Source of the DNA: Clostridiales bacterium
GTDB lineage: Bacteria > Bacillota > Clostridia > Christensenellales > SZUA-584
Direction: 5' to 3'
Assembly: GCA_029265435.1 (NCBI GenBank)
Contig: JAJUJH010000006.1
Location: 1-39,733, forward strand
DNA: 39,733 nucleotides
The notes under the pieces were generated by a model, which was not told where the DNA came from, ran no database searches, and saw nothing but the letters and a program-made list of their open reading frames with translations. The translations under genes were made by a program, and so were the position numbers. This document shows positions 1-39,733 of the stretch, one piece after another; positions within the stretch are counted from its first letter, which is position 1, and the number at the start of each line of letters is the position of its first letter.

Positions 1-28
1 CGACAAAACGATATTCTGACGGAGCGGG

Positions 29-59
29 ACGGCGCGTCATCAAGCTGCGCCGTTTTTTT
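29..59 (+). terminator. Intrinsic terminator of a gene left of the window
   Basis: ACGGCGC (29-35) pairs with GCGCCGT (47-53) across an 11-nt loop and is followed by a run of seven T. It would end a plus-strand transcript whose gene lies outside the window; no coding sequence can be supported in the first 28 bases. Confidence 0.8.
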
Positions 60-92
60 ATGAGCGCATTTGGCTGCCTGCGGAATAAAAAA

Positions 93-296
93 GCAAGCGG
101 GTGCGATACCCGCCTGCCCCGACTGTCAATAAAGCTATAAATATCATTTGTGGGCAAGACGGGCTTTGCCCGCGCAGCCCACACCTTGCGGTTTTGCGCC
201 GTTTCGAGCTTGCGAGGACCAAGCAAAACCGGAAAACTGTCGGAAAACCGAAGGTTTTTCGACAAGCTGAGCAAGCGGGCGCAATACCCGCCTGCC
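93..296 (+). repeat. Terminator-nested dispersed element, copy 1
   Basis: The element proper is 119-270 (about 152 bp), starting near GACTGTCAATAAAGC and ending near CGACAAGCTGA. It is flanked by a near-identical 26-bp hairpin sequence at 93-118 and 271-296 (two mismatches; each folds as GCGGG..CCCGC). On the minus strand the 93-118 hairpin is followed by TTTTTT (complement of 87-92), so the host site is the intrinsic terminator of the minus-strand gene ending at 311. Inside are three stems: GTGGGCAA/TTGCCCGC (150-157/166-173), GCGGTTTTGC/GCAAAACCG, and GTCGGAAAACC/GGTTTTTCGAC (239-263). Short ORFs here are not conserved as protein. The same element recurs at 19475, 31687 and, inverted, 38362. 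Confidence 0.9.
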
Positions 297-310
297 TGTG
301 AGGACCGATG

Positions 311-1186
311 TTACTGGTACTGAAGCGGCAGGCCCGCGGCAGTCAGCACCATTTTGTAATGCTCCTTATCCACAAACCCGAGCACATCCGACGTGCTGCC
401 CATGAAGTAAAGGCATACGTGACCGTTCATGCCGTTGTCGGCAATCGTATCCGTACCGTCCGGATGTCCGAACAGCGACGCCGCATATACTTCCGAACCG
501 ACGGTCACAAGCACGGCGCGCTTTTCCCATGTGGGCTCCGCTCCCTCTTGGGCGATGCCAAAACAGGTTTTGAATGTCTCATACGCGGCCGAGTCCACCA
601 CCTCGACATCCGCGTGGCCGGTTCCGCCCGTGCGCTGGACTGTGAACGAGCTGCCGGTGTTGTAGTCCGTCACCGTGGCCGTCGCACCCACGGGGAAGGC
701 CGGGTCAACAACCGTCGCCCAGTCGGCCGCCTTTCCGGGCGCCGGCGCCGTGCCGACCAGCGACGGGCCGTAATAAACCTTTACCGACGCGCCGAGCGGC
801 TTTCTGGCGGCGTCCGCCGAAAAGAGCTTTTCATATGTCATCTGGCCGACCTGCCCGTCCGTATCAAGGCCGTTGTTTCGCTGGAAGCTGATAACGGCGT
901 TTTGTGTCAGCGTTTTATACGAGCCGGTGGGTCTGTAATTCAAATAGCCGAGGTCTCTGAGGCGCATCTGCACTTTGAAGACACGAATGCCGGAGCTCCC
1001 CGACTCAAGCACCTCAAATGCGGAAGAAGGCGCCGCCGCCTCATCGTCGGGTATGGAATCGTCCGTACCCGACGGGCTTGCCGACGCATCCGGCGATGCC
1101 GACGTATCCGGCGCGCCCAGCGATACCGGAACTGCCAGAGTAAAGACAAGCGCCAGGATCAATATGACAAACAATGCTTTCTTCAT
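311..1186 (-). CDS. Secreted peptidoglycan-binding-domain protein
   Basis: A 291-residue exported protein. It starts at the ATG at 1186, which has GAGGAG eight bases upstream; a GTG three codons earlier would overlap that site. Residues 1-25 form a signal peptide (KK followed by a long hydrophobic run ending in GAPD). A Ser/Pro/Asp-rich linker follows to about residue 55. Residues 60-110 match the PG_binding_1 fold (GSSGIRVFKVQMRLRDLGYL, then TQNAVISFQRNNGLDTDGQVG), which binds cell-wall peptidoglycan. The C-terminal 170 residues resemble the poorly characterised region of clostridial proteins with this architecture; I see no catalytic motif. It probably acts outside the membrane in wall binding or sensing. 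Its terminator is occupied by repeat copy 1. Confidence 0.8.
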   Translation of the reverse strand: MKKALFVILILALVFTLAVPVSLGAPDTSASPDASASPSGTDDSIPDDEAAAPSSAFEVLESGSSGIRVFKVQMRLRDLGYLNYRPTGSYKTLTQNAVISFQRNNGLDTDGQVGQMTYEKLFSADAARKPLGASVKVYYGPSLVGTAPAPGKAADWATVVDPAFPVGATATVTDYNTGSSFTVQRTGGTGHADVEVVDSAAYETFKTCFGIAQEGAEPTWEKRAVLVTVGSEVYAASLFGHPDGTDTIADNGMNGHVCLYFMGSTSDVLGFVDKEHYKMVLTAAGLPLQYQ

Positions 1187-1600
1187 TCTTTTCACTCCTC
1201 AAACGGCCTTCGCACGCGCGACCGGTCATGCTTTTCTTGTCTTATTCTATCACAGTTTGGAAAGCGTGTACAGGCTTCAAAAGTTCCTTGCCCGCAAACG
1301 AAGCATTGAACCGGCGCCAGAACCGCGTTATTCCACCTCCGTATACCCGTTACGCCGTGCTTCTCGGAAGCCTCAAAGCCCCCCTCGAACGTATGGGCGC
1401 ATCCGTCGGACAGCGCAGCCATTTCCGATAAAACGCGCACCACATAAGCCAAAATAACGGCACAATAAAGGCAGGGGCAAACGATTGATCAATATATACC
1501 GTCATCCTCAAAAATGCGTGAGCCCCAACCGGTTTCATTTCCTCGGTTGCCGTATCTTTATTCGCCCCTGCCGTCTCCTTAAGATCAATGCTGCTGTCAG
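1187..1600. other. Intergenic stretch without a convincing gene
   Basis: About 410 bp between the LigD polymerase gene and the secreted protein gene. A minus-strand frame (1350-1604, TTG start overlapping the polymerase stop) could encode 84 residues with one hydrophobic stretch, but it has no ribosome binding site and no recognisable family. Nothing else is supported here; the promoter of the 1186 gene should lie in its left part, but I see no clear consensus. Confidence 0.5.
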
Positions 1601-2461
1601 TCAATACTGTATGGATTTTTCCAGTATCTCTTCCAGCACTGGCACCGTTTGGCCTTCCTTAAGCATAGGCGCAAACAGATCGCCCTTTTCCCTCAGCCTC
1701 AGCGCCGCGTTTTTAAGGGTGAAATCGCACGGCTTTACGCCGTTTTTCAGCTCGTCCCATTCAACGGGCATCGACACCGCGCCGCAAGGCGACGCGCGCG
1801 GCGAATACACGCTGATGATGCTTTTGCCGCGCCCCATCTGCAGATAGTCGAAATAAAGCCTTCGCCCTCGTTTTTTAACGAGCCGCTCTATCGTGACGGC
1901 ATCGGGATGTTTGGCGGCAAAATACCGGCCGAAGAACAGGTTGATCCTGCGGCCCTCCTCAAACGTCATGCGCCGCGTCGGGATATATATCTGCAGTCCG
2001 GACGCGCCCGACGTTTTGGCGTATGCGTTTACGCCGAGCGCCCTTAACGTATCGTTGACGGACAGCGCGCACGCGGCGGCGTCCTCGAACGTCTGTCCCT
2101 CCGAGGGATCAAGATCGAATACGAGCGCGTTCAGAAAACCGTCGGGGCGGCAGAACGGCACATGGAATTCAAGCGCCGCCGAATTACCGAGCCACACAAG
2201 CGTTTTGAGGCTGTCGAGGTTCACGAATTCTTCGCCCGTATCGTCCGTCACGATATTGACCCATTCGGGCGTGCCTTTTGGCGGCCTTTTCTGGTAAAAC
2301 GACTCGCCGCCCACGCCGTGCGGAAAGCGGATGGCGGTAAGCGGCCGTCCCGCAGTATGGGGCAGCAGATACGGCGCGAGCTCGGCAAGCGCGGCAATAT
2401 ATTCGGCTTTTGTCATGCCAATGCCCGGAAACAGCACCTTATCGGGGTTCGTGACGGACAC
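1601..2461 (-). CDS. ligD: LigD-type DNA polymerase/primase (NHEJ)
   Basis: A 286-residue stand-alone polymerase domain of the LigD family (archaeo-eukaryotic primase fold). In bacterial non-homologous end joining it fills gaps and adds nucleotides at broken ends. Visible motifs are FDLDP at 115-119 (metal-binding D116 and D118), KTSGASGLQIYIP at 149-161, and the distal block PVEWDELKNG. The second motif has Gln where mycobacterial and pseudomonad LigD usually have His; my recollection is that Gln is seen in Firmicute versions, so this need not mean inactivity. The start is GTG 2461 with AGGGGAG just upstream. It is the last of three co-directional genes (ku, ligase, polymerase), 26 bp after the ligase stop. 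Neither ORF carries a phosphoesterase domain. Confidence 0.93.
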   Translation of the reverse strand: MSVTNPDKVLFPGIGMTKAEYIAALAELAPYLLPHTAGRPLTAIRFPHGVGGESFYQKRPPKGTPEWVNIVTDDTGEEFVNLDSLKTLVWLGNSAALEFHVPFCRPDGFLNALVFDLDPSEGQTFEDAAACALSVNDTLRALGVNAYAKTSGASGLQIYIPTRRMTFEEGRRINLFFGRYFAAKHPDAVTIERLVKKRGRRLYFDYLQMGRGKSIISVYSPRASPCGAVSMPVEWDELKNGVKPCDFTLKNAALRLREKGDLFAPMLKEGQTVPVLEEILEKSIQY

Positions 2462-2487
2462 GCCGCTCCCCTGAACAGTGATGGTGG

Positions 2488-3372
2488 TCAGATGCCGATC
2501 TCCTCCCCCTGTGCCTCCGCGGGCGCTTTATCCGCAAAGCCAAGCAGCACCGGATGGCGAAGCGTCATCTGCGGCGTCCATTCCGAAAACCTGACCCAGC
2601 ATGTCAGGCGCGGCTCCACGCGCATATCGTCTCTTCCTGTCCGTTCGCCCTCGCGCCGCGCGTAATCGGCAAGCACGCGCAGATCGTCCTGCGTCAGCCC
2701 GAGGCTTGCACGCCCGACGGGTACAAGCGCGCCGCCGCGGTAAACGCCGAGGCTCAGCGACGCCGCCTGCCCGCCGCTGAAATGCACGCCGGTCACGGCA
2801 CAGAGCATTTTCTTCACGACTTTTGTTTTGAACCAGTCGCTGTGGTTCTTTCCCGCGGAATAAACGCTGCCGCGCCGTTTTGAGACGATCCCCTCCATGT
2901 TCCGTTTTTTCATCAGCGCAAACAGCGCCTCGCCGTCGTCAAAGCCGTCGGCCAGCGCCATGGACGCGCGGCCCGAAAAGCGGCTTTTCAGCAGCGCCTG
3001 CCGCCGTTCAATAGGCTCGCCGCGCAGGTCTTTTCCGTCCAGCATCAGCAGATCGAACACGACATACCGGGCGGGATACGCGGGGCCGGCTCCGGCGTTT
3101 CCGCGCTTGAGCGCATGGTAAAACGACGGTCTGCCGTCAACGAACACGACGATTTCGCCGTCAAGCACCGCCTGCTTCGCGTCCATGCCGTCTTTAAGCG
3201 CACCGAGCTCGGGATACGCCGCCGTCACGTCGTTCCCGCTTTTTGTGAAAACGGATACCGCGCCGTTTTCGAGCACCGACACGCCGCGAATTCCGTCCCA
3301 CTTAATCTGATGTATAAAATCCCCCGCCGCCACTTCGGGCAGCGCGATGGGCTCCATGACCTTAATATCCAT
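2488..3372 (-). CDS. ligD: ATP-dependent DNA ligase, LigD ligase domain
   Basis: A 294-residue ATP-dependent DNA ligase that seals double-strand breaks brought together by Ku. The adenylated lysine motif is K24-W-D-G27 (context HQIKWDGIRG). Further nucleotidyltransferase motifs are FDLLMLDGKDL, MEGIVSKRRG (motif IV) and DWFKTKV (motif V). The C-terminal OB-fold region ends in VRFSEWTPQMTLRHP, typical of LigD. In many bacteria this domain is fused to the polymerase; here they are separate genes. The ATG at 3372 directly abuts the ku stop codon at 3373-3375 and no good Shine-Dalgarno is visible, so translational coupling to ku is likely. Confidence 0.95.
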   Translation of the reverse strand: MDIKVMEPIALPEVAAGDFIHQIKWDGIRGVSVLENGAVSVFTKSGNDVTAAYPELGALKDGMDAKQAVLDGEIVVFVDGRPSFYHALKRGNAGAGPAYPARYVVFDLLMLDGKDLRGEPIERRQALLKSRFSGRASMALADGFDDGEALFALMKKRNMEGIVSKRRGSVYSAGKNHSDWFKTKVVKKMLCAVTGVHFSGGQAASLSLGVYRGGALVPVGRASLGLTQDDLRVLADYARREGERTGRDDMRVEPRLTCWVRFSEWTPQMTLRHPVLLGFADKAPAEAQGEEIGI

Positions 3373-4185
3373 CTATTTCGCACGGCGCTTGGAAGGCGCT
3401 TTTTTCATCGCCTTCTCCGTCTGCTCCACACTCCTTTTGAGCGCTTCCATAAGATCGATCACGTTGGTTTCGGGCACGCTGGGCGGAGAGACCACCTGCC
3501 GTCCCGCGATCTTTGCGTTGATCACCCTTTGCAGCGATTCGCGGTATTCGTCGGTATATTTCGACGGATCGAACGCCGCCGTGAGGTTGCCGATGAGCTT
3601 CTCCGCGATGTCCATCTCCTTTTCGTCCACCGCCGCCGCTTTGGGCAGAGACGGCACCTCGCTGACCGGCCTTATTTCATCGGGATAGAATATCGTTTCA
3701 AGCACGATCGCCTCGCCGTAAACGCGAAGCACGCAAAGCGTCTGCTTCTCGCGAAGCGTCACGCGCGCCACCGCGATGCGCCCCGTGCGGTTCATTGCCT
3801 CGCGCAGCAGGCTGTACGCCTTGCCGCCCATTTCCGGCTGGGGCGCAAGGTAATATGTTTTGTCGAAATAAATCGGGTCTATCTCGCTGAGCGCGACAAA
3901 ATCCACAATGTCGATGGAGCGCGCCTGAACCTCCGCCTTGGCCGATTCGATGTCCTCTTCCGACACGATCACGAACTTGCCCGGCTCATACTCAAAACCC
4001 TTCACAATGTCGTCCGGCCCCACCTCTTCGTTGCATAACGGACAGACCTTTTTGTATTTGATGGGCGTGTGGCATTTCTTATGGATCGAGCGGAAGCGGA
4101 TATCCTTTTCCTCCGTGGCGGCGAACATTTTGACGGGAATGCTCACCAGCCCGAAACCGACGGTTCCTTTGAACATCGCATGCAT
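3373..4185 (-). CDS. ku: Ku DNA end-binding protein
   Basis: A 270-residue bacterial Ku, which forms a homodimeric ring that threads onto broken DNA ends and recruits LigD. The N-terminus FKGTVGFGLVSIPVKM is the family signature, followed by FRSIHKKCHTPI and VCPLC (Cys 38, 48, 51), the usual Cys-rich turn, and RSIDIVDFVALSEIDPIYFDKTYYLAP in the core. The C-terminus is Lys/Arg-rich (KKAPSKRRAK), as in Ku proteins that bind DNA with a basic tail. ATG 4185 has GGAGG seven bases upstream; a second in-frame ATG three codons later is less well placed. It is first gene of the ku-ligase-polymerase operon. Confidence 0.96.
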   Translation of the reverse strand: MHAMFKGTVGFGLVSIPVKMFAATEEKDIRFRSIHKKCHTPIKYKKVCPLCNEEVGPDDIVKGFEYEPGKFVIVSEEDIESAKAEVQARSIDIVDFVALSEIDPIYFDKTYYLAPQPEMGGKAYSLLREAMNRTGRIAVARVTLREKQTLCVLRVYGEAIVLETIFYPDEIRPVSEVPSLPKAAAVDEKEMDIAEKLIGNLTAAFDPSKYTDEYRESLQRVINAKIAGRQVVSPPSVPETNVIDLMEALKRSVEQTEKAMKKAPSKRRAK

Positions 4186-4269
4186 AGCATGTCCTCCATG
4201 GGTTGATGGGATTAATATTTCCCAAATCCGAAATGAATATGAACGGCCCGCTTCAATGAGCGCATACGT

Positions 4270-4317
4270 TCAAAAAAAGAGGCTGTCCGTTTTTCCGGTC
4301 GTTTCGGACTGCCTCTT
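4270..4317 (-). terminator. Second intrinsic terminator downstream of galM
   Basis: On the minus strand a 13-bp stem (AAGAGGCAGTCCG with CGGACAGCCTCTT, one mismatch; 4277-4289 pairs with 4305-4317) is followed by a T-tract (complement of 4272-4278). It lies between galM and ku and would prevent read-through from galM into the NHEJ operon. Confidence 0.75.
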
Positions 4318-4354
4318 ATGGCAAGTTGGATCTCGGAGGAGTCACCTCCGCCGC

Positions 4355-4390
4355 ATAAAAGCTCTCCCCGGCGACAAATCCGGGGAGAGC
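4355..4390 (-). terminator. Intrinsic terminator of galM
   Basis: GCTCTCCCCG (4361-4370) pairs perfectly with CGGGGAGAGC (4381-4390). Read on the minus strand the stem is followed by TTTTAT. It lies 18 bp after the galM stop and is an example of a terminator in this window that holds no repeat element. Confidence 0.85.
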
Positions 4391-4407
4391 CTTATCAGCT
4401 TTTTCAG

Positions 4408-5457
4408 TTATTTTTCCCACGGTTCTCCGACTGTGAACGTGTAGCGCGTTTCGGATTCGGCGCATTCGCCCGCCTCAATCACGGGGCTTTTAAACTGCGG
4501 CCAGTGAACGGCATCCGGCGCGAACTGCGTTTCAAGGCAGAACGCCATGCGCTTCTTCACTTTGCGTCCGCCCTTTATGGGCAGACCGTCCGGCAGGAAA
4601 TTGCCCGAATAAAACTGAACGCCGTCGCAGTCAGTGGTGACCGCCATGCCGATGCCCGACTCCGCGCAGTAAGCCATCGCGGCCACAGCGCCGTTGTCCT
4701 TGAGATCGTAATGATGGTCGAACCCGCCCACGTATCGGATCTGGTCGTTGTCCGCGCCGATATCCGCGCCGATCTTTTTGGGCTTTCGGAAATCGAACGG
4801 CGTTCCCGTCACGTCGATCATTTCGCCGGTGGCGCTCACGTATTCATCCACCGTCGCCATTCTGTCCGCATTGATATAAAGCTCATGATCGAGTATGGAA
4901 TCGCTGTTCTGACCCGCAAGGTTGAAATAGGAATGATTCGTCATATTGAATATGGTCTTTTTATCGCTCATGCCGCGGTAACGGATCGCCAGCGCGTTGT
5001 CATCCGTGACGGCGTATGTGACACAGGCGACAAGATTCCCCGGATACCCCTGATCGCCGTCCTCGCTGAAAAGCGTGAGCGTCAGGCTGTCCGGCGAGGT
5101 CTGCACCGCGTTCCAAAGCCGCTTATCGAAGCCCTGATAGCCGCCGTGAAGATGGTTCCTGCCGTCGTTCAGATCGAGCTTATACAAAACACCGTCGAGC
5201 ATGAACGTACCGCCCGCGATGCGGTTGCCGCAGCGGCCGATCGCCGCGCCGATGTAAGGCGGGTTCGCCTCATATTCAGCCAGCGTATCGTAACCCAGCA
5301 CCACGTCCGTCATCACGCCGTTTTTATCCGGCACAAAAAGCGACACGATCGCGGCGCCGAAATCGGTGACCTTGGCCGTCATGCCGGTCCGGCCTGTGAT
5401 GGTATATAGCGACGCGGTGCGGCCGTCTTTGCATACTCCGAAAACTTCCTTCTTCAT
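4408..5457 (-). CDS. galM: Aldose 1-epimerase (mutarotase)
   Basis: A 349-residue cytoplasmic enzyme interconverting alpha and beta anomers of aldoses, chiefly galactose entering the Leloir pathway. Recognisable blocks are VTDFGAAIVSLFVPDKNG, GYDTLAEYEANPPYIGAAIGRCGNRIAGG, GRNHLHGGYQGFDKRLW (active-site His region), NMTNHSYFNLAGQ with the second catalytic His, and LETQFAPDAVHWPQF near the C-terminus with the expected acidic residue. The start is ATG 5457, preceded at six bases by GGAGAG; an upstream frame adding eight residues has a poorer site. It stands alone, followed by two terminators, with no other galactose genes in the window. Confidence 0.94.
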   Translation of the reverse strand: MKKEVFGVCKDGRTASLYTITGRTGMTAKVTDFGAAIVSLFVPDKNGVMTDVVLGYDTLAEYEANPPYIGAAIGRCGNRIAGGTFMLDGVLYKLDLNDGRNHLHGGYQGFDKRLWNAVQTSPDSLTLTLFSEDGDQGYPGNLVACVTYAVTDDNALAIRYRGMSDKKTIFNMTNHSYFNLAGQNSDSILDHELYINADRMATVDEYVSATGEMIDVTGTPFDFRKPKKIGADIGADNDQIRYVGGFDHHYDLKDNGAVAAMAYCAESGIGMAVTTDCDGVQFYSGNFLPDGLPIKGGRKVKKRMAFCLETQFAPDAVHWPQFKSPVIEAGECAESETRYTFTVGEPWEK

Positions 5458-5600
5458 TTGCCCTCTCCTTTGCATATGCACTGAATTCGTTTACCCCTTT
5501 TTAAATTACATCTTTTTGGTGGGATTGTAAAGGATACCGCCGTTATAAAACCCGTTTTGCGTGAATATGTTCATATAGAAAACAAAGGAGGCCCATTCAA

Positions 5601-6302
5601 ATGAAAACCGCCATACAAACCATAAAAGACGAGATGACATACAGATCGCAGACGGTATTGAGCTATACGATCGAATACCCGGTCGTGTCTTCCGCCGTGT
5701 TCCAGACCGCCGCCGCAGCCATCAACCGCTATTACCGCGCGAAAGCGGAGCTTTACCGGCAGCGCTACCGCTACAGCCTGTACCATCAGGCCGTGATGGA
5801 ATACGAAAGCACAAAAGCCAATCCGGACAGACCTTTCCGTCCGTTTGAAGCCTATTTGGGCTGCACCGTCACATATAACGACAACTGCACGCTGAGCCTG
5901 TATTTTGACGCGTATCTGTTTTCGGGCGGCGCACACGGCATCACCACACGCACTTCCGACACATGGGATCTCTGCTCCGGCCGGCGCGTGTCGATGGCGC
6001 GCTTTTTCGCACCCGGCGCACCCTATAAGGCCTATGTGACAAGTGCGGTTCAAACGCAGATTCGCGCGCAAACGGAATCAGGCGGCGGCGAATATTTCGA
6101 GGATTCCGCGCAAAGCGCCGCGCGCTAGTTCAACGCCAACAGCTTTTACCTCGTGCCGGACGGCATGATCGTCTATTATCAGCTATATCAAATCGCCCCT
6201 TATGTCAGCGGCCTCCCCGAATTCCTTCTGCCCTTCGGCAAAGATGTGCAGCGCCCCCAATGCCGGAAATCTCCCTCGGCAAAAACTTTCGGCTCATCAT
6301 AA
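5601..6302 (+). pseudogene. DUF3298/RsiV-like protein interrupted by an amber codon
   Basis: A good AAAGGAGG and ATG 5601 open a frame of 175 codons that ends in TAG at 6126-6128. The same frame then continues for 57 codons to TAA at 6300-6302 and encodes FNANSFYLVPDGMIVYYQLY and QIAPYVSGLPEFLLPF, the conserved end of the DUF3298 domain (the extracellular fold of RsiV-like proteins). The upstream part carries the matching N-terminal half (SYTIEYPVVSS, FDAYLFSGGAHG, GRRVSMARFF). So one nonsense codon cuts a domain that is intact on both sides. It has no signal peptide or membrane segment, so it would be cytoplasmic unless a leader is missing. It could be a recent pseudogene, a sequencing error or read-through. 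Confidence 0.75.
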
Positions 6303-6323
6303 CCGCTCCTGTTTATTCCGCCC

Positions 6324-6352
6324 CGGCGACGCTCTTTCGGCGCCGCTTTTTT
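6324..6352 (+). terminator. Possible intrinsic terminator after the DUF3298 gene
   Basis: CGGCG (6324-6328) and CGCCG (6341-6345) can pair across a 12-nt loop and are followed by C and six T. The stem is short, so this is a moderate call. Confidence 0.45.
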
Positions 6353-6393
6353 ATTGGGAGCCGCAAAAAAATTCAATTCAGCAAACATTTTTA

Positions 6394-6421
6394 TTGCCAA
6401 ACGCAAAAGACGTGCTATAAT
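6394..6421 (+). promoter_or_regulatory. Promoter of the feoAB operon
   Basis: TTGCCA (6394-6399), a 16-bp spacer and TATAAT (6416-6421) form a strong sigma-A-type promoter 23 bp before the feoA start. I see no clear Fur or DtxR-type palindrome next to it. Confidence 0.7.
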
Positions 6422-6444
6422 AAAGTTAACGGAGGCAAACTTTT

Positions 6445-6867
6445 ATGGAACGTCAACATTTGAGACATCATCATATGCATCATCACCGTCATGGCGCAAG
6501 AAGACGGACGCTGGCGGAGCTTGAGCCTCGCCAAAGCGGCGTGATCGCCGCAGTCAACGGCGAAGGCGCTCTTCGCGACCGGCTGCTTGATATGGGGCTG
6601 ACGCCGGGCACAACGGTGACGGTGCGCAAGGTCGCGCCGATGGGCGACCCGATTGAGCTGACGCTGCGCGGCTACGAGCTCACTCTACGCGTGAGCGACG
6701 CGGAAAACATTGAAATTGTGAGGGGTTTAGATGAACATTGCATTGGTAGGGAATCAGAATTGCGGCAAGACGACGCTGTTCAATCAGCTGACGGGGGCCA
6801 ATCAGCACGTCGGGAATTTCCCCGGCGTCACCGTGGAAAGAAAGGACGGCGTCATCCGCAGCCATAA
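6445..6867 (+). CDS. feoA: FeoA ferrous-iron transport protein, 3' end probably frameshifted
   Basis: FeoA is a small SH3-like cytoplasmic protein needed for FeoB function. The N-terminus is strongly His-rich (HLRHHHMHHHRH, residues 5-16), a possible metal-binding tail. The FeoA domain runs from LAELEPRQSGVIAAVNG to LTLRVSDAENIEIV (about residues 24-93). As read, the frame continues 46 residues beyond the normal end into an unrelated frame of feoB, a 137-bp overlap. Removing one T in GGGGTTTAGATG (about 6722-6730) would give Val-Arg-Gly-stop directly before the feoB ATG, the usual Feo arrangement. The extension is therefore probably an indel artefact or a mutation. GGAGG precedes ATG 6445. 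Confidence 0.85.
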   Translation: MERQHLRHHHMHHHRHGARRRTLAELEPRQSGVIAAVNGEGALRDRLLDMGLTPGTTVTVRKVAPMGDPIELTLRGYELTLRVSDAENIEIVRGLDEHCIGRESELRQDDAVQSADGGQSARREFPRRHRGKKGRRHPQP

Positions 6868-8734
6868 AAACGTGACCGTGACCGACCTTCCGGGCATCTA
6901 TTCTCTTTCGCCGTATACGAGCGAAGAAATCATCACGCGCGATTACATCACCCGGCAGCGGCCGGACGCCATCATCAATATCGTGGACGCGACAAACATT
7001 GAGCGCAACCTTTACCTGAGCCTTCAGCTCATCGAGATGGGGCTTCCCGTCGTCATCGCGCTCAACATGATGGACGAGGTGCGCGAGAACGGCGGCACGA
7101 TACACGTCAAAGCGATGTCGGAGGAGCTCGGCGTACCAGTGGCGCCGATATCCGCAAGCAAAAACGAAGGCATCGACGAGCTCATCAGCGTGGTGATTAA
7201 AACCGCCGAAACGAAACAGAGGCCCAAACGCCAGGATTTTTGCTCCGGCCCCACACACCGGACGATTCACGCCGTCGCGCATCTGATCGAGGATCACGCC
7301 GAGCGCATCGGTTTTTCTCCGCGCTTTGCCGCCACAAAAGTCGTGGAGGGCGACGCGCTTATGCTCGAGGCTTTGAAGCTTTCGGACAAGGAACTGAGCT
7401 CCATTGAAAACAGCGTGCGCGAAATGGAAGACGCGCTAGGCACAGACCGCAAGGCGGCCATCGCCGATATGCGCTACCGCTTTATCGAGGCGCTCTGCGA
7501 AAAAACGGTCGTCAAACCCAAGGAAAACAAACAGCACGCGCGCAGCCTTCGCATCGACAGCGTGCTGACCAACCGGTTTCTCGCGATTCCCGTGTTCCTT
7601 GCCATCATGGGGCTTGTGTTCTGGCTCACTTTCGGCGTGATCGGAAGCTTCCTGAGCGATCTTCTTGCGGGCGGCATCGATGAGCTCAGCGAGGCGGCGG
7701 GCGCCGCACTGACGGCCGGCGGCTTTAATCCCGTCATGATATCGCTTGTGACGGACGGCATTTTCGCGGGCGTGGGCAGTGTGCTTTCTTTCATCCCCAC
7801 CATCGTCGTGCTGTTCTTTTTCCTCTCTCTGCTTGAAGACAGCGGCTATATGGCGCGCGTGGCGTTTGTGATGGACAAGCTGCTGCGCAAAATCGGCCTT
7901 TCGGGGCGCAGCTTTGTGCCGATGCTGATCGGCTTCGGGTGCAGCGTTCCCGCCATCATGGCGACGCGCACGCTGCCGAGCGAACGCGACCGCAAAATGA
8001 CGATCATGCTGACGCCGTTCATGAGCTGCAGCGCCAAGCTGCCGATATACGGCATGTTTACAATGGCGTTCTTTCCCCATCATCGCGCGCTCGTGATGAT
8101 ATCGCTCTACATTCTCGGCATGCTGCTTGCCGTAATAAGCGGGCTTTTGCTCAAAAAGACGGCGTTTCGCGGCAAACCCGTTCCTTTCGTGATGGAACTG
8201 CCGAACTACCGTCTGCCGAGCGGCGTCACGGTTTTAAGGCTGCTTTGGGACAAGGCCAAGGATTTTCTGACGCGCGCTTTCACGGTGATATTCATCGCGA
8301 CGCTCGTGATCTGGTTCCTGCAGACGTTCGACTGGCGCTTCAACGTGGTGGCGGACAGCTCCGCCAGCATGCTCGCGGGCGTCGGGCGGTTCATCTCCCC
8401 CGTATTCGCGCCGTTGGGCTTTGGAGACTGGACGGCATCCACATCGCTGCTCACCGGATTCATGGCCAAGGAGGCGGTCATATCCACGTTTGCGGTGCTC
8501 ACAGGCGCAAGCGCGGCGGAACTGCCCGCGGCGCTCGGAGGGCTTCTCTCTCCGCTCGCGGCGCTCTCGTTCCTCGTGTTCACGCTTCTTTACTCGCCGT
8601 GCGTGGCGGCTGTCGCGACGGTGAAGCGTGAGATGCACAGCGGCTGGGCGGCGGCCGGCGTGGCGCTTTATCAGACGGCTTTTGCATGGGCGGCGGCGGC
8701 GCTCGTTTACCAGATCGGCCGCCTGCTCGTTTAA
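6731..8734 (+). CDS. feoB: FeoB ferrous iron transporter
   Basis: A 667-residue inner-membrane Fe(II) importer with an N-terminal G domain. G1 is GNQNCGKT (7-14), the G2 region is PGVTVERK, G3 is DLPG (52-55) and G4 is NMMD (112-115). A helical GDI-like segment follows to about residue 275, then the membrane domain with two Gate regions. Conserved metal-path motifs include GFGCSVPAIMATR and TPFMSCSAKLPIYG, and later GFMAKEAVIS and YSPCVAAVATVKRE. It begins behind GAGGGG inside the end of feoA and is followed 11 bp later by a FeoB-associated protein, so the three genes form one operon for iron uptake under anoxic conditions. Confidence 0.97.
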   Translation: MNIALVGNQNCGKTTLFNQLTGANQHVGNFPGVTVERKDGVIRSHKNVTVTDLPGIYSLSPYTSEEIITRDYITRQRPDAIINIVDATNIERNLYLSLQLIEMGLPVVIALNMMDEVRENGGTIHVKAMSEELGVPVAPISASKNEGIDELISVVIKTAETKQRPKRQDFCSGPTHRTIHAVAHLIEDHAERIGFSPRFAATKVVEGDALMLEALKLSDKELSSIENSVREMEDALGTDRKAAIADMRYRFIEALCEKTVVKPKENKQHARSLRIDSVLTNRFLAIPVFLAIMGLVFWLTFGVIGSFLSDLLAGGIDELSEAAGAALTAGGFNPVMISLVTDGIFAGVGSVLSFIPTIVVLFFFLSLLEDSGYMARVAFVMDKLLRKIGLSGRSFVPMLIGFGCSVPAIMATRTLPSERDRKMTIMLTPFMSCSAKLPIYGMFTMAFFPHHRALVMISLYILGMLLAVISGLLLKKTAFRGKPVPFVMELPNYRLPSGVTVLRLLWDKAKDFLTRAFTVIFIATLVIWFLQTFDWRFNVVADSSASMLAGVGRFISPVFAPLGFGDWTASTSLLTGFMAKEAVISTFAVLTGASAAELPAALGGLLSPLAALSFLVFTLLYSPCVAAVATVKREMHSGWAAAGVALYQTAFAWAAAALVYQIGRLLV

Positions 8735-8745
8735 GGAGGTGTTCC

Positions 8746-8925
8746 GTGAATCTGATCGACTATCTGCTCATCGCCGTCATCGCGGCGCTCGTCGCGGCGG
8801 ACATATGGTATCTGCGGCGCAGAAGAAAGAGCGGCGGCTGCTCGTCGTGCCCGTACGCGGGCGGCTGCCCGAAAGCGCGCGCGTTGTCAAGTGATAAAAC
8901 TCTCGGCGGCCGCAGACGGGGCTGA
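8746..8925 (+). CDS. FeoB-associated Cys-rich membrane protein
   Basis: About 59 residues from a GTG start at 8746, with GGAGG overlapping the feoB stop region. One N-terminal membrane helix (LIDYLLIAVIAALVAADIWYL) is followed by a basic RRRRK stretch and a short Cys-rich tail GGCSSCPYAGGCP. This is the layout of the small FeoB_associated family (PF12669 type), encoded after feoB in many Firmicutes; its precise role is unclear but metal handling or FeoB assembly is presumed. The last 20 residues (KARALSSDK onward) are not typical. They overlap a minus-strand transposase-like remnant, so the original C-terminus may have been replaced. Confidence 0.8.
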   Translation: MNLIDYLLIAVIAALVAADIWYLRRRRKSGGCSSCPYAGGCPKARALSSDKTLGGRRRG

Positions 8926-9062
8926 TGAACCCGTCCGGCCAGCGCAGCTTGACGATTGTCTTCGGCATCAAACGGCATGATGTTTGGCAGTCCTTGCTTC
9001 ACCTTCCGCCGAAACACAACGGCAGAATTCGGGTCCATCGGTTTTTGCAAGGACTTTTTCAC
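8880..9062 (-). mobile_element. Degenerate IS1595-like transposase N-terminus
   Basis: On the minus strand, one frame gives LPNIMPFDAEDNRQAAL and, after a frame change, the next gives KLRWPDGFISPVCGRREFYHL. Together these resemble the start of IS1595-family transposases: an acidic F..E..CR..L block, then RWPDGF-x-C/S-P-x-CG, the zinc-ribbon entry. The first zinc-ribbon Cys is Ser here and the frame is broken, so it is a dead fragment. No inverted repeats were found. Confidence 0.5.
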
Positions 9063-9098
9063 GCTCTCATAGGCATCGCCCTCTTTCCAAAATAGCTA

Positions 9099-9111
9099 TA
9101 ACCTTTCATGG
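9099..9111 (+). repeat. 13-bp direct repeat, left copy
   Basis: TAACCTTTCATGG directly after the stop codon of the minus-strand lipoprotein gene. An identical copy lies at 10571-10583, just upstream of that gene's start. The two bracket the gene exactly. Confidence 0.7.
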
Positions 9112-10566
9112 TTAATTGGAACGCAAATCACAGAAACGCATTGAAAGATCAATAGCTGAACCGTCTGCGGCGTTAACAGCAAATACAGTAATCGGATCTT
9201 TATATTCAACGCCGCCGGCCTCAAATGAACCTACATAATATACCAGCCAGGCAGGTAAAAGCATCTCGTGTTCAATGTCATCTTTAATCGGTACAAGCAC
9301 ATTTGCAAGTATGATTTTAGTAACCGTTATTTTGCATTGGATATTGTTGATTTGCCCGCTCTGAACCCTCTTTGAATATCCGAATTCAATATTCTTTTTT
9401 ATACGCTCTTTAATATCCTCAAATGATAATAAAGATATGTTTGTATTCATTGTCTGAACAACATCAAGTGGATTTATCCATAAAAATGAGCGTATACCTG
9501 TCTCATCGACAAATACAGTTATCGTTTCAGGAAACCATCTTTCTGCATAATCTTCTGCTTCAAAATCCAACATACCATTCAATTGAGGCGAATTGAGGTT
9601 AACTGGAATACTGTGTCCATCATTTCTGGCAAATGTAACGCACCAACCTTCGGCAGGTATTCTACCTGTAAAACCATTAACCAAACAGCCCTTCTCTGTT
9701 TCGGCTATCCCCATGTTTTCTATTCCAAGTGCAGATATAAGCCCGGAAGCCTTTTCACAGGCTGCTTTTTCAGTAATTTTAACGTTATTGAGCATAGTGC
9801 CCGCCGGTTCTCCAGGCATTGCATCTCCGCTTTTTATCCATGATTCTGGCTGCAATATTCCATATTTCTCAGTTGTAAAACTGAAATTGTTGGCATCGGC
9901 CTTAATGTATACTTTTGAGCCGTCAGGCATTGCATAGGTATTATTTACAGGCAAAGTAACCGGATCGCTTGTTATGGGGTTAAAAACTTCGCGCTTGGCA
10001 TTGGCGATTTGCCTTTCAAGATTGGCAATTTCCTCCTGCTGCCCATCATAGGGCTCCCATCTGCCGCCATTGTCGTCTTCAACATATGTTCCCTTCTTCG
10101 CCATTATGAGCTGCTCTTCCAATTCTTCTTTTGTCTCCGAAGTAAGCCTTACGCCCGTCGCGTCCTTTGAGAAATATTTCACTAAATTATTCACATCTGC
10201 CGAATCGAATGATCGTTTCGCAACTTTGTATACAGGAAACGAGTTGGCATCCGGCAATATTATCTGTGCGTTAAATTCACATTTAAGATTTTCCGTACAG
10301 TAAAGTTCAGTCCATTGCGTTTCAGTCGTTATTTTCCGGGTTGCATCTGAGGCGTCAGGGACGGGCGTCGACTGTATGATATTCTGAAGCTTGCCGTCCA
10401 CTTTGTTGATTACAGCCGGCTTTTCGGGAGTGGGCTGACACCCGCAAAGCAATATTGTTAATGTGATTAAAATTAAGAAAAACCTTATCTTTATAATCGT
10501 ATTGCATTGAATGTGCAATCTTGAAATGTCAAAAAGCCGCCCATTGCATATGACTTTTGCTTTCAT
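9112..10566 (-). CDS. Clostridial lipoprotein, function unknown (DUF6034-like)
   Basis: 484 residues as read from ATG 10566, with GAAAGG eight bases upstream. The signal is a type II one: a hydrophobic helix (IRFFLILITLTILL) ends in the lipobox LLCGC at about residues 39-43, followed by QPTPEKP. The start lies unusually far upstream of the helix, so about 25 residues precede the leader. The mature part has no enzymatic motif that I recognise. It includes a charged helical stretch (KEELEEQLIMAKK to ANLERQIANAKRE) and a C-terminal LLPAWLVYYVGSFE and VFAVNAADGSAIDL pattern seen in clostridial lipoproteins of uncharacterised families, possibly DUF6034. Its GC content is clearly lower than its neighbours' and it sits between transposase remnants, so acquisition by transfer is likely. 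Confidence 0.75.
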   Translation of the reverse strand: MKAKVICNGRLFDISRLHIQCNTIIKIRFFLILITLTILLCGCQPTPEKPAVINKVDGKLQNIIQSTPVPDASDATRKITTETQWTELYCTENLKCEFNAQIILPDANSFPVYKVAKRSFDSADVNNLVKYFSKDATGVRLTSETKEELEEQLIMAKKGTYVEDDNGGRWEPYDGQQEEIANLERQIANAKREVFNPITSDPVTLPVNNTYAMPDGSKVYIKADANNFSFTTEKYGILQPESWIKSGDAMPGEPAGTMLNNVKITEKAACEKASGLISALGIENMGIAETEKGCLVNGFTGRIPAEGWCVTFARNDGHSIPVNLNSPQLNGMLDFEAEDYAERWFPETITVFVDETGIRSFLWINPLDVVQTMNTNISLLSFEDIKERIKKNIEFGYSKRVQSGQINNIQCKITVTKIILANVLVPIKDDIEHEMLLPAWLVYYVGSFEAGGVEYKDPITVFAVNAADGSAIDLSMRFCDLRSN

Positions 10567-10570
10567 ACAT

Positions 10571-10583
10571 TAACCTTTCATGG
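10571..10583 (+). repeat. 13-bp direct repeat, right copy
   Basis: TAACCTTTCATGG, identical to 9099-9111. On the minus strand this copy contributes the GAAAGG ribosome binding site of the lipoprotein gene. Confidence 0.7.
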
Positions 10584-10866
10584 CTGATATGAAAATAATT
10601 TAAGCCATCTCATGTTGTTCTTATCGTCTTTACAAAACCTTCTGCGCAGCACAACGGCAAGATTCGCACGCATTAATTATTTCAAGCTTTAAGATATTAT
10701 ACTACTTTTGGTGTTTAAACTTATTTTGTTAAAAATACCATTTCTATTCGAATCCGTCAATCATTTTTTTATTCGGTTTTTCCGCCTTTCTTCTGATATA
10801 TAATGGGCGTCTCTGAAAAAATCAGTGAAAGGTATGAGGAATATCAACATTATGGTATAATAAGTG
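10584..10866. other. AT-rich non-coding stretch
   Basis: No gene is supported. At 10640-10668 a sequence resembles 9003-9031 (shared core CACAACGGCA plus a similar flank), a possible diverged duplicate of the transposase-like fragment left of the lipoprotein gene. A TATAAT-like box just before 10867 probably belonged to the IS5-like element that follows. Confidence 0.4.
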
Positions 10867-11105
10867 ATGAAAACATTGGACTTTTTTGCTGAGGACAACC
10901 GTTTAGTAAGCTTTCCAAGCTTGGCGATCAGCTGAAAAAATGGAACCGCGTGATGGACCGGAAGATTTTTGAACCGCAGGCTTTTTGGACGATACCGATG
11001 TGACTGTTTATGCGGACAGCGCTTATGTGAAGAGCTTCCTGAACATGTCCGAGCAGAGATCTGCGAGAAAGGATACCGCAACCATCCGTTGACTATAATC
11101 TCCTG
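10867..11105 (+). mobile_element. IS5-family transposase remnant
   Basis: From ATG 10867 the frame reads MKTLDFFAEDNRL. After a one-base shift it continues KLSKLGDQLKKWNRVMDRKIFEPQ, the N-terminal block of IS5-type transposases. A large internal deletion follows, then VTVYADSAYVKSF and, in another frame, EHVRAEICEKGYRNHPLT, pieces of the catalytic-domain end. The fragments are in the right order but in three frames and far too short. It is a dead element marking the right edge of the low-GC island. Confidence 0.7.
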
Positions 11106-11131
11106 TCCGCTGCCAACTCATGCCATGCCGC

Positions 11132-12049
11132 CTATAGTAGCAATATAACGTCCGATCTCCTCATTTTCAGCCGCGTTCTCATATAATAGTATTCCGCACG
11201 CAGACGGTCCCGTATGATGCGCCAGCCTGCGTTTTTCAGCGCCGCGCGCGCGCCGCTCATTTCAAAGCCGCGTATCAGATGAACCGCATAGTCGATATAC
11301 AGCTTGGAGAGATACTTTTTCAGCCGCCCGCATGGCCCCATACCGCTTTTAAGCGCGCGCTCCACCGTCAGTATCACGGGATACGGCTCCGTCACGGTGC
11401 TATCGCGGCAAATGCTGTTCGCCGCGTCGATGCGGTACGCCGCACAGCGGCGCATGCTGTAAGCCACGGGATACGCCAGCGCGATACGGCACCACATGTC
11501 CTGGTCTTCCCCGAGCCGGTGATTGTCCGCAAATCCGCCGAGCCGTTCAAACACCGCCCGCGGAACCATAACGGCGGACGATATCACAGGCATCCGCCCC
11601 GTCACCGTATTGAAATAATCCTTCAGCACCCCTTCAAAACCGCGCGGCATACCCTTGATGTTCGCGCCGCGTATCCGGCCGCCCGAAGCGATGTCGTATG
11701 CCGTACCGAACAACCCCGCCTGCGGAAACCGTTCGTACAGCGATAGTGCCGTTTCGAGGAAATGCGGATACCAAACATCGTCCGCGTCGAGAAACGCGAT
11801 CAGCGAATATCGAGCGGCATTTATCCCCGCGTTGCGCGCCGCCGCCGCGCCGCCGCGCCTGTCCAGATCGATCACGCGCACGCGCGCATCGGAAAAGCCG
11901 CGCGCTTTTTCCGCGCCGCCGTCTGTCGAAGCGTCGTTGACGACGATCAGTTCAAAATCCGCATGGCTCTGCGCCAGCACGGAGCGGATCGCCTGCGCGA
12001 TGTCGTCCCGTTTGTTGTAAAGGGGGATTACCACCGAAACAAAAGCCAC
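11132..12049 (-). CDS. Family 2 glycosyltransferase
   Basis: A 305-residue GT-A fold glycosyltransferase. The N-terminus VSVVIPLYNKRDDIAQAIRSVLAQ is the GT2 signature, followed by ELIVVNDASTDGG, GGAAAARNAGINAA and the DXD-containing block IAFLDADDVWYP (about residues 88-99). The acceptor side carries LGEDQDMWCRIAL, the usual GT2 ED motif. It has no membrane helix, so it should act at the cytoplasmic face on a lipid-linked or nucleotide-sugar substrate. The start is GTG 12049 behind GAGGTG. It is transcribed away from the neighbouring glycan cluster, 125 bp apart, and probably serves the same surface polymer. Confidence 0.92.
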   Translation of the reverse strand: MAFVSVVIPLYNKRDDIAQAIRSVLAQSHADFELIVVNDASTDGGAEKARGFSDARVRVIDLDRRGGAAAARNAGINAARYSLIAFLDADDVWYPHFLETALSLYERFPQAGLFGTAYDIASGGRIRGANIKGMPRGFEGVLKDYFNTVTGRMPVISSAVMVPRAVFERLGGFADNHRLGEDQDMWCRIALAYPVAYSMRRCAAYRIDAANSICRDSTVTEPYPVILTVERALKSGMGPCGRLKKYLSKLYIDYAVHLIRGFEMSGARAALKNAGWRIIRDRLRAEYYYMRTRLKMRRSDVILLL

Positions 12050-12174
12050 AGCACACCTCTTTTCATCTGTCAGCCTGTATTAAAATATGTTCCGCGAGGC
12101 CAAACCGCCATCAATGTGTCACAAAACGGTGAAGGTACGTAAAATATAATAATCCGATTGCTCATGGAGGCGGA

Positions 12175-13101
12175 ATGAGACTTCTTTTTATCACAAAGGA
12201 ATGGGATCAGGGAATCGAAAAGAACACCGTCTATTTAAGCCGCGCTCTTTCCCGCCTCACCGAGCTGACGGAATGGCACGACGACGGCGATCTTTGCGCG
12301 ATCGTCCGCGCACTGCCTCAAAAACCGGATTTTATATTGCTGAACGACCTGAGGCCCACGCGCTGTCCCGAAATCACGGGCGTCGGCGGCGTCGATATCC
12401 CGCTCGGCATCATCATGCACGATTTGCAATACAAGCCCGAGATGCGCAAGGCTTTTATCGCGGACAACGGCATCCGGCATCTGTTTGTGCATTACCGGTC
12501 ATACTTTCTCAGGCATTACGCGGAATTCTCGGACCGCATGGTCTGGTTTCCGCACTGGATCGAACCGTCGGTGTTTAAAGACTACGGCCAGCCAAAAAGC
12601 TATGAGTATCTGCTGATGGGATGCGCCGAGCCCTCCATTTACCCTTTGCGCGCCCGTATTTTGGACGCCATGAGCGGAGAACCCGGCTTTGTCTATCATC
12701 CTCACCCGGGATACAACCGCGGCGCTTATACGGAAGACCGATACATTGTGGGCACGCGCTATGCCAAAGAAATCAACAAAGCCAAGCTGTTCCTTACTGA
12801 TTCGAGCAAATATGGCTATACGCTGATGAAATACTTTGAGGCGCCCGCGTGCAATTCGCTGCTGCTCGCGCCGCAAACCGAAGATACGGCGGAGCTCGGT
12901 TTGATCCCCGGCCACAACTTCATTGACATCAGTGAAGCCGATTTTCTTGAAAAGGCGCGGTATTTCGCCGCAAATTACGAATCCGCGGGCAGGCCGGTCG
13001 CTCGGCGCGGTCATGATCTGGTGATGGAACGCCATACCGCTCAGATGCGCGCAAGGCAGCTCGTTTCGGAAATCGAAAAAATACTCGGCGGAGGCGGATG
13101 A
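12175..13101 (+). CDS. CgeB-like glycosyltransferase (GT-B)
   Basis: 308 residues, ATG 12175 behind GGAGG. The end of the protein matches the Glyco_trans_1_2 (CgeB-type) region: AKLFLTDSSKYGYTLMKYFEAPACNSLLLA, then ELGLIPGHNFIDI and a helical closing segment. The first half (LLFITKEWDQGIEKNT, FILLNDLRP) is the acceptor lobe of a GT-B fold. Such enzymes are often found in spore-coat or surface-polysaccharide clusters. It is the first gene of a plus-strand run and overlaps the next gene by ATGA, so the two are translationally coupled. The donor sugar cannot be told from sequence. Confidence 0.85.
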   Translation: MRLLFITKEWDQGIEKNTVYLSRALSRLTELTEWHDDGDLCAIVRALPQKPDFILLNDLRPTRCPEITGVGGVDIPLGIIMHDLQYKPEMRKAFIADNGIRHLFVHYRSYFLRHYAEFSDRMVWFPHWIEPSVFKDYGQPKSYEYLLMGCAEPSIYPLRARILDAMSGEPGFVYHPHPGYNRGAYTEDRYIVGTRYAKEINKAKLFLTDSSKYGYTLMKYFEAPACNSLLLAPQTEDTAELGLIPGHNFIDISEADFLEKARYFAANYESAGRPVARRGHDLVMERHTAQMRARQLVSEIEKILGGGG

Positions 13102-14231
13102 TGAAAAAAACTTTGCTATATCTCGGATACGTCGGCTTTGAGAACTTGGGCGACGAAGTCTGCTTTGCCGCTTTTTTGCAGTGGGCGAAGCGGCTTGAGC
13201 CGCTGGTCGATATCCGATGCTGCGATTTAAGAAACCCCCGGCCCATCGCGCGCATTCACAGCGAAACGCCGCTCGGGGGCGTGATGCTCGGCGGCGGCTC
13301 GCTGCTGCAGGGCACGACGTTTGTAAAGCCCGCTCTTGAAGCCGTCAATCTGGGCGTTCCTCTCTTTATGTTCGGAACCGGCATCGACTATATGACCGAG
13401 GCGTACGCCCGTCTTCTGGCGGATGACGCGCAGCCTGACGTTCCGCCGCAGATGTTTGACGGCAAAGAGCTGAGACTGGACGCGCTGAGCGCCATCGTCT
13501 CCGGATGCCGGTCCGCGGGCGTCCGCGGGCCTTTAACTGAGCGTTTTCTTAATCTCATCGGCGGCGGCGGGAAAGCGTCCGTCATCGGCGACCCGGGCAT
13601 GATCTATGAACCGGAAGAAGACGCGTCGATGCTGAGGGATTATCCGATATCGGAGCGGCGCTTTGCCGCGGTCAATTGGGGCGGCACGTTCAACAGCCTT
13701 TTCGGCTGCAACGAGCAGCGCACCATGATGGGCGTGGTAGACGGCATACGCGGCTTGATCCTGCGCGGATACAAAATATTGATTTACGCCATGTGGCCGA
13801 ACGACCTCGCCCCGTGCCGCAGTCTGTGGCAGGCTGTCGGTTGTCCGGATGACTGCATGCTCGTGCGGAGGGTTTACCCCATCGACGCGATATGTACGAT
13901 GCTGAAACACGCCTCGTTCAGCGTCGGCTTCAAGCTGCACGCGGGCGTCCTGTCCGCAAATGCGGGCACGCCGTTTTTATCTCTCGCATACCGCTCCAAA
14001 TGCCTTGATTTTGCGCTGTCCGTCGGAAGCCTCGCGTATTGCATCTCCACCGGCAGCGTCAGTATCCCGCAGGCGATTCTCGGCTTTGAATCGGGCCTGC
14101 GGGACGGTGCTCGGGCCGTCAAAGAACAATATCTCAGCCGCCGCGCCGCGTTCAAACAGCGTTATGACGAACTGCTCGCCGCGGTGACGGAAGCCGTTTC
14201 CGAATCAGAAAATCGTCTTGCAGATGATTGA
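13098..14231 (+). CDS. Polysaccharide pyruvyl transferase family protein
   Basis: 377 residues matching the PS_pyruv_trans family (PF04230), which transfers pyruvate from PEP to sugars of surface polymers as ketals; CsaB and WcaK are members. Visible blocks are YVGFENLGDEV at the N-terminus, GGVMLGGGSLLQGT, LFMFGTGIDY, RSAGVRGPLTERFL, VIGDPGMIY, and the C-terminal FSVGFKLHAGVLSANAGTPFLSLAYRSKCLDF with the conserved His. It overlaps the CgeB-like gene by four bases. In this context it probably decorates the polymer made by the neighbouring glycosyltransferases. Confidence 0.9.
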   Translation: MMKKTLLYLGYVGFENLGDEVCFAAFLQWAKRLEPLVDIRCCDLRNPRPIARIHSETPLGGVMLGGGSLLQGTTFVKPALEAVNLGVPLFMFGTGIDYMTEAYARLLADDAQPDVPPQMFDGKELRLDALSAIVSGCRSAGVRGPLTERFLNLIGGGGKASVIGDPGMIYEPEEDASMLRDYPISERRFAAVNWGGTFNSLFGCNEQRTMMGVVDGIRGLILRGYKILIYAMWPNDLAPCRSLWQAVGCPDDCMLVRRVYPIDAICTMLKHASFSVGFKLHAGVLSANAGTPFLSLAYRSKCLDFALSVGSLAYCISTGSVSIPQAILGFESGLRDGARAVKEQYLSRRAAFKQRYDELLAAVTEAVSESENRLADD

Positions 14232-14321
14232 CTCTATATAGCAATATTCATTTTCCTGCATATCATACTGTATAGACTCTGCGGGTGAGGCTTCTTTCGG
14301 ATACTAACAGGAGGGCTGCAA

Positions 14322-15080
14322 ATGGAAGCGGTAATACTATGCGGCGGAAAAGGCATGAGAATGAGCAAAAGCGCGGGCAATGTGCCCAAGGTTCTGCTTG
14401 AAATCGACGGAAAGCCGCTCATATGGCATATTATGAATCTGTACAGCCGGTACGGCGTGCGGGATTTTATACTGCCGCTCGGCTATAAGGGGGATGAAAT
14501 CAGAAAATACTTCAACGACTTTTATATCAATCATTTAAATTACAAGCTGTCGCTTGCCGACAACCGCATCGAGTTTCTTGACGAATTCGAGCAGAACTGG
14601 AACATCACTTTTGCGGACACCGGCATAGACACACAAACCGCCGCCCGTCTGAAAATGGTGGAGAAATACGTGACGTCCGACACCTTCTTCCTCACATACG
14701 GCGACGGCCTCGCAGACATCCGCATCGACAAGCTGCTCGAACATCACAGAAAAATGGATCGCCTCGCAACCGTCACGGGCGTCGATTACAGAAGCCAGTA
14801 CGGAATACTCACCGTCAAAAACGGCGTCGCAACGGCATTCAAGGAAAAACCGCTGATCAACCTCATTATCAACGGGGGGTATTTCGTGTTCAGCAAATCG
14901 GTCTTTCAGTACATCGCAGACGATAACCATGGGGCGATTGAAACCACGCTTCTTAAAAAGCTGACGGCGATCGACGAGCTTGCCGTATACAAGCACGACG
15001 GCTATTGGATCAGCATCGACACGTACAAGGATCTTTTAAACGCCCAGCACAATGCTTTCCGGTTCCTGCCGGATCAATAG
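14322..15080 (+). CDS. rfbF: Glucose-1-phosphate cytidylyltransferase
   Basis: 252 residues making CDP-glucose from CTP and glucose 1-phosphate, the entry to CDP-dideoxysugars. The pyrophosphorylase signature is GGKGMRMSKSAGNVPKVLLE with IDGKPLIWHIMNLY, followed by DFILPLGYKGDEIRKYF, which is specific for the RfbF group rather than RmlA. TYGDGLADIRID carries the metal-binding Asp pair, and INGGYFVFSKSVF is also conserved. AGGAGG lies seven to twelve bases before ATG 14322. No CDP-glucose 4,6-dehydratase is in the window; the SDR gene at 17462 is the only candidate for a later step. Confidence 0.9.
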   Translation: MEAVILCGGKGMRMSKSAGNVPKVLLEIDGKPLIWHIMNLYSRYGVRDFILPLGYKGDEIRKYFNDFYINHLNYKLSLADNRIEFLDEFEQNWNITFADTGIDTQTAARLKMVEKYVTSDTFFLTYGDGLADIRIDKLLEHHRKMDRLATVTGVDYRSQYGILTVKNGVATAFKEKPLINLIINGGYFVFSKSVFQYIADDNHGAIETTLLKKLTAIDELAVYKHDGYWISIDTYKDLLNAQHNAFRFLPDQ

Positions 15081-15171
15081 CCACCCGTTGCGGCCGTGAA
15101 TAAGCAAAAGGCCGCATCGTACATACACTCAAAATCCCGCGGCTACATAGTTTATTGATGAAAGGCATGGT

Positions 15172-17484
15172 TTGGTGACTGCAATGAATATAAAGATGCT
15201 GCCTGCGGATCTGTTTCCCATCGTTCATAACGGACCGGCTTGCGCCGGCTCCGCCGATTTAGAATTTTCATCCGAAAACGGTCCGCCGAAAAAAACACCC
15301 GAAAAGGCTCCGGCTCCAACAACCCCCCCGCCCGCAGTCGAAAAGGCGGCTCCTCCGGCCGACGCGCTGCTTCAGTCCCTCGCGGACGCCGCAGCCAAAA
15401 TATCCCCCGACGCCAGGGCGGCAATATCCGCGCTTTTCGACCAGATCAGAGACGGCAGGCCGAGAACCGTTAAAGCGCGCAAAACACCCGCTCCGGCGGC
15501 GTCAGTTCGGGTGGCGTCAGCTCCGGCGGCTCCGGCAAAGAGCATCCCCGTCGGCGTCCCCCGCGCGCGATACTATCTTTGCACCGTGACGGATAAGACG
15601 TACCTCGTCAAAATCCTCGCCCAATACCGTACGCTTGACGCGACCACAACGGGCTTCCATCTATTTGTGTGCTGTACGGACGAGGAGTCTTACCGAGTTC
15701 TGAACGCGCTCAGGCTGCCGCATTGCACGCCCGTCGGCCTTAAGAATCTGGGCGACAGAGAGTTGTACGATCTCCAGCGGGAGCGCAAGGCCAACGAATT
15801 CTGCTGGACGCTGAAAAGCTATCTGATGATGTATCTGATCAAGGACTGCAATTTGCCGCATGTGCTGTACTGCGACGGCGATATCGGCTTTACATCCGAC
15901 CTTTCGCTGCTGTATGAAGACTGGGGCGGCAGTTCCATTTATCTGTGCACGCAGCGCGATGTGGATTGGGTAGAAAAAAAGTACGGCAAATACCAGGCGG
16001 GTATTCTCGGAATCAGAAACAACGAAACAGGCTTCAGAATGCTGCGCTGGTGGAAAAACAAATGCCGAGAGTGGTGTTTTGCCTACGAAGACAACGGCCG
16101 TCTCGGCGACCAGAAATACCTCGACGAGGTACCGGCGCTTTTTGAAGACGTCAAAATATCGTGGAACAAAGGCATCAACGCGGCGCCGTGGAATTTGATT
16201 TATAACAACGGATACAAAATCGCCGCGTCGGGCGGCGGCCTGACGATTGACGGCGATCCGCTCGCGGCGTATCACTTTGCCTGTCTCAGCGTTTACGACG
16301 AGAGCCACTTCGACCTTTGGAGCCTCGGCCATATCACGATCCAGCCGGAGGTGCTCAGCGGCATCTATGTGCCGTATTTGAAAACGCTGCGCGAAAGCGC
16401 GGCGATACTCAAAGCCCTGATGAGCGGCGAACAGCCGTTGTTCAGCCAGGGCCGGTTTGAAGAGGCGAAAACCCCCTTTGTACTGACGGAACAAAGCTTG
16501 GAGCTGCTCTCATGGGATAACGAGTATGCGTTCTGCACCGTATCCAGCCGGACGTATACCGCGCGAACGCTGGCGCTTTACAGCTCGATAAGGCGGCATA
16601 TGAGCCATTTCCATCTGTGGGTCTGCTGCGCCGACGATACGGCATACGCCATGCTCTCGCGTTTTGGCCTTGCCAACACAACGCTTCTGCGTGTGGAGGA
16701 TGTGGAAACGCCCGAAATCCGCGCAACGCGCTCAAGCAAAACGCTCACGGAATACTGCTGGACACTGAAGCCCGCGCTCTGCAGCTATGTGTTCAGGCAT
16801 TACAACGTCAACAGGCTGCTCTATTGCGATTCGGATATATACTTCTTCTCCCATCCGCGTCCGATATACGAGCTTTGGAACAACTATACCACTCTGCTCA
16901 ACCGCCAGCTCGGCTCGCCCGAGCTCGAAGCCAGGCACGGCATGTATCAGGCGGGCATGATCGGCTTTACCAAGGAAGCCGAATCGTTGAGAATACTGGA
17001 CTGGTGGCTCAAAAAATGCACCGAGTGGTGCTATGACGACCACAGCGACCCTTCGCGCTGGGGAGACCAGAAATATCTCCAGCAGATTCCGGACCTTTTT
17101 GAATCCATACGGGTCAACAGCCGGTACGGGCTTGTGGCGGCGCCGTGGAACATCGTGATGAACAACACCAAGGGCTTAACCGTCAGCCGTTCGGGCAGCG
17201 ATATCTATATCGGAAGCGAAAAGCTGATCGCGTATCACTTCGGCAGCATCAATATGCTGGACGCCTTCACCTTTGATCTGTGGAAGCACGAACCGCTGAC
17301 TTTTGACAAGCGCATTATTGATTATATCTATACGCCGTATCTGAGACATTTAAGCGAGATCAGCAGGGCGATAGAAGAAAAAGGCTTCGGCTGTCTGCAA
17401 TTTGCGGATATCCGAAGCGCCAAAAATCCGTTCCGTCTGGAACCGCCGAAGGAGGCCGGCCATGCCGTGTCCGCTGACCGGTAA
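15172..17484 (+). CDS. Tandem double glycosyltransferase
   Basis: 770 residues with two homologous glycosyltransferase domains. After a Pro/Ala-rich linker (about residues 38-128), domain 1 (132-445) has NEFCWTLKSYL, the DXD motif YCDGD (around 235), KYQAGILGI, LGDQKYLDEVPALFEDVKI and GINAAPWN. Domain 2 (445-760) repeats each: TEYCWTLKPAL, YCDSD (around 553), MYQAGMIGF, WGDQKYLQQIPDLFESIRV and LVAAPWN. Both have intact metal-binding acids, so two sequential or alternating transfers are plausible. The family resembles GT-A nucleotide-sugar transferases of the GT8-like type; the sugar is unknown. TTG 15172, GTG 15175 or ATG 15184 could start it; AAAGG at 15161 favours the first two. The end overlaps the SDR gene. 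Confidence 0.85.
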   Translation: MVTAMNIKMLPADLFPIVHNGPACAGSADLEFSSENGPPKKTPEKAPAPTTPPPAVEKAAPPADALLQSLADAAAKISPDARAAISALFDQIRDGRPRTVKARKTPAPAASVRVASAPAAPAKSIPVGVPRARYYLCTVTDKTYLVKILAQYRTLDATTTGFHLFVCCTDEESYRVLNALRLPHCTPVGLKNLGDRELYDLQRERKANEFCWTLKSYLMMYLIKDCNLPHVLYCDGDIGFTSDLSLLYEDWGGSSIYLCTQRDVDWVEKKYGKYQAGILGIRNNETGFRMLRWWKNKCREWCFAYEDNGRLGDQKYLDEVPALFEDVKISWNKGINAAPWNLIYNNGYKIAASGGGLTIDGDPLAAYHFACLSVYDESHFDLWSLGHITIQPEVLSGIYVPYLKTLRESAAILKALMSGEQPLFSQGRFEEAKTPFVLTEQSLELLSWDNEYAFCTVSSRTYTARTLALYSSIRRHMSHFHLWVCCADDTAYAMLSRFGLANTTLLRVEDVETPEIRATRSSKTLTEYCWTLKPALCSYVFRHYNVNRLLYCDSDIYFFSHPRPIYELWNNYTTLLNRQLGSPELEARHGMYQAGMIGFTKEAESLRILDWWLKKCTEWCYDDHSDPSRWGDQKYLQQIPDLFESIRVNSRYGLVAAPWNIVMNNTKGLTVSRSGSDIYIGSEKLIAYHFGSINMLDAFTFDLWKHEPLTFDKRIIDYIYTPYLRHLSEISRAIEEKGFGCLQFADIRSAKNPFRLEPPKEAGHAVSADR

Positions 17485-18415
17485 ACGCCTTATCGTGACG
17501 GGCGGCGCGGGTTTTATCGGCTCGCATTTGGTCCGCCGCCTCGCACAGCAAAACGCAGACGTCACCGTGCTCGCCAAAAGCGATACCTCTCTTTGGCGGC
17601 TGACGCAGTTCGGCTGTCTCTGCCGCGTGGCGCCGGCGGATATTTCGGACGAAGCGGCGGTCATGCGCGCATTGGCCGATTCGCCGCCCGACGGCGTGTT
17701 CCATCTCGCGGCATACGGCGTGGATCCGGCGGATCGGAATGTTTCGCGCGCAATCAGCGTCAACGTGACAGGAACGGTCAATCTGCTCAAGGCGATGGCC
17801 GCATGCGGCTGTCCGCGCATCGTCGCGCTGGGAAGCGGTGCGGAATACGGCAATCAGGAAGGCCCCGTCGGCGAAACCGCACCGCTGCATCCCGAAAATG
17901 TATACGCAAGCACAAAGGCGGCCGCGGCGCTGATTTCGCACCAATATGCGGCTCAGAACGATATCGGCATCGTAACGCTGCGCCCGTTCGGCGTATACGG
18001 CGAGGCGGAGCCGCCCCACAAGCTGTTCTGCCACGCCATACTGAAAATGCTGCGCGGCGAGACGCTGGATCTGACGCCGTGCACACAGTGCCGGGATTAC
18101 TGCTACGTCGGGGATATCGTGAACGCGCTCGTCGCCGCTTTTGAAAGAAACGAAATTCAAAACGCCGTATTCAATCTCGGCACCGGCACCGCCCGCCCCC
18201 TGCGCGACTATATTGAGCAGCTGCGCGATATTATCAAACCGGCAGGCCGCATCAACTACGGCGCGCTGCCTTTCCGCGCGCAGGAGCAGTGGGCGCCCGT
18301 TCCCGATGTTCGGCTTGCCGCCGAGCGGCTCGGCTGGCGAAGCGCATGCGGCCTTGAAGACGGCCTTCGAAAAACGGTGGACTGGTTCCGTGTACATAGC
18401 GGCTTCTACGACTAA
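17462..18415 (+). CDS. NAD-dependent epimerase/dehydratase (extended SDR)
   Basis: 317 residues from ATG 17462, chosen because AAGGAGG sits just before it, although the frame is open further upstream. The N-terminus VTGGAGFIGSHLVRRL is the Rossmann GxxGxxG motif. VFHLAAYGV, the Ser in LGSGAEYGN and Y-A-S-T-K (YxxxK) supply the nucleotide-sugar SDR active site, and LRPFGVYG and RDYCYVGDIVNAL are conserved. It most likely modifies a nucleotide sugar, probably a CDP-sugar given the adjacent cytidylyltransferase; CDP-abequose or CDP-paratose synthase-like activity is possible but unproven. It overlaps the end of the double glycosyltransferase by 23 bp and ends the cluster. Confidence 0.88.
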   Translation: MPCPLTGKRLIVTGGAGFIGSHLVRRLAQQNADVTVLAKSDTSLWRLTQFGCLCRVAPADISDEAAVMRALADSPPDGVFHLAAYGVDPADRNVSRAISVNVTGTVNLLKAMAACGCPRIVALGSGAEYGNQEGPVGETAPLHPENVYASTKAAAALISHQYAAQNDIGIVTLRPFGVYGEAEPPHKLFCHAILKMLRGETLDLTPCTQCRDYCYVGDIVNALVAAFERNEIQNAVFNLGTGTARPLRDYIEQLRDIIKPAGRINYGALPFRAQEQWAPVPDVRLAAERLGWRSACGLEDGLRKTVDWFRVHSGFYD

Positions 18416-18506
18416 AATACCATTCAAAGTTTTTAAGCGGATAATCGGTTTGACGAAATACCATATTGCCAGCAGATACCAGATTGCCGGCAGAGATTTG
18501 CAGGAA

Positions 18507-19352
18507 TTACCTTAGGCCCAGCTTTGCGCAGAACTCGGGCAGGCCTTCCTCGAAATTCACGCCGAAGCGCACATCCGTCCCGGCGCACCGCGTGCGCTCG
18601 ATGCTGCCAACGGTGAAATCCACCGCGATCTGCGCCGACTCCGCGAGCCCGAACCCTCGCATCACGGCAGAAATGAGCGCGCTTCCAAAAACGTCGCCTG
18701 TGCCGTGATAGCTGCCTTCGATCCGACGCGAAAACGCATATTCCGTTTTATTCCCGACGCTGTCGAAAGCCGCCGCGCCAAGACGCTTTTCGTCAAAATA
18801 GACGCCCGTCAGCACCACGCGCCGCGGCCCCAGCTCCGAAAGCCTTTTGAGCATATCTTCGATATACGCCGGCGTATACGGGCCTTCGCGGTATGCCGTC
18901 CGCGTCAGCAGCGCCGCTTCGGTCATATTCGGTATGATGATGTCCGCTTTTGCGCAAAGCTTTCTCATGCCGTCAGGAAAGTTTTTTGGAAACACCTTGT
19001 ACATTTCACCGTTATCCGCCATCACGGGATCCACCAGGACAAGCGTATCGTCCGCACGAAGCCGCTCAAACACCTCCGCCATGATGTCGATCTGCTCGAA
19101 CGACCCGAGAAAACCGGAGTACAGCGCGTCGAAATGAAGGCCGAGCGAACGCCAATGTTCGGCGATCGGCAGTATGTCCCGCGTCAGATCCCGGTATGTG
19201 AAGCCGGTGAAACCGCCCGTATGCGTAGACAGTACGGCGGTGGGAATCACGCTGACCTCAATGCCGGCCGCTGAAATGATGGGAAGCGCCACCGTGAGCG
19301 AGCATTTCCCGAAACCGGATATGTCATGGATGGCTGCGATTCTTTTCTGCAT
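18507..19352 (-). CDS. Pyridoxal/pyridoxamine kinase
   Basis: 281 residues of the PfkB/ribokinase superfamily, phosphorylating pyridoxal-type vitamers for PLP salvage. The start MQKRIAAIHDISGFGKCSLTVALP is the PdxK/PdxY signature; STHTGGFTGFTYRDLT, DALYSGFLGSFEQID, VLVDPVMADNGEMY, IIIPNMTEAALLT and SYHGTGDVFGSALISAV (anion hole with catalytic Asp) follow in order. ATG 19352 is preferred; AGGAG lies 11 bases before it, and a TTG two codons earlier is spaced better, so the start is uncertain by two residues. It is a single gene between the glycan cluster and repeat copy 2. Confidence 0.93.
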   Translation of the reverse strand: MQKRIAAIHDISGFGKCSLTVALPIISAAGIEVSVIPTAVLSTHTGGFTGFTYRDLTRDILPIAEHWRSLGLHFDALYSGFLGSFEQIDIMAEVFERLRADDTLVLVDPVMADNGEMYKVFPKNFPDGMRKLCAKADIIIPNMTEAALLTRTAYREGPYTPAYIEDMLKRLSELGPRRVVLTGVYFDEKRLGAAAFDSVGNKTEYAFSRRIEGSYHGTGDVFGSALISAVMRGFGLAESAQIAVDFTVGSIERTRCAGTDVRFGVNFEEGLPEFCAKLGLR

Positions 19353-19443
19353 GTGCAAGTCAACTCCTATCAATGATAGTCCATTATATCCCGCGCCTTC
19401 CGTTTCGCACAAGCCCGAAGCGGCAAAAGGGCTTCATTGAAAA

Positions 19444-19655
19444 AGCCTCCCGTACTGCCGGCGGAAGGCTTGGACTGTCAATAAAGCCAATAATATTATA
19501 AATCGCGGGCAAGACGGGCTTGGCCCGCGCAGCCCGCACCTTGCGGTTTTGCGCCGTTTCGAGCTTGCGAGGAACAAGCAAAGCCGGAAAACTGTCGGAA
19601 AACCGAAGGTTTTTCGACAAGCTGAGCCTCCCGTACTGCCGGCGGAAGGCTTGGA
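19444..19655 (+). repeat. Terminator-nested dispersed element, copy 2
   Basis: The element is 19475-19624 (150 bp). It is flanked by a 31-bp sequence repeated without any mismatch (19444-19474 and 19625-19655), itself an imperfect stem-loop (GCCTCCCG..CGGCGGAAGGC). On the minus strand the left hairpin is followed by TTTTT (complement of 19440-19444), so the host site is the terminator of the vanW-like gene ending at 19679. Stem 1 is CGCGGGC/GCCCGCG (19504-19510/19523-19529). The perfect flanks make this the youngest-looking copy. Confidence 0.92.
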
Positions 19656-19678
19656 GCATTCGATTGAACCTGTTTTGT

Positions 19679-21439
19679 TTATGCCGCCGGAACCGCCGGA
19701 TCAGTCGATGCCGCCGGATCGGCCGGAGCCGTCGGATCGGGGGCAGGCGGGCCGGACTCAGGCCAATAGTAATATGTCACGCCGTTAACCGGCTTGTAAT
19801 CCGCATGCTCATACAGCTTTTCGGATAGCTGCGTGCCGTCGGCGGCCAGCACATATTTATATACGTCGATCTTCGTCCCTGCGTGCGGCGTCGAAAATAC
19901 GTATACCGGATTTTCCGGGCTCAGCACCGTGTCGTCGGGCGCGACCTTCGTATTGTATACCGAACGCGATGTGCCCATGCCGTAATGGGAACCCTTGTTG
20001 CTCGAACGAAAATCGTAAATGATGTTCTCGCCGAATTCCGGATCCACTGGCAGCTGACCGTACACCTCCACTGTGACCGTCTTTTTCTTCGGATCGACGT
20101 AAGACACGAGATAGACGGGTTTCGTATTGTCGTTGCGGAGCTTGAGGTCCTGCGCACCCGTATTCAGCGTCGCATCGAGGCCTTTGGATATATAATCCGA
20201 CGGCGTGGAATGATGCCAGAACTCCACGATGGTCAGGTTCGCGCGGAGCGCCGCGTTATACGTCGTGCTGCCGAGCTGGCAGGCACCGCCGCCCACCTGC
20301 GGCGTCGAGCCGCCGTTTTCAAGGCCCGCCGCCTTGCGCCAGCCGATCGTTCTCGCCGTCGTTGCGTTGCGCGGGCCCGCCTTCTCGTTGGCCGACCACA
20401 CCTCTCCCGGATTCAACACCGACGCGTTGATAAAGCTTGACATGCGCGACACGTTCCACACGCGGTTCTGGCCGTCATGTTTGCTGTAGCTCGATGTCCA
20501 CGATGCGATCAGCTGCGTATCCGCTTTGATATCGTCAAGCTTGACTGTCGCCTCCGTGACTTTCACCGGCACCTCGATCTCGCTGAAATCACCGGTTTCG
20601 ACCGCGCTTTTCACCTTGTCGAATATGGCGTCCGTATCGCAATCAAGCCCGGTCACCTCGGGCGAATAATAAAACCGTGCGATGCTCGCGTCTTCGGGTA
20701 TGAAGTTCTCCGTTTCATAATGATCGTTGTTCCAATACTGATAGCGAAGCTTGTTGACACTCGACAGATCGATGCGTACAAGCTCGGGGCGGTCTAGATT
20801 TTTACCTTTGGAGTTTGCGTCCGCGAGCGCCCTCGGATCCGGTTCGTATTTGACGGGGTTGCCTTCCGCGTCCAGCGAATAGCCGTTTGGCATAAACTCC
20901 GCCGTCGCGTCTTTGGGCGCCTGATCAAGCTCGGTTTTGATTCTGGCGAGAGCTTCGCGAAGCTTTTCGTCGTTTGTCTTTAAGCGCACGGTAAACGAAA
21001 CGCCTTCGCTTTTCGCCTTGTCGTACGCGGCCTTGCGTTCATCGAAAGCGCCCGTATGCCCATATTCGGCCGCCTGCGCCAATATATCTTCATAGTCGGT
21101 TTCAACCCCGAGGTCCGTCAGCGCGTATTCATGAATTTCGCCGTTGACGTTCAGCTTAAACGTTTCGGCGCTTAAAAGCTCTTTGCTTATGCCCTGCGTG
21201 GCAGTCTTGGCTTCCTCCGCCGTCAGCCCCGATATATCCACGCCGTTCACGCTGATACCCGCCATCACCGTATGGAAATCCAGCACGCGCTCCACACGCT
21301 GCTCTCTGCCGCCGAATACCAAAAACGCGGCAGCCGCCGCAGCAAGCACCAACACGCAGGCCGACACGATCACAAAAATACGCCGGCCTTTCTTTTTGCC
21401 GGGGCTGACTTCCATGGTTTCTCCAACTTCTCCAATCAT
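19679..21439 (-). CDS. VanW-family membrane-anchored protein
   Basis: About 586 residues with one N-terminal anchor (RRIFVIVSACVLVLAAAAAAFLVF) and a long extracellular part. Residues after the anchor (MAGISVNGVDISGLTAEEA) match the PG_binding_4-type repeat. The VanW core is FINASVLNPGEVWSANEKAGPRNATTARTIGWRKA, followed by GGGACQLGSTTYNAAL and IVEFWHHSTPSDYISKGLDAT. The C-terminus is a Pro/Ala/Asp-rich tail. VanW proteins are common in clostridia and linked to the cell wall; despite the name, no van ligase genes occur here, so resistance is not implied. ATG 21439 or ATG 21415 (better spaced GGAGA) may be the start. The terminator is occupied by repeat copy 2. Confidence 0.9.
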   Translation of the reverse strand: MIGEVGETMEVSPGKKKGRRIFVIVSACVLVLAAAAAAFLVFGGREQRVERVLDFHTVMAGISVNGVDISGLTAEEAKTATQGISKELLSAETFKLNVNGEIHEYALTDLGVETDYEDILAQAAEYGHTGAFDERKAAYDKAKSEGVSFTVRLKTNDEKLREALARIKTELDQAPKDATAEFMPNGYSLDAEGNPVKYEPDPRALADANSKGKNLDRPELVRIDLSSVNKLRYQYWNNDHYETENFIPEDASIARFYYSPEVTGLDCDTDAIFDKVKSAVETGDFSEIEVPVKVTEATVKLDDIKADTQLIASWTSSYSKHDGQNRVWNVSRMSSFINASVLNPGEVWSANEKAGPRNATTARTIGWRKAAGLENGGSTPQVGGGACQLGSTTYNAALRANLTIVEFWHHSTPSDYISKGLDATLNTGAQDLKLRNDNTKPVYLVSYVDPKKKTVTVEVYGQLPVDPEFGENIIYDFRSSNKGSHYGMGTSRSVYNTKVAPDDTVLSPENPVYVFSTPHAGTKIDVYKYVLAADGTQLSEKLYEHADYKPVNGVTYYYWPESGPPAPDPTAPADPAASTDPAVPAA

Positions 21440-21599
21440 AAAAAAAGGCCCTCTTTCAAAATACAAATCAAATATATAATTAACATTATCCTACTCAATT
21501 ATACGCACAAAATGCCTTCCCGGCAATAAAAAACATTTTCCCCGGCGCAAAACCAAAACCTGCCGACGTTTAATACATAAGCCAAGAAGGCTTTGCGCC

Positions 21600-21989
21600 T
21601 TATGATTCCGCTTCAAAACGTCTTGCCAGCGCCGTCATCTCCGTTTTGTCCTGCTCGGTAAGCTGACCGTTATCGGCCATGGCCAGCAACAGCCGCCCCA
21701 CCGATCCAAAGAAGCCGCGCCTTTTCGCAAGCTCTTGTCCCTCCGCATAAAGCGCATCCTGCTCGGTCACAAGCGGAAAATACAGCTTGTCCTTAAGGTT
21801 GCGTTCTTCCGCCGTTAGCAGCCCCTTTTTCGTCATGTTGCGAAGATAAGTATGATAGGTTTTATAGCTCCACTCCACGCCGCCGTGCTTCGCGCGCACC
21901 GCATGAACGATCTGCTTCATCGTCATCGGCGGCTGTCCCCAAAGCGTCTTTAATATGACCCATTCCGAGTCTGCCAGCCTTCTATTCAT
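21600..21989 (-). CDS. BlaI/MecI-family transcriptional repressor
   Basis: 129 residues. The N-terminal winged helix is typical of the penicillinase-repressor family: RRLADSEWVILKTLWGQPPMTMKQIVHAV, then WSYKTYHTYLRNMTKKGLLTAEE, with a helical dimerisation tail from residue 85. In classical systems a BlaR1-type protease cleaves this repressor, but no blaR1-like gene lies next to it, so the signal is unknown. Start ATG 21989 has GGAGGGG about ten bases upstream; a GTG three codons earlier lies on that site. Targets could be itself or neighbouring wall genes. Confidence 0.9.
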   Translation of the reverse strand: MNRRLADSEWVILKTLWGQPPMTMKQIVHAVRAKHGGVEWSYKTYHTYLRNMTKKGLLTAEERNLKDKLYFPLVTEQDALYAEGQELAKRRGFFGSVGRLLLAMADNGQLTEQDKTEMTALARRFEAES

Positions 21990-22195
21990 TTTCCGCACCC
22001 CTCCGCCAATAATGCCCCAAAAACACCGCTTTCAAGCGAAAAACGCCGCATATGCCGCTTTTCCCTCAGCATATGCGACAGACGGAATATTGTCAATCGG
22101 GCCGGCACACAGGCGAGCCGCCCTCACCGTCGCCGGAATTCTTCAGTATCCGTCTCTCCGGTTCCGCGCTTTCCATGTTCAAAAGATTTTCCCGT

Positions 22196-22345
22196 TCATG
22201 ACAGTAGGGCTGGAATCACGCCGTATATGCAGGCCATAAAAGCAAAAACGCCAAGCGCGATAGCAATGCAGGCCACAACAACCTTTGCCCTCGTATCGGT
22301 TGGTTCATCCGCGGGTATCCACATTTGCTTTTTATCTTTTTCCAT
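22196..22345 (-). CDS. Small single-pass membrane protein
   Basis: 49 residues from ATG 22345, preceded by GGGAGGAAGC. A charged, hydrophilic N-terminus (MEKDKKQMWIPADEPTDTRAK) is followed by one membrane helix (VVVACIAIALGVFAFMACIYGVI). I do not recognise the family. It stands alone between hcp and the BlaI-type gene, on the same strand, and downstream of the hcp terminator, so it needs its own promoter. Confidence 0.6.
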   Translation of the reverse strand: MEKDKKQMWIPADEPTDTRAKVVVACIAIALGVFAFMACIYGVIPALLS

Positions 22346-22492
22346 GCTTCCTCCCGAAAAGTCCTGCTTTTGTGATACTATGATTTTATACCATCTTATA
22401 TATTTTGTCATTGATTTGTTTTTGTTTTTGTCATAACGCCGCTGCCTTCCAAGCACACGAGTTTCCTTGCATCTTGCGGCAGCGTCTCTCAG

Positions 22493-22529
22493 AAAAAAAC
22501 TCCCGACAAACGCTATGGATTGCCGGGAG
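22493..22529 (-). terminator. Intrinsic terminator of hcp
   Basis: CTCCCG..CAA (from 22500) pairs with TTG..CGGGAG (to 22529) in an almost perfect stem; on the minus strand it is followed by seven T. It lies 26 bp after the hcp stop and holds no repeat element. Confidence 0.9.
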
Positions 22530-22555
22530 CCGCTTTTCATTTTGCGCCTTCTGGT

Positions 22556-24184
22556 CTACGCCAACAACAGCCTTAAATCGTCCTCAACTGTGCCAATACC
22601 GGCAATACCGAATTTTTCAACCAACACCTTTGCCACATGAGGAGACAGGAATCCCGGCAGCGTCGGACCAAGATGGATGTTTTTCACGCCCAGATACAAC
22701 AGCGCCAGCAGGACAATGACCGCTTTCTGCTCGTACCAAGCAATATTGTACGCAATCGGCAGCTTGTTGATATCTTCCAGCCCGAATACCTCCTTGAGCT
22801 TAAGGGCAATCACCGCAAGTGAATAAGAGTCGTTGCACTGGCCTGCGTCAAGCACTCTCGGAATTCCGCCGATACTGCCTAGGTCAAGCTTATTGTAACG
22901 ATACTTTGCGCATCCGGCTGTGAGTATGACGGTGTCCTTTGGAAGCCTTCGGGCAAACTCCGTATAGTACTCCCGCGACTTCATTCTTCCGTCGCACCCG
23001 GCCATCACGAAAAACTTCCTGATGGCGCCGGACTTTACGGCATCCACGACCTTATCGGCAAGCGCCAAAACCTGATGATGAGCAAAGCCGCCCACAATGC
23101 TTCCCGTTTCGATTGGCTCCGGCGACGGCAGCGTTTTGGCAAGCGCAATCATCTCCGAAAAATCTTTTTTTCCGTTTTCATCGGCATCAATATGCTTGCA
23201 GCCGGGATATCCGGCGGCTCCTGTGGTAAAGATCCTGCCCCGGACTTCTTCGCTTCTGGGCGGAACGATGCAGTTCGTGGTAAACAGGATGGGGCCGCGG
23301 AATGATACAAATTCGTCAAGCTGCTTCCACCATGAGTTGCCGTAATTTCCGACAAGGTTGTCGTATTTTTTGAAAGCGGGATAATAGTGGGCAGGCAGCA
23401 TCTCGCCATGGGTATAGACATCTACGCCCGTGCCCTTCGTCTGCTCAAGCAGCTGTTCGAGATCGGTTAAATCATGGCCCGAAATCAGCACGGCCGGATT
23501 CTTCCGCACTCCGATATTGACTTTCGTGATTTCCGGATTTCCGAATCTTCCGGTATGGGCGCCATCCAGCAAGGCCATCACCTTAACGCCATGCTCTCCC
23601 GTCTTGAGCGTCATTGCCACAAGCTCGTCCGCCGTGAGAGAATCGTCCAGCGTCGCGGCCAGCGCCTCGTAAATGAAAGCAGTTACGGCCGGATCCTTTT
23701 TGCCGATATTCCATGCGTGTTCGGCATACGCGGCCATCCCCTTGACACCGTAAACGATCATTTCACGCAAAGAGCGAATATCTTCGTTCCCCGTTGAAAG
23801 CACGCCCACAGACGCCGCTTTTTCAAGCATCGATTCCCTTGATTCCACGGTAAACACCGCCGCATCGTGCAGTCCGTCCGCATGAACGGAATTTTTAAGC
23901 TCGTCTCTCAGCGCAATCATCTTTCGAATCTGTTCCTCAATATGGCCGTCGTCGAAATTTGCGTTTGTGATGGTCATAAACAGGCTTTTGAGAACTTCTT
24001 TATTCATCTTGTCCAGTCTGCTGACATCGGCCTTTCCTTTTACAGCAAGAATGGAGATCCCTTTCAGAGTATACGTCAGAAGATCCTGAAGCTTTGCGAC
24101 CTCTTCATTCTTTCCGCATACGCCTTTAACCGTGCATCCCTTGTTTCCTCCCGTCTCCTGGCATTGATAGCAAAACATGCTCAT
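22556..24184 (-). CDS. hcp: Hydroxylamine reductase (hybrid cluster protein)
   Basis: 542 residues. Hcp carries a [4Fe-4S] (or 2Fe-2S) cluster and the unusual hybrid Fe-S-O cluster, and reduces NO or hydroxylamine, protecting anaerobes against nitrosative stress. The N-terminal cysteines C5, C8, C17 and C23 ([21 protein letters not shown]) are spaced as in the anaerobic-type enzyme. The hybrid-cluster ligands lie in [32 protein letters not shown] and [15 protein letters not shown] 24184 is behind GGGAGGAG; a second ATG two codons on is possible. A TGTTGC-N4-GCAACA palindrome lies 83 bp upstream. No separate Hcr reductase gene is nearby. Confidence 0.97.
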
Positions 24185-24266
24185 GTCTTAACTCCTCCCT
24201 CGTCGTTATTTTTCGATCCAGCGATCGTTTATCGCTCTTATTCTACAGTTGAGCGGCAGAAATATA

Positions 24267-24282
24267 TGTTGCAAATGCAACA
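24267..24282. promoter_or_regulatory. Palindromic operator, likely Crp/Fnr (HcpR)-type
   Basis: TGTTGCAAATGCAACA is a perfect 16-bp inverted repeat (7 + 2 + 7), with the half-site spacing of Crp/Fnr-family sites (TGTTGC-N4-GCAACA). Regulators of this superfamily (HcpR) control hcp in many anaerobes. The regulator gene is not in the window. Confidence 0.65.
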
Positions 24283-24440
24283 CATCAAACGGTTCGGACG
24301 GATCTTTTTGAGCAGCCGTCACAGCATGATTCGATAAGATTCTCTGCCATCCGATTCCGTTCGTGTGATTTTTCATAAAAACTTAACATATAATTACACA
24401 ACATGGTCTTGACATATTTCAAAAACAGCGTTTAAGCGGC

Positions 24441-24469
24441 GTGACAAACAATACCCCGTCGGTTATAAT
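24441..24469 (+). promoter_or_regulatory. Promoter of the Na/Pi cotransporter gene
   Basis: GTGACA (24441-24446), 17-bp spacer and TATAAT (24464-24469), 61 bp before ATG 24531. The -35 differs from consensus by one base. Confidence 0.65.
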
Positions 24470-24530
24470 AAAGAACTGAGACGGGCCGCTTTGATGCTGC
24501 CACGAATTTATCGCAATTGGAGGAAATGCA

Positions 24531-26150
24531 ATGACCATCACCGCAGCATTTTTATTGCTGGGCAGCCTCGGAATGTTTCTTTATGGCATGAAAATGATGT
24601 CGGACGGGCTCGAAAACGCGGCGGGAGACCGCATGCGGCGCGTGCTTGAGGTTCTTACCAACAAACGGCTTGCCGCCGTCGGCGTGGGCGCCGGCGTCAC
24701 CGCCGTCATCCAAAGCTCTTCAGCGACAACCGTCATGGTTGTCGGTTTTGTAAACGCCGGGCTCATGACGCTGCTTCAGGCGACGGGCGTCATTATGGGC
24801 GCCAATATCGGCACCACCATCACAGGCCAGCTTATCGCTTTCAAGCTTTCGGATATCGCTCCGTTCATTCTGTTTGCCGGCATGGTTCTCACCGTCTTTG
24901 TCAAAAAGCGCATGGTAACGCGCATCGGCGAGATCATACTCGGCTTCGGCATTCTTTTTGTCGGTTTGTCGCTGATGTCGCAGGCAATGAAGCCGCTGCA
25001 GGATGACGAAGGCTTCCGCAATCTGCTGGTCAGCTTTAAAAGCCCCGTTATCGGCGTGCTGTTCGGCGCGATATTCACCGCCATCATCCAAAGCTCTTCG
25101 GCGTCCGTGGGCATACTCCAGGCGCTCGCGGGGCTCGGAATCATCGGGCTGGATTCCGCCGTATATGTGATACTCGGCCAAAACATCGGCACCTGCATCA
25201 CGGCGATACTCGCCGCAATCGGCACAAGCTCCAACTCGAAACGCGCCGCCGGCATCCATCTGATGTTCAATATTATTGGCTCCATCATCTATCTCGGCCT
25301 GCTTGCCGTTTTCCCGTCGATCGTCACAATGGTTGCCTCATGGTCTCCCGACAACGTGGCGCGGCAGATTGCCAACTTCCATACGATGTTCAACGTAACC
25401 GTCACGATTCTGCTATTTCCGTTCGCCAAGCTGATGGTGCGCCTCATCACGCGCATCATCCCCGAAAAGCATGAGCCGGACAGCGTTGAAAAGAAACTCC
25501 TTTACCTGGACGAGCGCATCGCTCAAACGCCGTCCATTGCACTCAGCCAGACGCTCAAAGAAATGAGCCGCCTTGGCGAAATTGCCGTTGATAACTTCAG
25601 GCGTTCTCTGGACTCGTTTTTCAACCGCGACGAACAGAAGGCAAACCGCGTGATGAACGTTGAAAAAACCATCGACTATCTGACGCATCATATCACGCAT
25701 TATCTGATCGAGTTCCGCGGAATGGAGCTTTCGGAGCACGATTTGAAAATCATGGGCAGCCTGCACCATGTGATCATCGATATGGAGCGCATCGGCGACC
25801 TGGCTGAAAACATCGCCGGATTCTCTCTTTCGCTCATAGAGCGCAGGGCCGGCCTGTCGCAGGAAGCGCAGAACGAGCTGCATACAATGGCCGATAAAAC
25901 GATGGAAACGCTTCGCCTGAGCCTTGAAATATTCGCCAAGCGCGATTCGTCGAAGCTGCCGCTGATCGATAAGATGGAGCAGGAAGTCGACGATATGAAA
26001 AAGCTCTATATGAACAACCATATTGACCGCCTTCAGGACAAGTCCTGCGACCCGCAGGTGGGCGTGGTATTTACGAACATGGTCGCGACGCTCGAACGTC
26101 TGGCCGACCACGCCACAAACATAGCGTTTTCAATCGAGGAACGCGAATGA
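24531..26150 (+). CDS. Na/Pi cotransporter family protein with PhoU-like tail
   Basis: 539 residues. The membrane half has the two inverted QSSSA repeats of the NptA/SLC34-like family: VIQSSSATTVMVVGFVNAG at 60-78 and IIQSSSASVGILQALAGLG at about 186. Each is followed by a GxNIGT motif (GANIGTTIT, GQNIGTCIT), which shape the substrate and Na+ site. From about residue 340 the protein is cytoplasmic and helical, like PhoU (ERIGDLAENIAGFSLSL, LERLADHATNIAFSIEERE). Such proteins import phosphate with sodium. GGAGG precedes ATG 24531. It is monocistronic, with a promoter and a strong terminator. Confidence 0.93.
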   Translation: MTITAAFLLLGSLGMFLYGMKMMSDGLENAAGDRMRRVLEVLTNKRLAAVGVGAGVTAVIQSSSATTVMVVGFVNAGLMTLLQATGVIMGANIGTTITGQLIAFKLSDIAPFILFAGMVLTVFVKKRMVTRIGEIILGFGILFVGLSLMSQAMKPLQDDEGFRNLLVSFKSPVIGVLFGAIFTAIIQSSSASVGILQALAGLGIIGLDSAVYVILGQNIGTCITAILAAIGTSSNSKRAAGIHLMFNIIGSIIYLGLLAVFPSIVTMVASWSPDNVARQIANFHTMFNVTVTILLFPFAKLMVRLITRIIPEKHEPDSVEKKLLYLDERIAQTPSIALSQTLKEMSRLGEIAVDNFRRSLDSFFNRDEQKANRVMNVEKTIDYLTHHITHYLIEFRGMELSEHDLKIMGSLHHVIIDMERIGDLAENIAGFSLSLIERRAGLSQEAQNELHTMADKTMETLRLSLEIFAKRDSSKLPLIDKMEQEVDDMKKLYMNNHIDRLQDKSCDPQVGVVFTNMVATLERLADHATNIAFSIEERE

Positions 26151-26162
26151 AGCAAAACAAGC

Positions 26163-26188
26163 GCCCCGCATTTTTTGCGGGGTTTTTC
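26163..26188 (+). terminator. Intrinsic terminator of the Na/Pi gene
   Basis: CCCCGCA and TGCGGGG (26164-26182) form a stem followed by TTTTTCTT. It begins 13 bp after the stop codon. Confidence 0.92.
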
Positions 26189-26223
26189 TTATTTGCGAAT
26201 TTTGGCATGAAAAAAGCGTATTT

Positions 26224-27270
26224 TCAATTCAGCGTCTGCCTTTTTAATCTGCGGACTTTGAGAATCGTATAAATGATCGCAAAAAGCGCCAGAACGCCCA
26301 GCAGTATCCATCCCTCAATAAACAGCTTGAGCATATAGATTGCGATGCCGACCCCCGCGCAGACTGCCTGCGCGCCGACCAATATGAATACGGCGGCGCG
26401 ATGGCTATGGAACCGTTCGACAAGCAGATGGTGAAAGTGCATTTTATCGGGCTTCATCACCGGACACCCCAGCAGAAACCGCCGCAGCACCGAAACGCAC
26501 ATATCCACAATGGGTATGAGTATCAGAAAGACAGGCACGACAAAGGTCAATATGCTGCTTTGAGAAGAGATGCTCATTATGGACAATATGCCAAGCATAA
26601 AGCCGATGAACATGCTGCCCGCGTCGCCCATAAATATCTCGGCGGGATGAAAGTTATATGTGAGAAAACCGACGATCGCGCCGCAGAGCGCAAGCGTTGT
26701 GGGAAGCGCAAGCTGATAGCGGCCCTGCAGGAAGAATATGACCGCAAATGCCAGCGCCGATATAAGTGACAAGCTGCTGGCCAGACCATCCAGCCCGTCC
26801 GAAAAATTGACCGCGTTGGTGACGGCGACAATCCAAAACACGACCACAACGGACATAACTGACGTCAACAATGGGTTTTCAAGCAAAGTTCTTGGAAAAT
26901 AGAACTGCAAACAGCCTACCAGGACGATAAGCGCAAGTATAAACAGTATCACGAGACGCCTTTTCGGCGGAAGGGACAGTATATCGTCGATAAGCCCCAT
27001 CATCGTCACGCCCGAAATCCCGATCAGGAAGGCCACGATGATATTAATCTGCAGCTTTGCGCCGTCAAACAAGAACACATATAGCACTGTCGACAGTATT
27101 GTCGCCAGATATATCGCCACACCACCCATCAGCGGCACGGGCGTTTCATGCGCTTTTCGCTCGTTCGGTATGTCCATTATGTTCCATTTTCGTGACGCCA
27201 CAATCATGACCGGCGTAAGACTCAACGAAAGCACAAGGGACGCCGCTGTGATGATTAAATAATTCAGCAT
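26224..27270 (-). CDS. WecA/TagO-like undecaprenyl-phosphate sugar-1-phosphate transferase
   Basis: 348 residues, about eleven membrane helices, of the MraY/WecA (GT4) family that moves GlcNAc-1-P or a similar sugar phosphate onto undecaprenyl phosphate. This starts wall teichoic acid, O-antigen-like or glycan synthesis. Motifs are DIPNERKAHETPVPLMGG, GLIDDILSLPPKRR (DDxxD-type), NAVNFSDGLDGLASS, PAEIFMGDAGSMFIG and KMHFHHLL, the HFHHLL type that marks WecA/TagO rather than MraY. ATG 27270 starts the protein right at the first helix; the frame extends 28 residues upstream but that leader is atypical. It may build the lipid carrier used by the glycan cluster at 11-18 kb. Confidence 0.9.
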   Translation of the reverse strand: MLNYLIITAASLVLSLSLTPVMIVASRKWNIMDIPNERKAHETPVPLMGGVAIYLATILSTVLYVFLFDGAKLQINIIVAFLIGISGVTMMGLIDDILSLPPKRRLVILFILALIVLVGCLQFYFPRTLLENPLLTSVMSVVVVFWIVAVTNAVNFSDGLDGLASSLSLISALAFAVIFFLQGRYQLALPTTLALCGAIVGFLTYNFHPAEIFMGDAGSMFIGFMLGILSIMSISSQSSILTFVVPVFLILIPIVDMCVSVLRRFLLGCPVMKPDKMHFHHLLVERFHSHRAAVFILVGAQAVCAGVGIAIYMLKLFIEGWILLGVLALFAIIYTILKVRRLKRQTLN

Positions 27271-27411
27271 ACCGTTATGAACCGCGTGAAAAGCACGCAG
27301 GCTCCTCTCTGCTTTATCAGCCCTCATTATATGTGAGGATCTGCATAAAGTCAATAAACCGTAACATTTATCCGCGCCCTTGAGAAAGAATGCGCGAAGC
27401 CGAGCCGCCGC

Positions 27412-27906
27412 TTACACGGAAAGGACGCCGGCCGCCAGAAGGCTGAAAAACGCCGATAAAACAAAATTGCCCAGCGCTTTTTTGGCATAAAAACGGAAAT
27501 CCCGATAGCTTTCCTTCGTATCCTTCGTGCCGTCAACCCTCACAAAACCGGGCGTAATCAGGCAAATCAGAATACCGTCGATCAACAGCAGCCGCGCAGC
27601 CACAAATACGGCGTAAAGCGTCATCATATGCGCAAGGCAGATCCACATGGTAAAGCTCCGCCCCATCGCCGCCTTATACAGGAAGGCGGAAAATACCGGA
27701 TAACCGATCCAAAGCGCTTTAAAGGCAATGTCCAGCAGCGTTTTGGCCGCCTTTTCGCCTCGGCGCGGCGGCGCGGCGGAACGGCGTACCGGCTCCGGGT
27801 AATCGCCGAGCCACAGCCTTGAACGAATGATCATTGATATCAATATGACGGCGAGCAGTACCGACGCATAAAACGCGCCTTCCGCGAGCCATTGGCCGAA
27901 CGGCAT
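27412..27906 (-). CDS. Polytopic membrane protein of unknown function
   Basis: 164 residues from ATG 27906, preceded by AAGGAGG. About four hydrophobic segments are visible: FYASVLLAVILISMII, the segment ending GYPVFSAFLY, MWICLAHMMTLYAVFVAARLLLIDGILICLI, and LGNFVLSAFFSLLAAGVLSV. Charged loops include RRSAAPPRRGEKAAK and VDGTKDTKESYRD. I do not recognise a family. It is 57 bp after the WecA-like gene's far upstream frame and transcribed in the same direction, so co-transcription with that gene is possible. Confidence 0.65.
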   Translation of the reverse strand: MPFGQWLAEGAFYASVLLAVILISMIIRSRLWLGDYPEPVRRSAAPPRRGEKAAKTLLDIAFKALWIGYPVFSAFLYKAAMGRSFTMWICLAHMMTLYAVFVAARLLLIDGILICLITPGFVRVDGTKDTKESYRDFRFYAKKALGNFVLSAFFSLLAAGVLSV

Positions 27907-27985
27907 ACCTTCCTCCTTCGAATATATACAGTGAATGTAACATATTGCGAGCCGGAATACAATGGCACCGCCGCCGTCTTTTTGG

Positions 27986-27991
27986 TATAAT
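27986..27991 (+). promoter_or_regulatory. -10 box before the DUF3788 gene
   Basis: TATAAT (27986-27991) lies 26 bp upstream of ATG 28018. The region 17 bp further upstream has no good -35 match (TGGCAC). Confidence 0.45.
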
Positions 27992-28017
27992 GATGAAAAT
28001 CGAAAGGAGTTTTCAAA

Positions 28018-28443
28018 ATGGATATCATTCAGGACGCGAGCCGCACGCCCGGCATGCAGGCCGTCACAAACAGCATCGCGGAGCCGGCAAGGCGCCGATG
28101 GCTGTCTCTTACGGCATATATTGAACAGACATACAGCGCAAAACCGCAGATCGCTTACAGCCGCTGCAGCGCCAAGCCCGGATGGAACGTCAAATACAAA
28201 AAAAGCGGCAAGGCGCTTTGCACGCTTTATCCCGAGCCCGAGAGCTTCACCGCGCTCATCGTCACCGGCCCCGGCGATATGGAAAAATACGCGCTGATGC
28301 GTCCGCTGTTCTCCGATGAAACAAACGCGCTTTTTGACTCGGCACCGCTGTTCAACAACACAAAATGGCTCATGATCGGGGTTTCCGGCGACGATGCGCT
28401 GGATGATATCAAAAGACTGCTTCAGCTTAAAACTGGCCGATAA
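28018..28443 (+). CDS. DUF3788 family protein
   Basis: 141 residues, ATG 28018 behind GAAAGGAG. It matches the small soluble DUF3788 family (PF12663 type). The family core is SAKPGWNVKYKKSGKALCTLYPEPESFTALIVTG, with a closing WLMIGVSGDDALDDIKRLLQLK. No enzymatic motif or membrane segment is evident; members are cytoplasmic and uncharacterised, often near regulators or transporters. It stands alone here. Confidence 0.85.
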   Translation: MDIIQDASRTPGMQAVTNSIAEPARRRWLSLTAYIEQTYSAKPQIAYSRCSAKPGWNVKYKKSGKALCTLYPEPESFTALIVTGPGDMEKYALMRPLFSDETNALFDSAPLFNNTKWLMIGVSGDDALDDIKRLLQLKTGR

Positions 28444-28651
28444 AGCATGAAACAGCCCTTTTTGCGGTTGCGGCAAAACGGGTTGTCGCCGTCCGCCTTA
28501 CGCGCCGCGATATCGCTCTGCACAGAAGGACCGCAGGCAGCTTCTGCCGAACGCCGAAACGCCCGATATTACGATTATTGTCCATCAAAACGCACCCGGC
28601 GATCGCGGCGTGACCGATCATCCGCGCATCCTGAAAAAAACAAATCAGGTG
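28444..28651. other. Non-coding stretch upstream of the padR promoter
   Basis: About 210 bp without a supported gene. Short frames exist on both strands but none has a ribosome binding site or recognisable family. No terminator for the DUF3788 gene is obvious. Confidence 0.4.
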
Positions 28652-28701
28652 TTGACAGATATATCGTCCGCCGATATAATATATATCGCAATGCGATATA
28701 T
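28652..28701 (+). promoter_or_regulatory. Consensus promoter with PadR-type inverted repeats
   Basis: TTGACA (28652-28657), a 17-bp spacer and TATAAT (28675-28680) form a perfect sigma-A promoter. The inverted repeat TATATCG-N5-CGATATA (28660-28678) fills the spacer, and a second, ATATATCGC-N3-GCGATATAT (28681-28701), follows the -10. Degenerate ATATCG copies continue to about 28735. This is a likely autoregulatory site for the padR gene that follows. Confidence 0.8.
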
Positions 28702-28743
28702 CGTTCTGCGTTATATCGTTCAGCGTTATACGGGAGGTGTTAT

Positions 28744-29067
28744 ATGGCCGACACGACGGGGGCTTTGACGGAAGCCGTCTATTATATTCTTCTGTCTCTT
28801 TTCAAGCCGATGCACGGTTATGGGATTATGCAGAACGTAAAAGCGTTAAGCCGCGGGCGCGTATCGCTCGGAGCGGGAACATTATACGGCGCCATCGGCA
28901 CCCTGCTCGAAAAAGGCTGGATATGCCCGGCCGGAAACACAAAGGACGACAGAAAAAAAGAGTACGTGATCACCGAAACCGGAAAAACAATCGTCAACGC
29001 GGAGCTTGAACGGCTCGAAGAGCTGTTGCAAAACGGCCGCCGGATTACGGGAGGAGATGAATCATGA
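28744..29067 (+). CDS. PadR-family transcriptional regulator
   Basis: 107 residues, ATG 28744 behind GGGAGGTG. It is a PadR-type winged helix: LTEAVYYILLSLFKPMHGYGIMQNV, then LGAGTLYGAIGTLLEKGWI (the recognition and wing region), and DDRKKEYVITETGKTIVNAELERLEELL. PadR proteins commonly repress an adjacent transporter operon and respond to a small molecule. Here the gene overlaps the DUF2812 gene by ATGA and precedes ABC exporter genes, behind a promoter with two palindromes, so autoregulation of the whole operon is very likely. Confidence 0.93.
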   Translation: MADTTGALTEAVYYILLSLFKPMHGYGIMQNVKALSRGRVSLGAGTLYGAIGTLLEKGWICPAGNTKDDRKKEYVITETGKTIVNAELERLEELLQNGRRITGGDES

Positions 29068-29606
29068 AGCATGTGATCCATAAACCGTATTTCAACTGGG
29101 AAAAAGAGGAGAAATGGCTCAATGAGATGAGCGCCAAAGGGCTTGCGCTCGTACGCTACACATGGTGCCGGTATGAGTTTGAGGATTCGGCGCCGGGCGA
29201 ATATATATACCGCATCGAACTGCTCGATTATCCGGCATTGAGCCTGACAAGCCGCCGATACATCCGGTTCGTTGAAGGCACGGGCGCGGAATTCGTCTCG
29301 TCGTATTTCAGATGGGTCTACTTCCGAAAAAAAGCTGCGGACGGTCATTTCACGCTGCATTCGGATATTCCGTCGCAGATAAGCCACAACAAAAAAGTGC
29401 GTTCGTTCTGGCTGGGCCTTGCCCTGCTTGAGCTTTCGGCCGGGCTTTTGAACGTCAGCTTGGGATTAACGCCGAAGCAAAACTGGTTCCAAATCGTAAT
29501 GGGCGGCCTGCTGTTTGTGATGGGCTGGGCGTTTCTTTTCTGGGCCTTTCAAATCACCCGCAAAATCAGGCGGCTGAGAAAGGAACAGCTGATCCTTGAT
29601 GCATGA
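29064..29606 (+). CDS. DUF2812 membrane protein
   Basis: 180 residues. The soluble N-terminal part (FNWEKEEKWLNEMSAKGLALVRYTWCRYEFEDSAPGEYIYRIELLDY) matches DUF2812, a family nearly always encoded with padR. Two C-terminal membrane helices follow (FWLGLALLELSAGLLNVSLGL and IVMGGLLFVMGWAFLFWAF), and the end is basic. The function is unknown, but its genetic linkage suggests a role in signal perception or in the exporter controlled by PadR. It overlaps padR by four bases. Confidence 0.9.
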   Translation: MKHVIHKPYFNWEKEEKWLNEMSAKGLALVRYTWCRYEFEDSAPGEYIYRIELLDYPALSLTSRRYIRFVEGTGAEFVSSYFRWVYFRKKAADGHFTLHSDIPSQISHNKKVRSFWLGLALLELSAGLLNVSLGLTPKQNWFQIVMGGLLFVMGWAFLFWAFQITRKIRRLRKEQLILDA

Positions 29607-29683
29607 ATCGGCCGGCCGACAAATCGAACAAGCGCGGTTATTTGAAACCGCAGGCGTCAATCAAATGGAAACGAGGTGTAAAA

Positions 29684-30472
29684 ATGCTGCCGAAAACCGA
29701 AAAGGTTCTCCAAGTCAAAAATCTGACAAAAACTTTTGCGATATCGCAAAAACAACGCCAAATTGAGAAAACGGACAAAAAAACGATTGTTGCGGTTAAA
29801 AATTTGTCATTCGACGCCTATCAGGGCGAAATATTCGGGCTTCTCGGGCCTAACGGCGCCGGAAAAACCACAACGCTGCGCATTGTCTCCACGCTGATTC
29901 GTCCGGATGAAGGCGACGTGACCGTCAACGGAGTCAGTGCCGTCAGCAATCCCGCTTTGATCCGCGGCCAGATCGGATTTCTGACCAGCGAGCTGAAGCT
30001 GGAAGACTGCTTTACGCCGAATTATCTTTTCGATTTTTTCTCGGCGCTTTACGGGATCAATCCGGCGGCCGTCAGTGAACGGAAGAAACTTCTGTTTGAG
30101 AAATTCGGCATCGGAAAATTCGCCGAAGTCAAGATCGGAAACCTGTCGTCGGGAATGAAGCAAAAGGTTTCCCTGGTCATTTCCATCGTGCACGATCCGG
30201 ATATCATCATTTTTGACGAGCCGACAAACGGCCTTGATATCGTTGCCGCCAAAAACGTGACGGATTTTCTGCTTGAGCTCAAAAAACAGGGCAAAAGCAT
30301 ACTGCTGTCCACGCATATTTTCAGCCTTGCGGAAAAGCTCTGCGACCGCGTCGGCATTATCATCAACGGAAAAATGGCGCTCTGCGACGCGCTCAATGAA
30401 ATGACGAAAACCCGGTCTCTTGAAGACGTATTTTTTGATATCTATGAGGAAACGGCAGGTGAAAGATCATGA
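29684..30472 (+). CDS. ABC transporter ATP-binding protein (NatA-like)
   Basis: 262 residues from ATG 29684 (GAGGTG upstream); an earlier frame opening at 29603 lacks a good site. Walker A is GPNGAGKTTT, the Q-loop region lies in QIGFLTSEL, the signature is LSSGMKQK, Walker B is IIIFDEPTNGLD, and the switch His is in LLSTHIF. An inserted stretch (QKQRQIEKTDKK) lengthens the first loop, as in NatA-type ATPases. It should power the permease encoded next, which it overlaps by four bases; substrates of this class are Na+, drugs or peptides. Confidence 0.95.
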   Translation: MLPKTEKVLQVKNLTKTFAISQKQRQIEKTDKKTIVAVKNLSFDAYQGEIFGLLGPNGAGKTTTLRIVSTLIRPDEGDVTVNGVSAVSNPALIRGQIGFLTSELKLEDCFTPNYLFDFFSALYGINPAAVSERKKLLFEKFGIGKFAEVKIGNLSSGMKQKVSLVISIVHDPDIIIFDEPTNGLDIVAAKNVTDFLLELKKQGKSILLSTHIFSLAEKLCDRVGIIINGKMALCDALNEMTKTRSLEDVFFDIYEETAGERS

Positions 30473-31644
30473 GAAGCAACATCGTGACGATTATCAGAAA
30501 GGAATTTTCGAAATTCTTTGGGGACAAGAGAATGGTCTTTACAACGCTCATACTGCCCGGGCTGATGATCTTTCTTTTATACTCTTTGATGGGCGACGCC
30601 ATCAAATCGTTCACAACGGTTGATAAAAGCTATGTTTATCAGGTCTATGTCAGCAACATGCCCGATTCGATCAGAAACGACGTCGGCGCGTTGAATTTCC
30701 ATATCACGGATACCACAGATATTGAAGCCGCCAAATCGGACATCGCGGAAAAAGAGGCGGATATGCTGATCGTGTTTCCCCGAAATTTCGACGCCGATGT
30801 GGAAAGCGGCGATGTTTCCGACGCGCAAAAAGCGCCGAACGTCAGAATCTACTATAATTCGACATCGACCGAATCCGCCAACGCTTATTCGATGATGCAG
30901 GATTATCTGGCCGAATATGAATCGCGCCTTACGAACCGGTTCGACATCAATCATGATGAAGAAAAGTACGATCTTGCTTCCGACAAGGACATTTCGGGAC
31001 AGATTTACTCAACCATGCTGCCTATGCTCATGATGATTTTCCTGTTCAGCGGGTGCCTGGGCATCGCTCCGGAATCGATTGCGGGCGAAAAAGAGAGGGG
31101 AACCATAGCCACGCTGCTCGTCACACCCATCAAGAGAAGCGAGCTGGCCGCCGGAAAAATCATCAGCGTCAGCGCGCTTGCGCTGCTCAGCGGCATATCG
31201 AGCTTTGCCGGAACCATGCTCGCGCTTCCAAAGCTGATGGGCGCCGACGTTCAGGGCATCGGCGCACCGGCATATTCGGCTGCCGATTATCTCTTGCTGC
31301 TGGCGGTGATACTGACCTCGATTCTCGTCATCGTTTCTCTGATTTCCGTCGTATCGGCGTTTGCCAAAACCGTCAAGGAGGCGACCACATTCGTGATGCC
31401 TCTTATGGTCGTCGTGATGCTCATCGGGGTCACGGCGATGTTCGGCAGCGGCGCGCCCGCCGATACGGTCTGGTATCTCATACCGCTTTACAACAGCGTG
31501 CAATGCATGAACGGCATATTCTCGTTCGCTTACCAGCCGGTCAACATCGCCGTTTCGCTGGCCGTCAATACGGCGGTTGCCGCTTTGCTGATGGTGGTCC
31601 TCACAAAGATGTTCAACAGCGAGAAAGTCATGTTTTCAAAATAG
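30469..31644 (+). CDS. ABC transporter permease (NatB/ABC-2 type)
   Basis: 391 residues. The N-terminal helix (FTTLILPGLMIFLLYSLM) is followed by a large extracellular domain (about residues 45-175). A membrane block follows with MMIFLFSGCLGIAPESIAGEKERGTIATLLVTPIKRSELAAGKI, the ABC-2/NatB signature, and four more helices. Together with the ATPase it forms an exporter of the NatAB class. The gene is last in the PadR-controlled operon; no terminator is seen after it other than sequences belonging to repeat copy 3. Confidence 0.92.
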   Translation: MRSNIVTIIRKEFSKFFGDKRMVFTTLILPGLMIFLLYSLMGDAIKSFTTVDKSYVYQVYVSNMPDSIRNDVGALNFHITDTTDIEAAKSDIAEKEADMLIVFPRNFDADVESGDVSDAQKAPNVRIYYNSTSTESANAYSMMQDYLAEYESRLTNRFDINHDEEKYDLASDKDISGQIYSTMLPMLMMIFLFSGCLGIAPESIAGEKERGTIATLLVTPIKRSELAAGKIISVSALALLSGISSFAGTMLALPKLMGADVQGIGAPAYSAADYLLLLAVILTSILVIVSLISVVSAFAKTVKEATTFVMPLMVVVMLIGVTAMFGSGAPADTVWYLIPLYNSVQCMNGIFSFAYQPVNIAVSLAVNTAVAALLMVVLTKMFNSEKVMFSK

Positions 31645-31659
31645 CATATAAAACCCCGA

Positions 31660-31845
31660 AGCCTCGAAGCATCTGCTTCAAGGCCCAGACTTTTAATAAA
31701 GCTGGAAATACCATTTGCGGGCAAGGCGGGCTTTGCCCGCGCAGCCACACCTTGCGGTTTTGCGCCGTTTCAAGCATGCGAGAAACTGTCGGAAAACCGC
31801 AAGGTTTTTTCGACAAGCTAGCCTCGGAGCGTCTGCTTCGGGACC
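31660..31845 (+). repeat. Terminator-nested dispersed element, copy 3 (internally deleted)
   Basis: The element is 31687-31819 (133 bp); the 3' arm of stem 2 is missing, roughly an 18-bp deletion relative to copies 1 and 2. It is flanked by related hairpins at 31660-31686 and 31820-31845 (AGCCTCGAAGCATCTGCTTCAAGG versus AGCCTCGGAGCGTCTGCTTCGGG), now diverged but each still foldable. On the minus strand the distal hairpin is followed by GGGGTTTTAT. The proximal hairpin touches the stop codon of the endolysin gene, whose terminator is the host site. Confidence 0.85.
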
Positions 31846-32769
31846 TTATTCCGGCTGTCCGATCAGCGCCGCCCATGTTTTCGGCCCCACAACACCGTCC
31901 GTTTCAAGCCCCGCCGCCTTCTGAAACAGCTTCACGGCTTGCTCCGTCTTGGGGCCGTATATGCCGTCCGCACCGCCCGCATCGTAGCCCTTGTTTTCCA
32001 GCGCCTGCTGAACGCGGCGCACGTCGTCGCCCCTCATATACGGCTTCCCTCCGTTTTTCAGCAGCCGCGTATAACCGGCGGCGTTGAAGGCGCCGCGCCA
32101 GCATTTGAGGCGTCCGAAACGGTTCCACCCCGCCACGTCAGCGGATTCGCGCACCACGCCGTCATCCCGCCCCTTTGCGTGTACGACGCTTCCGTCTCCC
32201 ATATACACGCCCACGTGATACATCTGATTTTTGAGCGCATATTTTTTGAACATGAGATCGCCCGCCTGAAGCTCACTTCTTTCGATCGCGCCGCACTCGT
32301 CGAAGAATAGCCCGTTCGCCGTCTTATCTTTTACGATCAGCTTGTTGTCAAGCAGAAATTTGACGATCAATCCGGAGCAGTCATAGCAGACAAGCGACGC
32401 GCCGGCGGCCGCATGTGCGTTGTACGACGCCATCGCGCGCCGGTAATTGCCGTCGTCCTTTTCGAGACTGCGGATAAGGGCAGGCGTTGCCGTCTGTCCC
32501 TGCCCGCCCGACACATACAGCGCCCCGACCTGAGCCGCGATATACGCAACAAAGGTCTGCCTCATGTCCGCCGCGCCGCGCCATTCTTCGGCGCTCACCA
32601 ATGCCGCCGCGTCCCCCGCTTTCACGAATCCCGGTATGTACGCAATCAGCGTTCCGGCCGCGTTTTCCTCCATCACAAAAACGGCGTCGCCGCAGTTGAG
32701 CGACCCGATCACCCATTCTCCCGTGCTGTTATACACGTCCACGCTCTTTTCTGCCACCTTCATATTCAT
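31846..32769 (-). CDS. Phage endolysin: NlpC/P60 peptidase with peptidoglycan-binding domain
   Basis: 307 residues. Residues 1-60 look like an SH3-type wall-binding fold. The NlpC/P60 Cys-His domain spans about 70-230, with catalytic Cys131 (YDCSGLIVKFL) and His185 (YHVGVYMGDGSVVHAKGR). Residues 235-305 form a PG_binding_1 domain (RGDDVRRVQQALENKGYDAGG, GPKTEQAVKLFQKAAGLETDGVVG). It should cleave the stem peptide of peptidoglycan, for phage release. ATG 32769 has GAGG upstream and lies four bases after the preceding tail gene. It has no signal peptide, as expected for a holin-dependent lysin. Confidence 0.92.
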   Translation of the reverse strand: MNMKVAEKSVDVYNSTGEWVIGSLNCGDAVFVMEENAAGTLIAYIPGFVKAGDAAALVSAEEWRGAADMRQTFVAYIAAQVGALYVSGGQGQTATPALIRSLEKDDGNYRRAMASYNAHAAAGASLVCYDCSGLIVKFLLDNKLIVKDKTANGLFFDECGAIERSELQAGDLMFKKYALKNQMYHVGVYMGDGSVVHAKGRDDGVVRESADVAGWNRFGRLKCWRGAFNAAGYTRLLKNGGKPYMRGDDVRRVQQALENKGYDAGGADGIYGPKTEQAVKLFQKAAGLETDGVVGPKTWAALIGQPE

Positions 32770-32773
32770 TTCC

Positions 32774-33466
32774 TTACCTCACGAACAGATATGCACGTTT
32801 GAGATTCGTCACGCCGCCCGTGCTTTCGGCGCGCGACATGCCGTATGCCATCATTGTGCCGGATACCATCGTAAACACGCGGTAGTCCATGTTCCCGGTG
32901 TTTGGATCGCAGCCGATCACGCGCGCGGCGGGCGGCATCATCATACCGTCGTTTCCCAGCGGCAGTACGGCAAAGCCTGTCACCGCCGACGCGCTCTCGT
33001 CCCGAAGCTGTATCATGATCTCGGCGCTGCCCGTCAGCGGCGTTATCGCAAACCCGCCGCTGACCCCCAGCGCGCCCTCGTATACGAGCGTCCAGCAAAG
33101 CGCGTTTTGATGCAGCTTGCCTTTTGTCACCGCGCCGTCCGCCAGCTTGTTGGCCGTTATTGTTCCGTCCGGCAGCGTTCCCGCGGATACGTCGTCAATC
33201 TGCCTTTTGATGTCCGCGATTTGAGCGCGCACCGTGTCGCCCGCCACATACGCGATCGCCGCGCTGCCTATCCTGTCCGCGCCGCTTTGGCCGGCTTCCG
33301 CGGATTCCAGTTCGGCAATCAGCGTACCGTTCAAATACGCCTTGAGCTGATCCGAAACGCTCTGCACCTGCGCGCGGGCCTCTTCCTCGCTGTCGGGCGT
33401 TGTGGGATAAGCCTCCTTGTTGTTCAGTCCGTCCTCGGGGCTGAACGCCATTCTCGTAAAAGCCAT
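32774..33466 (-). CDS. Phage tail/fibre-like protein
   Basis: 230 residues from ATG 33466 (GAGGTG upstream). The N-terminal part is helical and charged (DSEEEARAQVQSVSDQLKAYLNGTLIAELESAEAG). It is followed by IADIKRQIDDVSAGTLPDGTITANKLADGAVTKGKL, a pattern common in phage tail fibres and baseplate-associated proteins, and then a beta-rich C-terminus. I cannot assign an enzymatic role. Its place between the large tail protein and the lysin suggests a host-contact or tail-tip function. Confidence 0.65.
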   Translation of the reverse strand: MAFTRMAFSPEDGLNNKEAYPTTPDSEEEARAQVQSVSDQLKAYLNGTLIAELESAEAGQSGADRIGSAAIAYVAGDTVRAQIADIKRQIDDVSAGTLPDGTITANKLADGAVTKGKLHQNALCWTLVYEGALGVSGGFAITPLTGSAEIMIQLRDESASAVTGFAVLPLGNDGMMMPPAARVIGCDPNTGNMDYRVFTMVSGTMMAYGMSRAESTGGVTNLKRAYLFVR

Positions 33467-33471
33467 TTCCG

Positions 33472-35301
33472 TCACCTCGTTTTTCTGTTGCCGCAGTATG
33501 TAAACCGCAGCCCCGCAAGCCTCAGGCCGCGGTTCTTTTCCCCTCCCGATATGCGTATCTGAATAAACGCGCCGCCGCTCATATTCAGCCGCATGGCGAA
33601 CGTATCCATAATACGGGCCGCATTGAATGAAAACGCGGCCCAGTTCAGCCATCTCCACGTGAACGATCGGATGTCGAACCGGCGGCTTTTATGTACGGCA
33701 CGCTTTTCGCCGCCCACCGTCACAACCGCGCTCACATCGCCGTTCGCCGAAAAGCTCGGATAGACGTTGAGAAACGTCTTGAGCTCGTTCGGGCTTCCCA
33801 TGTCGTATGCCTTGCTCGTAAAATATGCGTCAAACGCCTTCCCGAAGTCGCTATGCCGCTTTGTAAAACGCACGATGCCGTCCGCGCCGCCGTAATGAAG
33901 CCCGTCCGCGCCGTCAAAAAACACATTCGCGCGGATATTGTCAAAGCGGTACCATGCGAGACGGCGCTGTGCCTGTTCATAATCCGCGTAATCGTAATAC
34001 GGCGTCTGCTCATAATCCCATAAATACGCATGGCCGCCCGCGCACAGCCAATAGCATCGTCCGGAGTCCGCCGAACACGCGTCGGCAAGGCCTTCTTCTT
34101 CGAGCAGCAGCCTGCCGATGTTTGCCGAAAGCGGTTTGACCGCATTTTCCATCTCGCCGTTTGTGGATACGAGCATATGCACGCCGCTCGACGTGTTCGC
34201 AAACACAAGGCAGTTGTCGATGAGCTGCACGCTTCCCGGCATATCGCACCCGATCGCGCTGTGGCATTCCGTCACCGGATAATAGACGTCCGCGCCGTCG
34301 AACGAATATCCTACCTTGAAAATAGAGCTGCTTTTGAATATCACGAGTTCGCCGCCCATTTTGGCCGCCGCGGTGATCGGTTCGCCGTTCTGGTCGAGGT
34401 ATTCTTCCCCCGTGTCGGGGAAATAGCGCATACCGCCGCCCACGTACTGGCCAAGGTCGCTGCGCCAGTAGCTGCGCGGATACTCCGGATTGCCCATCAC
34501 AAATACGCGCGTGCCGCCAAATACGCCTGCCGCCGCGCCGCCGAAAGGCACCGCCACGCGGCAGCCCGCGATCTTTTTGCGGTTGCCCTCAATCGTTTTG
34601 CAAGCCGTGATCCACACGTTGTCCGTTCCCGCCGGCGGCGCGCCATACGGGCTGCTGCCCGCCGCGAAATTTACCGTTCCGTCCGCCCTGTTCACGGTGA
34701 AGTGGATCCCCTCAAGAAGATCCGCCGTATTCACGCTCGCTTTCACTGCCGCCGCGTCCAAGCCCTTTTGCGGCAGACGGTAAACGGCGCTCACACCGTC
34801 GCCGTTGTATTTGACGGTAAAGCCGCCGCCCAGCAGATTATAGGCGTCCCCGTCCGCGCTGTCCGACAGATCGGGCCGCGCGTTTATCATCACGCACGGC
34901 ACAAACGGGGATACGGCGGCCACGCCGTATGCGGAGGAAATCTCCCATATCTCTGTGCCGTCCAGATAATAAAGCAGGTCTCCGAATTCACAGAACACGC
35001 CCGCTTTGTCCGGCAAGCCGCTCTTAAGCTTCTTTGCCGTATCCCCGCTCCATAAATAAAGACAGCCGCCCGCGTGCACCGCGCAGCCGCCGTTGTAAGG
35101 CGGCGATATCGCATGCACCGCGCCGTCCAAGCCGCCGATGACCAGCGCCTGCCCGCCTCGCTTGGTGAGAACGCGGTCTTTAAACCACATGTTCAGCATA
35201 TCGGGGCTTTGGTTATCCGCCACGTTGTATTCCGGATCGTTTACATTGAGGCCGCCGTTCAGATCCGGCAGCTTCACTTCCTTGATCGCCGTTTTCCGCA
35301 T
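33472..35301 (-). CDS. Large phage structural protein, probably tail nozzle/stabilisation type
   Basis: 609 residues from ATG 35301, with GGGAGG upstream; the open frame continues 109 residues further but into unlikely sequence. The N-terminus (LPDLNGGLNVNDPEYNVADNQSPDMLNMWFKDRVLTKRGG) is characteristic of podovirus tail or stabilisation proteins that begin with a short glycine-rich start. The rest is beta-rich with many short GG and WY turns, consistent with a propeller-like tail hub or nozzle. I do not recognise a specific named family, so this is a context-based call: it follows the capsid and connector genes and precedes the lysin. Confidence 0.6.
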   Translation of the reverse strand: MRKTAIKEVKLPDLNGGLNVNDPEYNVADNQSPDMLNMWFKDRVLTKRGGQALVIGGLDGAVHAISPPYNGGCAVHAGGCLYLWSGDTAKKLKSGLPDKAGVFCEFGDLLYYLDGTEIWEISSAYGVAAVSPFVPCVMINARPDLSDSADGDAYNLLGGGFTVKYNGDGVSAVYRLPQKGLDAAAVKASVNTADLLEGIHFTVNRADGTVNFAAGSSPYGAPPAGTDNVWITACKTIEGNRKKIAGCRVAVPFGGAAAGVFGGTRVFVMGNPEYPRSYWRSDLGQYVGGGMRYFPDTGEEYLDQNGEPITAAAKMGGELVIFKSSSIFKVGYSFDGADVYYPVTECHSAIGCDMPGSVQLIDNCLVFANTSSGVHMLVSTNGEMENAVKPLSANIGRLLLEEEGLADACSADSGRCYWLCAGGHAYLWDYEQTPYYDYADYEQAQRRLAWYRFDNIRANVFFDGADGLHYGGADGIVRFTKRHSDFGKAFDAYFTSKAYDMGSPNELKTFLNVYPSFSANGDVSAVVTVGGEKRAVHKSRRFDIRSFTWRWLNWAAFSFNAARIMDTFAMRLNMSGGAFIQIRISGGEKNRGLRLAGLRFTYCGNRKTR

Positions 35302-35314
35302 TTCGTCCCTCCCG

Positions 35315-35923
35315 TCAAGCGATGCGCACCCATATATACACAGGCACCGACGGCTGAATGTTGTTGTGAGGCGCACCGCTGCCCGAAGACTGGTTAACCG
35401 CTGTCGATGGGCCGCTGATGTTTGCCGACGTTGTAACGCTGTGCGTATGCGTGCCGGCAGACACAACAACATCGTTTGCAACCATGGCGGCGTCGATTCC
35501 CGCAATTCTCGGTTTTCCGCTTCCGGATGCGGCGTCTCCCTTGTACCCGATGCCATGGATATGCTCCCCAGCGGAAGCGGCTGTGCCGGAAAGCGCCGGA
35601 ATCGAATGCGTATGACCGTTCTGAGCATGCGTATGAGCTCCGTTTTGCTCTCCCGTCAGCGCCACCGTTTTGGTTCCCACTTTATGCCCCGCTTTTGAAA
35701 AATCCGGATCGTCCGGATCAACGCCCACAATGCAGCAGCCTTTGGCATACCTCTCCCACTCACCGCCCAAATATCCCGACGGATTCGCCTCCGTCAGCGA
35801 AAAAAACAAAGATCCCACCGGAAACACCTTCAGCACGACCTCGCTGTTGACGGCCTGTGCAAAATCATCGAGCCGCCTTGAAAGCCGGAGGAACTGCTCC
35901 ATCGTCACCTGTGTCTGCGCCAT
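35315..35923 (-). CDS. Phage tail collar/baseplate-like protein
   Basis: 202 residues from ATG 35923 behind GGAGGCGG. The middle part (FPVGSLFFSLTEANPSGYLGGEWERYAKGCCIVGVDPDD) is the tail-collar type segment. It is followed by several HTH triads (GAHTHAQNGHTHS, GEHIHGIG, AGTHTHSV) that commonly bind metal in intertwined phage fibres. The closing APHNNIQPSVPVYIWVRIA is diagnostic of this group. It is likely the receptor-binding or fibre-tip protein. Confidence 0.85.
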   Translation of the reverse strand: MAQTQVTMEQFLRLSRRLDDFAQAVNSEVVLKVFPVGSLFFSLTEANPSGYLGGEWERYAKGCCIVGVDPDDPDFSKAGHKVGTKTVALTGEQNGAHTHAQNGHTHSIPALSGTAASAGEHIHGIGYKGDAASGSGKPRIAGIDAAMVANDVVVSAGTHTHSVTTSANISGPSTAVNQSSGSGAPHNNIQPSVPVYIWVRIA

Positions 35924-35934
35924 CTCCGCCTCCG

Positions 35935-36297
35935 TCAATTCATGCCGCTCAAAACCGCGTATTCGTCCGCCGCTTCGGTTTCGGCCGTCCGTATCGTGCG
36001 CTGAAGCGCGCGGTACATCGCGCTGTAGTCCGCGTACATATCGCTGTTCTTGTCCGCGAGCGAAAAGCTTGCGGCAAGTCCGTAAGGCAGAATCCGTTCC
36101 GCCGTGTCGTCGCTGATCTCCAGCGCATCGTCAAGGCTCTTCACAGTGCGCGTTAACGCCGTCCCCTCGCAATACGCAAGCTCTCGCTGCAGCACGTCTA
36201 TCAGCGCGGGCGCGCGTTTTCTGTAATCCGCCTCGTCGGGCGAATCCGTCTGGTCGATCAGCGCCAGCGCCAATTCATATACATCCTGCGCCGTCAT
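35935..36297 (-). CDS. Phage head-tail connector-like protein
   Basis: 120 residues from ATG 36297, behind AAAGGGGG. Almost wholly helical: VYELALALIDQTD, YRKRAPALIDVLQRELAYCEGT, DDTAERILPYGLAASFSLADKNSDMYADYSAMYRALQRTIR. Short all-helical proteins at this position, after the capsid, usually form the head-tail adaptor (gp6/gp4 type). The gene ends 11 bases before the collar-like gene. Confidence 0.65.
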   Translation of the reverse strand: MTAQDVYELALALIDQTDSPDEADYRKRAPALIDVLQRELAYCEGTALTRTVKSLDDALEISDDTAERILPYGLAASFSLADKNSDMYADYSAMYRALQRTIRTAETEAADEYAVLSGMN

Positions 36298-36388
36298 ATC
36301 AAAACCCCCTTTCACATGCTCTGCTCCTTGCAAGAAGGAATACGGCGGACGCCCGGCAAATACCGCGCGTCCGCCCCGTCTCAGGCCG

Positions 36389-36757
36389 TCACAGCTGAAC
36401 CGCCTCTATCGAAATTGCAGAGAGCTGCTCGGCCGTCAGCGCGCCGCCGTCCTGCGCCGAAAGCTCAACGGCGATCGTGCCGTCATGACGTTTAAACCGC
36501 GCGGTATCAAAAAGCGCGATATACGCCGTCTGTCCCGCCGGCACATTGACGGTCTTTTTCCCGAGAACCGCGCGCGGCCCGTCTCCCTTGCATATGCCCA
36601 CCGCAACCGCCGCCGGCGCGCCGTTGCAGACGCGAAGCGCCATGCGCGCGTCCTTGGCAGGCGTTACCGACTGCGCCGACGCGGCGGGCGTCAAAGCGCC
36701 GTTTGCCGCCATGCTCACACCGCCGCCGCTCACATCAAACACACTGACACTTTCCAT
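36389..36757 (-). CDS. Small beta-rich phage protein, possible capsid decoration
   Basis: 122 residues from ATG 36757, behind GAGGAGGG. Ala/Gly/Val-rich with a compact beta-type composition (MALRVCNGAPAAVAVGIC, TVNVPAGQTAYIALFD, GTIAVELSAQDGG). No known family is recognised. Its position directly after the major capsid gene (13 bp gap) suggests a head decoration or cement protein, but that is inference from gene order. Confidence 0.6.
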   Translation of the reverse strand: MESVSVFDVSGGGVSMAANGALTPAASAQSVTPAKDARMALRVCNGAPAAVAVGICKGDGPRAVLGKKTVNVPAGQTAYIALFDTARFKRHDGTIAVELSAQDGGALTAEQLSAISIEAVQL

Positions 36758-36770
36758 TCACACGCCCTCC

Positions 36771-37610
36771 TCAAATCGACGTTTCTTCGGCCGTCGTGAG
36801 ATCCACGCGGATCAGCTCGGCGGGGCGGATCACCGTACCGCCGTAAAGATGCAGCACCTTAAAAGCGTCCGCAAACGTCTTCTCCGGCTTGTACCGCTCG
36901 ATCATGCCTGCGGGGATTTGCTCCGCCAGCGCGATCGCCTGCCTTGTGAACGCCATGCAATGATGCACGCTCCCCGTCTTTTTGATGGAATTGCTGACGT
37001 ACACACCGAAATTCAGATAGCTGCCCTTAAACCCCTTGCCGAACACATCCGCGTTCCCCTGCTGAAACATGATCTTGCCAAGCACGAGCTTAGTATAAAT
37101 AGCGGGCGATATCACGAGAAACCGTTCCTCCTCAAAGGGCACGTCCGCCTCAAGCAGCGCCTGTTCGGCTTCGGCCAGCGTCGAGAGTATCGTCGCCGAT
37201 GTGCAGTTCGTATTTTCGATGACGCCGCCCGCCTGCTCGTGAAACCCCGCGATATATTCGTCCAGCGTCTGGGCCAGCGCCTTTTTGGCCTCTCTGACCT
37301 CCACGCCGAATACCTCGCCCTGCGCCTGCGCTTTGTCCACCCTGTCCACCTCAACGTTGACGTATTTGGCTTCGGTGATGTAAAGGTCCTGATTATAGCT
37401 CGTTTTCTGTTCGAGCGTGATATCCTCGCCGGGCGTATAATCCCTGACGGTCGGGCGGCCCACGCCCGCAATGCGCAGCACATCGCCCTTCTTCGTGATC
37501 TCGCCGAGTATGGGGCCTTTATAGGTCAGGTTCTTAAACACGCAGTCTCTGCCCCTGTCGGTCATCAGCTCTTTGGCCAGAATCTCCGGCCGGAAACTTT
37601 CGTATGCCAT
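36771..37610 (-). CDS. Phage major capsid protein (P22 coat-like)
   Basis: 279 residues. The opening (YESFRPEILAKELMTDRGRDCVFKNLTYKGPILGEITKKGDVLRI) and the run EDITLEQKTSYNQDLYITEAKYVNVEVDRVDKAQAQ are typical of podovirus coat proteins with the HK97 fold, as are FLVISPAIYTKLVLGK and the closing GGTVIRPAELIRVDL. It follows a scaffold-like gene, as in P22-type modules. ATG 37610 has AAGGA about eleven bases upstream. Confidence 0.85.
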   Translation of the reverse strand: MAYESFRPEILAKELMTDRGRDCVFKNLTYKGPILGEITKKGDVLRIAGVGRPTVRDYTPGEDITLEQKTSYNQDLYITEAKYVNVEVDRVDKAQAQGEVFGVEVREAKKALAQTLDEYIAGFHEQAGGVIENTNCTSATILSTLAEAEQALLEADVPFEEERFLVISPAIYTKLVLGKIMFQQGNADVFGKGFKGSYLNFGVYVSNSIKKTGSVHHCMAFTRQAIALAEQIPAGMIERYKPEKTFADAFKVLHLYGGTVIRPAELIRVDLTTAEETSI

Positions 37611-37627
37611 CCAGTGTCACATCCTTT

Positions 37628-38299
37628 CTATTCTTTTTGTCCCGTTAAAAACGCCCAGATCCGGCTGTGGTTGCTTTCCAGCTCCGCCGGGCTCATCATT
37701 CTGATGCTGTCTTCGGTGATCGGCTTTGGTGCGGCCGCTCCCGTCCCGATGGCGCCGCCCATGCTCGCGTAGGCGTTCTGCGCGTTGGTTTGCCGCACAG
37801 ACTCCTTTTGCCGCTGCTGTTCGTTTAAACGCGCGTACGCGTCGATCAGCGGCATGCCGTTTTTCCATGCGTCCAGCACCGACGCGGGCAGCACGCGCGG
37901 GTCGATATCCGGATGCGCCTGCATAAATGCGTCAAGCTGGGCGTTCACCGTTTCCTGTTTCTGCCGTTCCTCACCGAGCTTTCGTCCGATGTCGGCCAGC
38001 GCCTCCGTTTCGCTCACGCCGTGCCGCTTCGCGTATTCTTTGACCGCTTCTCCGGTGCTTTCGTACGCTGCAAGCAGTTCCTGCGTTTTTTCCAGTCTGC
38101 CGCTGAGCTTGTCGTAATTGAGCCCTTTCTGGGCATAAACGGCCGCCTCTTCACGGGACAGCGGCAGCTCGTCTTTGTTGTAGCGCACCGTCAGAAAAGC
38201 ATCCTCCTGCGGCGCACCTTCTCTCATGCCGCTTTCCGCGGCAGCTTCTTCCGGCTGGTTTGCCGTATATACAGCCTGTGGCTGGGCCATATCCGCCAT
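37628..38299 (-). CDS. Phage scaffolding protein
   Basis: 223 residues from ATG 38299 (GGGAGAG upstream); the open frame beyond is the repeat element. It is helical, charged and Gln/Glu-rich: LPLSREEAAVYAQKGLNYDKLSGRLEKTQELLAAYE, then KRHGVSETEALADIGRKLGEERQKQETVNAQLDAFMQAHPDIDP. This is the usual look of podovirus scaffolds that are encoded just before the coat protein. It is separated from the upstream genes by a terminator holding repeat copy 4, so it probably needs a promoter of its own or read-through. Confidence 0.8.
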   Translation of the reverse strand: MADMAQPQAVYTANQPEEAAAESGMREGAPQEDAFLTVRYNKDELPLSREEAAVYAQKGLNYDKLSGRLEKTQELLAAYESTGEAVKEYAKRHGVSETEALADIGRKLGEERQKQETVNAQLDAFMQAHPDIDPRVLPASVLDAWKNGMPLIDAYARLNEQQRQKESVRQTNAQNAYASMGGAIGTGAAAPKPITEDSIRMMSPAELESNHSRIWAFLTGQKE

Positions 38300-38336
38300 T
38301 GTTGTTCTCTCCCTTCGTTTTTTTGTATATAAAAAA

Positions 38337-38537
38337 CGGATCGCCGTTCGGCTGATCCGCCAGCTTGTCGAAAAACCTTCGGTTTTCCGACAGTTTTCCG
38401 GTTTTGCTTGTTCCTCGCAAGCTCGAAACGGCGCAAAACCGCAAGGTGTGGGCTGCACGGGCAAAGCCCGTCTTGCCCGTGAATGATATTTTTAGCTTTA
38501 TTGACAGCCTGACGGATCGCTGTTCGGCTGATCCGCC
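38337..38537 (-). repeat. Terminator-nested dispersed element, copy 4 (inverted)
   Basis: The element, 38362-38512 (151 bp), runs in the opposite orientation to copies 1-3. It is flanked by a 25-bp hairpin sequence at 38337-38361 and 38513-38537 with a single mismatch (CGGATCGCCG.. versus CGGATCGCTG..). On the minus strand the distal hairpin is followed by TTTTTT (complement of 38331-38336). The host site is a terminator inside the prophage structural operon. Stem 1 here is CACGGGCAA/TTGCCCGTG (38456-38464/38473-38481), with an A-T pair where copies 2 and 3 have G-C. Confidence 0.9.
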
Positions 38538-38589
38538 TTTTCAAAATCCATAACATCCCCAGAGGGAATCATACTTCACGCGTTCTGCG

Positions 38590-38618
38590 CAGAAGGGGCC
38601 GCAATGCAGCCCCTTCTG
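38590..38618. other. Strong stem-loop after the coiled-coil membrane gene
   Basis: CAGAAGGGGC (38590-38599) pairs perfectly with GCCCCTTCTG (38609-38618). It is nine bases from the stop codon of the minus-strand gene but has no T-tract on either side, so it may be an RNA-stability or processing hairpin rather than a terminator. Confidence 0.6.
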
Positions 38619-38627
38619 CCGGACGGA

Positions 38628-39044
38628 TTATCGTCCCGTCATCTCTATGATTCGCAGAATAACGGATATCACACCCGGCAGCGCGGCGAAAAGCGCAATA
38701 TACCATGCCCGCTTTTTTGACTGCTCCTTCGACGTGTTTCGTTCGATTCTTTCAACCTTGTCTCCAAGCCTGCTGAGCATTTCCACAAAAAGCTTCGCGT
38801 TGCCTTCCATACCCGTTTTGATCGTTTCGATACGGCCTTCCGCCTCGGCCAATTCCACGCGCGTCTGATTGATCTGCTCTTCCAGCTTGCAGATGCGCTT
38901 GCCGTGCTGTTCCTCCAGCCTTCGCGTTTCGCTTCTGATGGCGCGGCCGATTGCGGCACAGCCCTCTCCGTCATTCTCCAGCCCCAGCTTTTCAAACATT
39001 TCGGACAGCCGGGTAACCAGCGCGTCATTTTCCGTGACCACCAC
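38628..39044 (-). CDS. Coiled-coil protein with C-terminal membrane anchor (holin-like)
   Basis: 138 residues as read from GTG 39044, with an in-frame TAA two codons upstream; the GGGAGG nearby overlaps the start, so the exact start is unclear. Residues 30-105 are a long coiled coil (RRLEEQHGKRICKLEEQINQTRVELAEAEGRIETIKTG and LGDKVERIERNTSKEQ). One C-terminal membrane helix follows (WYIALFAALPGVISVILRII). This resembles XhlA-type haemolysin or holin-associated proteins. Its position between portal and scaffold is unusual for a lysis gene, so a structural or membrane role is also possible. Confidence 0.65.
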   Translation of the reverse strand: MVVTENDALVTRLSEMFEKLGLENDGEGCAAIGRAIRSETRRLEEQHGKRICKLEEQINQTRVELAEAEGRIETIKTGMEGNAKLFVEMLSRLGDKVERIERNTSKEQSKKRAWYIALFAALPGVISVILRIIEMTGR

Positions 39045-39087
39045 CTCCCTTTACTCATGTAGGTAACAAAGGCAACAGCCACTCACT

Positions 39088-39733
39088 TCATTTTATGCGT
39101 CCGTTTGCCCCGCGTTTGTTTTCTTTTGCGCGTTTTTCCGCGGCGTCCGCCGCCTTGCCGGCAATGTCCGGCAAGCTTTCGCGGCGCGGCTGCACCGCCT
39201 GCGTCTCCAGCCGCTTCACTTCGTCCAGCAGCTCCTCCCGCATCGGAATATACCCGTCGGGTATGCGCTCAAGATACTGACGAAAAGAAATCTGAGACCC
39301 CTTCAGAAGATTATCAAGCGTCTGCACCGTCTGCACCTCGCTCCACATCGTCGAAGGCCCCACATCCACCTTGAGGCGCATCGCATAGGCGTCGAGCACA
39401 TTCTCGGGCAGCGGCACAAACACGCGCCGCCCCTCAATGTCAATCGGTATCATGCGTCCCGCACGGTAATACTGACGTATAAAATCCAGCCAGATCAGCC
39501 CGACATCCTCCACGAACGCATAAAACCGTTCCTGCTGCGATTGCAGCGGCACCAGCGCCGCGTCCCTCGTCGCGATGAACGCGGACGTGTTGTCGGGGTT
39601 TTTGACATTGCCGAGAGTCACGTCGTTCGCGCCCATCATGCGCATCGTCGTATCCAGCGTCGCATGGAGCCCCTGCCACGCATCATAAGACACGCCCGGC
39701 GGCATCAGATACTGCGCCGCTCCCGCAATGTCG
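39088..39733 (-). CDS. Phage portal protein, C-terminal part (runs off the window)
   Basis: The frame is open to the right edge, so only the last 215 or so residues are seen. The sequence DVTLGNVKNPDNTSAFIATRDAALVPLQSQQERFYAFVEDVGLIWLDFIRQYY is typical of portal (upper collar) proteins from podovirus-like prophages of Firmicutes. It is followed by VFVPLPENVLDAYAMRLKVDVGPSTMWSEVQTVQTLDNLLKGSQISFRQYLERI and a basic, disordered end (AEKRAKENKRGANGRIK). Portal proteins form the DNA entry ring of the capsid. The terminase should lie to the right, beyond the window. Confidence 0.8.
   Translation of the reverse strand, partial: DIAGAAQYLMPPGVSYDAWQGLHATLDTTMRMMGANDVTLGNVKNPDNTSAFIATRDAALVPLQSQQERFYAFVEDVGLIWLDFIRQYYRAGRMIPIDIEGRRVFVPLPENVLDAYAMRLKVDVGPSTMWSEVQTVQTLDNLLKGSQISFRQYLERIPDGYIPMREELLDEVKRLETQAVQPRRESLPDIAGKAADAAEKRAKENKRGANGRIK

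Follow-up and report, generated by a model that had tools for sequence, protein, structure and literature searches.

A short mobile element, very probably of IS1182 type, that inserts at, and duplicates, predicted terminator hairpins in a Clostridiales genome

Introduction

Intrinsic terminator stem-loops are landing sites for group IIC introns, and palindrome targeting is already known in the IS1182 family. Within that family, IS1272 replaces stem-loops; an alternative outcome, in which joining at the 5' feet duplicates the whole stem-loop, appears in the same work as a hypothetical pathway (b) only (Wan et al., PMC5678879). We analyzed a window of 39,733 nt (the whole stretch examined) from contig JAJUJH010000006.1 of a Clostridiales bacterium, which contains four copies of a folded repeat, together with further copies in its own genome (G000), a sister species (G001), and another genome of the same genus (G002). 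The repeat is very probably a non-autonomous MITE of ~150 bp with IS1182-type transposition, which inserts at predicted intrinsic terminator hairpins and duplicates the whole hairpin (18–35 bp). An earlier note on this DNA recognized the folded repeat and missed both its identity as a mobile element and the duplicated hairpins on its flanks. In the literature searched, largely outside the subscription journals, we found no description of elements that duplicate terminator hairpins at such scale.

Results

The four copies reported in the earlier note, with starts near 120, 19475, and 31686 on the forward strand and 38511 on the reverse strand, are all present, and each is flanked by a hairpin duplication (4/4, Table 1). 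Pattern searching with up to three mismatches located 101 sites in the own genome (~100 copies) and none with the reversed control. The sister species carries ~20 copies and the third member of the genus a few. Among 38 further relatives searched, 37 lacked the element, and one (G022) gave a 27-base partial match (E = 5e-4). A scan of 84,980 species for the exact core, from which records close to the own genome were possibly left out, returned matches in two MAGs only, SZUA-584 and the Christensenellaceae MAG AS01afH2WH_49, which represent one genus. Several copies lie at contig ends, as is usual for repeats in draft assemblies. Copy 4 neighbors phage-like genes (36771–39705) with Pfam matches to capsid-like (36771–37610) and P22 portal-like (39088–39705) proteins, possibly part of a prophage. 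Elsewhere in the window (1601–4185), LigD primase-polymerase, ATP-dependent DNA ligase, and Ku are encoded by separate adjacent genes that form a non-homologous end-joining cluster.

Table 1. Positions of the element copies, their flanking duplications, and the stems of copy 1 in the window
Feature	Position	Strand	Remarks
Copy 1, left target hairpin, AGCAAGCGGGTGCGATACCCGCCTGCC	92..118		A-tract just outside
Copy 1, element (probable MITE)	119..270	+	left end CGACTGTCAATAAAGC, right end TCGACAAGCTGA
Copy 1, stem 1 in minimum-energy fold	149..183	+	outer 149–155/177–183 (TGTGGGC/GCCCACA), nested inner 160–164/168–172
Copy 1, stem 2	186..234	+	core 189–197/223–231; strong between-species covariation
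Copy 1, stem 3	238..264	+	238–249 with 253–264; 3' arm overlaps right terminal repeat
Copy 1, right duplicated hairpin	270..296		25/27 identical to left
Copy 2, left target duplication	19444..19474		31 bp, hairpin
Copy 2, element	19475..19624	+	
Copy 2, right target duplication	19625..19655		31 bp, perfect identity with left
Copy 3, left target duplication	31660..31679		
Copy 3, element	31686..31820	+	~17–19 nt deletion takes out stem 2 3' arm
Copy 3, right target duplication	31820..31839		18/20 identical
Copy 4, target duplication, lower-coordinate side	38336..38361		then T-tract on - strand
Copy 4, element	38361..38511	-	
Copy 4, target duplication, upper-coordinate side	38512..38537		25/26 identical

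In its size of ~150 bp, its lack of coding capacity, and its ~100 copies, the repeat has the features of a MITE, as it does in its imperfect terminal inverted repeats (TCAGACTGTCAATAAAGC against TCAGCTTGTCGAAAAACC on the other strand, 13/18 alike). A direct duplication, counted at a score of at least 20, flanked 75 of the 86 copies with both ends intact (median length 24) and 13 of 430 shuffled flanks; the 11 intact copies without a clear duplication count against the pattern. We examined the duplicated target in 68 clear cases drawn from the own genome and the sister species. It forms a hairpin with a median energy of -12.1 kcal/mol, compared with -4.0 kcal/mol for shuffled sequences, and in 60/68 cases the energy beats at least 95% of shuffles. 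The two duplicates are identical in 21/68. In 55/68, the sequence just outside the duplication is an A-tract (left side) or a T-tract (right side). By these sequence criteria, the duplicated hairpins are predicted intrinsic terminators. The left A-tract was commoner than the right T-tract among the clear cases (39 vs 26), which suggests that insertion favors one orientation with respect to the terminator.

Two loci in the sister species, matched by the orthologous gene on one side, are empty sites; the terminators differ in sequence from one species to the other. There, a single terminator and another reading frame come after the orthologue (62%) of the VanW-domain gene that neighbors copy 2, and a single terminator after the orthologue (65%) of the NlpC/P60 gene that neighbors copy 3; neither locus has the element. 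The hairpin target duplications and the empty sites together indicate mobility. A lone right-end sequence in the same species (L186 259, G001:C31) lies directly after a terminator hairpin but is not joined to an element; it is probably a truncated copy.

The ends of the element, of the type CAGNCTGTCNANAAA, resemble those of IS1182-family elements of the same order, which are near CAGCCTGTCGAAAAA. One of these is L223 (G285), with ends CAGCCTGTCGAGAAACCC / CAGCCTGTCGAAAAAG, which matches our element at 15/17 positions of the right end (CAGCTTGTCGAAAAACC) and 13/16 of the left, and which is flanked by a 24-bp duplicated palindrome, AATCARTTTCTGCAGAAACTGATT. L206 (G252), another member of the family, has CAGCCTGTCGAAAA ends and the palindromic duplication AATATACATAGTATA, so that palindrome duplication, like the matching ends, is found in relatives that carry a transposase. 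The L223 transposase is homologous to the protein of L201 (82% identity over the matched part), which is encoded by a broken gene that hits the IS1182 model as two separate segments (254 and 107 bits). The ends of L201 are similar and each abuts a hairpin, the two hairpins not being copies of each other. At a further locus, L195, the ends are related (CAGACYGTAGACAAA) and the two flanking hairpins differ from each other.

No homologue of the L201 IS1182 transposase was detected in the own genome, the sister species, or the third genome of the genus, all fragmented draft assemblies. In the own genome, IS1182 models from Pfam and NCBIfam produced distant or broken matches only, and no such locus bears the element ends. 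A transposase partner is presumably lost or unassembled. Other candidates were set aside: the IS elements of the sister species (C3, C106) have unrelated ends (GGGCACCTCTAAAAACC), an IS1182-like gene in another relative (G003:C9) lacks ends of the element type, and matches to the terminal-repeat pattern in that relative lie, apparently, mostly inside genes.

The element strand folds into a structure of -58.8 kcal/mol, against -42.7 kcal/mol in shuffles (z = -3.7, 0/200 as good), with three stems, of which stem 3 has a 5' arm that is an inverted copy of the right-terminal-repeat motif. Stem 3 (GTCGGAAAACC/GGTTTTTCGAC) occurs in all four window copies with an altered loop in copy 3, as the earlier note had described. 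Its account of stem 1 stands for the letters and falls for the base partners. It quoted GTGGGC (150–155) and GCCCGC (168–173) in copy 1, GCGGGC/GCCCGC in copies 2 and 3, and ACGGGC/GCCCGT in copy 4, all of which are correct. The minimum-energy fold instead pairs 149–155 with 177–183, with 160–164/168–172 nested inside. The T-G wobble ascribed to copy 1 results from choosing the wrong partner, because GTGGGC has a perfectly complementary one in GCCCAC at 177–182. Because GGGC and GCCC blocks recur within a short distance, more than one partner looks acceptable on inspection. For copy 4, GCCCGT is indeed the better fit to ACGGGC; yet this A..T pair is present in 2 of the 90 copies aligned.

Variant copies occur in the sister species. 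In one copy (L133 793–943, G001:C107) the internal loop of stem 1 is nearly all paired (GTGGGCAATA / TATTGCCCAC). Five others (L136, L139, L140, L169, and L172) all stop right after CACACCTT, at the boundary of stems 1 and 2, with an upstream hairpin and no downstream duplication. One short form (L171) ends near the same boundary and has a 23-bp duplication. Such copies may reflect either a shorter mobile form alongside the full one or a hotspot for deletion.

Between species, stem 2 is kept in the copies of G002 and in divergent copies of the sister species despite very different letters. In an alignment of eight sequences, 91.7% of its cells are paired and six of nine pairs are double-changed, compared with 1.3 ± 1.0 in shuffles (0/500 reaching six) and 0–2 in slid versions. 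Of these six double changes, a single copy (L142) contributes four, and L141 and L167 contribute one apiece; with so few sequences, the pattern is strong and the sampling modest.

Among resident copies, we aligned 90 from the own genome (a few are absent, e.g. C11:1532), the comparison across many genomic copies that the earlier note had called for. The nested structure had 10 double-changed pairs against 3.0 ± 1.2 in shuffles (0/500) and 19 double-changed cells against 4.6 (0/500); slid controls gave 4–11 pairs and 6–13 cells. The helix named in the earlier note (150–155/168–173) had two double-changed pairs and three cells, values reached by 34/500 and 13/500 shuffles, respectively. With events placed by Fitch reconstruction on a tree, under approximate null models devised for this analysis, that helix showed two compensatory events against 0.61 (P = 0.12, not significant), the outer stem one against 0.46 (not above the null), and stem 3 alone exceeded expectation (3 vs 0.55, P = 0.015). 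RNAalifold was uninformative on this alignment (covariation term -0.16).

Single changes were also informative. At paired positions, 161 occurred, of which 104 break and 57 keep pairing, against 47 kept as expected, again under an approximate null, from the mutation spectrum at unpaired positions (P = 0.017). This small excess lies in the outer stem, where G.U (19 vs 12.8) and A.C (16 vs 9.8) are alike overrepresented. The equal excess of A.C implies transition bias and not pairing on either strand, and we therefore rejected it as evidence of RNA selection. With the 57 against 47 put down to transition bias and no strand asymmetry, the resident copies of the own genome showed no pairing beyond neutral expectation; they look close to neutral decay.

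The claim that paired changes imply selection on structure thus fails for stem 1 as it was named: the tree-aware signal there is not significant, and paired positions of extant copies lose their pairing at about the neutral rate. A conserved fold in the general sense is upheld by the nested structure relative to shuffles, although slid controls reach up to 11 pairs, and by stem 2 between species. Judged from the sequences, the lineage that transposes seems to conserve structure, which might act as RNA or as DNA, and it may be there, and not in the individual resident copies, that the internal stems are maintained. As a caution, when a repeat is compared in four copies, paired changes may point to the wrong base partners.

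Discussion

The direction taken in the earlier note leads to a different reading of the repeat, as a structured RNA gene or cis-regulatory RNA with a host function, dispersed over many 3' regions. Folding better than shuffles, the deep covariation in stem 2, and the position of copies just after genes would all suit such an RNA. We nevertheless consider it improbable: duplications of host hairpins and empty sites denote mobility, no Rfam family reaches threshold in the window, the extant pairs break near the neutral rate without strand bias, and the exact-core scan places the element in one genus only. A hairpin element of the REP/RAYT or IS200/IS605 type, which would likewise be palindromic, intergenic, and high in copy number, is still harder to credit, as the ends match those of IS1182-type elements with DDE transposases and palindromic target duplications. 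REP elements are not known to make long target duplications, and REP/RAYT was set aside on that feature only.

The paired changes themselves could be mutational in origin and not selected, with template switching during replication copying one arm of an inverted repeat onto the other. This process is well known to act on perfect inverted repeats, and several double changes do fall within single copies. We regard it as unlikely, though less so than the two preceding explanations, since restoring and double changes are rare relative to breaking ones in the extant copies of the own genome; no efficient correction process is therefore visible among them.

Returning to a MITE of IS1182 transposition type, we propose that a transposase of this family, acting in trans, would have moved the copies by attacking an extruded hairpin or cruciform at its 5' feet, following pathway b in Wan et al. 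2017 (PMC5678879). The whole hairpin would thereby be duplicated, leaving the element between two copies of the terminator stem-loop. Because the A/T tract stays outside the duplication, the order from the upstream gene is a hairpin without a U-tract, the element, and a hairpin with a U-tract. As the U-tract is present at the outer, distal hairpin only, transcription would be predicted to read through the element and then terminate. Termination would survive at the distal copy and the insertion could be nearly harmless. Weighing against the proposal are the lack of a transposase homologue in the three draft genomes, the limited likeness (13/18) of the two element ends, the 11 of 86 copies without a clear duplication, the differing hairpins at L201 and L195, and the removal of the hairpin by IS1272.

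More broadly, we see about an even chance that a shape-recognizing transposition system copies the whole terminator hairpin to both sides of the insert, keeps the host terminator, and has thereby reached ~100 terminators, with compensatory change in the transposing lineage maintaining the internal fold. Under such shape recognition, the host would keep a working terminator at each insertion, and the spread to ~100 terminators would follow. Terminators as landing sites, at little loss to the host, may thus offer a route to ~100 copies in a compact genome.

The element can be compared with several described systems. Group IIC introns differ in their RNA-based retrohoming and in making no target duplication, and the window is without any Rfam match. 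The three IS1182-family elements L223, L206, and L201 have terminal sequences close to its own, and two of them (L223 and L206) duplicate a palindrome while L201 abuts hairpins; they are ~1.3–1.6 kb long with a transposase gene, whereas the element described here has ~150 bp and none. The L206 palindrome (AATATACATAGTATATT) is, unlike the targets of our element, not a G+C-rich terminator stem. BOX, RUP, SPRITE, and QMITE2 are MITEs that are likewise short, non-coding, intergenic, strongly folded, and likely moved in trans; in a review of bacterial MITEs, the text on terminators treats them as sequences inside elements (SPRITE) and not as host targets that become duplicated (PMC10969869). With IS1272, our element shares stem-loop targets of unrelated sequence, on our proposal the DDE transposase family, and a position just downstream of genes, where all four gene-proximal copies of IS1272 lie (PMC5678879). 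The difference is that IS1272 removes the target stem-loop without duplication (PMC5678879), whereas here the whole stem-loop is duplicated. Dozens of natural insertions are consistent with shape-directed transposition accompanied by whole-hairpin duplication, an outcome only proposed in the IS1272 work.

What the first reader, a model, noticed from the sequence alone, without database searches (positions are those of the whole stretch)
19444..19655. The terminator hairpin is duplicated on both sides of each element
The flanks differ between loci but match within each locus: 26 bp with two mismatches (93/271), 31 of 31 identical (19444/19625), a diverged 25-27 bp (31660/31820), 25 bp with one mismatch (38337/38513). 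The T-tract stays only after the distal copy, relative to the gene being terminated. So the insertion makes an unusually long target duplication that equals the whole hairpin, and the host keeps a working terminator. The element would then be transcribed as part of the 3' UTR. The degree of divergence gives an age order, with copy 2 youngest.
Basis: partly seen in the sequence, partly recalled or inferred. Interest (0 to 1): 0.9.

Follow-up and report, generated by a model that had tools for sequence, protein, structure and literature searches.

The report
Mobile repeats that duplicate terminator hairpins
Dozens of copies of a 150-base gene-less mobile repeat sit inside the "stop transcription" hairpins of this gut-type bacterium, and each insertion has copied the whole hairpin to both of its sides; its ends match a known transposon family (IS1182) whose best-studied member instead deletes the hairpin.

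Summary
The ~151-bp element (CAGACTGTCAATAAAG...GGTTTTTCGACAAGCTG, no ORF) has about 60 near-complete copies in its own genome, and its terminal motif occurs exactly 92 times there. Of 64 copies with both flanks (57 own, 7 from a sister species), about 55 carry a flank duplication that no shuffle reached. In 51 it abuts both element ends, is 18-35 bp (mean 25), and is a terminator hairpin centred on its dyad. Three non-hairpin sites have flush duplications of only 4, 5 and 6 bp. Orthologous sites of copies 3 and 4 in a sister species hold one hairpin. Unrelated-interior elements with the same ends behave likewise elsewhere in the order (Christensenellales). Autonomous IS1182-family insertion sequences there have matching ends (16/18) and duplicate hairpins of 22-34 bp. 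So this is a MITE of IS1182 type that targets hairpins and duplicates them whole, unlike IS1272, which deletes them. Continued termination and transcription of the element are inferred, not shown.

The parts
92..118 (.). Copy 1: hairpin copy distal to the gene at 311-1195 (-); A-tract outside it (T-tract on the - strand)
   Evidence: 25 of 27 identical to 270-296
119..269 (+). Copy 1: element, 151 bp, 2.0% from consensus (rank 4 of 57)
270..296 (.). Copy 1: hairpin copy proximal to the gene
19444..19470 (.). Copy 2: distal hairpin copy (27 bp target duplication); T-tract on the - strand outside it
   Evidence: 27 of 27
19471..19624 (+). Copy 2: element, 154 bp; first four bases TGGA instead of CAGA; 7.3% from consensus (rank 47 of 57)
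19625..19651 (.). Copy 2: hairpin copy proximal to the gene at 19679-21466 (-), followed by TGGA on the + strand
31660..31685 (.). Copy 3: hairpin copy, diverged (21 of 26)
31686..31819 (+). Copy 3: element, about 134 bp, internally shortened, 9.0% from consensus (rank 53 of 57)
31820..31845 (.). Copy 3: second hairpin copy, next to the 3' end of the gene at 31846-32769 (-)
38336..38360 (.). Copy 4: distal hairpin copy with T-tract (on the - strand)
   Evidence: 24 of 25
38361..38511 (-). Copy 4: element, 151 bp, reverse orientation, 3.3% from consensus (rank 12 of 57)
38512..38536 (.). Copy 4: proximal hairpin copy
   Evidence: the orthologous site in G001 has one hairpin

Best explanation
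The element is a non-autonomous transposable element (MITE) with IS1182-type ends. A DDE transposase of the IS1182 family, supplied in trans, selects the palindrome of a transcription terminator, most likely as an extruded hairpin or cruciform. It joins the two element ends to phosphates placed symmetrically on the two strands at the foot of the hairpin. Gap repair then copies the whole hairpin to both sides of the element. Because the hairpin is kept twice and the T-tract stays outside, the gene keeps a complete terminator on the distal side, so insertions are tolerated and accumulate. Shown: ends, copy number, hairpin duplication centred on the dyad, single hairpins at two orthologous empty sites, and the same behaviour of autonomous IS1182 elements in the order. 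Inferred: the transposase in trans, cruciform extrusion, continued termination.
For: About 55 of 64 copies have a duplicated flank that no shuffle reaches. In 51 it is 18-35 bp, flush with both element ends, and a hairpin. Its two edges lie at equal distance from the hairpin dyad (31 of 51 exactly, 43 of 51 within 1 bp), and its length follows hairpin size (Spearman 0.62, p=1.5e-6). Sites are gene 3' ends: of 45 copies with an ORF on both sides, 44 have at least one ORF converging on them and 1 is divergent. Orthologous sites of copies 3 and 4 in G001 have one hairpin. The terminal motif occurs up to 92 times in some genomes of the order against a reversed-pattern control near 0; unrelated-interior elements with those ends have identical hairpin duplications of 25-32 bp. 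Autonomous IS1182-family elements (NF033551 395-442 bits) duplicate hairpins of 22-34 bp (L217, L220, L223, L225, L235) and have ends CAGACCRTCRACAAA; the MITE left end matches one of them 16/18.
Against: No intact IS1182 transposase was found in the window's genome, only remnants, and six other element-rich genomes have no DDE_Tnp_1 match, so the mobilising enzyme is not seen next to these copies. The right end matches IS1182 ends less well (13/18). Several autonomous copies with both flanks held lack a matching pair of hairpins. No transposition was observed. The empty sites come from another species, with different hairpin sequences.
Confidence: 0.85

Rival explanations
1. Fixed long-stagger model: the enzyme makes a cut of about 25 bp centred on any palindrome in linear duplex DNA; no hairpin is extruded.
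For: Duplication length is fairly narrow (mean 24.8, sd 3.2), and dyad symmetry is expected for any dimeric enzyme on a palindrome.
Against: Length ranges 18-35 and follows hairpin size (rho 0.62). Non-hairpin sites give 4-6 bp, not 25.
Confidence: 0.2
2. The two hairpins existed before: the element inserted between two tandem hairpins, or the hairpins are part of the element.
For: Both hairpins flank nearly every copy.
Against: Hairpins differ between loci and match only within a locus; orthologous G001 sites have one hairpin; three copies have no hairpin at all.
Confidence: 0.03
3. The elements are mobilised by an unrelated enzyme (not IS1182) that happens to share hairpin targeting.
For: IS1182 is below detection in several element-rich genomes and only degraded in the own genome; DDE_Tnp_1 is absent from six of them.
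Against: End similarity (up to 16/18; shuffles essentially never score as high) together with the same whole-hairpin duplication in bona fide IS1182 elements of the same order.
Confidence: 0.12
4. The element is kept for a function, for example as a structured 3' UTR RNA, rather than as a parasite.
For: Strong predicted RNA fold, z = -4.8; many copies at gene 3' ends.
Against: No Rfam match; patchy distribution within the order; divergence and truncated copies; folded MITEs are usual.
Confidence: 0.07

Closest known systems
IS1272 / TnSha1 (IS1182 family, staphylococci; PMC4923244, PMC5678879)
   Same: Targets stem-loops, many of them transcription terminators, without sequence consensus; IS1182-family transposase.
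   Different: IS1272 deletes or replaces the stem-loop with blunt joints and no target duplication. Here the whole stem-loop is duplicated, the outcome that PMC5678879 drew only as a hypothetical pathway b. The element here has no transposase gene.
IS1182 family at large (Siguier et al. 2015, cited in PMC4923244 and PMC5678879 as having some palindrome-targeting members, without detailed data)
   Same: Transposase family of the autonomous relatives (NF033551); palindromic targets; long variable duplications are listed for the family (from memory, not checked).
   Different: I found no published description of a MITE of this family, nor of systematic hairpin duplication at dozens of loci per genome.
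Bacterial MITEs (reviewed in PMC10969869)
   Same: Short, no ORF, inverted ends, high copy number, intergenic, folded transcript.
   Different: The review describes AT-rich intergenic targets and ordinary direct repeats; here the targets are terminator hairpins and the duplications 18-35 bp.
Group IIC introns (from general knowledge)
   Same: Insert at intrinsic terminators.
   Different: Retroelements without target duplication and with intron RNA; neither fits here.

Membership tests
MITE | Short (<500 bp), no coding capacity, many copies | tested here: met
   151 bp consensus; 57 near-complete copies analysed, 92 exact end motifs in 2.59 Mb
MITE | Terminal inverted repeats | tested here: met
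   CAGACTGTCAATAAA versus CAGCTTGTCGAAAAA (imperfect)
MITE | Target duplication on insertion | tested here: met
   Hairpin duplications of 18-35 bp at 51 of 64 copies; 4-6 bp at three
IS1182 family (as non-autonomous derivative) | Ends like those of IS1182 elements | tested here: met
   16/18 and 13/18 to ends of autonomous elements of the order
IS1182 family (as non-autonomous derivative) | Same target and duplication as autonomous members | tested here: met
   L217, L220, L223, L225, L235 duplicate hairpins of 22-34 bp
IS1182 family (as non-autonomous derivative) | Mobilised by an IS1182 transposase present in the genome | tested here: inconclusive
   Only remnants in the own genome; the assembly is fragmented and repeats are collapsed
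IS1272 type | Deletion of the stem-loop, no duplication | tested here: not met
   The stem-loop is duplicated
Known RNA family | Rfam match | tested here: not met
   No match in the window at gathering thresholds

The most novel reading that the evidence does not exclude
The transposase makes a constant short staggered cut (4-6 bp) across the base of an extruded hairpin or cruciform, so the hairpin adds nothing to the distance the enzyme sees, and the duplication equals the hairpin plus a few base pairs. Each insertion therefore recreates its own target, which allows repeated insertion into one terminator (as the hairpin-element-hairpin-element array in L162 suggests).
Probability: 0.4. Interest if true: 0.7.

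Novelty: new variant of a known kind. Interest (0 to 1): 0.55.

Why it matters
It gives a large natural data set (over 50 insertions, most in one genome) for a transposition outcome that had been drawn only as a hypothetical branch: duplication of a whole stem-loop. It shows how a mobile element can use terminators as safe havens without removing them. The relation of duplication length to hairpin size is a direct handle on whether a transposase sees extruded cruciforms in living cells. It also warns that such elements enlarge 3' untranslated regions and break short-read assemblies at terminators.

Tried and rejected
The transposase remnant at C163 (L074) was rejected as partner: it is IS5_1 type and has no matching ends. 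IS1182-like genes of the same genus and family (L113, L114, L117, L121) have no matching ends. IS5_1 (NF033578) and DDE_Tnp_1 (PF01609) searches did not find a partner in element-rich genomes. Scans of viral contigs for the end motif gave mostly chance matches, with three hairpin-flanked copies (L206, L211, L212). The three short-duplication sites do not clearly restore a known gene when the flanks are joined. No reciprocal partner was found for the copy with two different hairpins (L033). An Rfam search of the window gave nothing. Literature searches for a MITE of the IS1182 family or for duplicated terminator hairpins found none described; subscription papers are not in the library.

Full report
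Check of the observation. The four loci are as described. At 19444/19625 the identical stretch is 31 bp, but comparison with the other copies shows that the last four letters (TGGA) stand where the element normally begins with CAGA; the target duplication proper is 27 bp. The others are 25 of 27 (copy 1), 21 of 26 (copy 3) and 24 of 25 (copy 4).

Extent. I fetched flanks for most of these, for 18 places in a sister species, G001, and for two in G002. The element occurs in all three genomes held for the genus; outside the genus the only hit among 58 relatives was a borderline 23-base match (E 9.7e-4) in one genome. The consensus is 151 bp, CAGACTGTCAATAAAGC...GGTTTTTCGACAAGCTG.

Target duplication. 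In 64 copies with both flanks (57 own, 7 from G001), about 55 have a flank match that none of 60 shuffles of that flank reached. In 51 the duplication abuts both element ends, is 18-35 bp long (mean 24.8), and folds as a hairpin. The edges lie symmetrically about the dyad: measured from the outermost pair, the start and end offsets are mirror images in most cases, and measured from the outermost G:C pair 31 of 51 are exactly symmetric and 43 of 51 within 1 bp. Length follows hairpin size (Spearman 0.62, p = 1.5e-6). Three copies, L011, L017 and L032, lie at sites without a hairpin and have flush duplications of 4 (GTAT), 5 (ATCAT) and 6 (GATCTC) bp. That is the main new clue to mechanism: the enzyme's own stagger may be about 5 bp, with the hairpin looped out.

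Terminators. Forty-eight copies had enough flank for an ORF-based look at context. Of the 45 with an ORF on both sides, 20 read <|<, 17 >|<, 7 >|> and 1 <|>, so all but one have a gene ending at them; stop codons are mostly 20-60 bp from the element. The outer side of at least one hairpin copy is A/T-rich in 41 of 51 sites; the inner sides are the element ends, which have no T-tract. That it still works, and that the element is transcribed, is inference. Among codirectional sites the orientation is uneven (20 against 7), unexplained.

Empty sites. G001 contig C78 is syntenic with the right part of the window. At the place of copy 4 it has one hairpin next to an A-tract (AAAAAAAGACCATTTTGGTCTC), and at the place of copy 3 one hairpin (GCTCTGAGG...CCCCAGAGC). 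These are another species' hairpins, so this supports a single-hairpin ancestral state rather than proving it letter by letter.

What mobilises it. The terminal motif is strongly enriched in about 15 of 396 genomes of the order, against a reversed control near zero. Elements there have unrelated interiors (161-206 bp) but the same ends and perfect or near-perfect hairpin duplications of 25-32 bp. A search with an IS1182-family transposase found in one such genome (L177) returned 32 loci whose titles place them mostly in Clostridia, including Candidatus Pullichristensenella, Ventricola and Limiplasma; the name Christensenellales for the order is my inference from these titles. Several of these autonomous elements are flanked by duplicated hairpins: 33 bp in L217, 22 in L220, 34 in L223, 33 in L225, 29 in L235 (lengths as aligned, including up to two mismatches). 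Their ends read CAGACCRTCRACAAA, and the transposases score 395-442 bits against NF033551, cut-off 270. The MITE's left end matches the right end of L224 at 16 of 18; the MITE's right end matches its best at 13 of 18; shuffles essentially never score as well. I conclude that the element is an IS1182-type MITE. The direct partner was not found: the own genome has only remnants, and assemblies break at such repeats.

Age order. Element divergence and duplication mismatch correlate only weakly over 46 copies (Spearman 0.38, p = 0.009). In the window they disagree: copy 2 has a perfect duplication but 7.3% element divergence (rank 47 of 57), copy 1 has two mismatches but 2.0% (rank 4). The start of copy 2's element, TGGA, is what follows the second hairpin copy, so gene conversion between the two hairpin copies probably made them identical. 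Perfect identity is therefore not a clock here.

Relation to known systems. IS1272 and TnSha1 of staphylococci (IS1182 family) insert at terminator stem-loops but delete them with no duplication (PMC4923244, PMC5678879). [quoted passage not shown] Siguier et al. 2015 is cited in both as noting that some IS1182 members target palindromes. The present data show the duplication outcome in bulk, for MITEs and for autonomous members of one order. It is a new variant of a known kind, not a new kind.

Noticed in passing
L162 2493-3224: Four elements of one orientation alternate with copies of one hairpin (hairpin-element-hairpin-element...), either by repeated insertion into the duplicated target or by unequal crossing-over.
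   Followed up: partly
L011, L017, L032: Three copies at non-hairpin sites have flush duplications of only 4, 5 and 6 bp.
   Followed up: partly
L043/L044, L061/L082, L085/L091, L090/L012: Contig ends lying in the element can be paired by their shared hairpin (C35-C2, C46-C182, C213-C30, C78-C98), so the duplications can scaffold the assembly.
   Followed up: partly
L103, L104, L107, L108 (G001): A shortened version that keeps about the first 70 bp of the element is recurrent in the sister species; in L103 the right end follows directly (about 45 bp missing).
   Followed up: no
L206, L211, L212: Viral (IMG/VR) contigs carry elements with these ends next to hairpins; in L206 and L211 the hairpin edge recurs about 170-210 bp on.
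   Followed up: partly
L216, L218, L222, L226, L234: Autonomous IS1182 elements whose two ends abut different hairpins, perhaps from recombination between copies or assembly errors.
   Followed up: no
window 39088-39705: Phage P22-like portal protein domain (PF16510) near the window's end, possibly a prophage edge.
   Followed up: no
own-genome and G001 copies: Codirectional sites are unevenly oriented relative to the element (20 with genes entering from the CAGCTTG end, 7 from the CAGACTG end).
   Followed up: partly

Follow-up and report, generated by a model that had tools for sequence, protein, structure and literature searches.

Our analysis of a 39,733-nucleotide window, meaning the whole stretch of DNA under study, indicates with a probability of about 90% that the element designated copy 4 (38361-38511, minus strand) is a high-copy, non-autonomous MITE of IS1182 type whose stem-loop target was duplicated whole by an IS1182-type transposase. 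Copy 4 is 151 bp long, carries no gene and is 96.7% identical to its family consensus. It lies between two hairpins on the minus strand, one on the scaffold side (38336-38360, the right side in the element's orientation) and one on the far side (38512-38536); the two share 24 of 25 bases and form a target-site duplication. The scaffold-side hairpin is followed on the minus strand by a T-tract (38331-38336) and overlaps a terminator-like match at 38349-38334; the far hairpin has no T-tract toward the element.

The first-pass annotation had reported an inverted element copy at 38337-38537. This copy is real, in that the interval is almost exactly hairpin plus element plus hairpin, about 95 copies of the family are present in the genome, and the inversion is evident. 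In particular, the complementarity of copy 4 is 93-96% with copies 1 and 2 elsewhere in the window and, across two shorter stretches, 84-93% with the degraded copy 3. What the annotation missed is the doubling of the hairpin. In its own orientation, copy 4 has a strong T-tract on the right (GATCCGTTTTTTATA) and a short A-run on the left (GAAAAGG), unlike copies 1 and 2, which have an A-tract on the left.

Copy 4 sits between two minus-strand genes, upstream of the major capsid gene (36771-37610, minus strand; PF25209, phrog_267) of a resident phage-derived cluster. Upstream of the copy 4 terminator is a gene for a 138-residue protein (38628-39044), previously labelled a coiled-coil membrane gene and without a solid family assignment. 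Downstream is a scaffold-like gene (37628-38302), which matches phrog_14606, a family of unknown function, and is assigned its putative scaffold role from its position.

The copy 4 site is empty in three relatives

We compared the site with three genomes, namely G001, which belongs to the same genus as the source genome, and G002 and G003, of two genera of the family. In all three, a single hairpin with a T-tract stands just before the scaffold gene and the element is absent, as a check proposed in the first-pass annotation had anticipated. The relatives therefore retain the ancestral terminator, and the insertion of copy 4 is derived.

All four genomes have a terminator-like hairpin only about 40 bases upstream of the start codon of the scaffold gene (window 38303-38360; L236:9570-9700), which may have a regulatory role for this gene and the capsid gene. 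The earlier suggestion that an internal terminator splits the structural operon is plausible, but the terminator predates the element. The first-pass annotation proposed a test for a promoter at 38300-38360; no match to the sigma-70 consensus was found in 38200-38700. In G001, a promoter-like match overlaps the pre-scaffold hairpin.

A high-copy element family in the host genome

The roughly 95 family copies in the 2.59-Mb draft genome correspond to about one per 27 kb. A 21-base core pattern gives 100 genomic matches (95 with up to two mismatches), compared to 0-1 for the reversed control, so the copy number is not due to chance, and patterns for the left and right ends give similar counts. 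The assembly is fragmented into 224 contigs, many of which end inside element copies. At least 22 core matches are present in G001 and a few in G002, whereas other families of the order gave none except one 23-base match.

The 151-bp consensus has imperfect terminal inverted repeats (CAGACTGTCAATAAAG... and CAGCTTGTCGAAAAAC...), and its ends are CAGACTGTCAATAAAGC and CAGCTTGTCGAAAAACC, where the second sequence is given from the right edge inward. Several properties are those of a MITE: the length is under about 500 bp and too short for a transposase, the copy number is high, the imperfect terminal repeat is accompanied by a target duplication of 18-35 bp in 44 of 57 copies, and relatives have an empty site, the last for the copy 4 locus alone.

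The other three copies in the window lie on the plus strand and are likewise flanked by hairpin repeats. Copy 1 (119-269; 98% identical to the consensus) has 27-bp repeats at 92-118 and 270-296 that agree at 25 of 27 bases, and copy 2 (19471-19624; 91%) has 27-bp repeats at 19444-19470 and 19625-19651 that agree at all 27. Copy 3 (31686-31820; 135 bp, 79%) is degraded, and its repeats at 31661-31685 and 31821-31845 have diverged to 20 of 25. Elsewhere, one-ended truncated relics adjoin hairpins (L053, L052, L045, L119, L120), indicating that the family is old and decaying.

The target hairpin is duplicated from foot to foot

To define the target signature, we paired the flanks of the 57 element copies for which both are available. 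In 44 of them both ends adjoin an exact or near-exact direct repeat, 18-35 bp long with a median of 24, whereas none of 3000 mismatched flank pairs has one. In exact mirror register, Watson-Crick pairing of the six outermost bases of the repeat has a frequency of 0.74, which drops to 0.36-0.41 one base out of register and to 0.24-0.32 further off, and the repeats fold with a mean energy of -12.5 kcal/mol versus -4.0 kcal/mol for shuffles. The pairing peak at the exact mirror register, together with the folding energy, shows that the duplication spans the stem from foot to foot. This lends support to the earlier proposal of a mobile element at a symmetric terminator hairpin. A first hairpin score, based on a free search of stem lengths, did not separate the flanks from shuffles, and the register test was used instead.

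Within a locus the paired hairpins share one sequence, whereas among loci the sequences differ. An A-tract often precedes the left hairpin and a T-tract often follows the right one, as expected if insertion split a single terminator. The divergence of the element also correlates with that of its hairpin pair (rho 0.45, p 0.002, n 44), as expected for two clocks that both started at insertion.

Some loci depart from this pattern. In 13 of the 57 MITE loci, and in 15 of 54 loci of autonomous IS1182 elements described below, the repeat is absent or could not be scored without gaps. Some of the unscored loci have hairpins that diverged by small insertions (L005, L020, L064), and a few have no hairpin at all (the second copy at L066, L091, L158) and may be exceptions. 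At least 11 IS loci (L150, L155, L159, L160, L165, L169, L184, L191, L203, L215, L216) are flanked by two good but different hairpins, a state seen in roughly a fifth of the IS1182 copies and in at least one MITE copy (L028). The simplest reading is that flanks were exchanged by recombination between copies; under our main model, these loci need either such recombination or another step.

Orientation of the copies and gene 3' ends

The MITE copies are located at gene 3' ends. Calls of gene direction from open frames alone were too ambiguous (49 of 57 unclear), and a hexamer model of coding potential, which was correct for 21 of 24 held-out chunks, was used instead. Flanking gene pairs are convergent in 16 cases and divergent in none. 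Where a single gene has its 3' end toward the element, that gene is on the right in 24 cases and on the left in 8 (p 0.007, hexamer model), so that the facing gene is antiparallel to the element in 24 cases and parallel in 8; for tandem gene pairs, the corresponding counts are 17 and 3. The tracts are also unevenly distributed, with only an A-tract on the left in 22 copies and only a T-tract on the right in 5 (p 0.0015; range 0.0005-0.011 across nine threshold choices). Copy 4 belongs to the minority orientation class. The first-pass annotation had described insertion as orientation-independent, and both orientations do occur, but not equally.

This orientation bias is not accounted for by the main model. 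The set of autonomous IS1182 elements has no tract bias (6 against 10), and the bias of the MITE is therefore perhaps a product of selection in the lineage and not of the reaction.

An alternative hypothesis is that the copies are selected, functional 3'-end modules, either an RNA element or an extra terminator, and that their mobility is incidental. Consistent with this, divergent pairs are missing and the gene orientation is skewed 24:8 at the 3' ends where the copies lie, the consensus is predicted to fold strongly (-59.4 kcal/mol on one strand, -55.4 kcal/mol on the other), and copy 4 has an internal terminator-like stem at 38456-38481. However, a location at gene 3' ends already follows from terminator targeting, and the copies decay, as seen in the 79% identity of copy 3 and in the truncated relics. 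Furthermore, no Rfam family was matched in the window, group II introns included, and the autonomous elements do not share the tract bias. We consider it improbable that selected function, and not transposition into terminators, explains the copies.

Relationship to IS1182 elements

Transposases were collected by a PF13751 search of the order and identified with NF033551 (455 bits, cut-off 270). Two of the IS1182-family elements obtained, with ends CAGACTGTCTACAAAG and CAGACTGTAGACAAAC, adjoin hairpins. When 84,980 species genomes were scanned with an alignment of the two, 80 relatives were recovered, mostly from Lachnospiraceae, and 54 elements with both flanks made up the IS1182 signature set. 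In 39 of these 54 loci there is a direct repeat of 20-40 bp (median 26), and pairing of the outer bases of the repeats has a frequency of 0.95 in mirror register, against about 0.3 when the register is shifted.

The ends agree as well. Of 16 bases at the MITE end, 14 are shared with the IS1182 end CAGACTGTCTACAAAG and 13 with CAGACTGTAGACAAAG; by side, the match is 13-14 of 16 on the left, which 0 of 20,000 shuffled 16-mers reached, and 11-12 of 16 on the right. In particular, Clostridial IS1182 elements (Lachnospiraceae and others, ends CAGACTGTAGACAAAG, loci L142-L221) have terminal bases nearly equal to those of the MITE and also duplicate whole hairpins (20-40 bp) where they enter terminator-like inverted repeats. 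Unlike the MITE, these elements are autonomous and about 1.6-1.7 kb long, with a transposase gene, and the MITE shares with the IS1182 elements examined its ends alone and not its interior. Because the ends match and autonomous IS1182 elements have the same hairpin-duplication signature, we conclude that the MITE is, as judged from its sequence, of IS1182 type.

Neither the draft assembly nor its genus yielded an intact IS1182 transposase with MITE-like ends. The host family has only transposase fragments or other subgroups, none over the cut-off, an absence that carries little weight in a draft with many contig ends in repeats. Three candidate partners were rejected: the degraded DDE transposase C163 of the same genome and the IS1182-like element of G003 have flanks without MITE ends, and the 337-residue transposase of G001 has no such ends nearby and only a partial IS1182 score, below the cut-off. 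We infer mobilization in trans by an IS1182 transposase from the elements of other families.

Hairpins also serve as targets or ends for IIC group II introns, REP/RAYT and IS200/IS605 elements, so another DDE or structure-targeting system could have placed the copies. To our knowledge, none of these three makes a long target duplication around inverted terminal repeats. With no group II intron or other Rfam match in the window, and with element ends that match those of IS1182 elements, such an origin is very improbable.

A model for insertion into terminators

IS1272 and TnSha1, IS1182-family elements of Staphylococcus, delete or replace the target hairpin (PMC4923244, PMC5678879). A hypothetical alternative has been drawn (PMC5678879, Fig. 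13, pathway b), in which the 3' ends are joined to both 5' stem feet and the stem-loop is duplicated. Our data for the MITE and for autonomous IS1182 elements fit this alternative pathway. Replacement of the IS1272 kind, with the second hairpin a remnant or a part of the element, would have precedent in these members of the same transposase family, but it is hardly credible here, given that hairpins stand on both sides of the element, that they are the same per locus and differ among loci (44 of 57 MITE and 39 of 54 IS1182 loci), and that three relatives have one hairpin at the copy 4 site.

In the whole-hairpin duplication model, an IS1182-family DDE transposase given in trans would recognize the CAG..TGTCRA ends and would take an extruded cruciform as its target. 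The 3' ends of the element would be joined to the 5' feet of both stems, the predicted sites of cleavage, and gap repair would then duplicate the entire hairpin. The predicted outcome is an A-tract plus one hairpin on one side and a hairpin plus a T-tract on the other. This arrangement should keep the host terminator working in either direction, so that insertion would cost little, and the gene's stop signal is probably left working.

IS1272 and TnSha1 resemble the present system in their IS1182-family transposase, in an inverted-repeat target that has no sequence consensus and is often a terminator, in the occurrence of both orientations and in one reported insertion on a prophage (PMC5678879, PMC4923244). 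The difference is that IS1272 insertion loses the target hairpin without duplication, whereas here the whole hairpin is doubled around a 151-bp non-autonomous element. A review of bacterial MITEs (PMC10969869; Correia, BOX/RUP/SPRITE, QMITE, Chunjie and others) covers elements that are likewise short, gene-less, intergenic and high-copy, with terminal inverted repeats; it makes no mention of IS1182, and the passages considered here describe no hairpin duplication. The pneumococcal SPRITE is itself terminator-like but, unlike the present MITE, does not target terminators (PMC10969869).

In the open-licence literature we found neither an IS1182-type MITE nor whole-hairpin duplication by an IS, although an earlier description, for example in ISfinder notes, may exist. 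Hairpin targeting by the IS1182 family is detailed in the literature we found only for IS1272, which destroys its target, and the 57 MITE copies and 54 autonomous elements document the other outcome, in which the hairpin is copied whole and the duplication ends at the stem feet. Duplication from foot to foot supports recognition of DNA structure over sequence and makes the cruciform mechanism directly testable. A density of one copy per 27 kb would be tolerable with little damage because insertion restores the type of site that it enters. A broader generalization is that a subgroup of IS1182 elements and their MITEs cut stem-loops at the 5' feet, duplicate them entire and rebuild a working terminator on both sides, and that the copies described here also act as oriented 3'-end elements that affect RNA; taken as a whole, this is rather unlikely.

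The phage-derived cluster around copy 4

The cluster of portal, scaffold, capsid and endolysin genes is common to four of the five genomes of the family. In the window it includes the 3' part of a P22-like portal gene (39088-39705, minus strand), which is truncated where the contig stops. Collinearity of the cluster with G001 spans 31867-39732, and parts are collinear with G002 and G003, with matching gene order. Capsid protein identity is 96% to G001, 84% to G002 and 86% to G003. Against G001, the capsid gene has a dN/dS of about 0.025 at a dS of 1.24, and capsid dS is about 1 or more overall. The neighbors of the G001 cluster are MutS-like, ketopantoate reductase, AIM24 and DeoR genes, and no integrase or terminase was found among the flanking ORFs scanned. 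Thus, neither the sporadic presence nor the integrase and terminase of a recently acquired prophage were observed. No relative of the capsid gene was found in IMG/VR, and its matches to named phages are all under 60% identity, the best at about 33%.

This evidence does not point to recent acquisition, which had been assumed when the element was said to have invaded newly arrived DNA. Either the cluster has long been resident and kept by purifying selection, or a single phage lineage has infected members of the family repeatedly. The genes seem to be long established, yet copy 4 is not fixed among the relatives, so that the refuting condition posed in the first-pass annotation is only half borne out. 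The idea that phages could carry the element between hosts found no backing: neither IMG/VR, searched with an exact 21-mer, nor a set of 50,697 phage genomes gave a match.

The structural cluster is compact (31846-39705, minus strand; L236:7427-16280), with portal, scaffold-like, capsid, tail-like and endolysin genes. Because it is present in four of five genomes, has no terminase or integrase among the neighboring ORFs scanned in G001 and has a low capsid dN/dS, it is a candidate for a domesticated phage particle or a gene-transfer-agent-like system. Both its mid-cluster terminator (copy 4) and its end terminator (copy 3) carry an element, and copy 3 with its hairpins (31661-31845) lies directly behind the endolysin stop codon.
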